Source of the DNA: Clostridia bacterium
Lineage (GTDB): Bacteria; Bacillota; Clostridia; Oscillospirales; CAG-272
Direction of reading: 5' to 3'
Length of the DNA stretch: 57,732 nt
Assembly (NCBI GenBank): GCA_017412675.1
Contig: JAFPWV010000230.1
Coordinates: 1 to 57,732 of the forward strand
How positions within the stretch are numbered: the stretch's first letter is position 1; each line of letters begins with the position of its first letter. This document shows positions 1-57,732 of this stretch, in pieces. Position numbers and translations under genes: made by a program. The notes beneath the pieces are model-generated. The model was not told the origin of the DNA. It did no database searches and saw only the letters and a list, made by a program, of their open reading frames with translations.

Positions 1-585
1 CCGCCCACCCATCCCTGTACGCGCGAGGACCACGCGAAGGTCATCCGCATGACGGTCGACGCGATCCGTTCGGTCGACCCGGAGAGAGAAATCGTGATCG
101 ACGGGTTCAACGGCGGCGGATCCGCGCTCCCCGAGCTGGCCGATCTCGGCAAACAGGGCGTCGTGCATTCCGGGCGCGGGTACGAACCGTTCCAGATGAC
201 GCATTACAAGGCCGAATGGGTGCGAGGAGGCGCGGATTGGGCTGCTCCCTCATATCCCGGCGAGGTGGCTCCCGGGCAGGTGCGCGACCGGGAATGGATC
301 AAGAACTACTACAAGCTCTGGCGCGAAGTCGAGGCGCAGGGGGTGAAGGTCCACATCGGGGAATTCGGCTGCTACAACAAGCTCCCGAACGATCTCGCGC
401 TCCGCTGGTTCACCGATGTGCTCTCCGTCTTCCGCGAATTCGGATGGGGCTATTCCCTCTGGAATTTCAAGGGCTCCTTCGGCATCGTCGAACATGGACG
501 CCCCGGCACGGTCTACGAGGACTACAAGGGCTTCCGTCTCGACCGGGCGCTGCTCGAGCTGTTGAAGCTGCCGTTTGCGAAATAA
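1..585 (+). CDS. Glycoside hydrolase family 5-like protein, C-terminal part (5' truncated)
   Basis: The reading frame is open from the first base, so the gene begins before the window and only about 194 residues are visible. The segment carries the second half of a clan GH-A TIM barrel. The motif HIGEFG is the usual site of the catalytic nucleophile glutamate in GH5 enzymes, and GWGYSLWNFKGSFG near the end matches the final strand with its conserved tryptophan. GH5 enzymes cut beta-1,4 glucans, mannans and related glycans. Substrate, signal peptide and acid/base residue cannot be judged because the N-terminal part is missing. The first visible ATG at 49 is internal. A hairpin terminator follows the stop codon. 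Confidence 0.8.
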   Translation, partial: PPTHPCTREDHAKVIRMTVDAIRSVDPEREIVIDGFNGGGSALPELADLGKQGVVHSGRGYEPFQMTHYKAEWVRGGADWAAPSYPGEVAPGQVRDREWIKNYYKLWREVEAQGVKVHIGEFGCYNKLPNDLALRWFTDVLSVFREFGWGYSLWNFKGSFGIVEHGRPGTVYEDYKGFRLDRALLELLKLPFAK

Positions 586-605
586 ACGCGCGTTCCCGTT
601 GAACA

Positions 606-639
606 AAAAGGACTGCCGATCGTTTCAGCAGTCCTTTTC
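606..639. terminator. Bidirectional intrinsic terminator between the GH5 and Rrf2 genes
   Basis: The arms AAGGACTGC and GCAGTCCTT are separated by about 11 bases, with A and T runs on the two sides. It can end transcription of the rightward GH5 gene and of the leftward cysK-Rrf2 unit. Confidence 0.75.
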
Positions 640-642
640 CGT

Positions 643-1077
643 TCAGATCACATACATATCGCCCGTGTCGGTCCGCATCAGATCGGCGACGGTGATGGAG
701 GAGAAATAGTCGCGCGTGAGCTCGTAGAATTTCTCCCACATCGGGAGGGTCCGGCACTCCGCTTTTCGCTCGCAGACCTTCGATCGGTCGGCGAGGCAGG
801 CCACCGGCGCGAGGTCCTCCTCGGTAAGGGTCAGAATGTCGAAGACGCGGTATTCGTCGGGATCCTTCGTCAGGCGATAGCCGCCGCCCTTTCCCTGCAC
901 GCCCTCGATGAGATCGTTTTTCGTCAGGACCGGGAGGATCCGCTCGAGGTATTTGAGCGAAATGTCCTGCCGTGCGGCGACGTCCTTCATGGGGATATAC
1001 GCGCCGTTCGCGTGCTCCGCCAGATCGATGAGGACCCGGAGCGCGTACCGGCCTCGTGTGGAGATCAGCATGTTCAT
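643..1077 (-). CDS. Rrf2 family transcriptional regulator (CymR/IscR-like)
   Basis: The 144-residue protein has the usual Rrf2 length. An N-terminal winged helix (MLISTRGRYALRVLIDLA, then ISLKYLERILPVL and GKGGGYRL) is followed by a dimerisation helix. Three cysteines around residues 93-107 are spaced C-X7-C-X5-C, close to but not identical with the Fe-S ligand spacing of IscR. The gene lies 79 bases downstream of cysK on the same strand and is probably co-transcribed with it. The cysK promoter carries a CTACC-N5-GGTAG palindrome, so the parsimonious reading is a CymR-type repressor of cysteine synthesis. An Fe-S sensing role through the three cysteines is an alternative. Confidence 0.85.
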   Translation of the reverse strand: MNMLISTRGRYALRVLIDLAEHANGAYIPMKDVAARQDISLKYLERILPVLTKNDLIEGVQGKGGGYRLTKDPDEYRVFDILTLTEEDLAPVACLADRSKVCERKAECRTLPMWEKFYELTRDYFSSITVADLMRTDTGDMYVI

Positions 1078-1156
1078 CCTCCGTTGTCAGACAGCCCGAT
1101 AACGCCGGGGGTCTCCGGCGTGCTCGGGAAATGGTTGTTGGATTCCTCTGTGCCGT

Positions 1157-2089
1157 TCAGTCGGCGAAGAGCGGGGTGGAGAGATAGCGGTCGCCGGTAT
1201 CGGGGAGGAGCGCGACGATGGTCTTGCCCGCGTTCTCGGGACGCTTCGCCAGCTCGATGGCTGCGTGAGCCGCCGCGCCGGAGGAGATGCCCACGAGCAC
1301 GCCTTCGCTCCTGCCGATGCGCTTCCCTGCCGCGAACGCGTCTTCGTTCGTGACCGGGATGATCTCGTCGTAGATCTTCGTGTTGAGGACTTCCGGGACA
1401 AAGCCCGCGCCGATGCCCTGGATCTTGTGCGGACCGGCGACACCCGTGGAGAGGACGGCGGAGGAGGCGGGTTCGACGGCGACGACCTTCACGTTCGGAT
1501 TTTGGGACTTCAGGTATTCGCCGATGCCCGTGATCGTGCCGCCCGTACCGACGCCCGCGACGAAGATGTCGACCTTGCCGTCGGTGTCCTCCCAGATCTC
1601 GGGACCGGTCGTCTCGCGGTGGATCCTCGGGTTGGCCGGATTGACGAACTGGCCGGGGATGAAGGCATTCGGGATCTCGCGGGCAAGCTCGTCGGCCTTT
1701 GCGATCGCGCCTTTCATGCCCTTCGCGCCCTCGGTGAGAACGAGCTCCGCGCCGTAAGCCTTCATGATCTGCCGGCGCTCGACGGACATGGTTTCGGGCA
1801 TGACGATGATGATGCGGTAGCCCTTGGCAGCCGCGACGGACGCGAGACCGATGCCGGTATTGCCGCTCGTCGGTTCGATGATGACGGAGCCGGGTTTTAG
1901 CTTGCCGGTCGCTTCAGCGTCGTCGATCATGGCCTTGGCGATGCGGTCCTTCACGGATCCGGCGGGATTGAAGTATTCGAGCTTGGCGAGGACCTTTGCC
2001 GGGAGGTTCTCTTCTTTTTCGATGTGCGTCAGCTCGAGGAGGGGCGTCTTTCCGATCAACTGATCGGCAGAGGTATATACGTTCGACAT
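1157..2089 (-). CDS. cysK: Cysteine synthase (O-acetylserine sulfhydrylase)
   Basis: The enzyme makes cysteine from O-acetylserine and sulfide with PLP in the cytoplasm. The 310-residue length is typical. The Schiff-base lysine is K47 in NPAGSVKDR, the substrate loop is EPTSGNTG and the PLP-phosphate loop is GTGGTITG. The start ATG follows the RBS AAGGAG closely. A strong promoter and an Rrf2-type palindrome lie just upstream, and the Rrf2 gene follows it, which suggests an autoregulated cysteine module. CysK and CysM cannot be fully separated by eye, but the sequence is CysK-like throughout. Confidence 0.95.
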
Positions 2090-2116
2090 GATGGTTCTCC
2101 TTGTTCGGATCTTTAA

Positions 2117-2211
2117 TACTACCTGTTCGGTAGGTTGGTGTGATTATAGCACACCACGATCCGTTTGTCAAGGGGTTTGCGAAAAATATTTTCCGATTTT
2201 TTCGGTAGGTT
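2117..2211 (-). promoter_or_regulatory. cysK promoter with Rrf2-type operator and a second half-site
   Basis: On the minus strand the -35 is TTGACA (2166-2171) and the -10 is TATAAT (2143-2148), with a 17-base spacer. The palindrome CTACC-N5-GGTAG (2119-2133) sits just after the -10, where a repressor would block initiation. The plus-strand 11-mer TTCGGTAGGTT occurs at 2126-2136 and again at 2201-2211, upstream of the -35. Assigning these sites to the adjacent Rrf2 protein is inference. Confidence 0.75.
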
Positions 2212-2235
2212 TTCGGAGGACCGCATCGGGGCATG

Positions 2236-2263
2236 AAAAAGGGACCGCGCTGGCAGTCCCTTT
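2236..2263 (-). terminator. Intrinsic terminator of the alpha-mannosidase gene
   Basis: On the minus strand AAGGGAC pairs with GTCCCTT across about 12 bases and is followed by a T run. It lies 12 bases past the GH38 stop codon. Confidence 0.75.
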
Positions 2264-2274
2264 CTTGCTGGGTA

Positions 2275-5073
2275 TTACCGGATCTTCACGGTCGCCATGG
2301 CAAACGGCGCGAGGGGTACAGTGACCTTGCGGCCGTCGATACCGCAGGTTCCGATCTCGTGGCGCTCCGTGATGTCGACGATCGCCGCCTGCTCCGGCGC
2401 TTTCACGAGGTCGGAGAGGATGAGTGCGGCGCTTGTGCCTTCTCCGCCGTAGTCCGCGATGCGCACGATCAGGCCGCCGTCCTCACCGTTCTTCACGCCG
2501 GAGACCATCACGCCCTGCCCTGCCTCGAGCGAGAGAAAGGCGCCTTCGGTCGGGAGCGTGCCTCCGTGCTTCGTCGCGGCGTTGAAGGCGATCGGGTGGA
2601 CGTAGAGCGTCGCGAGCTTCTTCTGCTCTTCCTCCGCACAGACGCCGACGCCGAGGTTGAAGTGGTGGATGCCGCGCTCCGGGTACGGATCGGGATCGAC
2701 GGAGGACCGGATGAGCGTCACCGCGCCGGAATTCTCATGGCCGCGGAAGCCGTACTTCGTGTCCGTGACGATGAACGCCGCACCCCCGTCCTTCTCGAGC
2801 CGCATGAAGCTGTTGCCCGGAACGTCGTGGGCGATGTCGCCGCGGGTGATTTTGCCCATCGGGATGTCGTAGGTATAGTCCTTCACGGCGTAGGCGACGG
2901 GCAGATGGAAACCCAGCTGCGGGGTGTTGTCGCCCGGAACGCCGATCTCGTGCCAGTCGACGTCCGCGTGGAAGTTCAGAATCTTCGACTCGCCGAGCAG
3001 CTCGACCGTGACGGTCAGCTTCGAGGAGGCGAATTTGACTTCATAGCGGAGACGGCGGCGCAGACCGGTCACGCCGTAATCGAGGAGGCGGATGTCGCGG
3101 CCCGGCTGATTCAGGACGTCGACGCTCATGTATTCGCCGACCCGCCATGCGGTCATGCCGTGGCGCGGGTTCTCGCGGATGAAGCGGAAGACGGCGGACG
3201 GCTTCTCCGGAGTGACGATGTGCTCGCCGGTCGCTTTGTCGGTGAGCTCGGTCATGGCGAAGGACATCGGATCGAAGACCGCCCTGATCTGCCCGTTTTC
3301 GAGCACGAACGGGCTGTCGGTGATGTAGTCGCACCATGCGCCGGAATCCGTGGATGCGGGAACGCCCTCGGCGTCTTTGAGCTTCAGCACGATCGTGGTC
3401 CAGCCGAACGCCGGGATCTTTGCATGGACGAGGAATTTCGTAAAGCTGTGTCCCCAGTAGCCGTGTCCGGCCGCGAGGACTTCGGAAGCGACGGGATTGC
3501 CCGCGGTATCGGTGAAGTGCGCGAGGGAGAGGTCGTAGTTGTAATCCCAGACGGTCACCTCGGTCACCTCGTCGCGGTCGTAGCGCGTGGGATTGAAGAG
3601 GTGCAGCGCGCGGACGGAGCCTCTGCCGCGTTCGGTCTGCGGGAAACGGTAGCCCGCGCCGTGCTCGACGGCAAATCCGACGCCGCCGCCCTCGGAACGG
3701 GTGAAGTTGTTGTCGTCGAACGGGATCGCGGAGGTGTCGATCGAGTCGGCGATATTTCTCAGCGAGGCGTTGGCGGAAATGTCGATGCCTGCCAGCGCGT
3801 CCTGGAAGTGGCCGAGCGCGTATTCGCGGGTCTCGGTGATGCCGGAGCCCGGGAGGATGTCGTGGAAGTGGTTGAAGAGGATCTGCCGCCAGGACTTCTC
3901 GAAGATCGACGTGCGGGTGGGCGCGCCGGTCAGGGCAGTCGCCGCGGCGGAATAGGTCTCGGCTTCGTAGACGCGGTCCTCGGCGATGCGGTTGGCCATC
4001 TTGATGCGCGTCTGGGTCGTGTAGCAGCCGGTGAAGACGTAGTTGAGCTCGTGGTCGATGAGGGGCAGCTTGTCGCGGATCTTCTCGCAGGCGGCGAAGA
4101 ACTTCGCGTAGGTGCCGAATTCGATCGTCGGATAGAGCGGGAAGGTCGCGTCGTCAAGGATGCGCTCGACGTCGTTGCGGGTCGGTCCGCCGCCGTGGTC
4201 GCCGACGCCGTAGACCTTCAGATAGGTGTCCGTGCCGATGTTCGCGCAGTAAAGCGGCATGTTCTCGAAGGTGCGGATGTCGATGTCGCTGTTGTATGCC
4301 TTCGTGTCGTGGATGACGAGCAGCTCCTTGCCGGATTTCGCGCGCCAGCGGTAAAGCTCCGGCTGATCGTCGTTCGCGCGCATGTGGTAGTAATAATCGA
4401 TGCCGCCGTTCTGGCAGATCTCGGGGACGTTGATGTTGTGGCCGAAGGTGTCCGGCTCGAAATCGATGCGGATGGAATCGGGGTCGATGTCGAGCAGGTT
4501 CCCGAGATAGCGCTTGGTGTAGAGGATATGGCGGGAGAGCGATTCGCCGTTCGGCATGTTCTTGTCGGTCTCGGTCCACGTCGACGCGGAAACCTCCCAG
4601 CGTCCCTCATGGACGTATTTCCTGATCTCGTCGAGCATCTCTGGCGCGAAGTCCTCGACGATCTTGTAGGTCGACGCCTGTGACTGCGCGAAGGTGAAGG
4701 ACGGGTACTCCTTCATGAGATCGAGCATGGTGCGGAAGGTGTCGACCGTGACGGAGGCCGTCTCGTGATAGCCCCACATCCAGTTCATGTCGATGTGCGC
4801 ATGGGCGATGCAGTAGATCTTCAGGGATTTCGCCGCCGGGGAGAGATCGGCGAGGGAGTTCTCCACCGCCTCTGCCGTCGAGCGGGAGATGGTGTGCTCG
4901 TCGGCAAGGGCAGCAAGCAGATCGTCGCACGCCGCTTCGAGCCGTGCGTCATAGATGTGCCCTCGCGTCTGAGACAGGCACGCCATGTAGCAGAGCTCGG
5001 CGTAGATGCGGTGCGCCCAGTAATTCGTCGCGCACACGCCGCGGATCCGTCTGAGTTTATCGCTGAAAGTCAT
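2275..5073 (-). CDS. GH38 alpha-mannosidase
   Basis: The 932-residue protein hydrolyses alpha-mannosides, as family GH38 does with a zinc ion and a catalytic aspartate. The zinc-binding start of the catalytic domain is HAHIDMNWMWG (near residue 91). The motif RIDFEPDTFGHN (near 205) contains the nucleophile aspartate. GTPQL/HLP-type beta-sandwich sequence fills the C-terminal half. No signal peptide is seen, so the enzyme is probably cytoplasmic and acts on imported mannosides. The RBS AAGGAG is 7-8 bases before the ATG. A TTGACT-N17-TATAAT promoter lies upstream and the gene is transcribed alone. Confidence 0.93.
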   Translation of the reverse strand: MTFSDKLRRIRGVCATNYWAHRIYAELCYMACLSQTRGHIYDARLEAACDDLLAALADEHTISRSTAEAVENSLADLSPAAKSLKIYCIAHAHIDMNWMWGYHETASVTVDTFRTMLDLMKEYPSFTFAQSQASTYKIVEDFAPEMLDEIRKYVHEGRWEVSASTWTETDKNMPNGESLSRHILYTKRYLGNLLDIDPDSIRIDFEPDTFGHNINVPEICQNGGIDYYYHMRANDDQPELYRWRAKSGKELLVIHDTKAYNSDIDIRTFENMPLYCANIGTDTYLKVYGVGDHGGGPTRNDVERILDDATFPLYPTIEFGTYAKFFAACEKIRDKLPLIDHELNYVFTGCYTTQTRIKMANRIAEDRVYEAETYSAAATALTGAPTRTSIFEKSWRQILFNHFHDILPGSGITETREYALGHFQDALAGIDISANASLRNIADSIDTSAIPFDDNNFTRSEGGGVGFAVEHGAGYRFPQTERGRGSVRALHLFNPTRYDRDEVTEVTVWDYNYDLSLAHFTDTAGNPVASEVLAAGHGYWGHSFTKFLVHAKIPAFGWTTIVLKLKDAEGVPASTDSGAWCDYITDSPFVLENGQIRAVFDPMSFAMTELTDKATGEHIVTPEKPSAVFRFIRENPRHGMTAWRVGEYMSVDVLNQPGRDIRLLDYGVTGLRRRLRYEVKFASSKLTVTVELLGESKILNFHADVDWHEIGVPGDNTPQLGFHLPVAYAVKDYTYDIPMGKITRGDIAHDVPGNSFMRLEKDGGAAFIVTDTKYGFRGHENSGAVTLIRSSVDPDPYPERGIHHFNLGVGVCAEEEQKKLATLYVHPIAFNAATKHGGTLPTEGAFLSLEAGQGVMVSGVKNGEDGGLIVRIADYGGEGTSAALILSDLVKAPEQAAIVDITERHEIGTCGIDGRKVTVPLAPFAMATVKIR

Positions 5074-5140
5074 GGGAATTCTCCTTTTCGTTGGGATCGT
5101 CCGATTTCAAATCCGGGCTTTGGCGCCCGTTTCTCTGTTC

Positions 5141-5169
5141 ATTATAACGAATCATCGACCCGAAGTCAA
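5141..5169 (-). promoter_or_regulatory. Sigma-A promoter of the GH38 gene
   Basis: On the minus strand the -35 is TTGACT (5164-5169) and the -10 is TATAAT (5141-5146), with a 17-base spacer, about 70 bases before the start codon. Confidence 0.7.
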
Positions 5170-5210
5170 GATATTTTTCGGAATTTACGACAATTTCAGA
5201 TGCGCAGGGA

Positions 5211-5239
5211 TTGATTTCCGCCCAGCGTTGTGATACAAT
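5211..5239 (+). promoter_or_regulatory. Sigma-A promoter of the SGNH hydrolase operon
   Basis: The -35 is TTGATT (5211-5216) and the -10 is TACAAT (5234-5239), with a 17-base spacer. It is divergent from the GH38 promoter. GGGAGG at 5264-5269 is the RBS for the ATG at 5276; a closer ATG at 5271 runs straight into a stop. Confidence 0.65.
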
Positions 5240-5275
5240 GATTTCGATCAAAAATCACCTTTTGGGAGGCATGAC

Positions 5276-5908
5276 ATGAAAATTCTGTTTCTGGGCGATT
5301 CCATCACCGACGTGGGACGCAACACGCACAACGGGAGCCTGATCTCGATCGGTCAGGGCTATCCCCTCCTCGTGGACGGGTGCCTGTCCGTGAAGTACCC
5401 GGGCGAATACGAGTTCGAGAATCTCGGCATCAGCGGCAACCGCATCGTCGACGTGTACGCGCGCATCAAGGCGGACTGCTGGAACCATGAGCCGGATCTC
5501 ATCTCGATCCTCATCGGCGTCAACGACGTGTGGCATGAGTTCGGCGGACGAAACGGCGTCGATGCGGACCGCTTCTATAACGTTTACAAGATGCTCGTCA
5601 CCGACACGAAGAAGGCCCTGCCCGCGAGCCGGAAGATGATCCTCATGGAGCCGTTCGTGCTCAAGGCAAGCGCGACGGAAGGCGCCTGGGACCTGTTCCG
5701 CGGCGAGACCGAGAAGCGCGCTGAGGCTGTCCGCCGGATCGCGGAGGAGACCGATCAGATCCTTCTGCCCCTCCAGGCGATGTTCGACGAAGCGGCGGAG
5801 AAGATGCCCGCGTCCTACTGGCTCGGAGACGGCGTCCATCCCACCCCGGCGGGCCATCAGCTCATCGCGGACGCGTGGGTCAAGTGCTTCGAGAAGAACT
5901 TCCGATGA
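5276..5908 (+). CDS. SGNH/GDSL family hydrolase
   Basis: The 210-residue protein has all blocks of an SGNH esterase: GDSIT with the nucleophile serine at residue 9, the glycine of block II in ENLGISGN, the asparagine of block III in GVNDVW, and DGVHPT with the catalytic Asp and His near the C-terminus. Family members remove acyl, often acetyl, groups from carbohydrates. No signal peptide is visible, so a cytoplasmic deacetylase for sugars or oligosaccharides is likely. Its stop codon overlaps the next start in the sequence ATGA, which points to translational coupling. The exact substrate is unknown. Confidence 0.9.
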   Translation: MKILFLGDSITDVGRNTHNGSLISIGQGYPLLVDGCLSVKYPGEYEFENLGISGNRIVDVYARIKADCWNHEPDLISILIGVNDVWHEFGGRNGVDADRFYNVYKMLVTDTKKALPASRKMILMEPFVLKASATEGAWDLFRGETEKRAEAVRRIAEETDQILLPLQAMFDEAAEKMPASYWLGDGVHPTPAGHQLIADAWVKCFEKNFR

Positions 5909-6516
5909 TGTATTCGTCCCACATCCGGCTTCCGTTTTCCCTGGGCGAGGGATATCCCGATCCCGTCTGGGTTCCCGTGATCCGCTCGCGGAGAAAGACC
6001 GTTTCCCTCTTCCTGAAGCCGGACGGCACGTTCCTCGTCCGCGGGCCTCTCCGGATCCCGGACAAAGAGGTGACCGCGTTCCTCGCGCAGAAAGAAAGCT
6101 GGCTCCGGTCCCATCTGGCGAAGCAGCGGGATGCGGCAGACGCCGATGAAGCGGGGCGGCTCACCGAGGAGGAGATCGACGCGCTCATCCGTGAAGCGCG
6201 CACCGACATCCCCGCGCGGGTGAAGCGGTTCGGACCTGTAGTCGGCGTGAGCTGGGGCAGGATCACGATCCGGAAGCAGAGGACGCGCTGGGGAAGCTGT
6301 TCGGCGGAAGGAAACCTCAGCTTCAACGGTCTCTTGATGCTCGCGCCTCCCGAGGCGAGGGATTACGTCGTGATCCACGAGCTCTGCCACCGGCTGGAAA
6401 TGAATCACTCCGCGCGGTTCTGGGCGCATGTCGAGCGCGTCTGTCCAGATTATAAAGTTCAGAAAAAGTGGTTCCGCGAGCACGGTCCCGCCCTCATGAA
6501 GCGGATGTTCGGGTGA
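5905..6516 (+). CDS. YgjP-like (DUF45/M48-related) metal-dependent hydrolase
   Basis: The protein has about 203 residues. HELCH (near residues 158-162) followed by MNHSARFW matches the zinc-binding HExxH helix and distal ligand region of the YgjP/DUF45 family, and RWGSCS upstream is the family signature. A start at 5875 is possible on paper, but ATG 5905 (or 5908) overlaps the previous stop and gives the normal N-terminus. Family members are thought to be metallopeptidases and are often encoded near restriction or housekeeping genes; their substrates are unknown. Here it is coupled to the SGNH hydrolase gene. Confidence 0.88.
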   Translation: MMYSSHIRLPFSLGEGYPDPVWVPVIRSRRKTVSLFLKPDGTFLVRGPLRIPDKEVTAFLAQKESWLRSHLAKQRDAADADEAGRLTEEEIDALIREARTDIPARVKRFGPVVGVSWGRITIRKQRTRWGSCSAEGNLSFNGLLMLAPPEARDYVVIHELCHRLEMNHSARFWAHVERVCPDYKVQKKWFREHGPALMKRMFG

Positions 6517-6550
6517 GCGGCCGATACGAAACAACCGAAAGGAGTCCATC

Positions 6551-8305
6551 ATGTTACCCGTCAAAAACGCGCATATCCTCGTATCTCCCGAGGCGATCGG
6601 CGATCCCGATTCCACCGCACTCTACGCCGCGAAGGAGCTGCGGTACTATCTCGACCGGATGACGTCAACGAGCCTGCCGCTCTCCTCCGAAGGCGAGGAA
6701 GAAAACGCGATCCTCGTCGGTTCGGCGTCCGGGCTCGACGTGTCCGGCTGCTCGGACGACGGCTTTCTCATCGAATCGTCGGGCAATACCGTGAAGCTCG
6801 CGGGAGGGTGCCGGGGCGTGCTCTACGGCGCGTATGAGCTCCTCGAAAGGCTCGGCGTCCGGTTCTTCACGCCGACCTGCGAGAAGGTCCCGACCGCGCC
6901 CGACGCCGTGATCCCCGATCTCTCCCTCCGGTCCGAACCGACGTTCGAGTACCGCACGCACAACTATGCGACGATCCGGCAGTATCCCCGCTTTTCGGCG
7001 AAGCTGCGTCTGAACGGCACGCTCGGCGCTCCGATCCCGAAGCGGCTCGGCGGCTCGATGAGCTACGGGCTGTTCGTGCATTCGTTCGAGCACCTGATCC
7101 CCACCTCGGAATTCAGCGAGACGCATCCCGAGTACTTCGCCCTTGTCAATGGGAAGCGCGTCACCACGAGCGGCGGACGGACCCAGCTCTGCCTAACCAA
7201 TCCCGACGTGATCCGGCTCCTGACCGAGCGGACGCGTGCCTTCCTCCGCGCTCATCCGGGCAACCGTCTGATGTCGCTCTCCCAGAACGACTGGGGCGGC
7301 AACTGCCAATGCGAAAACTGCCGGAAGATCGACGAGGAAGAGGGCTCCCCGTCCGGTACGCTGCTGCGCGCGGTCAACGCCGTGGCAGAAGCGCTCGAAG
7401 ATGAATTCCCGGACGTGATCTTCGACACGCTGGCTTATGTGTACAGCCGACCCGCGCCGCACATCACCCGCAACCGGCACAATGTCTGCGTCCGTCTCTG
7501 CTCGATCGAATGCTGCTTCTGCCATCCCTTCGACGGATGCGACGACGAGCGGCGTTCGGTCACGCGCCCGGACGGAACGAAGTCGAGCTTCATCACCGAC
7601 CTCCGCGACTGGGGGAAGATCTGCGACCGGATGTACATCTGGGACTACACGACCTGCTTCGCCCACTACCCGACGCCGCATCCCAACTGGCGGATCCTCC
7701 AGCGCAACGCACAGCTCATGGCGGAGAACAACGTCAAGGGCGTCTTCGAGCAGGCGTGCGGTGCGTCCCAGGGCGGCGTCGACTTCAACGACATGCGGGC
7801 CTATCTGATCTCGAAGCTTCTCTGGGATCCGTACTGCGATCTCGACGCGCACCGCCGCGAATTCATGGAGTACTATTACGGCGCGGCGGCTCCGTACCTC
7901 GATCAGTACCTGAATCTCGTCTGCGACACGGCGGAGAAGTACGATCACGTCGGCTTCAACGACAATCCGCTCCACCGCTTCCTCGAAGAGGACATGCTCG
8001 AGAAGTACTTCGCCCTCTTCGATCAGGCTGCGGCTGCGGTCATTGGCGATCCGGCGCGGCTGATGCGCGTGGACAAGGCGCGGCTGTCGATCCGCTGGGT
8101 GGCGCTCAAGCGCAAAACCATGCTGCGCGGCGAATACGATCCCGAAGAGATCAATCAGTTCTTCGCCGACTGGAAGATGCACGGGCTGTCCCGTATCGAC
8201 GAGTGGTGCAACGTGGAGACCACGCATCGCGCGCTCCTCGAGGGGAAATGGCGCGGCGTCGAGTATTTCGACCATTGGACCGGCGAGGAGACGGAATTGC
8301 TGTAA
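6551..8305 (+). CDS. DUF4838 domain-containing protein, glycosidase-like
   Basis: The 584-residue protein begins with a mixed alpha/beta domain (residues 1-115; TALYAAKELRYYLDRM, GVLYGAYELLERLGVRFF) like the N-terminal domain of alpha-glucuronidases and GH20-type enzymes. The DUF4838 core follows, with NDWGGNCQCENCRKID and FEQACGASQGGVDFNDMRAYL. DUF4838 proteins are common in gut glycan-degradation loci and have a TIM-barrel-like core; the reaction is not established. No signal peptide is seen. The RBS AAAGGAG precedes the ATG. It is probably the last gene of the operon that starts at 5276, and a strong terminator follows. Confidence 0.85.
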   Translation: MLPVKNAHILVSPEAIGDPDSTALYAAKELRYYLDRMTSTSLPLSSEGEEENAILVGSASGLDVSGCSDDGFLIESSGNTVKLAGGCRGVLYGAYELLERLGVRFFTPTCEKVPTAPDAVIPDLSLRSEPTFEYRTHNYATIRQYPRFSAKLRLNGTLGAPIPKRLGGSMSYGLFVHSFEHLIPTSEFSETHPEYFALVNGKRVTTSGGRTQLCLTNPDVIRLLTERTRAFLRAHPGNRLMSLSQNDWGGNCQCENCRKIDEEEGSPSGTLLRAVNAVAEALEDEFPDVIFDTLAYVYSRPAPHITRNRHNVCVRLCSIECCFCHPFDGCDDERRSVTRPDGTKSSFITDLRDWGKICDRMYIWDYTTCFAHYPTPHPNWRILQRNAQLMAENNVKGVFEQACGASQGGVDFNDMRAYLISKLLWDPYCDLDAHRREFMEYYYGAAAPYLDQYLNLVCDTAEKYDHVGFNDNPLHRFLEEDMLEKYFALFDQAAAAVIGDPARLMRVDKARLSIRWVALKRKTMLRGEYDPEEINQFFADWKMHGLSRIDEWCNVETTHRALLEGKWRGVEYFDHWTGEETELL

Positions 8306-8341
8306 GCCGGAAGACCTCTGCCGAAGTAAGATTTCCAAAAC

Positions 8342-8379
8342 AAAAACTGCCCTGCGGGTCCTCCGTGGGACAGTTTTTT
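8342..8379. terminator. Bidirectional terminator between DUF4838 and the TIM-barrel gene
   Basis: The arms AAAAACTG-CCC and GGG-CAGTTTTTT form a hairpin with A and T runs on both sides, placed between two convergent genes. Confidence 0.8.
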
Positions 8380-8386
8380 GTATTCG

Positions 8387-9250
8387 TCAGGCTCTTCGCG
8401 CTTTTGCGACGAGCGTCGCGACCCGGCACGCCCTTGCGTACGCCTCGGCGAGGTATTCCTCCGGCGTCAGGCGCGCGTACTTGTCGTTTTCGTGGCGGTC
8501 CGGCTTCGAGTGGGTGGTGAGCTCGAACGTCAGCGGGCCGTCGAAATCCGCAAGCCGCCGCGCGATATCCGCCCAGTCTCCGACGCCGTCGAACGGGAGC
8601 AGGTGCAGATCGTCGTGCCAGGTGATCCGGCCCGCATAATCCCGGACGCCGAGGTTGTCGTTGATGTGTGTCGCCAGGAGCCGTCCGGGATACTTCCCCG
8701 GCATGTCCTCGGTGTTGTTGTAGCACATCTCGTGCCCGGTGTCCCAGCAGAAGCCGGCGGCGTCGGGATAGGCCCCAGCCATCTGCATCACGGCGTCGAG
8801 GTATTCCATGCCCTCGGTGTTCTCGAAGGCGACCTTCATGCCGAGCTCCTTTGCCCGCCGGACGAGCTTTTCATAGTTTCCGAGGCCGAAGTCGTTCGGC
8901 GCGAGACCGTGATCCTCGAAGCCGATGTAGACGTGCGTAACCATGACCGGGACCTCGACCGCCGCGCAGCCCTCGAGGCAGGCGATCTGCTCGTCAAGCG
9001 CAATCTGCGCGGCCTCCGGGCTTCCGTGCCAGAGATCGCGGCACCGGCCGAACGGCGCGTGGACGGACTGGAAGAACATTCCGGTTTCCCCGGCGATGCG
9101 CCGGCATTCCTTCAGATAGTCGAGATTGCCCCAGCCGCAGAAGAAGCCCTCGAAGCCAGTTTTGGCGATCAGGCGGATCTCCTCTTCGGTGCCGAGCCTT
9201 GTGTCGCCGTAGGGGCTCATCAGCGCGAGGCAGAGTTTCTGATTTTTCAT
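8387..9250 (-). CDS. Sugar phosphate isomerase/epimerase family protein (AP endonuclease 2 TIM barrel)
   Basis: The 287-residue protein shows the xylose-isomerase-like TIM barrel pattern. SVHAPFG, VAFENTEG, GFCWDTGHE and ATHINDN hold the His/Glu/Asp metal ligands in the expected order. Such enzymes isomerise or epimerise keto sugars or inositol derivatives. The start at 9250 is chosen because GGGAGGGG lies 5-6 bases upstream; longer in-frame starts lack an RBS. The gene stands alone between two terminators, next to other sugar genes, so a carbohydrate role is likely but the substrate is unknown. Confidence 0.85.
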   Translation of the reverse strand: MKNQKLCLALMSPYGDTRLGTEEEIRLIAKTGFEGFFCGWGNLDYLKECRRIAGETGMFFQSVHAPFGRCRDLWHGSPEAAQIALDEQIACLEGCAAVEVPVMVTHVYIGFEDHGLAPNDFGLGNYEKLVRRAKELGMKVAFENTEGMEYLDAVMQMAGAYPDAAGFCWDTGHEMCYNNTEDMPGKYPGRLLATHINDNLGVRDYAGRITWHDDLHLLPFDGVGDWADIARRLADFDGPLTFELTTHSKPDRHENDKYARLTPEEYLAEAYARACRVATLVAKARRA

Positions 9251-9320
9251 GGCGTCCCCTCCCATGTTGTGATTCCGGGTCCAGTATAGCAGAAAACGAG
9301 GGAGAATGCAAGGGGAAATT

Positions 9321-10400
9321 TCAGCGGGAAGATCGAAATGCCCGCCATGCAGGATCATCCGCAAAGAACGCGTCGAAATCGCGGTACAGGATTTCAGGAT
9401 CGACCTCGCTCATGTACTCCTCCGCGATCCCGCCGTCCGTCGCCGCGCCGAAGAAGAGCGGATTCCGGGCCGCGGCGTGAAAATCGGGCGATGCGGCGAC
9501 CGCGGGGATCTGACGCGCGACGGCATCGAATCGTTTCAGCGCGTCAAGGCAAGCCGCCCGGTCTCCCGCCGCCTTTGCGATCCGTGCGAGCCGCTCCGCT
9601 GCGAAGAGCTTGTCCGTGGCGGCATAATCCGCGCATCCCGTGTCGAAAACGGATAAAAGCTTCATCCTCGCCTCGCCGCACGCCCTTGCGCGGTCCAGTT
9701 CTCCGGCTTTGAAGGCGTCGTTCGTCATCTCATCGAGGAGAAACTGCGCGGCGTACCAGCTTTCATAAAGGTTGTCCGCGGCGAAAACGGCGAATGCGTC
9801 CCGGTCCCCGCCTGCGTACAGCGCGTTCGAGAGGTCCAATACCCGGAGAAGGTGCCGCTCCGGTCCGATCTGCTCCGCCGCTTCCTTCGCGCGTTCATAT
9901 TCCCCGGTTTCGGTCCGGATCCGGCAGAGCATGTGCATGGCTTCGTCGAGCTCCCGGGGATCGACGCTGGTTTGCGCGGCTTCATTGCAGAGGCTTACGG
10001 CGCGATCGATTGCCAAAGTCCGCTCTTCTCCGTCCTCCGAGATCCGATACAGCATGAGGAGAGAGAACGCGAGCGCTGTTTTGAGCGACGCGCTGTTCGG
10101 GTAACGCGCGAGGCCGTCCGTGAGGAGCTCGATCTCTCGCCGGGTGGATCCGCAGCTATCAACTTCCTTTAAGATCGCCTTCACTTCTTCGTCGTAGCTG
10201 TGCGATTGATACCCGAAGAGCCGGTCGATCGAGACACCGAAGAGGCGCGCGAGGATCGGAAACTGCGAAACGTCCGGGGCAGTCTGTCCGTTTTCCCATT
10301 TCGAGACGGTCTGATCGCTGACGCCGAGCTTTTCGGCGAGCTCCGCCTGCGTCCAGCGCTTCTCCCGTCGGAGTGTGAATATGTTCTTTCCGATGTCCAT
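9321..10400 (-). CDS. XRE family regulator with helical C-terminal domain (paralogue 4)
   Basis: The 359-residue protein has an N-terminal Cro/CI helix-turn-helix (TLRREKRWTQAELAEKLGVSDQTVSKWENG, residues 9-40) followed by about 280 residues of helical, TPR-like sequence. It shares this layout with three tandem genes at 44-47.7 kb. The protein is cytoplasmic and DNA-binding. A palindrome CGGCAT-N5-ATGCCG (10417-10433) lies between the promoter region and the start codon, so it probably controls itself. HTH plus TPR is the layout of peptide-responsive RRNPP regulators, but no propeptide gene is seen here. Confidence 0.85.
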   Translation of the reverse strand: MDIGKNIFTLRREKRWTQAELAEKLGVSDQTVSKWENGQTAPDVSQFPILARLFGVSIDRLFGYQSHSYDEEVKAILKEVDSCGSTRREIELLTDGLARYPNSASLKTALAFSLLMLYRISEDGEERTLAIDRAVSLCNEAAQTSVDPRELDEAMHMLCRIRTETGEYERAKEAAEQIGPERHLLRVLDLSNALYAGGDRDAFAVFAADNLYESWYAAQFLLDEMTNDAFKAGELDRARACGEARMKLLSVFDTGCADYAATDKLFAAERLARIAKAAGDRAACLDALKRFDAVARQIPAVAASPDFHAAARNPLFFGAATDGGIAEEYMSEVDPEILYRDFDAFFADDPAWRAFRSSR

Positions 10401-10416
10401 GATGAATCATCCTTTC

Positions 10417-10433
10417 CGGCATGTCCGATGCCG
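10417..10433. promoter_or_regulatory. Inverted repeat upstream of the XRE gene, probable operator
   Basis: CGGCAT-GTCCG-ATGCCG is a perfect 6-bp inverted repeat 17 bases before the start codon. Its position just downstream of a weak TATCAT -10 box suggests autorepression. Confidence 0.5.
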
Positions 10434-10518
10434 TCTTCATGATAACATAACGCGATGCAGAAACAAAGGGATCGGATGGAGAGTTTTCCGCTTCCCTTTC
10501 CAACCGCCGGGCGGAAAT

Positions 10519-10546
10519 GAGAAAAGCCCCCGGAGGAGCTTTTCTT
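10519..10546 (-). terminator. Terminator of the rnjA-uppP operon
   Basis: On the minus strand GAAAAGC and GCTTTTC pair around a GC-rich loop, just past the uppP stop codon. Confidence 0.6.
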
Positions 10547-10550
10547 GGCG

Positions 10551-11387
10551 TTATTTCAAAAGCGTGTAATAGAGGATCACGACGATGCCGAGGACGATGC
10601 GGTACCAGCCGAAGCCCTCGAAGCTGTGCGTGCGGAGGAATCCGATCAGAGCGCGGACGACGAGCATCGACACGGCGAAGGCGGTCACGAGGGCCACCGC
10701 GAGGATCGCGATCTCGCCGCCCGTGAAGAGCAGTTCCCCTTTCAGGGCGAATTTCAGGGCTTTGAGCGCGCTCGCGCCGAACATCACCGGGATCGCGACG
10801 AAGAATGAAAACTCCGCCGCAGCCTTGCGGGAGACGCCGACGAGCATCCCGCCGAGGATCGTCGAGCCGGAACGGGAGGTCCCGGGGACGAGGGACAAAA
10901 GTTGGAAAAGGCCGATCTTGAATGCGGTCGCGTTCGGGATGTCCTCCGCTTCGCGGATTTCTTTCAGCGGACGGCGCTTCGCGTGCAGCCGCTCGATCAC
11001 GATGAAGAGGATACCGTAGACAATGAGCGCCGCGGCGCGGATGTAGATGCTCCCGAGGTGCTCCTCGCGCCAGTCGTCGATCAGGAAGCCGATGACGGCT
11101 GCCGGGAGCGCGGCGAGGAGGATCTTCAGCCAGAGGCTCCAGGTGCGGCGCCGGACGTGCTGTTCCCGCGATGCCCACGGCCAGAGGCGTCCCCAGTAGA
11201 GGAGGATGACGGCGAGGATCGCGCCGAGCTGGATGACGACCTCGAAGAACGCGAAGAAGGACGGGCTGTAATTCGTCTTCATGAGGTCCGCGGCAAGCTC
11301 GATGTGGGTGGAGGAGGAGATCGGGAGCCATTCGGTGATGCCCTCCACCAGGCCGATCACGAAGGATTTGATGAGATCGATGAGCAT
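10551..11387 (-). CDS. uppP: Undecaprenyl-diphosphate phosphatase (UppP/BacA)
   Basis: This membrane enzyme recycles undecaprenyl diphosphate for cell wall synthesis. The 278-residue protein is hydrophobic with about eight predicted membrane spans. It carries both family signatures: EGITEWLPISSSTH (residues 15-28) and PGTSRSGST (near 168). It is the last gene of a leftward operon and begins 9 bases after the U32 protein stop. UppP proteins also give bacitracin tolerance. Confidence 0.95.
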   Translation of the reverse strand: MLIDLIKSFVIGLVEGITEWLPISSSTHIELAADLMKTNYSPSFFAFFEVVIQLGAILAVILLYWGRLWPWASREQHVRRRTWSLWLKILLAALPAAVIGFLIDDWREEHLGSIYIRAAALIVYGILFIVIERLHAKRRPLKEIREAEDIPNATAFKIGLFQLLSLVPGTSRSGSTILGGMLVGVSRKAAAEFSFFVAIPVMFGASALKALKFALKGELLFTGGEIAILAVALVTAFAVSMLVVRALIGFLRTHSFEGFGWYRIVLGIVVILYYTLLK

Positions 11388-11396
11388 GATTCCTCC

Positions 11397-12677
11397 TTAT
11401 TCCCCGGCGCGGAGGATGTCGCCTGCCTTCACCGGGCACGGGACCCGGAGGCGGAAGAACATCGACGGATGGGGAGTGGATTCGATAGGATTGCCCTGAC
11501 GGTCGAAGAGCGGATCGGCACGGAAGGCGCGTCCGGTCCGGCCGGGGCTGAGCAGCTCGACGGAATCGCCGACGAAGAGCTTGTTGCGCTGGGTGAAGAC
11601 GGCGTCCCAGGTGCCGTCCTCCGCGGGCACGCCGTCGGTCACCGCGGTCGCAAGGTAGGCTTTGTCCTTCTTGTAGCCGTGCTCATGGACGGTGTTCGCG
11701 TCCTCGGAAGGCTTCGTAAAGAAGAATCCCGTGCCGTATTCGCGGTGGCTGACGCTCTCGAGCTCGCGCGCCCAGAGGGGATCGAAGCGGTAGGAATCCG
11801 GATCCCTGCGGTAGGCGTCGAGGGCGAGGCGGTAAGTATTGGTGACGACGGCGGTATAGTACGCGCTCTTGACGCGGCCTTCGATCTTGTAGCTCGAGAT
11901 CCCGGCTTCTTCGAGCTCCGGGATGTGTTCGATCATGTTCATGTCCTTCGAGCTCATGAAGAAGGTCTCGCCGTTTGCGTCCTCTTCGAGCCGGACCGCC
12001 GTGGTGATTTCCTCGCGCAGTTCCTCGTGGAGGTCGATCGTGCGGGGCATTTCGGCCTCGCGGTAGTGCCAGCGGCAGGACTGGGCGCACTGGCCGTGGT
12101 TGCCGTCGCGTCCGGTGAAATAATTCGAGAGGAGGCAGCGTCCGCTGTATGCGATGCACATGGCGCCGTGGACGAAGGTCTCGAGCTCGAGGGTATCGGG
12201 GATGTTCTCGCGGATCTCGCGGATCTCGGACAGGGTCAGTTCCCGCGCGAGGACGATCCGCTTCGCACCGAGCTCATGCCATGCGCGGCACGCTGCGGCG
12301 GAGACGGCGGAGGCCTGGGTGGAGATGTGGATCTCGAGGCCCGGGATCTCGTGCCGGATCGCCATGACGACGCCGATGTCCGAGACGATCACGGCGTCGA
12401 CCCGGGCGGCGCGGAGGAAGCGGAGATACGCCATGAGCTCCGGGTATTCCGGTGTGTGCGGCAGGACGTTGACCGTCACATAGACCTTGACGCCTTTGCC
12501 GTGGCAGTACCGGACGGCCGCGATCAGCTCATCCCGGTCGAAGTTCGCCGAGGCGGCGCGCATCCCGAAGTGCTTTCCCGCCAGATAGACCGCGTCGGCT
12601 CCGTAGAGGACGGCGGCTTTCAGTTTGTCCCAGCTCCCGGCGGGTGCGAGAAGCTCGGCTATCTTCTGCGCCTTCAT
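11397..12677 (-). CDS. Peptidase U32 family protein, tRNA hydroxylation (TrhP)-like
   Basis: The 426-residue protein has the U32 signature with four cysteines in HGAMCIAYSGRCLLSNYFTGRD and GQCAQSCRWHY (residues 168-202), the pattern of TrhP/YegQ/YrrO proteins. These proteins act in prephenate-dependent 5-hydroxyuridine formation at tRNA position 34 and are not true peptidases. The N-terminal half is a TIM barrel (LLAPAGSWDKLKAAVLYGADAVYL). The start overlaps the Dabb stop as ATGA, and uppP follows 9 bases later. The assignment to TrhP rather than another U32 branch (RlhA, UbiU/V) rests on the cysteine pattern and length. Confidence 0.85.
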   Translation of the reverse strand: MKAQKIAELLAPAGSWDKLKAAVLYGADAVYLAGKHFGMRAASANFDRDELIAAVRYCHGKGVKVYVTVNVLPHTPEYPELMAYLRFLRAARVDAVIVSDIGVVMAIRHEIPGLEIHISTQASAVSAAACRAWHELGAKRIVLARELTLSEIREIRENIPDTLELETFVHGAMCIAYSGRCLLSNYFTGRDGNHGQCAQSCRWHYREAEMPRTIDLHEELREEITTAVRLEEDANGETFFMSSKDMNMIEHIPELEEAGISSYKIEGRVKSAYYTAVVTNTYRLALDAYRRDPDSYRFDPLWARELESVSHREYGTGFFFTKPSEDANTVHEHGYKKDKAYLATAVTDGVPAEDGTWDAVFTQRNKLFVGDSVELLSPGRTGRAFRADPLFDRQGNPIESTPHPSMFFRLRVPCPVKAGDILRAGE

Positions 12678-12973
12678 GCTTCAAAATCGAGGCAGGCGCG
12701 GGATGCGACGACGCTGCGGACGTATCCCGCGGCTTCGAGGTGGAGGGGATTGACGGCGTAGGCTGCGAGCGCGTCCCGATCCGTGAAGACGGAATCGAGC
12801 ATCATGTCGGCGGTCGACGTCGGGAGCCGGTCCGTGATGACGCGGAGGGAGACGAGTCCCTCGAGTTTCCCGTTCAGGGATTCGAGACGGCGTTTCGCTT
12901 CCGCGCGGGCCGCTGCCTTCTCCTCTTCGGTGAATTCGCTCTTCAGGGTCCAGAGAATCACATGTTTTACCAT
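12674..12973 (-). CDS. Dabb (stress-responsive alpha/beta barrel) domain protein
   Basis: The 99-residue protein starts MVKHVILWTLK and contains DMMLDSVFTDRDALAAY and NPLHLEAAGYV, the typical strands and helix of a dimeric ferredoxin-like Dabb fold. The function of bacterial single-domain Dabb proteins is unknown. It is placed 10 bases after rnjA and overlaps the U32 gene by 4 bases, so it is part of a tightly packed operon. Confidence 0.85.
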   Translation of the reverse strand: MVKHVILWTLKSEFTEEEKAAARAEAKRRLESLNGKLEGLVSLRVITDRLPTSTADMMLDSVFTDRDALAAYAVNPLHLEAAGYVRSVVASRACLDFEA

Positions 12974-12983
12974 AATCTGCCTC

Positions 12984-14660
12984 TTATACGTTCATGATGA
13001 CCGGGAGGATCATCGGTTTGCGCTTGGTTTTCTGATAGAGATATTTCGAGAGCGCGTCCTTGACGTTGGTCTTCATCTGCGTCCATTCCGTGATGCCGGA
13101 ATCGAGCGTGTCGCAGAGGACGCCGCGGACGAGCTCGCGCACGTCGTCCATGAGTTCCTCGCTCTCGCGGACATAGACGAAGCCGCGGGAGATGAGGTCG
13201 GGCCCGGAGACGATGGTCGCTTCGTCGAGATCGACGGTCGCCACGACGACGATCAGACCGTCCTCGGCGAGGTGTCTGCGGTCGCGGAGCACGACGCTGC
13301 CGACGTCGCCGACGCCGTAACCGTCCACGAGCATCCGCCCGGAGGGAACGGTGCCGTTCTTCTTTGCGGAGTTCGCGTCGAGCTCGAGGACCTGCCCGGT
13401 CTCCATGATGAAGATATCGCGCGGATCCTCGCCCATGTATTCCGCGAGCTCCTTATGCTGCATCAGGTGGTGATATTCGCCGTGGATGGGCATGAAGAAC
13501 TTCGGCTTCGTGAGCGCGTGGATGAGCTTGAGGTCTTCCTGACAGGCGTGGCCGGACACATGGACGACGGCCTCGGCGTGATAGACGCTGACGCCCTTGC
13601 GGTAGAGCTCGTTGATGATGCGGGAGACGAGCTTTTCGTTGCCCGGAATGGCGTGGGAGGAGAGGACGACGAGGTCCTTCGGGGTCAGCTCGACCTGCGC
13701 GTGATCCGAGAACGCCATGCGGTAGAGCGCGGACATCGGTTCACCCTGCGATCCGGTCGTGACGATCGTGATCATTTCCTGGGGGTAGCGGTTGATGTCC
13801 GCAATGTCGATGAGCACGCCGTCCGGCACGTCCATGTAGCCGAGGCGGACTGCCGCGCCGACGACGTTGAGCATGCTGCGCCCGGTGACTGCGACCTTGC
13901 GGCCGAATTTGAAGCTCGAATTGATGATCTGCTGGACGCGGTGGACGTTCGAGGAGAAGGTTGCGATGACGATCCTCTTGTCCGTGTTGGTCATGAAGAT
14001 CTGATCGAGGGTCGCGCCGACGCGTCTCTCCGACGGGGTGAAGCCGGGATGCTCGACGTTCGTGCTCTCGCACATGAGGAGGAGCACGCCTTCCCTGCCG
14101 TACTCGCCGATGCGGGTGAGGTCCATCATTTCCCCGCCGATCGGGGAGACATCGAGCTTGAAGTCGCCGGTGTGAAGGACGACGCCGACGGGGGTGCGGA
14201 CCGCGATCATGCAGGAGTCCGCGATCGAATGGTTCGCGCGGATGAATTCGGCCCGGAAGCAGCCGAGCTCGACGGTGTCGCCGGCCTGGACGGTCACGAG
14301 GGTGCGGACGCCGAGGAGCTTGTGCTCCGCCAGCTTCGATTCGAGGATGCCGAGGGTGAGGCGGGTGGCGTACACGGGGACGTCGATGAGCTTGAGCAGG
14401 TACGGGATGCCGCCGATGTGGTCCTCGTGCCCGTGCGTGACGAGGATGCCGCGGATCTTCGAGGCGTTCTTTTCGAGATAGGTATAATCGGGAATGACGA
14501 GGTCCACGCCGAGCATGTCTTCGTCGGGGAAAGCAAGGCCGCAGTCGATGATGATCATGTCGTCTTCGTATTCCAGGACGGCGAGATTCTTTCCGATCTC
14601 ATTGAGGCCGCCCAGCATCATGACGCGCAGCTTGCTGGTTTGTTTCTTGGTTCTTGCCAT
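12984..14660 (-). CDS. rnjA: Ribonuclease J
   Basis: RNase J is a 5'-3' exo- and endoribonuclease central to mRNA turnover and rRNA processing in Bacillota. The 558-residue length fits. The metallo-beta-lactamase motif HGHEDHIGG is near residue 76, the beta-CASP region holds GSQGEP and PIHGEYHH, and the C-terminal domain ends with a basic tail. It is the first gene of the operon rnjA-Dabb-U32-uppP. A perfect promoter lies about 375 bases upstream, leaving a long untranslated leader. J1 and J2 paralogues cannot be told apart here. Confidence 0.95.
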   Translation of the reverse strand: MARTKKQTSKLRVMMLGGLNEIGKNLAVLEYEDDMIIIDCGLAFPDEDMLGVDLVIPDYTYLEKNASKIRGILVTHGHEDHIGGIPYLLKLIDVPVYATRLTLGILESKLAEHKLLGVRTLVTVQAGDTVELGCFRAEFIRANHSIADSCMIAVRTPVGVVLHTGDFKLDVSPIGGEMMDLTRIGEYGREGVLLLMCESTNVEHPGFTPSERRVGATLDQIFMTNTDKRIVIATFSSNVHRVQQIINSSFKFGRKVAVTGRSMLNVVGAAVRLGYMDVPDGVLIDIADINRYPQEMITIVTTGSQGEPMSALYRMAFSDHAQVELTPKDLVVLSSHAIPGNEKLVSRIINELYRKGVSVYHAEAVVHVSGHACQEDLKLIHALTKPKFFMPIHGEYHHLMQHKELAEYMGEDPRDIFIMETGQVLELDANSAKKNGTVPSGRMLVDGYGVGDVGSVVLRDRRHLAEDGLIVVVATVDLDEATIVSGPDLISRGFVYVRESEELMDDVRELVRGVLCDTLDSGITEWTQMKTNVKDALSKYLYQKTKRKPMILPVIMNV

Positions 14661-15063
14661 AGTGTTCCTTTCGTGGGATGCCGGTCCCCCCCCCTGTCTT
14701 CTCCGGAGGTCACCGGCTTCGGTTTACGGTTTCATTCATTTTTCCGTTTCTTCTGTTCTTCTTCGATAATTTGCGCGCCTTCGAGCCGCTCACGGACAGC
14801 AGAAAAACTCCCCCGGTTCTGCCGGCAGGCGGCTGACGTCGGATCGGGGACGGAGGGCGGTCGGCATGTCATCCGAAGGCGGCGGATGAAGATGCCGCAG
14901 CGTCCCGCTGAACCGGCGTTCTGTGGATCCCGCCGCTTTGGGCGGGCTTTGGTTCGGGCGATTGTCCCGACGGTCGGGAAGCGTGCGGTCCCTGCGGCTT
15001 CGACGACCGGAAGCGATACAAAATATCTCTTATGATTATACACCAAAACGCCCCATCTGTCAA
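14661..15063 (-). promoter_or_regulatory. Promoter and long 5' leader of the rnjA operon
   Basis: On the minus strand the -35 TTGACA (15058-15063) and -10 TATAAT (15035-15040) have a 17-base spacer. The transcript would carry about 370 bases before the rnjA ATG. The leader contains a GC-rich inverted repeat near 14965-14980, a stem at 14930-14947 and a run of nine Gs (plus-strand Cs at 14686-14694) about 26 bases before the start codon. No convincing ORF is seen in it. Confidence 0.6.
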
Positions 15064-15129
15064 GGGAGCGGTTGTCCCGAAAAGTAACATTTCTTCGGGA
15101 AGGTCTCACGGTCCTCTTTGTGCAATCCG

Positions 15130-15456
15130 TCAGGCAAGGCCGACGATGAGCGCGACGGTGCCGATGACGGCGGAGGAGGACGCGGCTCCGAGCGCGAAGG
15201 CAAGAGGAGGCGGAAGGCGGTGGATCGGCGCGGAGGCTTTCGGAGGGCAGACGGCTGCCTCGCACGCGCGGATGATGCGGTCGGCTTCCTCGGCGAGGGT
15301 GGAGGAGGCAGTCGGCAGGCCTCTGCGCTTCCCGGCTCCGCGGCGCATGACAAACCAGGCCTCCTCAAAATAGGGGCTTTTCGGGTCCTTGACGTGGAAG
15401 ATTCTCTTTTCTGCGCCGCGTGTCATGGCATGTTCTCCGGTTTCCTTTTTCTTCAT
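15130..15456 (-). CDS. Small hypothetical protein with C-terminal membrane segment
   Basis: The protein has 108 residues, or 98 if translation starts at the second ATG (15426), which has a better spaced GGAG. The N-terminal part is polar (IFHVKDPKSPYFEEAWFVMR) and the last 24 residues, from LAFALGAASSS, form a hydrophobic segment. This looks like a C-tail-anchored or small membrane protein. I do not recognise a family with confidence. It ends about 65 bases before the rnjA promoter and is on the same strand. Confidence 0.55.
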   Translation of the reverse strand: MKKKETGEHAMTRGAEKRIFHVKDPKSPYFEEAWFVMRRGAGKRRGLPTASSTLAEEADRIIRACEAAVCPPKASAPIHRLPPPLAFALGAASSSAVIGTVALIVGLA

Positions 15457-15557
15457 TTTAGACGGCGCTCCGGCGGAATATGCGGGTCCCGCTTCATTTC
15501 CGGGGACGCACGATCCGCCGGATTTCGAGATAAACTGTCAGAGATTTCCAGAAAAGG

Positions 15558-15586
15558 CTTGACAAGCGGCGGCGGATGGAGTACAA
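15558..15586 (+). promoter_or_regulatory. Promoter of the AbrB-like gene
   Basis: The -35 is TTGACA (15558-15563) and the -10 is TACAAT (15581-15586), with a 17-base spacer, leaving a leader of about 80 bases that contains an unused strong SD-like AAGGAGGT near 15614. Confidence 0.7.
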
Positions 15587-15674
15587 TAAGGCACAAAATC
15601 ACGAACGCGGTCGAAGGAGGTCGGAGGATTTCCGCCGCGTCTGAAGGATAAAGATCAAAGGAGACACATACAAG

Positions 15675-15938
15675 ATGAAATCGCTGGGCGTCATCAGAAA
15701 GGTTGACGAGCTGGGCCGCGTGGTCCTGCCGGTGGAAACGAGAAAGAGGCTGGGGCTCGAGCCGAAGGATCCCGTGGAGATCTTCGTGGAGCGGGACCGG
15801 ATCGTCTTGAAAAAATACGAGCCTGTCTGCATCTTCTGCGGCAGCACGGGCGACGCGGTGATCTGGAAGGACAAGCGCGTGTGCAGGCGGTGCGTGGAAC
15901 AGCTCAAAAAAGATGAGCGGACGACGAAAATCGAATAA
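15675..15938 (+). CDS. AbrB/MazE/SpoVT family DNA-binding protein with zinc ribbon
   Basis: The 87-residue protein starts with a swapped-hairpin AbrB domain (GVIRKVDELGRVVLPVETRKRLGL, residues 4-27). A C-terminal CxxC...CxxC pair (CIFCG at 52-56, CRRC at 70-73) should bind zinc. AbrB-type transition-state regulators of Clostridia often have this extra ribbon. It probably controls growth-phase genes. The RBS AAAGGAG lies 11 bases before the ATG. The gene is monocistronic, with a small GC hairpin (15950-15977) after the stop. Confidence 0.88.
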   Translation: MKSLGVIRKVDELGRVVLPVETRKRLGLEPKDPVEIFVERDRIVLKKYEPVCIFCGSTGDAVIWKDKRVCRRCVEQLKKDERTTKIE

Positions 15939-15994
15939 TTCCGACGGAAATCCGCTCTCTGCGGGTTTCTTTCTTTAACGCGGAACACCGCATG

Positions 15995-16031
15995 AAAAAA
16001 GCGCGCCTATCGAGGGATAAACGCGCTTTTG
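15995..16031. terminator. Terminator shared by the AbrB gene and thrS
   Basis: AAAAGCGCG and CGCGCTTTT pair across about 16 bases, with A and T runs on both strands, between convergent genes. Confidence 0.8.
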
Positions 16032-16041
16032 TGCTGTTCCG

Positions 16042-17958
16042 TTATCTCTTTTTGCTTGCGATCTCTTCGAGGGCGTCGGCGATGAACTGTTCCGTCGGGA
16101 CCGCGCCCTTGTCCTCGCCGTTTCTCGTGCGGACCGACACCGTGCCGTTCTGACGGTCGCGGTCGCCGACGACGAGCATATACGGCGTCTTCTGGAGCTG
16201 TGCTTCGCGGATCTTGTAGCGCATCGTCTCGTTGCGGTTGTCGAGATGGACGCGGATGCCGGCGGCTTTCAGCTTTTCGGCGACTTCTTCGGCATAGTCG
16301 TTGAAGTCGTTGCCGACCGGGATGACCTCGGCCTGGACCGGGCAGAGCCACAGCGGGAAGTTGCCCATCGTCTCCTCGATGATATACGCCATGAAGCGGT
16401 CGATGGAGCCGAGGATCGCGCGGTGCAGAACGACCGGGGTCTTCTCCGTGCCGTCGCGGTCGACGTAGGTGAGCTGGAACTTCGCCGGGAGGCAGAAGTC
16501 GAGCTGGCAGGTGGAGAGCGTGATCTCATTGCCGACGGACGGCTTCACGTTGACGTCGAGCTTCGGGCCGTAGAACGCCGCTTCGCCGATCTCCTCGGTG
16601 AACTCGATGCCGAGCTCCACGAGGACCTCGCGCAGGGCGGATTCCGCCGCTTCCCACATCGCGTCGTCCGGATGGTATTTGACCTTGTCGGCCGGGTCGC
16701 GGAGAGACAGGACGCAGCGGTAGTCCGTGATCCCGAAGTCGCGGTAGACATCGAAGATCAAATCGCAGACCTTCGAGACCTCGTCCTTGATCTGCTCGGG
16801 CGTGACGAAGAGGTGCGCGTCGTTCTGGCAGAAGTGACGCACGCGCTCGATGCCCTTCAGGGTGCCGGACGCCTCATAGCGGAAGTCGTGCGCGATCTCG
16901 CCGATGCGGATCGGAAGGTTGCGGTACGAATGGGACTGGTTCTTGTAGATCATCATGTGATGCGGGCAGTTCATCGGACGGAGGACATAAGTCTCCTCGT
17001 CCACCTGCATCGCCGGGAACATGTTTTCCTTGTAGTGATCCCAGTGGCCGGAGGTCTTGTAGAGCTGGACCGTGCCGACGCAGGGGGTCAGGACATGCTG
17101 ATAGCCGAGCTTCTCTTCCTTCTCACGGATATACTTTTCGAGCTCGTGCCAGATGATCGTGCCGCGGGGGAGGAACATCGGCATCCCGCGCCCGACGAGG
17201 TCGTCGGACATGAAGAGCTGGAGATCCTTGCCGATCTTGCGGTGGTCGCGCTTCTTCGCCTCTTCGAGCTTCTGGAGGTGCGCTTCAAGGTCGTCCTTCT
17301 TCGGGTAAGCCGTGCCATAGACGCGCTGGAGGGTCTGGCGGCTCGAATCCCCGCGCCAGTAAGCGGCGTTGCAGGCGAGGAGCTTGAAGGCCTTGACCGC
17401 GCCGGTCGAGAAGAGGTGCGGGCCCGCGCAGAGATCGGTGAATTCACCCATCCGGTAGAAGGAGATCTCGGCGTCCGCGGGCAGATCGTTGATGAGCTCG
17501 ACCTTGTAGGGCTCGTCCTTCATCAGCTCGAGCGCTTGTGCACGGGGCAGGACGAATTTTTCGAGCTTCTGGTTTTCCTTCACGATCTTCTTCATCTCCG
17601 CCTCGAGCTTTTCGAGGATGTCGGGCGTGAAGTTCACGGGGGAATCGAAGTCGTAGTAGAAGCCGTCGTCGATGGCCGGGCCGATGGTCAGCTTCGTCTC
17701 GGGATAGAGGCGCTTCACGGCTTCGGCGAGGATGTGGGAGGCGGTGTGGCGGAAGGTCTTCGCACCGTCGGGATCGTCGAAGGTCAGAAGCTCGACATCC
17801 GCGTCCGCGCTGAGCGGGGTGGTGAGGTCGGCGACCTTGCCGTTGACGCGGGAGACGATCACGTCGCGGGAGATGAGTTCGGCATCGCGCGCGGCGTCGT
17901 ACACCGTCACGGGGGCGTCGAAGGAGAGCGTCTTGTCGTTGAATCGTACGGTAAACAT
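16042..17958 (-). CDS. thrS: Threonyl-tRNA synthetase
   Basis: The 638-residue class II synthetase charges tRNA-Thr. Domains run in order: TGS (1-60), second additional editing domain with HTASHILAEAVK (near 71), catalytic core with motif 2 (RYEASGTLKGIERVRHFCQNDAH) and motif 3 (HRAILGSIDRFMAYIIEE), and the C-terminal anticodon-binding domain (VQAEVIPVG onward). Full length and in frame. A T-box leader precedes it, so its expression should rise when tRNA-Thr is uncharged. Confidence 0.97.
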   Translation of the reverse strand: MFTVRFNDKTLSFDAPVTVYDAARDAELISRDVIVSRVNGKVADLTTPLSADADVELLTFDDPDGAKTFRHTASHILAEAVKRLYPETKLTIGPAIDDGFYYDFDSPVNFTPDILEKLEAEMKKIVKENQKLEKFVLPRAQALELMKDEPYKVELINDLPADAEISFYRMGEFTDLCAGPHLFSTGAVKAFKLLACNAAYWRGDSSRQTLQRVYGTAYPKKDDLEAHLQKLEEAKKRDHRKIGKDLQLFMSDDLVGRGMPMFLPRGTIIWHELEKYIREKEEKLGYQHVLTPCVGTVQLYKTSGHWDHYKENMFPAMQVDEETYVLRPMNCPHHMMIYKNQSHSYRNLPIRIGEIAHDFRYEASGTLKGIERVRHFCQNDAHLFVTPEQIKDEVSKVCDLIFDVYRDFGITDYRCVLSLRDPADKVKYHPDDAMWEAAESALREVLVELGIEFTEEIGEAAFYGPKLDVNVKPSVGNEITLSTCQLDFCLPAKFQLTYVDRDGTEKTPVVLHRAILGSIDRFMAYIIEETMGNFPLWLCPVQAEVIPVGNDFNDYAEEVAEKLKAAGIRVHLDNRNETMRYKIREAQLQKTPYMLVVGDRDRQNGTVSVRTRNGEDKGAVPTEQFIADALEEIASKKR

Positions 17959-17999
17959 GATGGGATCCTCCTCTTCGGAGAGAGTTGGGGCGTGCCGGA

Positions 18000-18196
18000 A
18001 AACAAAAAATCCCGGGCAGCCTCACGACTGTTCGGGGTGCGACATGGCCGCACGGTTCCACCCGAGCTTTTCACTCATTTAAATAATATAAAGCCGTTTT
18101 ATTCGGCAGGGCGGTACCCGTCCACTTCCGCGGAAACGTTTTCAGCACCCGTTTCTCTCTGTGCGCGGCGCATTGGACAGACATATCCCATGCGGA
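18000..18196 (-). promoter_or_regulatory. T-box leader (threonine) of thrS
   Basis: On the minus strand the T-box core GGGTGGAACCGTGCGG is present. TCGGG/CCCGA and GTGCG/CGCAC stems flank the 7-base bulge TGGAACC (18054-18060) that pairs with the tRNA acceptor end. The competing terminator runs from CCCGAACAG to CTGCCCGGG and is followed by six Ts (18003-18036). A stem I-like region lies upstream, and GGGTACCGCC in it offers ACC as a threonine specifier codon. The specifier assignment is inferred from position and from the downstream gene. Confidence 0.9.
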
Positions 18197-18197
18197 T

Positions 18198-18226
18198 ATT
18201 ATACCTCTCGGCAGCGCACTTGTCAA
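18198..18226 (-). promoter_or_regulatory. Promoter of the T-box-thrS transcript
   Basis: On the minus strand the -35 TTGACA (18221-18226) and the -10 TATAAT (18198-18203) are separated by 17 bases. Confidence 0.8.
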
Positions 18227-18310
18227 GCATGAATTCTGCACAAAGAAAGCGTTTTTTTCCGTGTCCGTTCCGGGAAAAGGCACTTTTTTAAAGATTTTTA
18301 AGAAAAAGCC

Positions 18311-18339
18311 TTGACATCCGAGGCCCGATCTGCTATAAT
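18311..18339 (+). promoter_or_regulatory. Promoter of tRNA-Gln
   Basis: The -35 TTGACA (18311-18316) and the -10 TATAAT (18334-18339) are separated by 17 bases, 45 bases before the tRNA. Confidence 0.8.
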
Positions 18340-18383
18340 ATCCCCCGTCAGAGCAAGCGAGTCCCTCATAGGTCGCTGCGGAT

Positions 18384-18454
18384 AGCGGTATTGTGTAAAG
18401 GTAGCACAGCAGACTCTGACTCTGTATGTCGGGGTTCGAATCCCTGTACCGCTG
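18384..18454 (+). tRNA. tRNA-Gln (anticodon CTG)
   Basis: The acceptor stem AGCGGTA/TACCGCT is perfect. The D arm is GTGT/GCAC, and the anticodon arm is GCAGA/TCTGT with loop CTCTGAC, which gives anticodon CTG reading CAG. The T arm CGGGG-TTCGAAT-CCCTG and a G discriminator complete it. CCA is not encoded. The hairpin GGCAGAT/ATCTGCC with a T run (18457-18484) terminates it. Confidence 0.93.
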
Positions 18455-18456
18455 TA

Positions 18457-18484
18457 AGGCAGATTTCCTGATCTGCCTTTTTTC
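18457..18484 (+). terminator. Terminator after tRNA-Gln
   Basis: AAGGCAGAT and ATCTGCCTT pair around TTCCTG and are followed by six Ts. It lies just upstream of the RBS of the next gene, so some readthrough may feed that gene. Confidence 0.8.
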
Positions 18485-18505
18485 TTTGTTTTCGGAGGCA
18501 TGACG

Positions 18506-19906
18506 ATGCGCCTGTATGATTTTCTCACCGATGCCGGTGCGCACGGACGGATCCCCTATTCCATGCCGGGGCATCTGCACGACGCGGATCGGTTCGACTG
18601 GCTCGGAGGCTTGGCGCCGATCGATTTCACGGAGATCGACGGTCTCGACGACCTGCACGCGCCCGAAGGGATCCTCCTCGAAGCGATGCATCGGGCGGCG
18701 GAGCGGTACGGGGCAGCGCGGACGTTCTTCCTCGTCGGCGGCTCGACCGTCGGGATCCTCGCCTCCGTCACGGCGGTGTGCCGGGCGTCGAAGAAGGAAC
18801 ACCCTTCCCTTTTGGTTGCCCGCAACTGCCACAAATCGGTCTATCACGCCGCGCTGATCAACCGGGCCGAGCTGCGGTTTATTCAGCCGGACGCGCATCC
18901 CCTCGGGTTCTGTCTCGACGTGAAGCCTGAGGCGATCGAGAAGGCGCTGTCCGACGGCGCGCTGCCCGACGGCGTGGTCCTGACTTCCCCGACGTATGAC
19001 GGCGTTGTGAGCGATGTTGCCGGGATCGCCGAGGTCTGTCACCGGGCCGGTGTCCCGCTGATCGTCGACGCGGCGCACGGTGCGCACCTCGGATTCCTCG
19101 ATCCCGCCGTTCCCTCTCCGGTGTCCTGCGGCGCTGACTGGACGGTCATGAGCCTGCACAAGACCATGCCCTCGCTCACGCAGACGGGACTGCTGCACGT
19201 TCGGGGCCCGCTTGCCGATCCGGCGCTCGCCGAAGAATGCCTCGGATGCTTTGAGACGTCGAGCCCGTCCTATCCGCTCATGGCGTCGATCGACGGATGT
19301 ATCGACGCGATGGAGGATCCCGCCCTCTTCACGAACTGGCGCGAGAGGATCCGTGAACTCCGCGCGGCGTCTGAGGATCTGTTCGTCCGGCCGTCCGGCG
19401 TCTTCGCGTTTGATGAAAGCAAGCTGCTCCTCGCCGTCGGCGGGATGAGCGGACCGGAGGCTGCGGCGGTCCTGCGGGAAGAATACAACATCGAGCCGGA
19501 AATGATCTCGCCGCGGTACATCCTCCTGATGACGGGCGCGGGGATCGGACAGCGGCACGTCGACGCGCTCCTGCCCTTCCTCGCACGCTTCCGCAGCCGG
19601 GGCGTCCCTCATGAACGGCGCTCCGTCAAGCCGAACGCGCTCCCGCCGTCCCGGATGCGCATGGATCAGGCGATCCGACGGGAAACGGAGGAAATCCGGC
19701 TCGAAGAAGCCGAAGGGCGGATCGCGGCGACGGTTCTGACGGTCTATCCGCCGGGGATCCCGCTCGTCGTGCCGGGCGAGGAAATCAGCCGCGCGGTGAT
19801 CGACGCGGTCCGGGAGAATCCCGCGGGCGGCGGACGGGTCCTGACCTCGCGCGGAACGTTTGACGGAACGGTGACGGTCTGTTCGGAGACGGAGGAGACG
19901 AGATGA
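18506..19906 (+). CDS. Orn/Lys/Arg decarboxylase-type PLP-dependent enzyme
   Basis: The 466-residue protein belongs to the fold-type I family of basic amino acid decarboxylases (SpeA/CadA/Tdc-like). IPYSMPGHL marks the N-terminus and DAAHGAHLGF holds the PLP aspartate. SLHKTMPSLTQTGLLHV (near 212) holds the PLP lysine, and a C-terminal domain contains YPPGIPLVVPGE. It lacks the N-terminal wing domain of inducible decarboxylases. It probably makes a polyamine from arginine, lysine or ornithine. ATG 18506 is chosen over 18500 because GGAGG at 18494-18498 would leave only one base to the earlier ATG. It is coupled to the next gene by ATGA. Confidence 0.88.
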   Translation: MRLYDFLTDAGAHGRIPYSMPGHLHDADRFDWLGGLAPIDFTEIDGLDDLHAPEGILLEAMHRAAERYGAARTFFLVGGSTVGILASVTAVCRASKKEHPSLLVARNCHKSVYHAALINRAELRFIQPDAHPLGFCLDVKPEAIEKALSDGALPDGVVLTSPTYDGVVSDVAGIAEVCHRAGVPLIVDAAHGAHLGFLDPAVPSPVSCGADWTVMSLHKTMPSLTQTGLLHVRGPLADPALAEECLGCFETSSPSYPLMASIDGCIDAMEDPALFTNWRERIRELRAASEDLFVRPSGVFAFDESKLLLAVGGMSGPEAAAVLREEYNIEPEMISPRYILLMTGAGIGQRHVDALLPFLARFRSRGVPHERRSVKPNALPPSRMRMDQAIRRETEEIRLEEAEGRIAATVLTVYPPGIPLVVPGEEISRAVIDAVRENPAGGGRVLTSRGTFDGTVTVCSETEETR

Positions 19907-20298
19907 AAAAGAAGACGAAGAAAGCGATGAAGCCGTCCCTCGACGCGCTCACGGCGGAGGCGGTGCGGGCATCGGTCCTCGACGAGAGCGGGCGGGACAA
20001 GGCCGAAGCGAAGTCCGAGGGGGACGCGCTCCTCGACGCCGTGTGGACCCTGTACAACCCCTGCGGGATCGAAGGGCGGGCGGAGAAATTCGAGACGGTT
20101 GTCCGGACTGAATCGAAAAAAGAGCGCGGGATGCCGCCCGTACCGCCGCGGAAAAAGTTCTTTACGGCGCACGCCCACCCGGATGAACCGCTCGACGTCT
20201 CCCCGGAGGATATCCTCGAATACCATGCGCTCGATCTCGAACACGGCGCGGGGATCCACTACCTCGTGGACGGATTCAAGATCAAGAAAATCGAATGA
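19903..20298 (+). CDS. Hypothetical protein coupled to the decarboxylase
   Basis: The 131-residue, very charged protein has a lysine-rich start (MKKKTKKAMK) and no membrane segment. Its C-terminal half (FTAHAHPDEPLDVSPEDILEYHALDLEHG) may be a small folded domain. I do not recognise a family. It overlaps the decarboxylase gene by four bases and is followed by a terminator, so it is co-expressed with the decarboxylase and may assist or regulate it. Confidence 0.65.
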   Translation: MKKKTKKAMKPSLDALTAEAVRASVLDESGRDKAEAKSEGDALLDAVWTLYNPCGIEGRAEKFETVVRTESKKERGMPPVPPRKKFFTAHAHPDEPLDVSPEDILEYHALDLEHGAGIHYLVDGFKIKKIE

Positions 20299-20305
20299 AC
20301 ATGAG

Positions 20306-20340
20306 AAGAGCTGCCCTTGTGAGACAGCTCTTTCTGTTTG
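20306..20340. terminator. Terminator between the hypothetical gene and the Gfo/Idh operon
   Basis: AAGAGCTG and CAGCTCTTT form an 8-bp stem followed by a T-rich stretch, between convergent genes. Confidence 0.7.
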
Positions 20341-20356
20341 ATCTGCGGTTTTCCGA

Positions 20357-21460
20357 TCAGTCGAGGATGCCGTGTTCCATGTTCGGATTCATCTGCGGCT
20401 GACGCTCGAAGCGGGATTCGATCGGGACTTCGTGTCCTTCTCTGCCGGACTTCGCAAAGCCCTCCATGATCTCGAGGACGTGGAAGGTCTGGTTGCAGTT
20501 GGCGCGGAACGGACGTCCGGTCTGGAGCGCCTTTGCCATATCGGCAAGACCGAGCGCACGGCTGTTGTCCGGATAGTCGAACATGAGATCGATGTCCTTC
20601 ATGCCTTCGCCGGGCTTGAAGAGCTTAACCGGGCCGCCGAAGCCATTCGGGTCGGGGACGTAGAGCGTGCCCTCGGAGCCGTAGACCTCGAGGCGGGCCT
20701 GTCCGGGATAGAAGACGTCGAAGGTCGTGTAGAGCGTACCGATCGCGCCGTTCACGAAGCGCATGTTGCCGGCGTACAGGGTGGGCACGTCGACCTTGAT
20801 GATCTCGCCGTTGTGCGGCTGGCTGGTGATGAGACGCTCCGGGAAGGTGGTGCGGGTCATCGCGGAGACCGCCTCCACGTTGCCGACGAGGTTGACGAGC
20901 GCGGTGAGGTAGTACGGGCCCATATCGAACATGGGGCCGCCGCCGTACTTGTAGTAGAATTCCGGATCCGGATGCCAGGTCTCGTGGCCGTGGCAGATCA
21001 TGAAGCCCGCGCAGCCGACGAGGTCGCCGATCACGCCGTCGTCGATGAGCTTGCGGCAGGTCTGGATGCCCGCGCCGAGGAAGGTATCCGGAGCGCCGCC
21101 GAGCATCAGGCCCTTTTCCTTCGCAAGCGCCATGATCTCCTTGCCCTCTTCGAGAGAAGCGGCGAGCGGCTTTTCGGAATAGACGTGCTTACCCGCTTTG
21201 AGCGCCGCCATCGTCACGCCGTAGTGCTCATAGGGGCGGGTGATGTTGAGGACGATGTCGACCTCGGGATCCGCGAAGAGCTCGTACATATCCTTGTAGA
21301 GCTTCGGGATGTTGTAGTTCTTCACCGCGCGCTCCGCTCTCTCGGGGATGAGGTCGCAGACGCCGATGATCTCGATTTCCTTGAATCTCTTGGTGATGTT
21401 CTCGAGGTAGATGCCGCTGATCGCGCCGCATCCCACGAAACCAATCTTGACAGTTGCCAT
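20357..21460 (-). CDS. Gfo/Idh/MocA family oxidoreductase
   Basis: The 367-residue protein has an N-terminal Rossmann fold (IGFVGCGAISGIYLENI) and the family motif EKPLAAS (near residue 95) with the catalytic-region lysine. The C-terminal alpha/beta domain has YKYGGGPMFDMGPYYL, which carries the usual DxGxYY-type substrate loop. Such enzymes oxidise or reduce sugars and inositols with NAD(P). It is the last gene of the leftward operon that starts at 28408, directly after ThuA. ThuA and Gfo/Idh pairs are common in sugar catabolism loci. The substrate is unknown. Confidence 0.9.
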   Translation of the reverse strand: MATVKIGFVGCGAISGIYLENITKRFKEIEIIGVCDLIPERAERAVKNYNIPKLYKDMYELFADPEVDIVLNITRPYEHYGVTMAALKAGKHVYSEKPLAASLEEGKEIMALAKEKGLMLGGAPDTFLGAGIQTCRKLIDDGVIGDLVGCAGFMICHGHETWHPDPEFYYKYGGGPMFDMGPYYLTALVNLVGNVEAVSAMTRTTFPERLITSQPHNGEIIKVDVPTLYAGNMRFVNGAIGTLYTTFDVFYPGQARLEVYGSEGTLYVPDPNGFGGPVKLFKPGEGMKDIDLMFDYPDNSRALGLADMAKALQTGRPFRANCNQTFHVLEIMEGFAKSGREGHEVPIESRFERQPQMNPNMEHGILD

Positions 21461-21476
21461 GATTTCCTCCCGTTGT

Positions 21477-22199
21477 TTAATACATCTTCGCGTTGTTGAG
21501 GAAGCGGTCGGGGGTGAGTCCCTTGTCGAGGACGACCTGACGTCCCTCCGCTGCCCAGAGCATGCCGCGCTTCATCATGATCTCCGCGTTCGGAGACTTG
21601 TCGAAAACGTCGTCGTGATGGCCGAGGGAGGTGTAGAACACGCGGCCGAGCCCCCAGAACTTGGTCCACGCGACGGGCATGTCGACGGGCTTGTTCGAGG
21701 CGTGGTAGTAGGTCACCAGCGGGAAACGCGTGGTCGCAAGCACCTCGATGGAGGGGTCCACATGGAGGTAGTAGTGCTCGGAGCAGACCTTGAAGTCCTC
21801 GAGCCCTTCCACGATGGGAGAGGAGCCGTGGCGGATGTTGACGGTGTATTCGATGCCGTCGCCGCCCGGATGGCTGACCCACTGGCCGCCGGTCATGAAC
21901 TGCCACTCCGTGTCCTGACGGAAGGAGTCGCACATGCCGCCGTGACATCCGGCGAGACCGACGCCCGCGCCGACTGCCTGTGCGATGGAACGGGAGCATT
22001 CCCACGGGATCGAGCCCATGGTCCAGCAGGAGACGAGCAGGTGGTATTCGAGCAGCTTTTCCGTGTCCTTCAGGCAGTCGAGGGTGTCGGAGATCTCGGT
22101 CTCGTACCCCTCTTCTTCCATGAGGCGGGCGAACCGCTTCGAGGTCAGCTGCGGCTCATGGCCGTCCCAGCCGCCCTGGAAAATCAGAACTTTTCTCAT
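21477..22199 (-). CDS. ThuA domain-containing protein
   Basis: The 240-residue protein has the glutamine amidotransferase-like ThuA fold: KVLIFQGGWDGHEP at the start, AGVGLAGCHGGMCDSF in the middle (the elbow cysteine region), and GRVFYTSLGHHDDVF near the end. ThuA is linked to trehalose and other disaccharide utilisation, with 3-keto sugar chemistry suggested for the pathway. Here it precedes a Gfo/Idh oxidoreductase by 16 bases, which fits oxidised-sugar metabolism. Confidence 0.9.
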   Translation of the reverse strand: MRKVLIFQGGWDGHEPQLTSKRFARLMEEEGYETEISDTLDCLKDTEKLLEYHLLVSCWTMGSIPWECSRSIAQAVGAGVGLAGCHGGMCDSFRQDTEWQFMTGGQWVSHPGGDGIEYTVNIRHGSSPIVEGLEDFKVCSEHYYLHVDPSIEVLATTRFPLVTYYHASNKPVDMPVAWTKFWGLGRVFYTSLGHHDDVFDKSPNAEIMMKRGMLWAAEGRQVVLDKGLTPDRFLNNAKMY

Positions 22200-22219
22200 T
22201 TGTTTTCCTCCGTTTCGGA

Positions 22220-22423
22220 TTATTTGAATCTTTGGAATATGCGGACCCCCACGCAGGGGATGAGAACAAACCAGCAGACTGCCTCGGCGTATGCGAGCGG
22301 CAGGAGTGTATCCGGGTCCATACGCCCGGCGAAGATTTCAAGGCCCGTGGCAGCAAAGAGGCCAAACAGCACGATAAGGTCGATGACGCAGAGGATTTGG
22401 AAAACGGAGAGCCCTTTCTTCAT
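22220..22423 (-). CDS. Small two-span membrane protein
   Basis: The 67-residue protein has two hydrophobic segments (residues 8-31 and 44-62) joined by a short acidic loop (AGRMDPDTL). No family is recognised. It lies 16 bases after the phosphotransferase gene and 20 bases before ThuA on the same strand, so it is probably part of the operon. AGGGGGAGG is its RBS. Confidence 0.6.
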   Translation of the reverse strand: MKKGLSVFQILCVIDLIVLFGLFAATGLEIFAGRMDPDTLLPLAYAEAVCWFVLIPCVGVRIFQRFK

Positions 22424-22438
22424 GTGCCTCCCCCTTTT

Positions 22439-23323
22439 CTATGCTTCGCGGTACCAGACCGGCACTGGGTTCTTCATGTCGTCGAACCAGCGGAGCACGT
22501 CTGCCGCCTGCCGGGTCATCGTTTGGATCTCGCGCTCGCCGAAGGGCACGGCCCAAAAGATCGACGACAACGTGTTCGAGGCGATGTACAGCGCAAGCAG
22601 CCGCCAGAAGAGCTCCGGGGGCGGAGTGCCGAAGTAGCCGTCGATGCGGCCGCGGGCAAAATGAGGCGAGGCCTGGGCGCACCAGACGATCCGGTTGAAT
22701 TCCTCCCAAGGATCCCCGTAGTCCTCGCGGTTGAAGTCGATGATCGTCAGCTTCGCGGGGTTCCCGTCCGCATCCCGCTCGAACATCATGTTCCCGACGT
22801 GATAGTCGCCGTGCTGCCAGACGTTCGGGCGTCCGCGGAGGTATTTCCGGTTTTCTTCGAGATAGCCGAAGATCGCGCCGTCGCCGTCGATGCGGAGCGG
22901 ACAGTCGAGGTAGCCTTTGATCTTGCGGTCGATCTTCGCGTTGAAGCGGGGCTCCCAGTCCGGCGCGTCGGAGGGTGCGGGGAGGGAGTGGATGACGCGC
23001 AGGATCCGCCCGGCTTGTACACCCGCTTCGTACTGCGCGTCCGGGGAGAGCGTCGGGAGGTGATCCTCGGCGTTCGTCCCGTCGATCCACCGCTGGACGA
23101 CCCAGGTGCCGCCCTCGGGACGCGGACCGAATTCGATCGGCTCGCACATCGGAACGCCCATCGAGGCGAGGCGTCTCTGGCGCTCAAAGGCCGGGCGGTA
23201 GGCTTCGGGATCGGTCCCCGGCATGACGCGGAGCAGATAGACCTCTCCGTCCGCGGTCTCCGTCCGGTATTTTTTGTCCGGGGACCAGCCCTTTTCGATG
23301 AGGGTGAGGCGGGAGAACGTCAT
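22439..23323 (-). CDS. Aminoglycoside phosphotransferase (APH)/choline kinase family protein
   Basis: The 294-residue kinase-like protein has the catalytic loop WQHGDYHVGNMM (near 168) and the metal-binding IIDFNREDYGDP (near 193). Family members phosphorylate small hydroxylated molecules such as aminoglycosides, sugars and choline. Inside a pentose operon, a sugar or metabolite kinase role is more likely than antibiotic resistance. ATG 23323 overlaps the xylB stop as TGATG; a GTG three bases earlier is an alternative. Confidence 0.85.
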   Translation of the reverse strand: MTFSRLTLIEKGWSPDKKYRTETADGEVYLLRVMPGTDPEAYRPAFERQRRLASMGVPMCEPIEFGPRPEGGTWVVQRWIDGTNAEDHLPTLSPDAQYEAGVQAGRILRVIHSLPAPSDAPDWEPRFNAKIDRKIKGYLDCPLRIDGDGAIFGYLEENRKYLRGRPNVWQHGDYHVGNMMFERDADGNPAKLTIIDFNREDYGDPWEEFNRIVWCAQASPHFARGRIDGYFGTPPPELFWRLLALYIASNTLSSIFWAVPFGEREIQTMTRQAADVLRWFDDMKNPVPVWYREA

Positions 23324-24849
23324 CACAGGGCCGCGAGCGCGTCAAAGTCCGCCTTGAGATGCGGATAAAGCGCGTCGTAGATCCCATAGAACTTCGCATA
23401 GGCTTCGGTCCGCGCGGGATCGGGCTCGACGGAATCCTTCGTCTTCACGATCGCGTCGCAGGCGTCCTTGACCGACGGGTAGAGACCCGCGCCGACCATT
23501 GCGAGGATGGCGACGCCGAGGGCCGGGCCTTCGTCAGAGGCAATCCGCGTCACGGGGATGCCGTACACGTCCGCAAGCATCTGCCGCCACAGCGGGCTCT
23601 TGCCGCCGCCGCCGCAGATCTTCATGTCGTCGGGCTTCACGCCCATGCCGTCGAGAACGCCGAGGCAATCCTTCAGCGAATAGGAGACGCCCTCGAGCAC
23701 CGCGCGGATCATGTCGCCGCGGGTGTGCATCCCGGAGAGGCCGATGAAGCCGCCGCGGACCTTCGGATCGAGGTGCGGGGTGCGCTCGCCCATGAGATAG
23801 GGCATGTAGAGGAGGCGGTTCGCGCCGATGGGGGACTCAGCCGCCTCGGCATCCATGATCCGGTAGGGATCGACGCCCTGACGTTCTGCTTCTGCCACCT
23901 CCGGCGCGCAGACGGTGTCCCGGATCCAGCGGAGGGAGAGGCCGGCAGCCTGCGTCACGCCCATGACGTGCCAGGCACCGGGAACCGCGCAGCAGAAGGT
24001 GTGCACGCGGCCCTTCGGATCGATGGTGATGGAATCGGTGTGCGCGAAGACGACGCCGGAGGTGCCGATGGTGGTGAACGCGCGCCCGTCCGAGACGACG
24101 CCGACGCCGACCGCTGCCGCCGCATTGTCCCCCGCGCCGCCGACAACGGGCGTTCCGGGAGCCAGTCCGGTCAGAGCGGACGCTTCGGGGGTCACGGTCC
24201 CGGTGATCTCGGGGGATTCGTAGACCTTGCCGAGGAGGGATTTGTCGATGCCGAGCTTTTCGAGGACCTCGTCGGACCAGTCGCGGCGCGGGACGTCAAG
24301 CAGCTGCATTCCGGAGGCGTCGGAGACCTCGGTCGCGTATTCGCCGGTCAGCATGAGGCGGATGTAGTCCTTCGGGAGGAGGATGTGCGCGCATTTCGCG
24401 TAGATCTCGGGCTCATGCTTTTTCACCCACAGAATCTTCGAGGCGGTGAAGCCCGTCAGTGCGGGGTTGGCGGTGATCGCGATGAGACGGTCGCGCCCGC
24501 CCATGAGCCGCTCGATGTCCTCGCATTCCTCCGCCGTTCTCTGGTCGCACCAGATGATCGACGGGCGCAGGACGTTGTTGTCCCGGTCCAGCATCACGAG
24601 GCCGTGCATCTGGCCGGAGATGCCGACGCCGACGATGGCTTCGGGAGAGACGCCGGACTTCTCGATGACGGTCTTCGTCGTCTTTGCGGAGGCGTTCCAC
24701 CAGTCGAGGGGATCCTGCTCCGCCCAGCCGTTGTGGGGCTGATACAGGGGGTATTCGATCGTCGCCGAAGCGATCACGCCGCCCTTTTCGTCGAAGAGGA
24801 CGGTCTTTGTGCCGGACGTGCCGACATCAATGCCGATTACATATTTCAT
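23323..24849 (-). CDS. xylB: Xylulokinase (FGGY family)
   Basis: Phosphorylates D-xylulose to enter the pentose phosphate pathway. The 508-residue protein starts YVIGIDVGTSGTKTVLFD (ATPase phosphate-1 loop) and contains GISGQMHGLVMLD (sugar-binding), GAGDNAAAAVGVG and ICGGGGKSPLWRQM, all typical of XylB. ATG 24849 overlaps the GH3 stop by four bases; an ATG 21 bases further upstream is less likely. With the GH3 glycosidase it suggests import and use of xylosides. Confidence 0.92.
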   Translation of the reverse strand: MKYVIGIDVGTSGTKTVLFDEKGGVIASATIEYPLYQPHNGWAEQDPLDWWNASAKTTKTVIEKSGVSPEAIVGVGISGQMHGLVMLDRDNNVLRPSIIWCDQRTAEECEDIERLMGGRDRLIAITANPALTGFTASKILWVKKHEPEIYAKCAHILLPKDYIRLMLTGEYATEVSDASGMQLLDVPRRDWSDEVLEKLGIDKSLLGKVYESPEITGTVTPEASALTGLAPGTPVVGGAGDNAAAAVGVGVVSDGRAFTTIGTSGVVFAHTDSITIDPKGRVHTFCCAVPGAWHVMGVTQAAGLSLRWIRDTVCAPEVAEAERQGVDPYRIMDAEAAESPIGANRLLYMPYLMGERTPHLDPKVRGGFIGLSGMHTRGDMIRAVLEGVSYSLKDCLGVLDGMGVKPDDMKICGGGGKSPLWRQMLADVYGIPVTRIASDEGPALGVAILAMVGAGLYPSVKDACDAIVKTKDSVEPDPARTEAYAKFYGIYDALYPHLKADFDALAAL

Positions 24850-26942
24850 CGGATCACCAGCTTTCTGCATCCGGTCCCCGTGAGAGCGGCGCTTCGTTCA
24901 TCCGGCTGATGGCCGCCGATCCAGAGGACGACGGAGCCGTCGGGCGCGCATCTCGTGCCGTCTTCGAGAACGGCGGAGACCCAGTATTTCGGAATATCGA
25001 GCGTGACAGTCTTCTCTTCCCCGGCGTCGAGGTCCGCGGCGGCAAGTCCGCAGAGCTGGAAGTTCGGGGTCGGGGTGCGGCTGTCGGTGTACTGCGCGTA
25101 GATCTGAACCTTCTCCTGCCCGGCGCGATCCCCGGTGTTCTTCACCCGGACGGAAACGCGGTAGGCGGAATCACACTCGGCGTCGAGGGATTCGCCGGAA
25201 TAGGCAAACGCGGTATAGGAGAGGCCATAGCCGAAGGGCCAGAGCGGTTCGGTGCGGAGATAGCGGTAGGTGCGGCCCTCCATCGCGTAGTCGGTGAATG
25301 CCGGGAGCTCGTCGTCCGCACGGTAGAACGTGACGGGGAGGCGTCCGCTCGGGCTGTAAACGCCTGCGAGCAGCTCCGCGACGGCAAGTCCGCCCTGCGC
25401 GCCCGGGTACCACGCGTCGATGATGGCATGGGCCTTCGACGTGATCTTCTCCCCGAGGTCGATCGCAGAACCCGCCATGAGGATCACGACCACATCGCGG
25501 CAGACGTCGCAGATCTCCTCGGCGAGGTCGATCTGCGTTTTCGGGAGCTTCAGGGTGACCTTGTCGCCGTCGTTGAAGTATTCGTTCCGCGTGCCGTTCT
25601 CTTCCCCTTCGATGGTGCAGTCGAGGCCGAGCACGAGGACGGTCAGGTCCGCTTCCTTCGCGTAGGCGACGCCCTCGGAGCGCATGTTGGCGAAGCCGCC
25701 CCAGTCGCACTGCTTCTCACGCCAGATATTCGAGCCCTTCGCGGCGCGGATCTCGGCGTTCGGGAACACGCGGCGCATCCCCTCGACCGGGGTGACATAT
25801 TCGGACGCCATGCCGTTGTAGTTGCCCTCGAGCGCGACCTGGTTCATCGCGTTCGGACCGATGACGGCGATGGTCTTCGCGGTCTTCGGATCGAGCGGGA
25901 GGAAGCCGTCGTTCTTGAGGAGGACCATGGCTTCGCGGGCTGCTTTGAGGTTGAGGTCGCGGTGTTCACGGCAGTCGAGCTTCGAGAGCGGGACGTCCGC
26001 CCAGGGACGGTGCTCCTCAAATTCGCCGAGCAGGACGCGGATCGAATAGAGCTGGACGGCCGCGTCGGTGATCTCTTCCTCGGTGATGAGGTCCTGTTCA
26101 TAGGCCTCGACGAGGTGGCGGAACGCGTCGCCGCAGTTGAGCTGGCATCCGGCTTTGAGTGCCGCGGCCGCCGCGCCTTCGATGGTCTCGGTGAAATGGT
26201 GGTTCGCCCAGATATCGTTGATCGCGCCGCAGTCAGAGACGAAATAGCCGTCGAAGCCCCACTTGCCGCGCAGAACGTCCTTGATCAGCGGCATCGCGCA
26301 GCAGGGGTAGCCATAGAGGCGGTTGTATGCGCCCATGACGCCGCTCACGCCCGCTTTGACCGTCCACTCAAAGGCCGGAAGATAGGTCTCCCAGAGGTCG
26401 TGTGCGCTGACGACGGCGTCGAAGGTATGGCGCAGCGGCTCGGGACCGGAGTGCACGGCAAAATGCTTCGAGCAGGCGGAGGCTTTGAGGAATTCGCCCG
26501 TTCCCTGCAGACCGCGGACGTATCGCATCCCCATCTGCGCCGTGAGGAACGGGTCCTCGCCGAAGGTCTCCTGTCCGCGTCCCCACCGGGGATCCCGGAA
26601 GATGTTGATGTTCGGCGTCCAGTAGGTCAGGCCCTTGTAGATGTCGCGGTCGCCCCACTCGACGCTCTTGTTGTACTTCGCGCGCGCTTCGGTGGAGACC
26701 GCGTCGCCGACCGTGCCGATCAGGTCGGGATCGAAGGTGGAGGCGAGCGCGATGGCGTGCGGGAAGACGGTGGCCATACCGGACCGGGCGACGCCGTGGG
26801 AGGCTTCGTTCCACCAGTTGTACTCCCGGATGCCGAGACGTTCGATCGCGGGGGAGTTGTAGAGAAGCTGGGAAATCTTCTCCTCCACGGTCATCTGCCC
26901 GACGAGCGCGCGCGCTCTTTCCCTGGCTTTTTGCATGTTCAT
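24846..26942 (-). CDS. GH3 glycosidase, probable beta-xylosidase or beta-glucosidase
   Basis: The 698-residue protein has both GH3 domains. The N-terminal TIM barrel shows EYNWWNEASHGVA, FRDPRWGRGQETFGEDP, CSKHFAVHSGPE and GFDGYFVSDCGAI, where the last aspartate is the nucleophile. The C-terminal sandwich domain (VLLKNDGFLPLD onward) and a fibronectin-like end (GYGLSYTAF) follow. YNWWNEASHGV is frequent in xylosidase-like GH3 members. There is no signal peptide, so it is cytoplasmic. Its pairing with xylB supports xylo-oligosaccharide use, but substrate is inference. Confidence 0.93.
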   Translation of the reverse strand: MNMQKARERARALVGQMTVEEKISQLLYNSPAIERLGIREYNWWNEASHGVARSGMATVFPHAIALASTFDPDLIGTVGDAVSTEARAKYNKSVEWGDRDIYKGLTYWTPNINIFRDPRWGRGQETFGEDPFLTAQMGMRYVRGLQGTGEFLKASACSKHFAVHSGPEPLRHTFDAVVSAHDLWETYLPAFEWTVKAGVSGVMGAYNRLYGYPCCAMPLIKDVLRGKWGFDGYFVSDCGAINDIWANHHFTETIEGAAAAALKAGCQLNCGDAFRHLVEAYEQDLITEEEITDAAVQLYSIRVLLGEFEEHRPWADVPLSKLDCREHRDLNLKAAREAMVLLKNDGFLPLDPKTAKTIAVIGPNAMNQVALEGNYNGMASEYVTPVEGMRRVFPNAEIRAAKGSNIWREKQCDWGGFANMRSEGVAYAKEADLTVLVLGLDCTIEGEENGTRNEYFNDGDKVTLKLPKTQIDLAEEICDVCRDVVVILMAGSAIDLGEKITSKAHAIIDAWYPGAQGGLAVAELLAGVYSPSGRLPVTFYRADDELPAFTDYAMEGRTYRYLRTEPLWPFGYGLSYTAFAYSGESLDAECDSAYRVSVRVKNTGDRAGQEKVQIYAQYTDSRTPTPNFQLCGLAAADLDAGEEKTVTLDIPKYWVSAVLEDGTRCAPDGSVVLWIGGHQPDERSAALTGTGCRKLVIR

Positions 26943-26995
26943 GTCGATTTACCTCGCAGAATTGGAGTCATGGGTGAAATACTTCCGGAAACAGG

Positions 26996-28408
26996 TCATT
27001 CCTGCAGCTTCTTCGGCAGGATCAGGGCGCCTGCGACGGCGAAAATGAGGAGGACGGCGGCAACTGCGATCCCGGGGACAGGGCTGGCGGTTTTCGCCGG
27101 TGCGGATGGATTCCCGGCCGGGGCTGCGGGAGTCGGAGCGGTCTGTTCGGGCTCCTCGGCCGGCGCGTTCTTCAGGGCGCGGGCCATCGATTCGTAGTTG
27201 ACGAGCGCGTCCTTTTCGCTCTCCTCGTGCACGATGGTTTCCGTGACGATGCTCTTGGTCGCCTCGTCGGTCGAGCAGAGCACCACCTCGGAGATCTGGC
27301 AGCAGCCCGAGACACATCCGCCGTTGCGGAAGCGGACATAGCGGAAGGGCTGCGTATCCTCGACGGCGGCCGCGAAGTAGGTGAAGTCGACGTCCTGGAA
27401 GAAGCTCTCGTCGCCGGTCAGGATGTCGATCCAGTCGGAGCCGTTGGTCGAGCCCTGGATCTTCCACTCGTTGGGGTTTCTGCCGTGATAGGAGGAGTTG
27501 TCGTTTGCCGTCGCCATGATGACGCCGTCGATGACGGTCGCGGATTTGAGACGGGCGACGGATTTCATCGGGAAGGTCGACGTGCAGAATTTCGTCCCCA
27601 CGTTGTTGTCCCAGATGTTGTTCGGGCCTTCGTTGTGGTTGCCGTCCGTGCCGTCGCGGAACATGTAGGTTTTGATCGGGGTACGGTTGATGGATGCGGC
27701 AGCCGCTTCGAGGGACTCGAATCCCTCTCCGGTACCGCTCCCGCCGCCTGACTTCAGGGTGATGTAGGTCCAGGACGCGCTGTCGGTGTCGCATTCGCCG
27801 ATCTCGTCGGACCAGTTCCAGCGGTAGTCGAGGACCCCGTCGGGATTCGCGTCGTTGTACTGGAAGTCGACGAGGACCTGGCCGGCTTTCTTGAGATCGA
27901 TCATCGAGGGGACGTATTTGTATTCGATGATCGCGTGTCCGTCGATATCGAAGGAAAACGCCATTTCATAGTCCTTCGGGCCGTCGCCATTCAGCGCGTA
28001 GACGGATTTTCCGAGCGCGGGCGTCAGGGCGGAGCGGTTCTGGCCGACCGTCCATGTGGGGCCGAAGATCCCGGGCTCGTCGATGTATAAGTAAATGCAG
28101 TCGTTCAGCTCGCTGCCGGGCTCCGCCTCAAAGGTGAAGTCGTTGTCGATCAGCTCGAAGAGGAAGTAGAGCGCCTCGTCGTCCCAGAGAACGGAGACAT
28201 ACGCGAGGGAATTCGGCTGCTTTTTCCCTTCTCCGCCGGTGCGCCAGCTGAGTTTCTGGCGGTCCGCCTTTTTCCAGATCGGGTCGATCTCTCCGTCGAT
28301 CCACGGCGTACCGTAATAGACGTTCATTTTCTCGCCGATGGAGAAGACGGGGACGGCGGTGAGGAGCAGCAGCAAGACGGCGATGAGCGCCGCGCCGAGA
28401 CGTTTCAT
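26996..28408 (-). CDS. Surface protein with CBM9-like and F5/8 type C-like domains
   Basis: The 470-residue protein begins with a signal peptide (MKRLGAALIAVLLLLLTAVPVFS). A CBM9-like domain follows at about 30-220 (GTPWIDGEIDPIWKKAD, VSVLWDDEALYFLFELID). A discoidin-like domain lies at 240-375 (SYHGRNPNEWKIQGSTNGSDW and FRYVRFRNGGC). Then come a Pro/Ala-rich linker and a C-terminal membrane helix with the basic end PKKLQE. It probably displays two sugar-binding modules outside the cell while anchored in the membrane. First gene of the GH3-xylB operon, with its own TTGACA promoter. Confidence 0.85.
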   Translation of the reverse strand: MKRLGAALIAVLLLLLTAVPVFSIGEKMNVYYGTPWIDGEIDPIWKKADRQKLSWRTGGEGKKQPNSLAYVSVLWDDEALYFLFELIDNDFTFEAEPGSELNDCIYLYIDEPGIFGPTWTVGQNRSALTPALGKSVYALNGDGPKDYEMAFSFDIDGHAIIEYKYVPSMIDLKKAGQVLVDFQYNDANPDGVLDYRWNWSDEIGECDTDSASWTYITLKSGGGSGTGEGFESLEAAAASINRTPIKTYMFRDGTDGNHNEGPNNIWDNNVGTKFCTSTFPMKSVARLKSATVIDGVIMATANDNSSYHGRNPNEWKIQGSTNGSDWIDILTGDESFFQDVDFTYFAAAVEDTQPFRYVRFRNGGCVSGCCQISEVVLCSTDEATKSIVTETIVHEESEKDALVNYESMARALKNAPAEEPEQTAPTPAAPAGNPSAPAKTASPVPGIAVAAVLLIFAVAGALILPKKLQE

Positions 28409-28456
28409 GCGGGTAAAGATTCCTTTCGGTCCGTGATTTCATCAGTTGCCATTCAT

Positions 28457-28485
28457 ATTATATAAACTTTCCTCACCCGTGTCAA
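28457..28485 (-). promoter_or_regulatory. Promoter of the pentoside operon
   Basis: On the minus strand the -35 TTGACA (28480-28485) and the -10 TATAAT (28457-28462) have a 17-base spacer. Confidence 0.75.
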
Positions 28486-28513
28486 GGTTTTTTGTATGAA
28501 TTCGTCCGAAGCC

Positions 28514-28542
28514 TTGCTTTTTTTCACGGAAAGCGGTATAAT
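28514..28542 (+). promoter_or_regulatory. Promoter of the esterase operon
   Basis: The -35 is TTGCTT (28514-28519) and the -10 is TATAAT (28537-28542), with a 17-base spacer. It is divergent from the pentoside operon promoter. Confidence 0.6.
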
Positions 28543-28614
28543 GAAGAAAACATCAACCGGCCCGGGCGTTTTCCGTCTGATTCACACCACGCCGGGGATT
28601 GCGAGGGTTTTTCG

Positions 28615-29391
28615 ATGACCGAACGCGGCCTCTCCTACGGGCCTCTGCCCGCTCACAAGCTCGATTACTATCCCGCCGAAGCCCCTGCCGATTCTCCGCT
28701 CTTCGTCTTCTTCCACGGAGGCGGTCTCGAGGGCGGCGACCGGGGGAACGGCTCCGATCCCGTCTTCACACAGCTCGCCCGCCGCGGCATCAGCGTCGCC
28801 AGCGCGGACTACCGGATGTACCCGTCGGCGCGCTTCCCCGATTTCGTCAACGATGCCGCCCGATGCGCCGCGTGGTGCCTCACTCATCTCCCGCACCGGG
28901 GAATGGTGATCGGCGGATCGAGCGCGGGGGGATATCTCTCGATGATGCTCGCCCTCGCCGGGGATTACCTCGCCGTCTGGGGGATCGACCATCAAGACAG
29001 ACGCCGGATCGCCGGGTATTTCTGCGACAGCGGACAGCCGACTGTGCACTTCAACATCCTGCGCGAGCGGCACCTCGACACCCGGCTCATCCGCGTCGAC
29101 GAGGCCGCGCCGCTCTGGCATGTGAAGCCGGTGACCGATCCCGAAAAGCTGCCCCGCGTCGCGCTGATCGTCGCGGACAACGACATGGAGAACCGGCTCG
29201 AACAGAACCGGCTGCTGCGCCGCACGATGCTCCATCTCGGATGGCCCGCCGAAAAGGTCCCCTTCACTCTCATGGAGGGCTACGGTCACACGGGATACAA
29301 TTACGCCGCCGCCCCGGACGGATCCCTCGTCTATCCCCCGATGATCGAAGAATTTGTCCGCGCGTCCTGTGAGGCGGCGGAAGAAGAATAA
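28615..29391 (+). CDS. Alpha/beta hydrolase (esterase)
   Basis: The 258-residue protein has the HSL/BD-FAE-type oxyanion motif FFHGGGLEGGD (near residue 33) and the nucleophile elbow GGSSAGGYLS (serine near 101). DNDMENR and GYGHTGYN hold the probable acid and histidine near the end. It likely cleaves short-chain or sugar esters. ATG 28615 is used because GAGGG lies 7-8 bases upstream. No signal peptide is seen. Confidence 0.85.
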   Translation: MTERGLSYGPLPAHKLDYYPAEAPADSPLFVFFHGGGLEGGDRGNGSDPVFTQLARRGISVASADYRMYPSARFPDFVNDAARCAAWCLTHLPHRGMVIGGSSAGGYLSMMLALAGDYLAVWGIDHQDRRRIAGYFCDSGQPTVHFNILRERHLDTRLIRVDEAAPLWHVKPVTDPEKLPRVALIVADNDMENRLEQNRLLRRTMLHLGWPAEKVPFTLMEGYGHTGYNYAAAPDGSLVYPPMIEEFVRASCEAAEEE

Positions 29392-29411
29392 CAGACCGAA
29401 AGGAGTCCGCC

Positions 29412-30389
29412 ATGCATTTTCAGCTCATCGTTCAGAAGTATTCCCTCGGGATGCTCCTCTCCGCGCCCACGCCCGTCCTCGGCGGTTTCCTGCACACCAC
29501 CTACCGTCTCGACACCGCACAAGGGTCGTTCGCCGCGAAGGTCCTCAATCCCGCCGTGATGGCGCGGCCGGAGGCATATTCCAACATGATCCGGGCGGAA
29601 AAGATCGCGCGCGCCCTCTCCGCCGTCGTTCCCGCGGTCTGTGCGATCGAGGCGGACGGCTCCCCCCTCGTGCGGATCGGGGACGAATATGTCATGCTCT
29701 ATCCGTGGCTCACGTCGAAGCCCCTCTTCCCGCCGAAGCTGACGCCCCGTCACGCCGCCGTCGTCGGGGACCTGCTCGCAAAGATCCACACCTACGCGCT
29801 CGAGGCGGAGGAATCCCCTTCGGACAAGCCGGAGCCGAACGACTGGGACGCGCTTCGTGAGCTCGCCGAGGAGCGGGACGCGGACGCCGTCTGGCTGCCG
29901 GGCCTATGCGACGCCCTGCCCGATCTCCGGTCGATGGAGCGGGACGCGGCCATAGAGATCCCCGCAAAGCAGACCGTCGCCGGACACCGGGATCTCGATC
30001 CGAAGAACGTCCTGTGGAAGGGGCTCGAGCCCTCGATCATCGACTGGGAGGCGGCAGGTCCCGTCGACCCGGATGCGGAACTGCTCGACGCGCTGCTCTC
30101 GTGGGCGGATGACGGCCGGGGCAATCTCTCGCGGGAGATCGGGGAGGCCATGCTCGCGGCATACCGGGCACGTCGCAGCGATCCGGACGCCGACTGGGAA
30201 GCCCTCTGCGCCGTCTCCGCGAAGGGACCGCTCGACTGGCTCGCCTACAACATCCGCCGGGCGTCGGGGATCGGTGTTTCGGGCGATTCGGAGCGCCACG
30301 TCGGCGAATCGGAGGTGCAGAAAACCCTCCGGGTCCTCGCGCGGCGCCGGGAAGAGCTCGCCGAAATCCGCCGCTGGCTGGAGGGCTGA
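29412..30389 (+). CDS. Phosphotransferase of the APH/choline kinase family
   Basis: The 325-residue protein has the kinase-like catalytic loop GHRDLDPKNVLW (near 191) and the metal site IIDWEAAGPVDPDAEL. YRLDTAQGSFAAKVLNP at the N-terminus is the ATP-binding strand with its lysine. The RBS AAAGGAG is well placed. It starts 20 bases after the esterase gene and is followed immediately by an unknown gene. It is distinct from the APH gene at 22.4 kb. The substrate is unknown. Confidence 0.85.
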   Translation: MHFQLIVQKYSLGMLLSAPTPVLGGFLHTTYRLDTAQGSFAAKVLNPAVMARPEAYSNMIRAEKIARALSAVVPAVCAIEADGSPLVRIGDEYVMLYPWLTSKPLFPPKLTPRHAAVVGDLLAKIHTYALEAEESPSDKPEPNDWDALRELAEERDADAVWLPGLCDALPDLRSMERDAAIEIPAKQTVAGHRDLDPKNVLWKGLEPSIIDWEAAGPVDPDAELLDALLSWADDGRGNLSREIGEAMLAAYRARRSDPDADWEALCAVSAKGPLDWLAYNIRRASGIGVSGDSERHVGESEVQKTLRVLARRREELAEIRRWLEG

Positions 30390-30390
30390 G

Positions 30391-31014
30391 ATGGCGTCCA
30401 GGATCCTGCACCTCGCGGTCTCGGCTCTGCTCGAAAAAGCGTATGTCTTCCGCGATCCTGACCGACTGCATGTCGGATGCGTGATGCCGGACGCCTGCAC
30501 ATCGCGCGACGGTCATTTCCGCGTGAAGCTCGCAGACGGACGTCGGACCTACGCGCTCTCACGGTTCCGTGAACGGTACGGAGACCGGATGCGGAGCGAC
30601 GACCTCTATCTCGGGTACTATCTCCACCTCGCGGAGGACATGATCCACCGGCAGATCCTCTACGGCGAGCACCATTACGTCCCGACGGAGGACTACGTCC
30701 GGCGCCTGCACCGCGACTATTCCCTGCTCAATCCGCTCATCATCTCCCAATACGGGCTCCGCGACGATGTGCGTCTGCCGGACGGCTGGGAGGACGAGCC
30801 GATCGCGCGGGAGTTCTCCTTCCGGCTGCCGGAATTTCTCGACGAAATGCGGGGAGACTTCTCGATCCCGCCGAACGACGGGCCGTATGCCGTCTTCACC
30901 CCGGAGATCGCGGACGAATTCATCCGGCGCGCTGCGGAAGCGATGGCCGGGGAGATCGAAGCCATGCGGCGCGGGGAGACGACGATGGACGAGATCGCCC
31001 TCGCGTGGGGGTAA
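30391..31014 (+). CDS. Hypothetical protein, possibly zinc-dependent phospholipase-like
   Basis: The 207-residue protein is mainly helical. LYLGYYLHLAEDMIHRQ (near residue 70) with several histidines and acidic residues, and a start MASRILHLAVS, recall bacterial proteins of the zinc-dependent phospholipase C fold, but the match is weak. ATG 30391 lies one base after the previous stop codon; longer in-frame starts inside the phosphotransferase gene are unlikely. It is third in the operon and its role is unknown. Confidence 0.65.
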   Translation: MASRILHLAVSALLEKAYVFRDPDRLHVGCVMPDACTSRDGHFRVKLADGRRTYALSRFRERYGDRMRSDDLYLGYYLHLAEDMIHRQILYGEHHYVPTEDYVRRLHRDYSLLNPLIISQYGLRDDVRLPDGWEDEPIAREFSFRLPEFLDEMRGDFSIPPNDGPYAVFTPEIADEFIRRAAEAMAGEIEAMRRGETTMDEIALAWG

Positions 31015-31031
31015 CGCATATAATACCGTCT

Positions 31032-31264
31032 GGGCTGTCGCAAATAGGGCAAAAGTTTTCGTCCACCTTTTTCAAAAGGCGGCAGGGTCCAGGGGCAGCG
31101 CCCTGACCCGCACTCCGCAGAGTGCGGAACACCCAAAACTTCCAGAGAGTTCCTCTTTTTGGTTCTTTTTCTCCTCGATAAAGGAGAAAAAGAACGCAGA
31201 AAGCGCTGTGTAAAGAGAACGGCTGTCGCATTTCTCCGTTTCTTGGAGTTCATGTGACAGCCTC
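31032..31264. repeat. Dispersed MITE-like repeat with GGCTGTCGCA termini
   Basis: The ends are inverted: GGGCTGTCGCA at 31032 and TGTGACAGCC at 31253-31262. A third copy of GGCTGTCGCA lies inside at 31221. The body holds an 8-bp hairpin CCGCACTC/GAGTGCGG and a 13-bp hairpin GTTCTTTTTCTCC/GGAGAAAAAGAAC. The right part resembles the right end of the element at 39278-39578 (TTCTCCGTTTC...GGAGT before the terminal repeat). It contains no gene and fills the gap between the operon end and the PadR promoter. Confidence 0.65.
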
Positions 31265-31302
31265 TTTTTATTGTTTTCTCATCATTTTCTCATGAATACC
31301 CC

Positions 31303-31331
31303 TTGACACACAATACTATGCGTGATATAAT
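31303..31331 (+). promoter_or_regulatory. Promoter of the PadR operon
   Basis: The -35 TTGACA (31303-31308) and the -10 TATAAT (31326-31331) are separated by 17 bases. ATAC and GTAT-like elements around the -10 may be the PadR site. Confidence 0.75.
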
Positions 31332-31353
31332 ATGCTGCGAAAGGAGGTATGGT

Positions 31354-31671
31354 ATGGACATTCAGATGAAACGCGGACTCCTCGAAGCGGCGGTCCTCTC
31401 CGCGATCCGGGACTCGGATTCGTGGGGATATCAGATCATCAAGGACATGAAGCCCTACGTGGAGATCTCGGAATCGACCCTGTATCCCATTCTCAGACGT
31501 CTCGAAGCGTCGGGATGCCTGACCGTGCGGACGGAAGAATTCGGCGGACGGCTGCGCAAATACTACCACATCCTGCCGGCCGGTCGGGAACGCCTCGACG
31601 CCTTCCGGGAGGACTGGAAGGAAGTGCTCGCCGTTTATTCGTTTATCGTGAGGGAGGAGAAAACACCATGA
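31354..31671 (+). CDS. PadR family transcriptional regulator
   Basis: The 105-residue protein has the PadR winged helix (GLLEAAVLSAIRDSDSWGYQIIKDM, ISESTLYPILRRLEASGCL, RKYYHILPAGRERL). The RBS AAAGGAGG precedes ATG 31354; a closer ATG is out of frame. It overlaps the DUF1700 start by four bases. PadR/DUF1700/DUF4097 operons are widespread in Bacillota and are thought to respond to envelope stress, with the PadR protein as autorepressor. Confidence 0.92.
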   Translation: MDIQMKRGLLEAAVLSAIRDSDSWGYQIIKDMKPYVEISESTLYPILRRLEASGCLTVRTEEFGGRLRKYYHILPAGRERLDAFREDWKEVLAVYSFIVREEKTP

Positions 31672-32246
31672 CAAAAGCGGACTTTCTGAACGCGCTTGCC
31701 CACCGTCTCGGCGCGCTGTCAGAGATCGACATCGCCCGCTCGCTGGACTATTACGAAGAGATGATCGACGACCGCATGGACGATGGCATGACGGAGGAAG
31801 AAGCGGTCGCGGCGGCAGGTTCCCCGGAGGACGCGGCGCGGGAAATCCTTTTGAACATCCCGATCCCGCCGCCGGATCCCGCCCCGGTGAAGCGCAAGCC
31901 GGACGGCGGACGGATCCTTCTCCTGATCCTCGCCTCGCCGCTCTTGATCGTGTACTTTGCCCTCGTGCTCTGTCTTCTCGCCGTGCTCTGGTGCGTCCCG
32001 ATCGTCGTCTGGGCGCTGTTCGTCTCGGCGGCTGCCGCGGCGGTCGGCGGGATCATCGCGGGAGCCGCGTCGATCGCGGAAGGCAATCTCCTGCACGCCG
32101 CGTTCTATCTCGGTCTCACGCTCGCCGGCATCGGACTTGCGGTCCTGCTCTATTTCGCGTCCGCCGCCGTGACGAAGGCGTTCGCGCGCCTGACCGTGCT
32201 CATCGTGAAGGGAGCCGTCGCTCCGCTTCGCAGAAAGGGGGCCTGA
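31668..32246 (+). CDS. DUF1700 (HAAS) membrane protein
   Basis: The 192-residue protein starts with the cytoplasmic HAAS helical domain (FLNALAHRLGALSEIDIARSLDYYEEMIDDRMDDG and EEAVAAAGSPEDAAREIL). Three to four hydrophobic spans follow a proline-rich linker at residues 65-75. It probably passes an envelope signal to the PadR repressor or partners the DUF4097 protein. GGGAGG is its RBS. Confidence 0.9.
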   Translation: MTKADFLNALAHRLGALSEIDIARSLDYYEEMIDDRMDDGMTEEEAVAAAGSPEDAAREILLNIPIPPPDPAPVKRKPDGGRILLLILASPLLIVYFALVLCLLAVLWCVPIVVWALFVSAAAAAVGGIIAGAASIAEGNLLHAAFYLGLTLAGIGLAVLLYFASAAVTKAFARLTVLIVKGAVAPLRRKGA

Positions 32247-32249
32247 ACC

Positions 32250-33170
32250 ATGAAAAAAGCATTGTGCATCCTCGCCTTGATCCTGATCGTCGTGGGCGGC
32301 GCGCTCATGTTTGCGACGTTCCCGACGATGCTCGCCGAACACGAACAGGCCAAGGAGGAATACACCGTCGTTTCGGAAGCGCTGAAGGATCGCTATAAGA
32401 ACATCGAGATCCACGCGATCAACGCGGAGGTCACGGTGACGAATGCCGCGGACACAAGACCCGTCCTCGAAGCCAAGACCGATCCCGCTTACCGGGTCGT
32501 CGTCGAAACGAACGGCAACAATCTTGTCGTCAAAGAGATCGACACGCGGAAGTGGTATCAGAAGATCGGCGTCTTCTCTCCCAAGCCCGGAAAGATCGAA
32601 GTGCGGCTCGATGACGGCGTCTATGCGGAACTCGACGTCAGGAACACGAACGGCGACATCACCGTCAAAGCTCCCGAGCATACGGTATCGATCAAAGACA
32701 TCTACACGAAAACCGTGAACGGGGATACGAAGATCGAGATCCCCGGCGATTTCGTCACCTGCGAGAGCAAGAACGGCGATCTCAGCATCGTCATCGACCG
32801 GGGCGCCGATCAGACCCGCGGGACGACCAGCCTCGTGAAAGCAATGACGACGAACGGGAACATCAACGACAGCAGCATCGCGGCGAACAAGTCCCTGATC
32901 TCCGGAAACGGCAGGATCATGTCGTTCGGGACCTTCGGGATCCTCTACGGCAAAACGGTCAACGGCGACATCTGCCTCAACCGCGTCTTTGGCGAGAAAA
33001 TCACGGTCGAAAGCGTCAACGGCAAGATCACGGCGACCATCACGCAGCCGATGAAATACATCACCTCGACGAAGAACGGGCGGGTCAAGGTCCCCGAGAA
33101 AACGGGGGGCAACGCCTTTGAAGCGTCGACGACCAACGGGAACATCAGCATCGAGCTGGTCGGCAACTGA
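32250..33170 (+). CDS. DUF4097 beta-strand repeat protein
   Basis: The 306-residue protein has an N-terminal membrane anchor or signal segment (ALCILALILIVVGGALMFA). A regular series of short repeats of pattern (T/S)xNGxI/V follows: NTNGDI, TVNGDT, SKNGDL, TTNGNI, SGNGRI, TVNGDI, SVNGKI, TKNGRV and TTNGNI, about 15-25 residues apart. This is the putative adhesin-like beta-solenoid of DUF4097, exposed outside the membrane. It starts 3 bases after the DUF1700 stop and ends the operon. Confidence 0.9.
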   Translation: MKKALCILALILIVVGGALMFATFPTMLAEHEQAKEEYTVVSEALKDRYKNIEIHAINAEVTVTNAADTRPVLEAKTDPAYRVVVETNGNNLVVKEIDTRKWYQKIGVFSPKPGKIEVRLDDGVYAELDVRNTNGDITVKAPEHTVSIKDIYTKTVNGDTKIEIPGDFVTCESKNGDLSIVIDRGADQTRGTTSLVKAMTTNGNINDSSIAANKSLISGNGRIMSFGTFGILYGKTVNGDICLNRVFGEKITVESVNGKITATITQPMKYITSTKNGRVKVPEKTGGNAFEASTTNGNISIELVGN

Positions 33171-33175
33171 CGAAA

Positions 33176-33222
33176 AAGTCCCCCGGATCCTTCGGGAACC
33201 CGGGGGCAATTTCTGTTTTGCC
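33176..33222. terminator. Bidirectional terminator between DUF4097 and the NhaC-type gene
   Basis: CCCCCGG (33180-33186) pairs with CCGGGGG (33200-33206). A clear T run follows on the minus strand and a T-rich stretch on the plus strand. Confidence 0.75.
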
Positions 33223-33227
33223 GTTGT

Positions 33228-34886
33228 TTATTTCTTCACTCTTGCTTTGATGACGAAGAGCGTGCCGATCATCAAAACGATGGCGATGGGCAGGGAGATG
33301 AACCAGGTCTGGATGCTCGGGATCAGGACGCTCACGAACGCCGCAATCAGGAAGGAGACGAAGGAGACCGCCGCCACGGTGATCGCGTACGGGAGCTGGG
33401 TCGAGACATGGTTGATGTGGTCGCAGCGCGCGCCCGCCGAGGACATGATCGTCGTGTCGGAGATCGGGGAGCAGTGGTCGCCGCAGACCGCGCCCGCGAG
33501 GCAGGCAGACATGCCGATGTACATGAGCTCGGACGACGCCGGGAAGATGCTCGTGACGATCGGGATCAGGATGCCGAAGGTGCCCCAGGACGTACCGGTC
33601 GAGAAGGAGATGAACACGGCGACGAGGAAGATGACCGCCGGGAGGAGAGCCGTGAGGCCTTCCGCCGCGCCGCTCATGAAGCCCTCGACGAATTCGGAGG
33701 AGCCGAGCGCGGAGGTCATGTTCTTCAGAGAGCCCGCGAAGGTGAGGATCATGATCGCGGGGACCATGGCCTTGAAGCCCTCGGGGATGCACTCCATCGC
33801 TTCCTTGAAGGTGATGGTGCGGCGGGCGACGAGGTAGAGCATCACGAGGACGATGGTGATGATGCCGCCCCACGGGAGACCGATGACGGCGTCGGTGTTG
33901 GAGAACGCGCCGATGAAGTCGCCCTTGTAGTCCGTGCCGCCCCAGGCGTCGGTGCCGAAGAAGCCGCCGATGTAGATGAGGCCGATGACGCAGACGATGA
34001 TCAGGACGATGATCGGGAGAACGAGGTCATAGACCTTGCCCTTCGTACCGGTCTTGCCGGTGCTCTCCGCCGCGTGCTCAGTGCCGGAGGTGAAGAGGTC
34101 GCCCTTTTCGATGGCGTTCTTTTCGTGCTTCGCCATCGGGCCGTAGTCGAACTTCATGCAGGCGAGGGCGATGATGAAGACGAGGGTGAGGAGCGAATAG
34201 AAGTTATAGGGGATCGCGCGCACGAAGAGGCTGAGGCCGGAATAGCCCGTGCCCTCGGCGTAGGAAGAGACCGCGGCCGCCCACGAGGAGATCGGGGCGA
34301 TCATGCAGATCGGAGCCGCCGTCGCGTCGATGAGGTACGCGAGCTTGGCGCGGGAGATCTTGTGGCTGTCCGTGACCGGCTGCATGACGGAGCCGACCGT
34401 GAGGCAGTTGAAGTAGTCGTCGATGAAGATCAGGACGCCGAGCAGGAAGGTGGCGAGCTGCGCGCCGACGCGGGTCTTGATGTTCTTCTGCGCCCACTTG
34501 CCGAACGCCGCCGACGCGCCCGTGCGGTTGAGCAGGGCCACGAGGACGCCGAGGATGACGAGGAAGATGAAGATGCCGGCGTTGTCTGACACGGCGGTGA
34601 TGATGCCGTCGTTGATGACGGTGTCAAGCGTTCCCGCGAAGGAGAAGTTCGTCGCGAGAAGGCCGCCCGCGATGATGCCGACGAAGAGGGACGAATAGAC
34701 CTCCTTCGTGATGAGGGCAAGGACGATCGCGATCAGCGGCGGGAGAAGCGCCAGCGCGGTGCCGTACGCAAATGACGGCGAGCCGGTTTCTCCGTCGTCC
34801 GCGAACACCGTGACGGCGAGCGTCATCGCCAGCACGACGGCGAGGAGGACGAAGGGGATGATGCGGGAGAGTTTGCGGTGTCTCAT
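33228..34886 (-). CDS. NhaC family transporter, probable lysine transporter (LysW-like)
   Basis: The 552-residue protein has about 11-12 membrane spans and NhaC features: IDDYFNCLTVGSVMQPV, KLAYLIDATAAPICMIAPISSW, FSTGTSWGTFGILIPI and GDHCSPISDTTIMSSAGA. Annotation by homology alone would say Na+/H+ antiporter. A lysine riboswitch with a terminator sits directly upstream. NhaC-family members under L-boxes have been proposed as lysine transporters (LysW), so lysine is the likely substrate. The start at 34886 is chosen by its RBS and because it begins the first membrane helix region. Confidence 0.9.
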   Translation of the reverse strand: MRHRKLSRIIPFVLLAVVLAMTLAVTVFADDGETGSPSFAYGTALALLPPLIAIVLALITKEVYSSLFVGIIAGGLLATNFSFAGTLDTVINDGIITAVSDNAGIFIFLVILGVLVALLNRTGASAAFGKWAQKNIKTRVGAQLATFLLGVLIFIDDYFNCLTVGSVMQPVTDSHKISRAKLAYLIDATAAPICMIAPISSWAAAVSSYAEGTGYSGLSLFVRAIPYNFYSLLTLVFIIALACMKFDYGPMAKHEKNAIEKGDLFTSGTEHAAESTGKTGTKGKVYDLVLPIIVLIIVCVIGLIYIGGFFGTDAWGGTDYKGDFIGAFSNTDAVIGLPWGGIITIVLVMLYLVARRTITFKEAMECIPEGFKAMVPAIMILTFAGSLKNMTSALGSSEFVEGFMSGAAEGLTALLPAVIFLVAVFISFSTGTSWGTFGILIPIVTSIFPASSELMYIGMSACLAGAVCGDHCSPISDTTIMSSAGARCDHINHVSTQLPYAITVAAVSFVSFLIAAFVSVLIPSIQTWFISLPIAIVLMIGTLFVIKARVKK

Positions 34887-34923
34887 TTTCCGGGTTCCTT
34901 TCCGAATCAAAAAGAATTTGAAA

Positions 34924-35165
34924 CAAAAAACAGACGCTCCGCATGGACGCCGGACGTCTGTCTTCACGAGGGCGATCACCGCCCTTCGGAAAAACCTGTA
35001 TCAGCAGCGCTCCACGGTTGTGACAGGCCGCACCGTCTTCCGGTACGGTCCAAGGAAAGCCGGATCCTTCCCTTTCGGCGGATCAGCCCCCCGTCTGCCG
35101 CGTCCTTTCCGAAGGGACATTCCCCGGCAGCCGATCATCCTCACCGCGCCTCTGCTTTGGTTACG
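34924..35165 (-). promoter_or_regulatory. Lysine riboswitch (L-box) with intrinsic terminator
   Basis: On the minus strand the elements appear in L-box order. AGAGGCGCG opens the aptamer (about 35148-35155). CCGAAAGGGAAGG, CTTGGACCGTACCGG and CCTGTCACAACCGTGGAGCGCTGCTG follow and match its conserved core and closing strand. Downstream, ACAGACG/CGTCTGT with a long T run (34924-34962) is the expression-platform terminator. The gap between promoter and gene is about 280 bases and holds nothing else. I recognised it by eye, so a covariance search should confirm it. Confidence 0.88.
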
Positions 35166-35170
35166 ATCCC

Positions 35171-35199
35171 ATTATAACATTGTTTTTCTGAAAATGCAA
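35171..35199 (-). promoter_or_regulatory. Promoter of the lysine riboswitch transcript
   Basis: On the minus strand the -35 TTGCAT (35194-35199) and the -10 TATAAT (35171-35176) have a 17-base spacer. Confidence 0.7.
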
Positions 35200-35262
35200 G
35201 GGCATTTGAATAAAAATACAAATTATATTTTGTTTTCGACGGGATCGGATCGCGGCGGGACC

Positions 35263-35291
35263 TTGATTTTTCGCCTTCGTTGTGATAGAAT
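35263..35291 (+). promoter_or_regulatory. Promoter of the 35.3 kb operon
   Basis: The -35 is TTGATT (35263-35268) and the -10 is TAGAAT (35286-35291), with a 17-base spacer. It is followed by the strong RBS GAGGAGGT. Confidence 0.6.
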
Positions 35292-35320
35292 GAAGGAAGA
35301 TCTACCGAGGAGGTCCCTCC

Positions 35321-36499
35321 ATGCCACGTCATCACACGCTGCGCGTGCTCGTACTCGAACAGAATCCCCTCTTCTCGGACGGGACGCGTCTCTCCGATCT
35401 CGCCGGGACGACCGATCAGATCGAAGCCTCCGTTCTCGAGCTTTACGACGACATCAAATACGGCTCCCACGGCCTCGTGACCTGCGAGACCGCCGCATGG
35501 GAGCGCATCGACGAATTCCCGCGCCACAAGGTCCTCTTCCATCTCGAAGCGGGGGACTCGCACACCCTCGACGAGCCGACCGTCCGCCGTCTCTTTGAGA
35601 AGGGCTGGTACGGATGGTGGCAGAACGACTGGTTCACGAAGGAGGTCTGTCCCGAGGACGTCGGGTTCTCCTTCGATTACGCCGCGCTCTTCGAGGCACA
35701 CCGTATCGTCGAGCGGAGGCAGAAGGGCGAGTTCGACATGATCCTGCTCGTGAATCAGGATCCGGTCTACTGCTTCGAGGCGTGCATGTTCGGCCGCAGC
35801 GCCTACTGGATCAACGGCGATCCGATCGAGGCGGACTGCCCGCTCACCACCGTGATGAACGTCTCCGTCAGCCGCCGCGACGCGAACTTCGAGTGCTTCG
35901 GGCACATGATGGAAAACGTGATGATGCACACGTTCACAGGCGGGACCGACTGCTTCGGCTACCGCGAGGGCGAATGGTACGGGATGCCGTACGAGAAGAT
36001 GAACCTCTGGCAGAAATTCATCCTCGCCAAGCGCAACTGGGACGGGACGACTGCCTGCGGGAACGTGCATTTCTCGCCGAATTCCGTCGCGGACTACGAC
36101 TGGAAGAATCCCGAGCCGATCCTCTCGACCTGGCGCGACTGGCACGACCATTACCCGAACCTCACCGGGGAGGCCGAGCTCTTCGATCCGTCGGTCTATC
36201 TGCCGAAGGGCATCGGTGAGCCGCACGCCTGCCGCCTGCATCATCGCTGGTGGTTCTCGTGTATGCCCCATGCCGACGGGCGGACTGCGGACGGGTATTC
36301 CAACAGCTGGTGGGACTACTTCGCCTCGCTCGAATACGCCGAAGCCGTCCGGGCAAACAGCGACGGGACCTTCACCGTGACCTACCGCTCCGGCGCGGAA
36401 AAGACCGTGCTTCCGAGCGATCCCGACGTGCGGGCAGAGATCACCGACGGCGGCGTGACGGTCTTCGTCGAGGGAAAATCCGCTTCCTTGCCCTTATAA
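35321..36499 (+). CDS. Hypothetical protein rich in Trp and His
   Basis: The 392-residue soluble protein has no signal peptide. It is unusually rich in aromatic residues and histidine (WYGWWQNDWF, HHRWWFSCMPHADG, YSNSWWDYFASLEYAE). A clear domain family is not recognised. NNWW-type and HHRWW clusters suggest a carbohydrate or metal-related fold, but that is only an impression. It has its own promoter and RBS, and lies 31 bases before pncB, so the two may be co-transcribed. Confidence 0.7.
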   Translation: MPRHHTLRVLVLEQNPLFSDGTRLSDLAGTTDQIEASVLELYDDIKYGSHGLVTCETAAWERIDEFPRHKVLFHLEAGDSHTLDEPTVRRLFEKGWYGWWQNDWFTKEVCPEDVGFSFDYAALFEAHRIVERRQKGEFDMILLVNQDPVYCFEACMFGRSAYWINGDPIEADCPLTTVMNVSVSRRDANFECFGHMMENVMMHTFTGGTDCFGYREGEWYGMPYEKMNLWQKFILAKRNWDGTTACGNVHFSPNSVADYDWKNPEPILSTWRDWHDHYPNLTGEAELFDPSVYLPKGIGEPHACRLHHRWWFSCMPHADGRTADGYSNSWWDYFASLEYAEAVRANSDGTFTVTYRSGAEKTVLPSDPDVRAEITDGGVTVFVEGKSASLPL

Positions 36500-36530
36500 A
36501 CCGATCCAGAATCCCATCAAGGAGTGACTT

Positions 36531-37994
36531 ATGAGAACCGACGATTACAATCTCGCGCTGCTGTGCGACTTTTACGAGCTGACGATGAGCCGGGGGTATT
36601 TCAACACGCCGATGCGCGATCGGATCGCGTACTTCGACGTCTTTTACCGCCGCGTCCCGGACGGAGGAGGCTATGCCATCGCCGCGGGGCTCGAACAGAT
36701 CATCGACTACATCCGCGACCTGCACTTCACCGACGGGGACATCGAGTTTCTGCGGGAGAAGAAGATCTTCGACGAGGAATTCCTCCGCTATCTGCGCGGC
36801 TTCCGGTTCCACGGCGATATCTGGGGCGTGCCGGAGGGATCCGTCATCTTCCCCTACGAGCCGATCCTCACCGTCCGCGCGCCCATCATCGAGGCGCAGC
36901 TGGTCGAGACCTACGTCCTGCTCGTGCTCAACCACGAATGCCTCGTGGCGACGAAGGCCAGCCGCATGGTCCGCGCGGCAAAGGGACGTCCGATCTCCGA
37001 ATTCGGGTCGAGACGCGCCCACGGCGAAGCGGCTGCGGTCTACGGCGCGCGCGCTGCCTACATCGGCGGATGCGCGGGAACGGCCTGCACCCTCTCCGAC
37101 CGTCTCTACGGCGTTCCGGCGGGCGGCACCATGGCGCATTCCTGGGTCCAGATGTTCGACAACGAATATGAAGCCTTCACGACCTACGCGAAGCTCTATC
37201 CCGAGAATCCCTGCTTCCTCGTCGACACCTATTCCGTCTTCGGCTCCGGGCTTCCGAACGCCATCCGCGCGGTCAAGGACGTGCTCTGGCCCTCGGGACG
37301 CAGAAAATGCGCCATCCGCATCGACTCCGGCGACCTCGCGTACATCACGAAGAAGGCGCGCCGGATGCTCGACGACGAGGGGCTGACGGACTGCAGGATC
37401 GTCGTCTCGAACTCCCTCGACGAGTACCTCATCACGGAGCTTTTGAACCAGGAGGCTGCGATCGACTCGTTCGGCATCGGCGAGCGCCTGATCACGGCGA
37501 AATCCGATCCGGTGTTCGGGTGCGTCTACAAGCTGGCGGCCTGTGAGAACGAGCGCGGCGAGATCGTGCCGAAGATCAAGGTCTCCGAGAACGCCGCGAA
37601 GATCACCAACCCCGGCTTCAAGAAGGTCTGGCGCTTCTACGCGAACGAATCCGGCAAGGCGGAGGCCGACCTCATCACGATGCACCACGAGGAGATCGAC
37701 CAGTCCGCGCCGCTCGAGATCTTCGACCCGGAATACACCTGGAAACGGAAGCTCCTCACGGACTTCACCGCCCGCGAGCTCCTCGTCCCGATCTTCCGCG
37801 CCGGCGAAATGGTCTACAACCTGCCCCCGCTCGAGGAGATCCGCGATCACTGTGCCCGTGAGATCAACACGATGTGGAAGGAAGTGCTGCGCTTCGAGAA
37901 CCCGCACAACTATTACGTCGACCTCTCCGAGGAGCTGTGGAATCTGAAAAACAAGATGATCTCGAAGTACATCAAGGGCAACCGCGGTGACTGA
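36531..37994 (+). CDS. pncB: Nicotinate phosphoribosyltransferase
   Basis: Makes nicotinate mononucleotide from nicotinate and PRPP in NAD salvage. The 487-residue protein contains DFYELTMSRGYF (N-terminus), EFGSRRAHGEAAA, GGTMAHSWVQMF with the phosphorylated-type histidine, IRIDSGDLAY and FGIGERLITAKSDPVFGCVYKL, all family signatures. The RBS AAGGAG is present. Its last eight bases overlap the next gene. Confidence 0.95.
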   Translation: MRTDDYNLALLCDFYELTMSRGYFNTPMRDRIAYFDVFYRRVPDGGGYAIAAGLEQIIDYIRDLHFTDGDIEFLREKKIFDEEFLRYLRGFRFHGDIWGVPEGSVIFPYEPILTVRAPIIEAQLVETYVLLVLNHECLVATKASRMVRAAKGRPISEFGSRRAHGEAAAVYGARAAYIGGCAGTACTLSDRLYGVPAGGTMAHSWVQMFDNEYEAFTTYAKLYPENPCFLVDTYSVFGSGLPNAIRAVKDVLWPSGRRKCAIRIDSGDLAYITKKARRMLDDEGLTDCRIVVSNSLDEYLITELLNQEAAIDSFGIGERLITAKSDPVFGCVYKLAACENERGEIVPKIKVSENAAKITNPGFKKVWRFYANESGKAEADLITMHHEEIDQSAPLEIFDPEYTWKRKLLTDFTARELLVPIFRAGEMVYNLPPLEEIRDHCAREINTMWKEVLRFENPHNYYVDLSEELWNLKNKMISKYIKGNRGD

Positions 37995-38892
37995 GTGCTT
38001 CCTCTGCCCCCGGATGTGCGGCGCTGACCGGGAAAAGACCGTCGGGTTCTGCGGCGCGGGGCGCGACCCTGAGGTCTCGAAGATCATGCTTCACCATTGG
38101 GAGGAGCCGCCGATCTCGGGTCCCGATCCGAAGGACGAGGCGCACGGCTCCGGGGCGATCTTCTTCGCGCACTGCTCCCTCGGCTGCGTGTACTGCCAGA
38201 ACGGCAAGATCAGCCGCCGCTCCGCCCGCGGGGAGAGGTATTCCCCGGACCGGCTCGCCGCGGCGATGATCGACCTCGAGGCGTCCGGCGCGTACAACAT
38301 CAACCTCGTCACCCCGACGCACTACGCGGACCGTCTCGTCGAAGCGGTGCGGATGGCGCGGGAAAACGGGCTGACGATCCCCGTCGTGTGGAATACGGGC
38401 GGGTATGAGCGGCCCGAGACGATCGACATGCTCCGCGGCACGGTCGACGTGTTTCTCACGGATTTCAAATACGCATCGGCGGAGCTTGCCGGACGGTATT
38501 CCGGCGCACCGGACTATCCGGACTTTGCAGCACGGTCGCTCGCACGGATGTTCGAGGTCACTGGCCCCTGCGTCTTTGACGATAACGGAATGATGCGGCG
38601 CGGCGTGATCGTGCGGCACCTCGTTTTGCCGGGATGCCGGGCGGATTCCGCCGACGTGCTGCACAAGATCGCCGGGACGGTTCCGGTCTCGGACGTGCGG
38701 CTCTCGCTCATGGCGCAGTACACCCCGGAATTTCTCCCGCCGCCGGAGGATCCGGACCGGTGGCGCGCGATCCGGCGGAAGGTCACGAGCTACGAATACG
38801 AAAAGGTCGCCGAGGAGGCGTCCCGGCTCGGCTTCACGGGCTGGATGCAGGAACGGTCCTCCGCCACGGCACGGTTCACACCGGATTTTTAA
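37987..38892 (+). CDS. Radical SAM protein, PflA-like
   Basis: The 301-residue protein starts with GTG inside the end of pncB. An N-terminal cysteine set (CFLCPRMCG, FCG) precedes the radical SAM motif CSLGCVYCQN (C-X3-C-X2-C, near residues 63-70). VWNTGGYERPETI and DVFLTDFKYA follow, typical of activase-like and AmmeMemoRadiSam-related enzymes. It binds a 4Fe-4S cluster and cleaves SAM; the substrate is unknown. Translational overlap with pncB suggests co-expression. Confidence 0.88.
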   Translation: MTECFLCPRMCGADREKTVGFCGAGRDPEVSKIMLHHWEEPPISGPDPKDEAHGSGAIFFAHCSLGCVYCQNGKISRRSARGERYSPDRLAAAMIDLEASGAYNINLVTPTHYADRLVEAVRMARENGLTIPVVWNTGGYERPETIDMLRGTVDVFLTDFKYASAELAGRYSGAPDYPDFAARSLARMFEVTGPCVFDDNGMMRRGVIVRHLVLPGCRADSADVLHKIAGTVPVSDVRLSLMAQYTPEFLPPPEDPDRWRAIRRKVTSYEYEKVAEEASRLGFTGWMQERSSATARFTPDF

Positions 38893-38915
38893 GAGTATTT
38901 CTTTTCGATAACCAC

Positions 38916-38975
38916 TTGACATCATAAAACTCCTGTGATATACTATTTGCGAAAATCTTGAATCACAGGAGTTTT
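38916..38975 (+). promoter_or_regulatory. Promoter and 14-bp inverted repeat before the DUF3795 gene
   Basis: The -35 is TTGACA (38916-38921) and the -10 is TATACT (38939-38944). AAAACTCCTGTGAT (38926-38939) is exactly complementary to ATCACAGGAGTTTT (38962-38975). The right arm contains the gene's RBS AGGAG (38967-38971). Transcripts from upstream would contain both arms and form a terminator-like, RBS-masking hairpin; transcripts from this promoter would contain only the right arm. Confidence 0.65.
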
Positions 38976-38979
38976 TGTC

Positions 38980-39270
38980 ATGGAAGAGATCGAATTTGAG
39001 CGGATCACTGCCTGCGGGGAATGCTGCGACGGATGCGGGAAGTTCAAGGAAGGATCGTGCCCCGGATGCATCGCATCGGACGGGGACGTCCCGGAATGGA
39101 AGGAATCCGGCGGCTGTCCGATCCACCGATGCACGCGGCGGCACGGCGTACCGTTCTGCGGTCTGTGCGCGGAATTCCCGTGCGCGTGGCTGAAGGAGAA
39201 GATCGTGTGGAATCCCCACGCCGTCGAGCATCTGGCAGAGCTTGCAAAAGCATGGCACGAACAAAAATGA
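38980..39270 (+). CDS. DUF3795 cysteine-rich protein
   Basis: The 96-residue protein has about ten cysteines in DUF3795 order (ITACGECCDGCGKFKEGSCPGCIA, GGCPIHRCTRRHGVPFCGLCAEFPCAWL). It should bind zinc or Fe-S clusters. The function of the family is unknown. It has its own promoter and a hairpin that covers its RBS (see the preceding feature). AGGAG lies 8 bases before the ATG. Confidence 0.88.
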   Translation: MEEIEFERITACGECCDGCGKFKEGSCPGCIASDGDVPEWKESGGCPIHRCTRRHGVPFCGLCAEFPCAWLKEKIVWNPHAVEHLAELAKAWHEQK

Positions 39271-39277
39271 AGAGAAA

Positions 39278-39578
39278 GGGGTTGTCGCAACAGCATTGGG
39301 GCGTGAAGCCGCACTTGATGTGTCATTGCGAGGAAGGGCCGCAAGGTCCTGACGTGGCAATCCGTACTTTTTCATGAAACAAACAGCCGGATTCTGCTGC
39401 TTCGACCCTCGTGTCTGGGATGCGGATTGCCACGTCGCAGGTCTCGGGACCTGCTCCTCGCAATGACACATGACAGTCGGTGCGAAGCCATGCTCTTCAA
39501 TGCCGTCGCTCGACTCTTATCCGATACAACAAAGGGGATGCCGCACTTCTCCGTTTCAGGAGTAAATGCGACAGCCCC
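39278..39578. repeat. Dispersed MITE-like repeat, second copy, carrying a nested element
   Basis: The ends are GGGGTTGTCGCA (39278) and TGCGACAGCCCC (39567-39578), inverted with one mismatch. The termini and the TTCTCCGTTTC...GGAGT segment match the element at 31032-31264. The middle is replaced by a 154-bp fold-back element (39318-39471). No gene is present, and it fills the gap between two convergent genes. Confidence 0.65.
39318..39471. mobile_element. Nested fold-back element with TGTCATTGCGAGGA ends
   Basis: The 17-bp ends ATGTGTCATTGCGAGGA and TCCTCGCAATGACACAT are perfect inverted repeats. A second internal pair, GACGTGGCAATCCG (39351-39364) and CGGATTGCCACGTC (39423-39436), is also perfect. 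The whole can fold into one long hairpin. Palindromic repeats with TGTCATTGCGAG...GTGGCAATCC are known from many bacterial genomes and probably move with a transposase in trans. Confidence 0.75.
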
Positions 39579-39604
39579 ATTTGTTTTGTGTTCGGACGGC
39601 GGGT

Positions 39605-40702
39605 TTACAGCTCTTTGACGAAGAGGTGGTCGCTGTCTCCGCCGTAATTCACGATATCCCCCAGATACCGGTAGCCGTATTTCTCGTACAGGCCGAAGAA
39701 GGACGAGGGGATGTAGGTCTTCTCATAGCCGAGCGATTTGGCATACGCGTTCGCACAACCGATGAGCTTTTCACTGATCCGCCTGCCGCGGTACGCTTCG
39801 TCGACAAAGACACTCGAAACCCACGGAAAAACATCGGGGAGCGGATAATAATCGGTCATCAGGAACGTGGTCATCCCGACGATCCTTCCGTCCGCGACGG
39901 CTGCGAAAACCGCCTCGTCGCCCGTGAAGTCCCAGGTCCGGATCAGCGCGGCGAGATGGTCCTTCGCCTCCTCCCACGAGCAGGTCTCGATGAAGCGGAG
40001 AAGCTCCTCGGCGCGCGGTGTGTCCCGCTCGACCTTTTCGACGGAGACGGGATCCGCCGCGTTCAGTCCGAAGTGATCGGCGACCTTTCGGACCGTTTCC
40101 TCCACGGACAGCCCCTCCGCCCGATCGATGAAAAACCAGCCGCTGTTCCGCACCGCATGGTAGAAACCGACGTTTCTGCGGATAAGCACTTCGCTGTACA
40201 GCGCCTTTGCCTTTTCGGGATCGGACGCGCTGTTGAGATAATCCCGGAATCCCTTGTGGTCGGGCCGTTCGGCGTAGGTTCTCGCTATGTCCGACGGCTC
40301 CTGCAGGAGAAAGACGATCCCGGACCGGTCGGTGAGCTGCTCCGCCTGTTCCAGCGTGAGGTGGCAGTCGCACAGGATCCTGCCGTTCTGCGAAAGCCGG
40401 ATCAAATCAAGCAGCACAAAGTCGAGCTGCTCCCTTGTGGTTCCGGCGAGCCACGCTTCGTATTCCCCGACCGTGCGCCCGAAGAATTCGTCGGCGTCTG
40501 CGAAGGTCTTGTTCATGTTCGGCTGACACGCGGGATCCGACAGTGCCCGGTGCCGCTCGAACGCCTCGTCGATGTTGTAGACGGGAATGCCGTACCGTTC
40601 ACCGAGCGCCCGTGTGACGGTGGTCTTCCCGCCGCAGGGCGTCCCCGTGACGAAACAGACGTTCCTTAAGTATGTTTTGATGACATTGTCCTGAATGTTC
40701 AT
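39605..40702 (-). CDS. P-loop kinase fused to a GNAT acetyltransferase
   Basis: The 365-residue protein has two parts. Residues 1-215 form a P-loop nucleotide or small-molecule kinase domain with Walker A GTPCGGKTT (20-28) and LDLIRLSQNGRILCDCHL as a Walker B/lid region. Residues 220-365 form a GNAT domain with VSSVFVDEAYRGRRISEKLI, the acetyl-CoA pyrophosphate loop RxxxIS, and FFGLYEKYGYRYLG. A fused kinase-acetyltransferase suggests successive modification of one small molecule, possibly detoxification. The substrate is unknown. Confidence 0.85.
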   Translation of the reverse strand: MNIQDNVIKTYLRNVCFVTGTPCGGKTTVTRALGERYGIPVYNIDEAFERHRALSDPACQPNMNKTFADADEFFGRTVGEYEAWLAGTTREQLDFVLLDLIRLSQNGRILCDCHLTLEQAEQLTDRSGIVFLLQEPSDIARTYAERPDHKGFRDYLNSASDPEKAKALYSEVLIRRNVGFYHAVRNSGWFFIDRAEGLSVEETVRKVADHFGLNAADPVSVEKVERDTPRAEELLRFIETCSWEEAKDHLAALIRTWDFTGDEAVFAAVADGRIVGMTTFLMTDYYPLPDVFPWVSSVFVDEAYRGRRISEKLIGCANAYAKSLGYEKTYIPSSFFGLYEKYGYRYLGDIVNYGGDSDHLFVKEL

Positions 40703-40886
40703 GAAGGTACTCCTTTTTCACAATCGTTATGGATGCGCAGCTCTGTCAGGCATGAAACGATTGCGCGGGGTTTCATGCCGTCAGAACGTTCTCAGTTTCA
40801 GATACACCATCATGAGAAAGACCCTCCTTTGGTATTGAACGTCCCGTACGGTGTGGGACGCAGTTTTGTCCGAAACCGGAGTTCCG

Positions 40887-42161
40887 TCACCCTCCCCGCA
40901 GGGTCCGGATCGCGAGCATCATGGCGTTGGCCGTGGTGAGGCGGCGGATCTTCGCGCGGTCGTTCTTGCCGTTGAAGTGACGGGTTTCGGTATGGGTCCC
41001 CTTCTCCGTCGCAACGCCGAAGCACACCGTTCCGACGGGCTTTTCGGGCGTCCCGCCGCCGGGTCCCGCGATCCCCGTGACCGAGACCGCGATGTCCGCC
41101 CCGGTCTGCCTCCTCGCGCCCTCCGCCATCGCCGCCGCGCATTCCTCGGACACCGCGCCGACCGTTTCGAGGGTCTCGTGCGGCACGCCGAGGAGGCGCT
41201 CCTTCACGTCGTTCGCGTAGGAGATGATCCCGCCGACGAAGACGTCCGACGCGCCGGGAATGTCCCCGACGGACGATCCGATCATGCCGGCCGTGCAGCT
41301 CTCCGCCGTTGCGAAGGTCATGCCGCGCCGGCGCAGCTCGCCGATGAGCGTGGTGACGACGGCGTTCTTCGCGTCGAAGGGGTTGTCGGTCTCCGTGTAG
41401 ATCTTCGGCCCGACGTCCGTCTGGCGGATCTCGTCGGCCTTCGCGCGGCAGAGGGCCTTTGCCTCCTCGAGCGTCCGGGCCCGCGCAGTCACCCGGATGC
41501 GGACCTCGTGCTCGCAGGCGTAAGGCGCGACCGTCGGGTTCTCCGAGGATTCCATCATCGGGCGCAGGATCAACTCCGCCGCCGATTCGCCGATGCCCCA
41601 GAGGTGGAGGTTCAGGCTGTAGATGACGTCGTCCGAGAGGCGGGCGAGCCACGGCTTGGCGCAGGCCTCGAACATCGGCTCGCATTCCGCCGGCGGTCCG
41701 GGGAGCAGGACTGCGTATTTCGTCTGCCCGCCGATCTCCCCCTCGATCCCGAGGCCGGGCGCGGTCCCCCATTTGTTATAGAACACCGTCGCACCGACGG
41801 GCACCCAGCACTGCGAGAGATTGTTCTCAGTCATCGGACGTCCGACGCGCCGGAAGTATGCCTCGATGTCCGCGCGGGTCGCCTCGTCGAAGACCATCTT
41901 TTTGCCGAACGCATCGGCGACGGCGTTTTTCGTGATGTCGTCGCACGTCGGGCCGAGGCCGCCCGTCAGGATCACGACGTCCGAGCGGCTGAGGGCGAGA
42001 TTCACCGCCTCGCGGAGCCGCTCCGGATTGTCGCCGACCGTCGTCTGGTGGTAGGAGGAAAAGCCGAGGGCGGCCATTTCCCGGGCGATGAACGCGCCGT
42101 CCGTATTGACGATGTCGCCGAGCAAAAGCTCCGTACCGACGCACAGGATTTCACAGATCAT
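40887..42161 (-). CDS. cinA: CinA family protein (nicotinamide-nucleotide amidase/competence-damage inducible)
   Basis: The 424-residue two-domain protein fits CinA. The N-terminal MoCF-like domain has EILCVGTELLLGDIVNTDGAFIAREM and VILTGGLGPTCDDITKNAV. The C-terminal amidase domain has TFATAESCTAGMIGSSVGDIPGASDVFVGGIISYAN and VTGIAGPGGGTPEKPVGTV. It deamidates NMN to NaMN and may hydrolyse ADP-ribose. Through NAD recycling it relates to pncB in the same window, although they are not in one operon. Confidence 0.95.
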   Translation of the reverse strand: MICEILCVGTELLLGDIVNTDGAFIAREMAALGFSSYHQTTVGDNPERLREAVNLALSRSDVVILTGGLGPTCDDITKNAVADAFGKKMVFDEATRADIEAYFRRVGRPMTENNLSQCWVPVGATVFYNKWGTAPGLGIEGEIGGQTKYAVLLPGPPAECEPMFEACAKPWLARLSDDVIYSLNLHLWGIGESAAELILRPMMESSENPTVAPYACEHEVRIRVTARARTLEEAKALCRAKADEIRQTDVGPKIYTETDNPFDAKNAVVTTLIGELRRRGMTFATAESCTAGMIGSSVGDIPGASDVFVGGIISYANDVKERLLGVPHETLETVGAVSEECAAAMAEGARRQTGADIAVSVTGIAGPGGGTPEKPVGTVCFGVATEKGTHTETRHFNGKNDRAKIRRLTTANAMMLAIRTLRGG

Positions 42162-42182
42162 ATCGGGATCTTCCTTTCAGAG

Positions 42183-42214
42183 AAAAACGGGAGAGGAACC
42201 GAAGCTCCTCTCCG
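42183..42214 (-). terminator. Terminator of the second Gfo/Idh gene
   Basis: On the minus strand GGAGAGGA pairs with TCCTCTCC around GCTTCGGT and is followed by CGTTTTTCTC. It separates this gene from cinA. Confidence 0.75.
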
Positions 42215-42222
42215 CCGGGATC

Positions 42223-43269
42223 TTACCATTCGATGATCGCGCCGCCACGTTCGACGGACTCGAACGCGGACATGATGACACGCAGGACGCAGCGCATCTG
42301 GTCGTGCGTGACCATCTGCTCCTCCTTGCCGTCGATGGCGCGGACGAAGTTGCGGTAGTAGTCGTGGACGTCGGTCACGGGACGCGGGACGTCGTATTCG
42401 TCCGTCGTGATGGAGTCGCGCGGCGCCATCGTCTTCGTGAGTCCGGAGCCGTTGACGACCGGGATGACGTCGGATTCGTGCCACGCCTTGCACTTGACGA
42501 CGTGTGCCGGGACGCGCCAGTCCGTGATGATCGCGGAACCCTGCTTTGCCCGCATGTAGAAGCGCGGCATCGGGATGAAGTTGTAGGTGCCGACCTCGAT
42601 GTAGGCGCGCTGGCCGGAGGCGAATTCGATGTTGAGCTGGAAGCCGTCGTCGACCTCTTGGTTCGTGATGTGGTCGAAGCGGCACTGGATGGTCTTGATG
42701 TCGTACCCGAGGATCATGCAGGCCTGGTCGATGAGGTGGATGCCCCAGTCATAGAGCATGCCGCCGCCGTATTTCTTGATGCCCCGCCAGTCGGAGGGGA
42801 TGCCGCGGCTGCCGTGGATGCGGCTTTCGATGTTGATGACCTCGCCGATCTCGCCGGAATCGTGGATCTTTTTCATGGCGACGGCGTCGACGTCGAAGCG
42901 GCGGTTCTGGTGCACGGAGAAGACCTTCCCGGCCTTCTTCGACGCGGCGATCATCCGCTCGAGGCTCTCCATCGACAGCGTGACGGGCTTCTCGGAGATG
43001 ACGTTCTTCCCGGCCTCGAGGGCGGCGATGGCGATCTCCTCATACACGTCGTTCGGCGTCGCGATGGTGACCATATCGATCGTCGGATCGGCGAGGAGGG
43101 CTTCGCGGGATTCATAGACCTTCACGCCGTCCGCGCGGGCCTTCGCCTGCTTGGCGGGATCGATGTCGTAGACGCCGGCGAGGGTGCAGACGTCACTCGT
43201 GAGGATGTTTTTCACATGGAAGCCGGCGCCCATTCCGCCGTATCCGATGACAGCAGCGTTTTTCTTCAT
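42223..43269 (-). CDS. Gfo/Idh/MocA family oxidoreductase (second)
   Basis: The 348-residue protein starts with a Rossmann motif (AAVIGYGGMGAGFHVKNI) and has SEKPVTLS (near residue 93). MLYDWGIHLIDQACMILGY in the C-terminal domain carries the catalytic aspartate and histidine of the family. Start 43269 has the RBS AGGAG 7 bases upstream; the longer frame has none. It is transcribed alone from TTGACA (43403-43408) and TATAAT (43381-43386), a 16-base spacer. Sugar or inositol dehydrogenase; the substrate is unknown. Confidence 0.9.
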   Translation of the reverse strand: MKKNAAVIGYGGMGAGFHVKNILTSDVCTLAGVYDIDPAKQAKARADGVKVYESREALLADPTIDMVTIATPNDVYEEIAIAALEAGKNVISEKPVTLSMESLERMIAASKKAGKVFSVHQNRRFDVDAVAMKKIHDSGEIGEVINIESRIHGSRGIPSDWRGIKKYGGGMLYDWGIHLIDQACMILGYDIKTIQCRFDHITNQEVDDGFQLNIEFASGQRAYIEVGTYNFIPMPRFYMRAKQGSAIITDWRVPAHVVKCKAWHESDVIPVVNGSGLTKTMAPRDSITTDEYDVPRPVTDVHDYYRNFVRAIDGKEEQMVTHDQMRCVLRVIMSAFESVERGGAIIEW

Positions 43270-43648
43270 AGGGTACTCCTTTTCTCCGCCGGAAAGCCGA
43301 CGGGCGGCACGTTCCCGGAGCACAGCGCCCGGAAGAACGATCATGTCAAGTTGCGAAGAAACCGCAGTCTCTCCAATACTATTATATATAAAATCGCCCG
43401 TATGTCAAGGGATTTTTGTGATTTTTTCCCGATTTTTATCATGGGATCATGCGCGTCTGCCCGCTTCCCCGCCGTGCGGACACCGACAAGCGCAGGCGGT
43501 CAGGCGATGTGCGGTTCTGCGCGCAAGGATCCGGACAGACAACGGATCCGCTGCGGGCAAGGGCTCCGCTTCGGTGAAAAAATTGCTTTTTTTTGAAAAA
43601 AGGTATTGCAATTCACAGCGGGATGTGTTATAATAACTCTCGTCACAC
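43270..43648. other. Intergenic region between the Gfo/Idh gene and tRNA-Trp
   Basis: It holds the leftward Gfo/Idh promoter (43381-43408) and the rightward tRNA-Trp promoter TTGCAA (43606-43611), TATAAT (43629-43634). Between them is GC-rich sequence with a GGATCCG/CGGATCC inverted repeat near 43529-43551. No gene is seen. Confidence 0.6.
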
Positions 43649-43721
43649 AGGGGCATAGCTCAGTTGGTAGAGCAGCGGTCTCCAAAACCGCGTGTCCTGG
43701 GTTCGAGTCCTAGTACCCCTG
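43649..43721 (+). tRNA. tRNA-Trp (anticodon CCA)
   Basis: The acceptor stem AGGGGCA/TACCCCT has a C-A mismatch at the sixth pair. The D arm is GCTC/GAGC, the anticodon stem GCGGT/ACCGC has loop CTCCAAA giving CCA, and the T arm is CTGGG-TTCGAGT-CCTAG. The discriminator is G and CCA is not encoded. An accessory region begins right after it. Confidence 0.93.
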
Positions 43722-43731
43722 GATGTGAAAT

Positions 43732-43771
43732 CCCCCGAAAGCCTTTCAGACATTGGCTTCCGGGGGTTTTT
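43732..43771 (+). terminator. Terminator after tRNA-Trp
   Basis: CCCCCGAAAGCC pairs with GGCTTCCGGGGG and is followed by TTTTT. Confidence 0.8.
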
Positions 43772-44032
43772 CCTTGTGCCCGGATTTTGTGCTTAAGTGT
43801 GATGATTTTGCCGTTTTTCGCCTGTTTTTTCCTCGTTTTTCACCGCCGGAACATCAAAAATGCTCCGCGGTTTTTGGCAGAAGGTGGTAAAGGTGTTGTG
43901 GCTGTTCGTCTCGCGGGGACTTGCGGGGGAAGGAGTTCAGGGGTGTGAGCGGTTCCCGGTCGGCGGGAAACCGGCAGGGAGTGCTGCATTTTTGCGAAAA
44001 TGGAAATTGACCGGAAGACCGCGTGCTGTATA
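43772..44032. other. Gap between tRNA-Trp terminator and the first XRE gene
   Basis: About 260 bases with no convincing gene on either strand. No duplicate of the tRNA 3' end was found in this gap. Confidence 0.4.
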
Positions 44033-45121
44033 TCAGGTTTTGATTGAATCGAAAATTGCTTGAAATTCCGGATCGTCGCGGAAGGGGTCGAAGGCCTTAC
44101 ATCCCATTTGATCCCGAAGTTCTCCTGCCAAAGTGTAATATCCCTCCCCGTACTCCGGATCGAAGAAAACAAATCCTTCGAGAAGCGGCACGGTATAAGC
44201 CATGGTGCCGTCACGCACAGCCCGGTCATACTCGCTCCCAAACTCCGCCGCATCCTGGAGAAGCCGCAGAACAGCCGTTTTGTCTCCTTCATTCGCCGCC
44301 CTTCTCGCCTGTCCGATCCGAAGATAGAAGAGACTGAGTGCGAACCTGAGATAATTCCCGTCGGGGATCAAAGCACGGATGCAGGTCTCTTTGAGGCTTT
44401 CCGTCTCTTCGGTCAGACGATCGTCCTCGAACTGTTCCAGCACGTAGATCACACGGTAGAAAGCGTCGATCAGCATTTTCTGCGTCAGTCTTTTCTGCTC
44501 TTCTCCCTTCAGAACCAGCAGCATGGCATCGTCCCGGGTCATGGAATCCTTTTCCGGATACAGTTCAGCGTAATGCCGTGCTTCGTCGGGACGGTTGGAG
44601 AACTTGTGGCAAAGGATAAGGGTCCAGAGTGCGCTGTTTCTCAGGTCCTCGTTCTCCGCGTTTTCGTAGACGGTCCGCGCGTGGTGGATGGCTTTGTTCA
44701 TCATTTCGTTGAAATGCGTCAGCTGCTCATACGGCACCCCTTCGCGGTAGGCCTCGTCAAATGCTATTTGAAATTCCGTGCTCGCAAGCCAGTTGAGATA
44801 GGTAAAGTTGCCGGGGTATTCCTCGACCGCCTGTTTGGCGATTTCGTAATTTGTCAGTGGATCGTTCCGCTTCCAGTAACCCTTGTATTCATTATCGAAA
44901 TAAGCTCGCCTCTCGTCGCACTCCTCCGTCAGCCCGAGAAGCTCGTCCGACGTGACGCCGAGGAGCTTCGTCAGCGGTCCGATGAGCCCGAGGTCCGGGG
45001 AGGTTAAATTGCACTCCCATTTCGAGACCGCCTGATACGACACGCCGAGGCAGTCCGCAAGGTCTTCCTGCGTCATGTTCTTTTTCTTGCGCAGATTCTT
45101 GATTCTGTCACCGATGGTCAT
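44033..45121 (-). CDS. XRE family regulator with helical C-terminal domain (paralogue 1)
   Basis: The 362-residue protein has an N-terminal helix-turn-helix (IKNLRKKKNMTQEDLADCLGVSYQAVSKWECN, residues 7-38) and a 290-residue helical C-terminal domain. The stretch WECNLTSPDLGLIGPLTKLL is identical in paralogue 2. The end DPFRDDPEFQAIFDS and the motif LIPDGNYL recur in the paralogues. ATG 45121 has GGAGGA 8 bases upstream. It has its own promoter and a palindromic site and is probably autoregulated. TPR-like regulators of this shape often sense peptides or partner proteins; the ligand is unknown. Confidence 0.85.
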   Translation of the reverse strand: MTIGDRIKNLRKKKNMTQEDLADCLGVSYQAVSKWECNLTSPDLGLIGPLTKLLGVTSDELLGLTEECDERRAYFDNEYKGYWKRNDPLTNYEIAKQAVEEYPGNFTYLNWLASTEFQIAFDEAYREGVPYEQLTHFNEMMNKAIHHARTVYENAENEDLRNSALWTLILCHKFSNRPDEARHYAELYPEKDSMTRDDAMLLVLKGEEQKRLTQKMLIDAFYRVIYVLEQFEDDRLTEETESLKETCIRALIPDGNYLRFALSLFYLRIGQARRAANEGDKTAVLRLLQDAAEFGSEYDRAVRDGTMAYTVPLLEGFVFFDPEYGEGYYTLAGELRDQMGCKAFDPFRDDPEFQAIFDSIKT

Positions 45122-45143
45122 GATGATGTTCCTCCGAATAAAA

Positions 45144-45197
45144 GATGCAGGCTCCGGAACCTGCATCCATTATAAAGAAATGCGCTGAAAAATGCAA
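45144..45197 (-). promoter_or_regulatory. Promoter and operator of XRE paralogue 1
   Basis: On the minus strand the -35 TTGCAT (45192-45197) and the -10 TATAAT (45169-45174) have a 17-base spacer. The palindrome GATGCAGG-N8-CCTGCATC (45144-45167) lies just after the -10. Confidence 0.7.
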
Positions 45198-45218
45198 TAA
45201 CGTATTTCTCGTGCGTAC

Positions 45219-46292
45219 TCAACCTTCGGTTGAATGCAGGATCGCCTGAAATTCCGGTGTGTCCCGGATGGGGTCGAAGCACCGGCATTCGAGCCACGAT
45301 CCGAGATTTTCGGTACTTCGACTGACACCGTAATACTGAAAGTCATGCGTGTCGATTTCGATCCGGTCGAAGAGCGGCGCGGTGTAGCGGTACGTTCCGG
45401 GATGATCGACAAAGATGTCGTCATGCAGAAGGCCGTATTCCTTCGCAGCCTTCAAGTCTTCCAGAGCGGCCTCATACCGGCCTGTCTGAGCCTCCCGGAG
45501 CGCGTGATAAACCTTTTCCAAATAAAGCAAGTCGTATGCGTCGAGAAAGTTCCCGTCTGGGATGAGCAGCCGGACGATGGTTTCCGCGGCTTCACAGGCT
45601 TCGATCCTGACAGAATCCGGCGTGTCTTCGACAAGCCGCATCAGCAGAGTCCACATGGCTTTCCATAATCGTTTCTGCCCGTGCTGGACCTGTTCCTCGC
45701 CCGTCATGGTCAGGCCGAGGAAATTATCGCGCGTGTCTCCTTCCGGCAGAAGCTCCGCATATTTCCGCGCTTCCTCCCGCCGACCGAGATCCGCGAGAGC
45801 ATAAACAGCGTCCCAGATGACGCGCTGTTTCAGCTTTTCGTCGTCCGTGTTTTCGAGAACGGTATCGGCGAATCGAACGATGTCTTCGTCCATCGCAAAC
45901 CGCTTTTCGTCCGGTTCCGACACAGACAGTAACTGGACGCAGTCCGCATGCCATGTGAGATAGCGCATGTCGCCGGGGAATTCCCGGACGGCCGCCTCCG
46001 CGTTCCGGGCATAAACGTCAAGCTCGTCGTCGTGAAAGCGAGCCATTGCCTCGTCAAAAAACGCCTTCCGTTCATCGCTCTCCTCCTCCGTCAGCCCGAG
46101 AAGCTCGTCCGACGTGACGCCGAGGAGCTTCGTCAGCGGCCCGATCAGCCCGAGGTCCGGGGAGGTCAGATTGCACTCCCATTTCGAGACTGCCTGATAG
46201 GACACGCCGAGGAAATCCGCCAGCTTTTCCTGCGTCAGGTCGCGCTTCTTCCGCAGATCGCGGATGCGCTCGCCGATCGTGGTTGTTTTCAT
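45219..46292 (-). CDS. XRE family regulator with helical C-terminal domain (paralogue 2)
   Basis: The 357-residue protein has the HTH IRDLRKKRDLTQEKLADFLGVSYQAVSKWECN and then about 300 residues of helical sequence with LLIPDGNFLDAYDLLYLEK and, at the end, CFDPIRDTPEFQAILHS. ATG 46292 has AGGAGA 7 bases upstream. The HTH region is nearly identical to paralogue 1 while the rest has diverged, so the pair arose by tandem duplication and their sensor parts changed faster than their DNA-binding parts. Confidence 0.85.
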   Translation of the reverse strand: MKTTTIGERIRDLRKKRDLTQEKLADFLGVSYQAVSKWECNLTSPDLGLIGPLTKLLGVTSDELLGLTEEESDERKAFFDEAMARFHDDELDVYARNAEAAVREFPGDMRYLTWHADCVQLLSVSEPDEKRFAMDEDIVRFADTVLENTDDEKLKQRVIWDAVYALADLGRREEARKYAELLPEGDTRDNFLGLTMTGEEQVQHGQKRLWKAMWTLLMRLVEDTPDSVRIEACEAAETIVRLLIPDGNFLDAYDLLYLEKVYHALREAQTGRYEAALEDLKAAKEYGLLHDDIFVDHPGTYRYTAPLFDRIEIDTHDFQYYGVSRSTENLGSWLECRCFDPIRDTPEFQAILHSTEG

Positions 46293-46316
46293 AGTCGTTT
46301 CTCCTGTAAAAATCAT

Positions 46317-46367
46317 ATGCGGGATCGATCCTGCATCTATGATACCAAAGCATGACGAGAATTGCAA
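46317..46367 (-). promoter_or_regulatory. Promoter and operator of XRE paralogue 2
   Basis: On the minus strand the -35 TTGCAA (46362-46367) and the -10 TATCAT (46339-46344) have a 17-base spacer. ATGCgGGATCGATCCtGCAT (46317-46336) is a 20-base palindrome with one mismatched pair. The 17 bases around TGCAATAACGTATTTCT are identical in the paralogue 1 promoter. Confidence 0.65.
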
Positions 46368-46422
46368 TAACGTATTTCTTGAATGGAACTCAACCGAGAA
46401 GTGAGGTGAACATCCAGAAAAC

Positions 46423-46524
46423 TCACAGTGCGAACCCATCCGTGATCCCGACGAGGCGGGTGTTGTCCCTCTTGACGTAGTACATCTCGGTGATCTCCGA
46501 GGTGCTGTGTCCGAGCAGGTCGGC
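46423..46524 (-). pseudogene. Truncated 3' end of a tyrosine integrase gene
   Basis: These bases encode ADLLGHSTSEITEMYY...GITDGFAL and a stop, the last 33 residues of the intact integrase at 47867-49084. Over the 93 bases compared I count four mismatches. The rest of this second integrase copy is missing, and the left edge of homology abuts a truncated XRE N-terminus. It is a fossil of an earlier integration or of a deletion between two element copies. Confidence 0.85.
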
Positions 46525-46525
46525 T

Positions 46526-46567
46526 TTATTTGCACAGGTCTTTGATTTTCTGTCCGATTTCGGTCAT
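46526..46567 (-). pseudogene. Truncated N-terminus of a fourth clustered XRE gene
   Basis: The 13-codon frame encodes MTEIGQKIKDLCK and a stop. It matches the start of XRE paralogue 3 (HIGQRIKDLRK). Its ATG overlaps the paralogue 3 stop as ATGA and has the RBS AAGGAGG, so it was once a translationally coupled gene. Its body is replaced by the integrase fragment; AGCCGACCTG at the joint occurs in both parent sequences. Confidence 0.6.
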
Positions 46568-47694
46568 ACGGTTTCCTCCTTTTCGCTGACTGCTTGGCTT
46601 TCCAGCTCCGCGATGAGTGCTTCGAAGTCCTCCCGTTCGCGGAGGGGAGCGTAGATCGGAGCCGATTTCAGAAAATCCGCTCTTTCTTTCCGCCAGTTCC
46701 GGTCCACGAGAAGTACCGCGTCTTCCCGGTCGATCAAATCCCCCGCGCCTTCGCCCCAGCTATCGAGAACAGGCGCTGTGTAGGGAAGATACCGCCCGGG
46801 GTCTTCCGCCGCCGCACGGACGATCCGGTACCACTGTTCATCGTATTCGACCTGATCCCGCAGCTTCTCTACGGCGCGTCCGTATTCGCCCGCTTCGATG
46901 AGAAGACGCGCCTGATTTACCGCGCTCACCGAAAGATCCCGCGCGTATCCGACGTAGTTGCCATCCTTGACAATCGCCTTGACGACTGCCTCCGCCGCCT
47001 CGTAGGATGGGAGATGATGCTCGCGGTCTCCGCGCATGTCCAGGTAATTGCGCAGCCAGTTCAGCGACTTGTAAACCAGAAACTGCTGCTCATTCTGCCA
47101 GTCTTCACCGTCGAGACATGCAAGTAGATTTTCATCTCTGAACGGACCGGACTGCTCTGCGAAGATTTTCGCCTCTTCGCGCAGGCCGTCTTTCATCCGT
47201 ATTTGGAAGAGCTGGGATGCCGCATAGGTTTTCCATGTTTCGTTTTTTCCGTCGGCAAGGATCGCGAGCAGGCGTTTTTCGGCGTCCTCTTTCCGCCTGC
47301 GTTCTTCCTCGCTTTCTCCTGTCATTCCGCCGAGCTTCCAGTATTCCGCCTCCGCGATCCTGTAGGAGATCTGTTCGTTCCGCGGGTATTTCTGCGCGGC
47401 GAGCGTGACGATCTCCCCGAACCGTTCAAAGTCGTCCGGTTCAAGTCTCGTCAGTTCCCTGCTCAGTTCTTCCGCCCCTTCTTCGTCTTCTGTCAGGTCG
47501 ATCCCGAGCAGTTCGTCCGCCGAGCACCCGAGCACCCGGCAGAGCGAGGCGATGAGCGCAAGATCGGGCGACGCCGAACCGACCTCCCATTTCGAGACCG
47601 CCTGCGGGGATACGCCGAGATAATCCGCCAGCCGATCCTGCGTCAGATCGGCTTTCTTGCGCAGGTCTTTTATCCTTTGTCCGATGTGTTCCAT
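46564..47694 (-). CDS. XRE family regulator with helical C-terminal domain (paralogue 3)
   Basis: The 376-residue protein has the HTH IKDLRKKADLTQDRLADYLGVSPQAVSKWEVG (residues 8-39) and SADELLGIDLTEDEEG as the hinge. The helical C-terminal domain has IVKDGNYVGYARDL in place of IPDGN, and it ends YAPLREREDFEALIAELES. It is the most divergent of the three. Its promoter is TTGCGC (47782-47787), TATAAT (47759-47764), spacer 17, with a TCTGGT/ACCAGA palindrome over the -10. Its stop overlaps the truncated XRE start. Confidence 0.85.
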   Translation of the reverse strand: MEHIGQRIKDLRKKADLTQDRLADYLGVSPQAVSKWEVGSASPDLALIASLCRVLGCSADELLGIDLTEDEEGAEELSRELTRLEPDDFERFGEIVTLAAQKYPRNEQISYRIAEAEYWKLGGMTGESEEERRRKEDAEKRLLAILADGKNETWKTYAASQLFQIRMKDGLREEAKIFAEQSGPFRDENLLACLDGEDWQNEQQFLVYKSLNWLRNYLDMRGDREHHLPSYEAAEAVVKAIVKDGNYVGYARDLSVSAVNQARLLIEAGEYGRAVEKLRDQVEYDEQWYRIVRAAAEDPGRYLPYTAPVLDSWGEGAGDLIDREDAVLLVDRNWRKERADFLKSAPIYAPLREREDFEALIAELESQAVSEKEETV

Positions 47695-47749
47695 AATATT
47701 CTTCTCCTGTCCTGTTCAAATCCAAACAAAAAGCGGGCCCGGCTTCCGT

Positions 47750-47787
47750 TCTGGTTTCATTATACCAGATCCAAACGCCGGGCGCAA
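47750..47787 (-). promoter_or_regulatory. Promoter and operator of XRE paralogue 3
   Basis: On the minus strand TTGCGC and TATAAT have a 17-base spacer. The -10 lies between TCTGGT (47750-47755) and ACCAGA (47764-47769), an inverted repeat that fits an autorepressor site. Confidence 0.55.
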
Positions 47788-47866
47788 TGGATTTGTATTC
47801 GAGTTGGGATCAACCGGGGGTTGTGTAATCACTCCAGTCGTTCCTATATGAGCTTACTTTTGGACT

Positions 47867-49084
47867 TCAGAACGCGAACCCATCCGTGATCCCGACGAGG
47901 CGGGTGTTGTCCCTTTTGACATAGTACATCTCGGTGATCTCCGACGTGCTGTGCCCGAGCAGGTCGGCTACCTGTTTCGGAGAGAGGCAGAGGAGCGAAC
48001 CGTCTGGCTGCTTCACACCGTTGACCAACCGCGAGGCGAACGTATGCCGGAAGCTGTGGAGCCCCTTCTGCTCGATCCCGGCGTTCTTCAGAATCTTGTA
48101 GTATCGCTTGCGGAAGTTGACCGGTCGGGTGTAGACGCCGTTCTGATCGCACACGAGCGGGGTGTCCTCGCCGAAGTAGAACTCCCTGCGCAGATCCTTG
48201 ATCGCTTCGATGGCGGTGTCGTTGAGGGGGACGTCACGCTTGCTCGTCGCGCTTTTGAGCTTGCCGACCTTGACCTCGCGCCCGCTGTCGATCTCCGCGC
48301 CGTCGCGGCGGTAGACTTCTTTCACACCGCGCTGGACGTGGATCACGCGGTTGTCCAGATCGACGTCGCTGTTCAGGAGACCGAGGAGTTCGCCTGTGCG
48401 CAGTCCGGTGTTGAGCAGGAGCGTGAACGCGCTTGCCTGCATGTACTTCTGTTCGCCGTTGCCGTACAGCGTGAACGCTTCCGCCTTGAACTTGTCCAGC
48501 TCCTCATCCGTGAAGACCGTGACGGTCTCACAGGTGGGGAGATTTTCTTTGTCCTGTGCCGCGAGGAAGTTCGCCTTCTTCATCATCGGCGCGGCGGTCA
48601 TGGGGTTGCGTCTGATCAGCTCCCGCTCCGTCAGGCTTTTGTAGTATTCGTTCAGGAGATTGTGGACCTTTTTGACCGTGGTGTACGCGTAGCCGTCGTT
48701 CATCATTTGATTGAGCAGACTCTTGATATCCGCCGCTGTGATGTCTTCGACGAGCTTGGCGCCGAGGGCAGGGTAGATCTGATTCCACGCCGTACACTCA
48801 TACCGGTCATAGGTCGTGCGCTCGATGCTCGGCATCTTGAAGACCTCGAGCCACCGCTGCATGCTCTTTTGGAGCGGGCATCTGAGTTCGTCGCTCTGGA
48901 TTTGATCGTCGTAGAAGTGTTCGGTGTATTCCTTCATCTTCTTCTCGACGTCCTTTTTGCTGACGCCGGAGAATGCACTGCGCTTCCTCTCACCGGCTTC
49001 GTCGAGGTACCACACCGTCCCGTGCCAGCGTCCGTCGTTGCATTTCGACGCCGTGCCGTTTGTCAGCAGTTTTTTCTGTGCCAT
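47867..49084 (-). CDS. Tyrosine-type integrase/recombinase
   Basis: The 405-residue protein has an N-terminal arm-binding domain (DGRWHGTVWYLDEAGERKR), a SAM-like core-binding domain (residues 75-165), and the catalytic domain. Catalytic residues are R in NTGLRTGELLG, K in ATSKRDVPL, H and R in HSFRHTFAS, H in LGHSTSEITEMY, and Tyr387. It is intact and should insert and excise the element. It reads towards the XRE cluster, and its 3' end lies next to a TCAACC-N3-GGTT palindrome that may belong to the attachment site. Confidence 0.95.
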   Translation of the reverse strand: MAQKKLLTNGTASKCNDGRWHGTVWYLDEAGERKRSAFSGVSKKDVEKKMKEYTEHFYDDQIQSDELRCPLQKSMQRWLEVFKMPSIERTTYDRYECTAWNQIYPALGAKLVEDITAADIKSLLNQMMNDGYAYTTVKKVHNLLNEYYKSLTERELIRRNPMTAAPMMKKANFLAAQDKENLPTCETVTVFTDEELDKFKAEAFTLYGNGEQKYMQASAFTLLLNTGLRTGELLGLLNSDVDLDNRVIHVQRGVKEVYRRDGAEIDSGREVKVGKLKSATSKRDVPLNDTAIEAIKDLRREFYFGEDTPLVCDQNGVYTRPVNFRKRYYKILKNAGIEQKGLHSFRHTFASRLVNGVKQPDGSLLCLSPKQVADLLGHSTSEITEMYYVKRDNTRLVGITDGFAF

Positions 49085-49235
49085 GTTTGTTACCGTCCTT
49101 TCCGTTTTTTATCACCACACAACATACCACAACCGTGTCAGGAAATCCATCCCTACCGGAACTTTATCATTCCGGACACATTTTCGGTTGCGTTATCTTG
49201 CTTTTACGATATTCGTGTGCTATACTTTTTCAGAA

Positions 49236-50342
49236 TCACATCGTCAGATTGACCGCGTGATCCTTCGCCCACTGCTCGCGGAGCAGTTTGGAATCGACCG
49301 GGACGCGTACCATCTGCTGTTTGTTCGGAACGCTGTCGCAGAGCATCTGACCGATGTTGACGAGAAGATTACCGACCTCGCGCCCGACGGACGCATACGA
49401 ATTCTGCACCTCCGACTCCGACATACCGGCTTGACTCGCCGTGCGTACCACCATGTTGCGGATGGATTTGAACTCCCGGTTCTCTTCCAGTGGAACCTTC
49501 TCCGGCATGGCGTCGGTGTACAGCCTGACCGTGGCGCACTTGTATTCGTACCACTTGTCATACAGTTCCGCGATCTCCGGGGTCTCTGCGATCATCTTCA
49601 CAATTTCGTTGACCGTCTTTTTCGTCTCGGAGTTAAGGTATCCGTACACCTTTTTACCCTTGTGCTGACGCAGTTCCTTCCGCAGCTGCTGAAACATATA
49701 GACCAAGAGATTCTTATCATTCATCGACCATGCGGTGCTCATCAGAGATTCCATTTGCGCATGGAACGTATCCTTGAGCTCGTCGCGCACGACTGTCTGC
49801 TCGCGGTACACGCTGATCATGTCCTGACGGAAAATGTCCTGCGCCATGAACCGCTTGATGTTTTCGATCCCGCGCTTCGAGAGATATGCCTCCGTCGGGT
49901 TTCGGGACCACACCATCATGTGGACATGCGGATGCGTCGGGTGCTGATGGTACGCGGCGTACCATCTCAGGTTCGCCGGATCGATCCTCATCTCCCGCGC
50001 GATGTCGTTTCGATGGGAGCGTAGGAGGTTCATCCACTCGACCGCGCGGTTGTACCCGAGGCGTTCCGCGTCCTCGCGTGTCAGGGAGAAGATGTGACAC
50101 CACACGTTTCCGGGGTGCTCGTCCACCTCCTTCATGATCGCCGCCATGTTGATCGTCTCGCCCTCGTCCGTGAACATCCCGTTCGATCCATTCCGGTCTT
50201 TGATGTAGCCGGCCATGCCGGAACGGAGGACCTCCACGCCCTCGCGCGTTGCGATGTAGTTCGCCAGACCGCCGCGCGTACCGCCTTTCTTGGTTTTGCT
50301 CCCCGGTTTGTAGTACGGGGATTTCAGAATCAGTCCCGCCAT
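49236..50342 (-). CDS. MobP-type relaxase
   Basis: The 368-residue protein nicks oriT and leads the single strand during mobilisation. RGGLANYIATREGVE (near residue 25) and the histidine cluster YHQHPTHPHVHMMVW (near 140) match the HUH relaxases of the MobP/MobL group of Bacillota elements. The C-terminal half is helical. ATG 50342 overlaps the preceding stop (TGATG), so it is coupled to the small ribbon-helix-helix gene. No conjugation (type IV secretion) genes are in the window, so transfer would need a helper. Confidence 0.9.
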   Translation of the reverse strand: MAGLILKSPYYKPGSKTKKGGTRGGLANYIATREGVEVLRSGMAGYIKDRNGSNGMFTDEGETINMAAIMKEVDEHPGNVWCHIFSLTREDAERLGYNRAVEWMNLLRSHRNDIAREMRIDPANLRWYAAYHQHPTHPHVHMMVWSRNPTEAYLSKRGIENIKRFMAQDIFRQDMISVYREQTVVRDELKDTFHAQMESLMSTAWSMNDKNLLVYMFQQLRKELRQHKGKKVYGYLNSETKKTVNEIVKMIAETPEIAELYDKWYEYKCATVRLYTDAMPEKVPLEENREFKSIRNMVVRTASQAGMSESEVQNSYASVGREVGNLLVNIGQMLCDSVPNKQQMVRVPVDSKLLREQWAKDHAVNLTM

Positions 50343-50755
50343 CACTCATCCTCCTCATCGTAGTTGAAGTCACGCAGGTCGAGCGTACCGTTCCATCCCC
50401 GCGCATCATCCTCTGCCGTGTCGTATAGCTTTTCGAGCTCATCCGGCGTCCAGTTATACGCTGTCGCCAACACATGCGTCAACGCGTTCTGCTGCACCGC
50501 CATCTTGTAGAGCACCCGCGCGATCCGGTTTTCGGAATCCCTGACCTTCGCGCCGATGACGGATTCGAGTGCGGGCGTCAGGAACTTCTGCGTGTGATTC
50601 ATCTCACACCACTCTGTGTAGAATTCAATCGCGTTGCGGATGTACTCGTTGCGCGATTCGAGTCCGAGCTTCCGTGTCATCTCGTCGCACTTTGCCCACA
50701 TTTCAGCGGACATCCGAACCCCGTTCGAGGGCATCGATTGTTTTTGCTTTGCCAT
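50342..50755 (-). CDS. Relaxosome accessory protein (MobC-like, ribbon-helix-helix)
   Basis: The 137-residue protein has an N-terminal ribbon-helix-helix segment (SNGVRMSAEMWAKCDEMTRKLGLESRNEYIRNAIEFY, residues 9-45) and a helical middle (SENRIARVLYKMAVQQNALTHVL). An acidic tail follows (FNYDEEDE). Placed directly before the relaxase and after a candidate oriT, it probably binds oriT and helps the relaxase. ATG 50755 is used with AAAGGATGG upstream. Confidence 0.8.
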   Translation of the reverse strand: MAKQKQSMPSNGVRMSAEMWAKCDEMTRKLGLESRNEYIRNAIEFYTEWCEMNHTQKFLTPALESVIGAKVRDSENRIARVLYKMAVQQNALTHVLATAYNWTPDELEKLYDTAEDDARGWNGTLDLRDFNYDEEDE

Positions 50756-51106
50756 TGATACCATCCTTTCCATCTTGTATGATCCCGGCATGTGCCCGTG
50801 ACCACAAATTGAGCTCATGCCGGAATCTCTGCCTGAATTTGCCTGAAAATCTGCCGGAAATAGCCGTGAGACTCCGGGTTTCGACCCTGAACGCTCTCGC
50901 TGAATGCCCGGAACCCCTTCAACGTAGCCTATCCTCCCGGTCGGCGTTGCCGTCCGATGTGGGCTGGCGGGGCCGAGAGACCCGGCTTTATCCTGCTCCG
51001 CTATCGTTCGGCCCCGGCACCCCCTCAAAACCCCTGTAAAATGGCGATTCTTCGTGAGGGCAAAAACGCCTCTGAGGACGGAAAGTCCCCATCCGAAAAT
51101 CGGACT
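50756..51106. other. Gene-free stretch between mobC-like and rep-like genes
   Basis: About 350 bases without a convincing gene. It contains the candidate oriT arms and the leader of the MobC-like gene. Confidence 0.5.
50968..51016. other. Candidate oriT inverted repeat
   Basis: CGGGGCCGA (50968-50976) and TCGGCCCCG (51008-51016) are perfect 9-bp inverted arms with a 31-base spacer. They lie in the gene-free stretch 50756-51106 upstream of the mob genes, where an oriT is expected. I cannot point to a nick site. Confidence 0.4.
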
Positions 51107-51517
51107 TCATGTCGCCTCCTTTCGCGGATGCTTCCGATCGTACTCCTGCAGACGGCGTTCCGCATCGGCTTTCTGAAGCTCCCTCTGGAACTGAGCGTCG
51201 ATCACATCTTGGATCGGCAGGATGCGGAAGAGCAGATTGCCGTTGCGTTTCTTGCCATCCTTCGACGTGAAGAACGTCGGTTCGGTTTCGATCAGACCCT
51301 TGCGCTCGAGCAGGGAGACATACTTCCCGACCGTGTTCCGGCTCATGTCGACAGCGGAACCGATCGTGTCGTAGCTCGGGTAGCAGGTGTACTTTTCTCT
51401 GTCCTCGCATCGGATCAGGAACGCATACACCAGGATTTCACCGCCTGTCAGACCGAGATCGAAGATTTCATTCGGCAGGACGAACTGACGGTGAAGACGT
51501 TTTTGTGTTTCGTTCAA
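51107..51517 (-). CDS. Replication-initiator-like winged-helix protein
   Basis: The 136-residue protein starts with TTG (RBS GGAGGTG). It contains a RepA_N/HTH-type winged helix (FDLGLTGGEILVYAFLIRCEDRE, YPSYDTIGSAVDMSRNTVGKYVSLLERKGLI). A charged helical tail follows. Such small helix-turn-helix proteins are encoded next to replication or mobilisation genes of plasmids and integrative elements. It lies downstream of repeat-rich DNA that could be an origin. Initiator or regulator cannot be decided by eye. Confidence 0.75.
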   Translation of the reverse strand: MNETQKRLHRQFVLPNEIFDLGLTGGEILVYAFLIRCEDREKYTCYPSYDTIGSAVDMSRNTVGKYVSLLERKGLIETEPTFFTSKDGKKRNGNLLFRILPIQDVIDAQFQRELQKADAERRLQEYDRKHPRKEAT

Positions 51518-51962
51518 TCGGACACCTCCGTTTTGATTCCGGCATCGTGTGAGAAGCCGGGTGTGATTTTTTCTGTGTACCTCTCCTCTGAAAAACGTGG
51601 AACCGTGGAACTTCCAAGCAGGACAAGGGTTTGCGAGGTTTTTTCGCGGAACTTTCGCGGAACAAAATGCGGAACCGCATAGTCAGATCGTGAACGGCAG
51701 CACATCCGGCAACGCAGTCCCGCGTTTTTTCATCAAGGGCTGCAGGTATTTTCTTCCCCCGTCATGCAGGATGACGTATGCAGAATCACCCTCCTGTGTT
51801 TTTTCGGTCGAACAGTCGAACATCCAATGGTGACAACGGTTTTGAACACTTTTTTAGCCGAACGGGAAGTCGAACGCACCTGCGAACAGATTTCCGTGTT
51901 CGACATCGTGTCATCAGGATGTCAGACCGTTTTCAGAGGTGGTCGAACATACGAAAACTCAA
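51518..51962. repeat. Repeat-rich noncoding region, candidate origin
   Basis: The motif G(C/T)GGAAC occurs five times, at 51597, 51605, 51646, 51657 and 51669. A second motif TCGAAC occurs at 51808, 51816, 51870 and 51943. No gene is convincing. Direct repeats upstream of an initiator-like gene recall iterons. Confidence 0.45.
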
Positions 51963-54014
51963 TCAGGACAACGATTCTGACGAGTCTGTAACACTGTTCG
52001 ACCCGTCCGGAGGGGAGACGCCGAGAATTTCTTCCACCTTCTCACGGCTCAGGATCATCACCGTTTTGGTTTCTCTCCCGAACCGTTTCGAATCCGTGTT
52101 CCTTCCGCTCGCGTGAGGAATGAGGATGCCCTCGTCCCGCAGCTGTTTCGCCAGAGACTGCGGAGCCGATACCCGTCCCTCGCCGCTCTGATCGCAGAAC
52201 CGGTTGACCTCCATGACGGACCGTTCGAGAAAGATGTAGTACGCGTCGTCGTCCAGGTATCCGATGTGGTTGTTCGGATGGCCCGTTGTGAGATCGCTCT
52301 TTTTCGTCAGGCACAGCATCCCGCTGTTGATCATTCCGAAGAGATTGCGGATGTAAACGCTCGTGGGTTTGTCATCCTCCTGCATCGACACCTGCTTCCG
52401 CGCGAAATCGAGGAAGATCGGAGCGAACTTTTCCTTTTCCGCTTCTCCTTCTTCTTGGGTCATGATCCCTTTCTCCACAAGGAATTTGACCATCACATGG
52501 AATCCGAGAAGCAGATCCGCGATTGCTTCCGTCAGCCGACCGTGCGGACGCATCCCGAGCGCATTCAGCTTCGTCTGCCATTCGTCGCGCGTGCTCTCGA
52601 TGACCCTGCGGAAGAGATCCGCAGTCTCCGCAGTCCGTTCGTCGCTGAACATGAACCGATCTATGATCCACGTCACATACGAATGCAGTCCTCTGCACAG
52701 AGAACCGTTCTTGGCGATCCTCTGCGCGACCGTCAGCGCCGCTCTGTTGATCGTGTCCGCATCCATCTCCACGCAGAATAGACGCGCCTGACTGCTCTCG
52801 CTGATACCCGGAATGAATTCCGCCGTGACGATCACGTTCCCCTGCGGCGGCACACTCTTTCTCTGTTTGATCTCCGACGTCAGCCTCCCTCTGTCGATCC
52901 GGTCGCCGTATCCGCGGATGACGGTTTCCAGAACTTCCGTCATGCTTTTCAGTTCGCCGCTCTTCCGCGGATGGAAATCGTCCACGCAGGTCAGCACATC
53001 CTTGAGCCGTCCCGCGTTGTAGAGAACGCTGTTCGGGGTATCCTTGAAGCTCATCGGCAGGTTTCTGAGATTGAACTTCCCGAAGAAGGAAAGGAACAAC
53101 GCAGCGAGCGAACTCTTCCGCGCTCCTGTTTTTCCGACGAGCGTGAAGACGAATCCCGGTTCCATCCCCGCCTCTCTCAGCAGTTCGTTCAGCGGCGTGA
53201 GGAACACCAGAGCCATCAGGGAATAGATGATCCTGTCCGGTGCGATGCCGATCCGGAGCAGATTGAGGATCTCGTACAGATCCGCGTCCGTACATCCTTC
53301 CTCCATGAGATACCCGCCTCCTTTCTTGCTCCCCTCCAGTTCCACGTCGTAGAGCGGATGACCGGGAAGGAGGTACTGAACTTTTCCGTCGATCTTTTTG
53401 AATCCGGTATAGGTGTAGATGTGCTTCTGCTCTGCCTGCGGTCCGGTGGATCGGACGGCGACGGCGATGTGTTTTTCCACCGATCCTACGGCGGTGTACT
53501 GACAGACGCTCGGCAGTTCCATGATCCACTTCTTGTCCTCCAGATCCGACGCATGCACATCCGTACAGCAGATCTCGCTTCCATCCCGCGCGAGGATTCC
53601 GATACGGAACATGCGGTCCTCCCTGATGCCGTCGTCGCATACGATCTCCGCCTTGACCCGCGGGAAGAAATTACAGAGTCGGACGACCTGTTCAACCTTT
53701 CCGTTGGTCTTGTGCACATACAGCCAGCCGCTCCCGATCTCGTATTCGTCCGGGTAATCGGGAAGCCGGTTCTGTTCCGTCCCGACCGAAATGGGATCCC
53801 GCTCTGCCTCACTGATGACAGCTTCCCCCACGTCGGAGTTATACACCCTGTTCAGCGACGCGACGAGCTCTGCGTCGGACATCTCCTCCGGCAGACTTTT
53901 GTTCTCCACGACCGGTTCGACGGTGTGGTGCTTGCCGAGATGGAAGTGCTCCTTCACTTCGGCCCACGTAATATTCCGTTTGGGAAATACGATTGCGTTT
54001 TCTTGATTTGTCAT
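51963..54014 (-). CDS. DUF927-like P-loop ATPase (helicase/primase-associated)
   Basis: The 683-residue protein has an unclassified N-terminal part (1-240) and then a DUF927-like ATPase core. Walker A is LVGKTGARKSSLAALFL (near 335) and Walker B-like is LTCVDDFHP. QGNVIVTAEFIPGISESSQARLF is a sensor-like strand. The C-terminal region (NHIGYLDDDAYYIFLERSVMEVN) may be a small winged helix. Such proteins are common in mobile elements and act in DNA replication as helicase-like motors. ATG 54014 has AAGGAG upstream; an earlier ATG in frame has none. Confidence 0.82.
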   Translation of the reverse strand: MTNQENAIVFPKRNITWAEVKEHFHLGKHHTVEPVVENKSLPEEMSDAELVASLNRVYNSDVGEAVISEAERDPISVGTEQNRLPDYPDEYEIGSGWLYVHKTNGKVEQVVRLCNFFPRVKAEIVCDDGIREDRMFRIGILARDGSEICCTDVHASDLEDKKWIMELPSVCQYTAVGSVEKHIAVAVRSTGPQAEQKHIYTYTGFKKIDGKVQYLLPGHPLYDVELEGSKKGGGYLMEEGCTDADLYEILNLLRIGIAPDRIIYSLMALVFLTPLNELLREAGMEPGFVFTLVGKTGARKSSLAALFLSFFGKFNLRNLPMSFKDTPNSVLYNAGRLKDVLTCVDDFHPRKSGELKSMTEVLETVIRGYGDRIDRGRLTSEIKQRKSVPPQGNVIVTAEFIPGISESSQARLFCVEMDADTINRAALTVAQRIAKNGSLCRGLHSYVTWIIDRFMFSDERTAETADLFRRVIESTRDEWQTKLNALGMRPHGRLTEAIADLLLGFHVMVKFLVEKGIMTQEEGEAEKEKFAPIFLDFARKQVSMQEDDKPTSVYIRNLFGMINSGMLCLTKKSDLTTGHPNNHIGYLDDDAYYIFLERSVMEVNRFCDQSGEGRVSAPQSLAKQLRDEGILIPHASGRNTDSKRFGRETKTVMILSREKVEEILGVSPPDGSNSVTDSSESLS

Positions 54015-54542
54015 ACTGACTCCTTTCCGACCTTGCGGTCTTGTCTCATGTTTCGATTTGCGTACCGTTTGTTCTCTGCGACCATAGTCATCACCTTCCT
54101 CTCCGCCGCAGGGCTTGATCTGTATTTTGGATTTTGCAAAACTGATTTGACGGGAACTGTCATTTCCCGACACCGAAAAAGAAAACGGCTCCCGCTTTCG
54201 TAATCGAAAAAGTGGGAGCAGTATCTATATTCGAGATTCGGTTTTGAGAGAACCCTATGACGGGATCCCACGACATCTTGTCCCTCCGACCGTATTGTGG
54301 AAGATTTTTCGGATTTCCCAAAAAAGTGCCGAAGATTTATTTTCCCGTCCGAAGGTTTTTCTGATGGTATCCCTCATATATACCCCGACAGAAGGAACGC
54401 GGAATATTCCATCGGCGGAAAACTTTTTTCGTCGGCATAGAAAAAACTTCCTCTGTCGCAGAATGACATGGAAGCCTTTCGAGTGATTTATGGCTCAACC
54501 GAATCCCCGCTTTACATATGTTCCCTGAGAAAGACGCACTTC
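54015..54542. other. Gene-free leader region upstream of the DUF927-like gene
   Basis: On the minus strand GCTCCCACTTT pairs with AAAGCGGGAGC (54188-54219) and is followed by CGTTTTCTTTTT, a probable terminator about 175 bases before the ATPase gene. The rest is AT-rich compared with the chromosome and holds no convincing gene. Confidence 0.5.
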
Positions 54543-55194
54543 CGCCTTGGCGATGATTGCGTTAGGTATAACGATCCCTTAGTGAAGATCGTTTTGGTTA
54601 TAGCTCTCCCTTGTCCGGATCGTGACTGGATACAGCTCGCCTGTCGCGGAATCCTTTGCTTTCCGTCAGAAGGCAAGACTTCACCCTTGGCGATGATCGG
54701 AGTAGGTACAGCTATCCCTTGGCGTAGTCCCATCTGGATACAGCTATCCCGTTGTAGAAGTTGTCTTTCAAAAAACTCTTTCAGCCTCAGTTGTTTTTGT
54801 GAAGGCCAATTGTATGTTTGTATGTTGCACGCACAGTTTCCCACAACCGAAAACCGGCTTCGGACATAGTCCTCCCCCGCACGGTCTTACTGTGCTTGCC
54901 AGAACCATATGTAACCACAACAGACGGACAGTTGCTGGCTGTCTCCATGGGCGTCTCACCCCTTGCCGGGTACTCCGGCGGCTGCGTACAGAAGTATCAT
55001 TATCCCTCACTGATTGTCATCGCGCTCCGTTGGTCGCAATCCCACGGTCGGGGTCTCGCGCCGAACTCTTCGGTTCGGTCTTGTCGCCCAGTCGCTCACA
55101 GTCTCCTGCGTCAGTGGGAACGTATCTGTTGTTGGGTATTCGGTTTTCAATGAGCAAAAAAGATGCTCTCCCCGGTTCTAATGAGAGAGCATCG
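54188..55194 (-). ncRNA. Candidate long noncoding RNA of the mobile element
   Basis: A perfect promoter (55197-55225) would start a leftward transcript near 55190, and the next clear terminator without an intervening gene is at 54188-54219, so about 1.0 kb is transcribed. No frame in it has recognisable protein features. It contains hairpins such as CCGAAC/GTTCGG, the 32-bp repeats at 54543-54766, and TTACATATGGTTC (near 54900), which can pair with GAACATATGTAA (near 54514) with one bulge. A family is not recognised. Confidence 0.35.
54543..54766. repeat. Degenerate 32-bp tandem repeats
   Basis: Five units of exactly 32 bases start with (C/G)CCTT and end like TACAGCTAT. They occur as one run of three units (from 54543) and one run of two units (from 54694), separated by diverged sequence. 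The unit ends (CCCTTGGCG and GGNTACAGCTAT) are conserved and the centre of 10-13 bases varies. The period is about three helical turns, as for protein-bound iterons. Confidence 0.65.
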
Positions 55195-55225
55195 TAATTA
55201 TACCACATCCGAAATCTCTTGTCAA
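55154..55225 (-). promoter_or_regulatory. Strong promoter followed at once by a terminator-like hairpin
   Basis: On the minus strand the -35 is TTGACA (55220-55225) and the -10 is TATAAT (55197-55202), with a 17-base spacer. The predicted transcript begins with GATGCTCTC, which pairs with GAGAGCATC and is followed by six Ts (55154-55194). This would give an RNA of about 40 bases, or act as an attenuator for the longer transcript. Confidence 0.7.
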
Positions 55226-55396
55226 GAGGTTTCATGAAATATTTTTATATTTTTTCTTCGCGCTAATATACTGACTGTTGAACAAGGTTGCCTTGTTCGA
55301 GTCCAGTGACAGCCGGGGACGGGTCGGACGGAGGAGAAAACGCCTGCGGCGAATTCGATTTCTCAAACCTTATAAATCTGGCAGAAACATTCCAAA

Positions 55397-56650
55397 TCAC
55401 TGCGGTCCTTCCTGACTTACGAACGTTTCTTCATAAGCAGGGCTGATCCACGCATTAAGGCTCCCAAAGTCAAAATCGCGGACCGCATACAGTACGCATT
55501 CTTCCCCCATCATGACGCTGACGGAGCATGCGTTCAGACACCGATTCCGATCTGCGTATGACTGGATACCGGAAAGCATAGAGTCAATTTCATCAAACCG
55601 GATATCCGACACGGACTCCGTACCCAGAACGATTTCCATTGTCCCGACTGACAGGGAATTCTGCGGGGATACCGAAAGCGACTCCGTGTAATTCGGGAAT
55701 GCTTTAAGCAGTCCGGAGACATACGCAGCGATTTCTTCCTGCGTCACAGCGGTAGGAGCATTGCCCGTCATACCTTCCGCTTCCTCTGATCTGTGAACTG
55801 TATGGTCGGAGAGCAGCTTCCGGTCTCGGTCGTAAATACAAATCCGGACGGTCTCTACAGTGTCTTCAAAGCCGCACGTCCGTATGCTCTCATGAATCGT
55901 CTGTATCGCCTTGATATCTTCGAGCTCACACCGTCCGTCGCTCTCCGAAAACAAATTGACCCACACCTCGTGCCCTCCGACATATACGTCTGAAGAGATG
56001 GAAGGGATGGTGGCTCTGAGCGTTTCCGAAAGCGATTCCCATCGCTTATCCTCGCTGAACCGGAGTGCGATCCCGTCTGCGGAATCAAAAACACGCTCCG
56101 TTTCGATCAGGAGATGCCAGACAGCCTCGTCGGCTGTTAATTCAGACGGCGTCATGACCGCGATTTCAATCGCAGGATCCTGCCCGGCGGTGACTTGTGT
56201 CACCAGATGCCGGATCGCGCCGGAGCCTTCCCGAAGGACAACGAGCAAAATCTGATGCGTGGAAAACCACACTTCGTTATACTCCCGGATTGCTTCGGCC
56301 AAGCCGGAGAATCCGTAGTTTTCCCGATTTTCCTCGTAATACCGGTTCAGTTCCTCCAAAGTGTCGAACAGGAATACGGCCGGCAGGGTTTCAAAATCAA
56401 TGCTCCCGCCCGTACATAAAACCTTTGCGTTGAAGGGAACGGACACCGATTCCTTTGAAAGCTGCCTTTCGTCCCCTTCTTCGGCATCCAAGGCAATACT
56501 GTCGTTCTCATCCGCGCTTTTCGGTTCCGTGGTCCCATCTTCCGTATCAGCGACAGGTTCTGTGTCGACCGTTCTTAACGTAATACATCCGGGAAGCATG
56601 ATCACCATTGCTGAAATCATCAGAATGGCAACAGCTCTTTTCACTTTCAT
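55397..56650 (-). CDS. Hypothetical lipoprotein
   Basis: The 417-residue protein has a lipobox MLPGC after a hydrophobic signal (MKVKRAVAILMISAMVI), so it should be lipid-anchored outside the membrane. An acidic, disordered linker (residues 28-62) precedes a folded part with no recognised domain. Several segments (TVETVRICIYDRDRKLL, SVSVMMGEECVLYAVRDF) suggest alpha/beta repeats. It lies within the mobile element on the same strand as the other genes, and its base composition is lower in GC than the chromosome. Surface exclusion or host interaction is possible but unsupported. Confidence 0.75.
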   Translation of the reverse strand: MKVKRAVAILMISAMVIMLPGCITLRTVDTEPVADTEDGTTEPKSADENDSIALDAEEGDERQLSKESVSVPFNAKVLCTGGSIDFETLPAVFLFDTLEELNRYYEENRENYGFSGLAEAIREYNEVWFSTHQILLVVLREGSGAIRHLVTQVTAGQDPAIEIAVMTPSELTADEAVWHLLIETERVFDSADGIALRFSEDKRWESLSETLRATIPSISSDVYVGGHEVWVNLFSESDGRCELEDIKAIQTIHESIRTCGFEDTVETVRICIYDRDRKLLSDHTVHRSEEAEGMTGNAPTAVTQEEIAAYVSGLLKAFPNYTESLSVSPQNSLSVGTMEIVLGTESVSDIRFDEIDSMLSGIQSYADRNRCLNACSVSVMMGEECVLYAVRDFDFGSLNAWISPAYEETFVSQEGPQ

Positions 56651-57048
56651 CCCTGTCTCCTTGCTTTTTTCATTTCTGCCTATTAGACGCCGTGAACAGT
56701 AGAAAAGTTCCCCAAAATATCGAAATCATGATATCATGAAATGTGTCTTTGATACTCGATAGAGCACTCTCCCCCACATAGGCGCACAGCGGCGTTGTGG
56801 GAGGTCTTTCGGTGGGAGGAGCCGTTGCCCTGCCCCGCCGTGTACCCCTGCCAAATCGCCCGGACGGGGCGGACAGGACGGTCTATCTGTCATCCCGGTT
56901 GGAGCCGGTTTTCCCCTGTCTATTTTCTGCGTTTCAAATACGGCCTCGCAAACGACGAGGGCGTTTCAGACGTTGTCTTTATTAGGTTTTGCTGGCGTAA
57001 CGAAACGTGAAACCTCCCAACCGCACCTCAAGACTCTCTCGGTTTTGT
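56651..57048. other. Intergenic region upstream of the lipoprotein gene
   Basis: About 400 bases without a convincing gene. It contains the palindrome ATGATATCAT near 56731 upstream of the lipoprotein gene. Confidence 0.4.
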
Positions 57049-57336
57049 TCACCTAACCACATCCTCCATCGGGTCCGCCGTCAGGATCTCGAGCATCATC
57101 TGCGCGCCGAGGACGAAGCCTTTGACGAAGAGGTCATGGTCGTTCTCGACGGAAAGGTCGATTTCAGCCTGAGAAGCGGCATCAAACAGGGCTTTCTGCT
57201 CCGGGGACAGAGTTTCGATCAGCTTCTCCTGACTCTCTGTTACCTCTGCCAGCAGTTTGGCGTAGATGCTGTCTTTCTTATAGTTTCGCACCATTGGCTG
57301 GAGATTGCCGAGGGCGAGTTCTTTCAGCAGTTTCAT
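57049..57336 (-). CDS. DUF6809 family protein
   Basis: The 95-residue helical protein has QKALFDAASQAEIDLSVENDHDLFVKGFVLGAQMMLEIL at its C-terminus, the family pattern. These small proteins occur in mobile elements and phages of Clostridia and have no known role. ATG 57336 is chosen because AAGGATGG lies upstream; an earlier in-frame ATG 12 bases before overlaps that RBS. It is near the right edge of the element. Confidence 0.75.
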   Translation of the reverse strand: MKLLKELALGNLQPMVRNYKKDSIYAKLLAEVTESQEKLIETLSPEQKALFDAASQAEIDLSVENDHDLFVKGFVLGAQMMLEILTADPMEDVVR

Positions 57337-57677
57337 CGGGATCACCATCCTTCCGGCAAACAACGATACCACACCTCCCGCCGGAAGTCCAGAAACATTT
57401 TTGTGAACTCAACCCTCGGTTTTGCCGACCCCTGCATCGTAAACCGGGATGATTCCAAAGAAATCTGGTATTGTGGTACGTCACATTTCATGACCTACCT
57501 TTTAGCTCGGAAATATGTTTCTGCTGTTGAGCGTTCCGAGTAATCCAAAGAGTTTTTTTGAGAAAAACTTCATATGATTAAAGTGTTCAGTCCATTCTGA
57601 AAATTTCGCTTTTGCAACTAAAACCAGTTGCATTTTCCCTGAGATTGTGCTATACTATATATGGAGGTGAGATCCAC
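57337..57677. other. Gene-free gap before the HicA gene
   Basis: It holds a TCAACC-N3-GGTT palindrome (57409-57421) that recurs next to the integrase and XRE genes, and the HicA promoter and operator. No gene is seen. Confidence 0.45.
57613..57656 (+). promoter_or_regulatory. Promoter and operator of the HicA toxin gene
   Basis: The -35 TTGCAT (57628-57633) and the -10 TATACT (57651-57656) have a 17-base spacer. TGCAACT (57613-57619) and AGTTGCA (57626-57632) form an inverted repeat over the -35, a good candidate for antitoxin binding. Confidence 0.65.
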
Positions 57678-57732
57678 TTGGGAAAGAAGGAAAAGCTGAT
57701 TGAGAAGTTGAGATCAAATCCAAAAGATTTTA
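57678..57732 (+). CDS. HicA-type toxin, N-terminal fragment (runs off the window)
   Basis: The start is TTG with GGAGGTG 7-8 bases upstream. The visible residues MGKKEKLIEKLRSNPKDF match the first helix of HicA mRNA interferases. HicA is a small dsRNA-binding-fold RNase that blocks translation and is neutralised by HicB, which should follow beyond the window. Only 18 residues are visible, so the call rests on this start motif plus the autoregulatory-type promoter. Confidence 0.7.
   Translation, partial: MGKKEKLIEKLRSNPKDF

Follow-up and report, generated by a model that had tools for sequence, protein, structure and literature searches.

The region of about 1 kb that separates a perfect promoter from a leftward operon in the window (the whole 57,732-nt stretch of DNA analyzed) is likely to be an integrative mobilizable element's leader, working as a processive antiterminator of the canT/pemK type. 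The leader contains the pemK RNA motif (RF02913), an upstream boxA of the rRNA type and a covarying, long-range helix that encloses the motif, and the same arrangement is found in the canT region of a Tn916-type element. Together, these features favor a leader that mediates antitermination in cis over a free-standing giant RNA.

Organization of the element

As the window is a whole contig, one of 242 in the genome, the distal end of the element was not located. On the minus strand, the perfect promoter is followed by ∼1 kb without a conserved protein, an intrinsic terminator and then the genes, all reading leftward. The gene nearest the terminator encodes a 683-residue protein (51963–54014) with a Walker-A-like stretch, GKTGARKS, recognized by eye. 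It is presumed to be the replication protein, and has no Pfam match at an E-value of 0.001 and no PDB match. It is followed by an HTH_36 protein (51107–51517; PF13730), a 140-residue protein adjoining the relaxase (50342–50764), which is MobC-like by position only and gave no match in the Pfam scan, a MobL relaxase (49236–50345; PF18555, 5.4e-31) and a tyrosine integrase (47867–49084; PF00589), all on the minus strand.

An adjacent pair of HTH_3 proteins of 356 and 376 residues (45219–46289 and 46564–47694, minus strand), on the left side of the element, are possible repressors. A tRNA gene at 43649–43721 (plus strand), about 4 kb past the integrase, is a candidate integration site. A lysine riboswitch (RF00168, 59.6 bits) is present at 34997–35162 on the minus strand.

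The pemK RNA motif and its genomic context

An Rfam covariance search, proposed as a check with the original prediction, was run with Rfam 15 and identified pemK RNA (RF02913) at 54945–55003 on the minus strand, with a score of 51.1 bits (cutoff, 34.8). This is the sole Rfam match between 53900 and 55500, both at the gathering cutoff and at E-values up to 1. The region had been described as not assignable to any known family, a statement that the RF02913 match supersedes. It had also been likened to GOLLD, ROOL and ARRPOF or to plasmid replication-control RNAs, and no such family was matched in this interval at E-values up to 1; we take the GOLLD, ROOL and ARRPOF models to be included in the library searched. 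The broader expectation, a structured noncoding transcript in a mobilizable element, held in the form of an apparently noncoding leader. The segment AUAAUGAUACUUC, conserved in RF02913 according to per-position counts over 88 loci, is present at 55003–54991, and the segment AUAAUGAUAC also lies inside the leader (within 55190–54917, minus strand).

RF02913 reportedly stems from a 2017 survey. Among the genomes sampled, it turned up in 48 of 147 from the order and 26 of 398 from the phylum; the 14 control genomes gave no match. In the accessible text of two papers, it is one of the families from which covarying pairs are missing (PMC11701678, PMC7657543); wherever the papers checked name the family, it serves solely as a test case or covariation example in the accessible text.

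For comparison of locus anatomy, we assembled 64 loci, namely 60 of 78 RF02913 places, three loci from the genus of the window and the window itself; 17 weaker places and one other (G021:C3) were left out. A sense open reading frame of at least 100 residues begins within 300 nt of the RF02913 end at 43 of these 64 loci. Among 82 downstream proteins scanned (from 104 open reading frames at 58 loci, with at most two per locus), 23 are resolvases, 19 PemK, 11 ParA and 8 tyrosine or phage integrases. These are the proteins of mobile elements generally, and therefore no gene-specific sensor is implied. For example, RF02913 precedes ParA and ParB genes on a Monoglobus plasmid (70.2 bits) and, by eye, a PemK-like frame at a locus from the genus of the window (L090, 71.6 bits). 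The operon of the window is rep-mob-int, and not pemK as in the name of the family. An insert in the pemK region (GAGCGT..GTCGCA) occurs at 18 of the 64 loci (e.g. L129, L139, L149 and L155) and is absent from the window.

Promoter and boxA

The TTGACA-N17-TATAAT promoter (55197–55225, minus strand) matches at 12 of 12 positions, with an A-rich tract upstream, and is the only perfect one among four promoter-like sites between 53900 and 55500; in this respect, the original prediction was correct. It is similar to rRNA/tRNA-type promoters of its own genus, and the region around it has matches among the upstream regions of further genomes in that genus. Six such contig ends were read, of which four end shortly after the boxA, one ends before it and one has two tRNA genes; the term "rRNA-like" for these promoters is a deduction, since 16S is absent from those contigs.

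A hairpin (GATGCTCTC..GAGAGCATC) followed by T6, read from the sequence, lies between the start site and boxA (55155–55190, minus strand). It was considered as a terminator before boxA and rejected because the T run is missing in L086 and L087. At other loci (L117, L138, L144, L156, L164, L167 and L192), an intrinsic terminator directly upstream of boxA was recognized by eye, e.g. CCCCCTCAC..GTGAGGGGG plus a T run. In some of them, the 3′ arm of this possible attenuator or insulator could, by eye, also pair with a C-rich stretch just 5′ of boxA.

The boxA-like element of the window, TGCTCATTGAAAACCGAATA (55137–55156, minus strand), is of the rRNA type, as judged by comparison with rRNA leaders. 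We looked for 16S in seven RF02913-bearing genomes and found it in four, with a total of 10 operons. In seven of these operons, a promoter and hairpin precede TTGAAAA, flanked as in, for example, TTCCTTGAAAATTGAACA, and the remaining three carry the variant CTTGCAAATT. The order of promoter, hairpin and boxA is thus common to the rRNA operon leaders and the window, and the boxA wording is similar. However, the rRNA leader continues into 16S, whereas the boxA of the window precedes a domain closed by helix P1. BoxA is bound by NusB-S10, and we infer that the boxA of the window leader would be bound likewise and would recruit Nus factors.

Elements resembling TTGAAAACTGAATA are found upstream of RF02913 elsewhere, mostly 120–280 nt away. 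Two of the 64 loci lack upstream sequence, and among the remaining 62, boxA scores of at least 12 of 14 occur at 38, compared to none of 320 control windows of equal size; boxA is weak (score of 9 or less) at 10 loci. In a further set, which consists of 28 of the 41 places from a second RF02913 survey, 17 of 28 loci reach at least 11 of 14, compared to 5 of 165 controls, and 11 score 10 or less. Both sets contain some near-duplicates. The association is not built in, since loci were picked by RF02913 alone, which does not include boxA.

Structure and covariation of the RNA domain

The Rfam model of RF02913 spans 61 nt, whereas the window has a domain of ∼240 nt (boxA, P1, P2 and P9) and a tail of ∼700 nt. 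According to the comparison of the 62 and 28 loci, RF02913 makes up only the 3′ part of this domain, which consists of boxA, P1, P2, the pemK stems and P9. The Rfam match, boxA, P1, P2 and the rRNA-like arrangement of the leader did not figure in the original prediction. P1 is a long-range helix that pairs an arm right after boxA (ACAACAGAT, 55124–55132) with a segment beyond the pemK stems (GTCTGTTGT, 54917–54925). P2 is formed by TTCCCACTGA (55111–55120) and TCAGTGAGGG (55004–55013), and hairpin P9 (54927–54943) shows double changes at five of five pairs in relatives; all of these are on the minus strand. P1, P2, P5 and P9 are outside RF02913.

Matched P1 arms have a mean score of 20.4 compared to 14.1 for mismatched partners, and matched P2 arms a mean of 18.6 compared to 13.1, in 56 loci, in some of which boxA was wrongly placed; only 23 (P1) and 18 (P2) of these 56 loci are above the 99th percentile of shuffled arms. 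The covariation analysis on homologues that had been suggested with the original prediction was carried out on 23 short (280 nt or less), non-redundant sequences from 60 loci with boxA and P1. The covariation score is 0.603, compared to 0.215 for shuffles (0 of 500) and at most 0.178 when slid, although the slid control favors the structure, since pairing on 18 of the rows was used to set the registers of P1, P2 and P5. Paired cells account for 83.5%, compared to 59.7% in shuffles, and 34 of the 38 pairs of the structure show double changes. Eighteen of the 23 sequences were aligned first and used for drawing (0.584 versus 0.207 for shuffles; P1 register off by one in 4 of 18 rows); five more divergent ones were added to the count later, and the result held. 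Before P5 was re-set, the alignment (A2) scored 0.500. Alignment and folding of 57 loci (one of them empty) did not yield any long-range helix.

The leader tail and terminator

Module B (54512–54914, minus strand) contains degenerate 32-nt repeats at approximately 54770–54520, and L088, which has no RF02913, shares part of it. Of all lags, 32 scores highest in the window (0.426, reached by 0 of 400 shuffles) and likewise in L089, L087 and L088 (0, 1 and 2 of 400 shuffles, respectively); Tandem Repeats Finder gave no row for a 32-nt repeat at a score of at least 30. Thus, the period that had been predicted is real. The "variable centers" attributed to the repeats stand only in part, as the center is also fairly conserved in homologues, by eye. 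The predicted long-range pairing of TTACATATGGTTCT with GGGAACATATGTAA is plausible: its score is reached by 20 of 200 shuffles in the window, by 0 of 200 at the corresponding position in L089 and, in an ungapped search, by 129 of 200 in L087. Module B is possibly closed by this pairing, of 54914–54901 with 54525–54512.

Module C (54281–54451, minus strand) is 88% identical in L086 and L091 and 84% identical in L024, and L092 has a short part of it. L091, L092 and L024, which carry this module, gave no RF02913 match; L024 has, by eye, its own promoter and boxA-like start ahead of it. A second boxA-like copy, suggested by a direct repeat (55152–55111 versus 54249–54211), was rejected, since boxA is not kept there in L086, L091 and L092.

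An intrinsic terminator (54176–54219, minus strand), with a hairpin at 54219–54188 and a U-rich tail, lies between the leader and the operon. The terminator predicted at 54188 is present at seven of seven loci compared (the window, L086, L087, L089, L091, L092 and L024; −11.8 to −18.8 kcal/mol), of which L086 and L089 have identical sequences at this site. Open reading frames within the leader are at most 110 residues in the sense direction and 133 residues on the opposite strand. Similarity among four homologous leaders is visible in all six frames and is therefore at the DNA level. A protein in the tail was rejected, as no frame stands out, in agreement with the original view that no protein is evident.

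Relationship to Tn916 canT

Plasmid pCF10, which we take to carry a Tn916-type element (Tn925), has RF02913 (L206, 2017–2117, 55.0 bits) between an orf8-like gene and the excisionase gene. Its gene order is that of Tn916, with sigma-70-like, HTH, excisionase and integrase genes plus an antisense 83-codon open reading frame. The gap between orf8 and xis also contains a boxA at 1859 and, by eye, the P1 arms AGTAATCGAAT and GTTCGATTGCT. We assign the pCF10 frames as orf7, orf8 and orf5, the last from the antisense 83-codon frame, as for orf5 in PMC11658703. RF02913 is also ahead of the excisionase gene in two more Tn916-type loci (57.8 and 39.8 bits), and is present in all three of the Tn916-type records opened, out of 39. 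Another RNA, RF03532 (SQ2397, 229.8 bits), is located upstream of regulator genes in the pCF10 element (L206, 568–797).

According to the accessible text of PMC11658703, canT is an experimentally shown antiterminator between orf8 and xis of Tn916; a 452-bp fragment is active in cis and orientation-specific, and the authors consider that it acts most likely as RNA, with structure predictions that are hard to interpret. The same text reports that canT(S3), with ATA changed at nt 283 after orf8, loses activity both within the 452-nt fragment and within the element; the canT(Δ162) deletion of nt 229–390 is inactive as well (PMC11658703). In pCF10, nt 283–285 are ATA and correspond to L206 2017–2019 and to positions 1–3 of RF02913, although ATA occurs 13 times in the 460-nt gap of this plasmid. 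The Δ162 deletion corresponds to L206 1963–2124 and covers the whole of RF02913. Based on the presence of RF02913, boxA and P1 in the canT region and on the positions of S3 and Δ162, we take RF02913 as the canT-type core.

The active 452-bp fragment begins at nt 126 after orf8, inside boxA, and keeps TTGAAAACTGAATA without TGTTCT. Thus, the full boxA is not needed in that reporter, where boxA may be dispensable. A 400-bp fragment is also active, with little or no effect of S3, and a 291-nt fragment is inactive, even though it holds the sequences altered in S3 or removed in Δ162 (PMC11658703, accessible text). The core is, therefore, neither sufficient nor needed in every construct; in the intact Tn916 element, the pemK core matters.

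RF02913, boxA and P1 are arranged and oriented alike in the canT region of the pCF10 element and in the window. However, canT is located before xis-int and after sigma-like and HTH genes, whereas the window leader precedes rep-mob-int. Furthermore, no rRNA-like promoter was seen, by eye, adjacent to canT, and its sequence differs from that of the window outside the core. The terms pemK, Rfam, boxA and NusB do not occur in the main text of PMC11658703, in its accessible form. RNA-based processive antitermination at operon heads is described for conAn (pLS20), put (HK022) and EAR (eps) in the accessible part of PMC8955417. Identity with conAn2 was rejected, since RF02913 has no match in positions 1–50000 of the 65774 of pLS20 at E-values up to 1; the best boxA score in the presumed conAn stretch (pLS20 1960–3480) is 10, the same as in other windows.

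Alternative explanations

The length of ∼1 kb, the structure, the strong promoter and the conserved terminator would also be expected of a free-standing large structured RNA of the GOLLD/ROOL kind, stopping at the 54188 terminator and functioning in trans; a terminator right behind the leader would suit a discrete noncoding RNA equally. We consider this improbable, given that no such Rfam family matched, that RF02913 is leader-like, with sense frames close behind it at most loci, and that canT acts in cis (PMC11658703, accessible text). Alternatively, boxA might, as in rRNA operons, do no more than shield the long untranslated leader from Rho, with the pemK domain as a regulatory sensor and no antiterminator. 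Rfam does file RF02913 as Cis-reg, and boxA and promoter resemble rRNA leaders, but the diversity of the downstream genes and the behavior of canT alleles make this unlikely: those without the core or with an altered one no longer antiterminate, either in the element or in the 452-nt reporter, though S3 retains activity in the 400-bp reporter (PMC11658703, accessible text).

An origin of replication or a transfer site is a more serious contender for modules B and C, which could be DNA iterons located upstream of rep and spaced by about three helical turns, with the transcript incidental. The 32-bp period, the position ahead of rep, the 84–88% identity of module C and the occurrence of both modules without RF02913 favor this proposal, which leaves the covarying RNA domain unexplained; we regard it as a real possibility, somewhat short of probable. 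A DNA role for these modules is as likely as an RNA role. The proposal is also compatible with the antiterminator reading, and both can be true together.

Proposed mechanism and implications

In the antiterminator model, the strong rRNA-like promoter would start the leftward transcript, the first ∼270 nt of which would contain boxA and form a multi-branched RNA closed by P1, with the pemK core inside. Acting in cis, this RNA would render the polymerase that transcribed it termination-resistant. The modified polymerase would then cross the long untranslated leader and the terminator at 54219–54176 and transcribe rep, HTH, mobC-like, mobL and int, while stray transcription that enters without the leader RNA would stop at the terminator. 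Antitermination by the window copy itself would follow by analogy with canT.

The RF02913 family and canT are each already known. The identity of RF02913 with canT, the boxA and P1 architecture and the composite leader were not found in the openly accessible literature searched. On a wider reading, for which we judge the case evenly balanced, RF02913 would be the core of a very widespread family of processive, RNA-based antiterminators in Bacillota mobile elements. A copy of the rRNA leader (boxA and, in the window, also the promoter) would capture the antitermination machinery of the host for rRNA, the RNA domain would lock the polymerase in a terminator-resistant state, and only transcription started by the element would cross the insulating terminators.

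Thus, a function is proposed for RF02913 that is tied to the published genetics of Tn916, and canT gains a structure supported by covariation. If this is true, elements with serine recombinases, tyrosine integrases, ParA or rep-mob modules would have their transcription controlled in one common way, perhaps linked to the rRNA machinery of the host.
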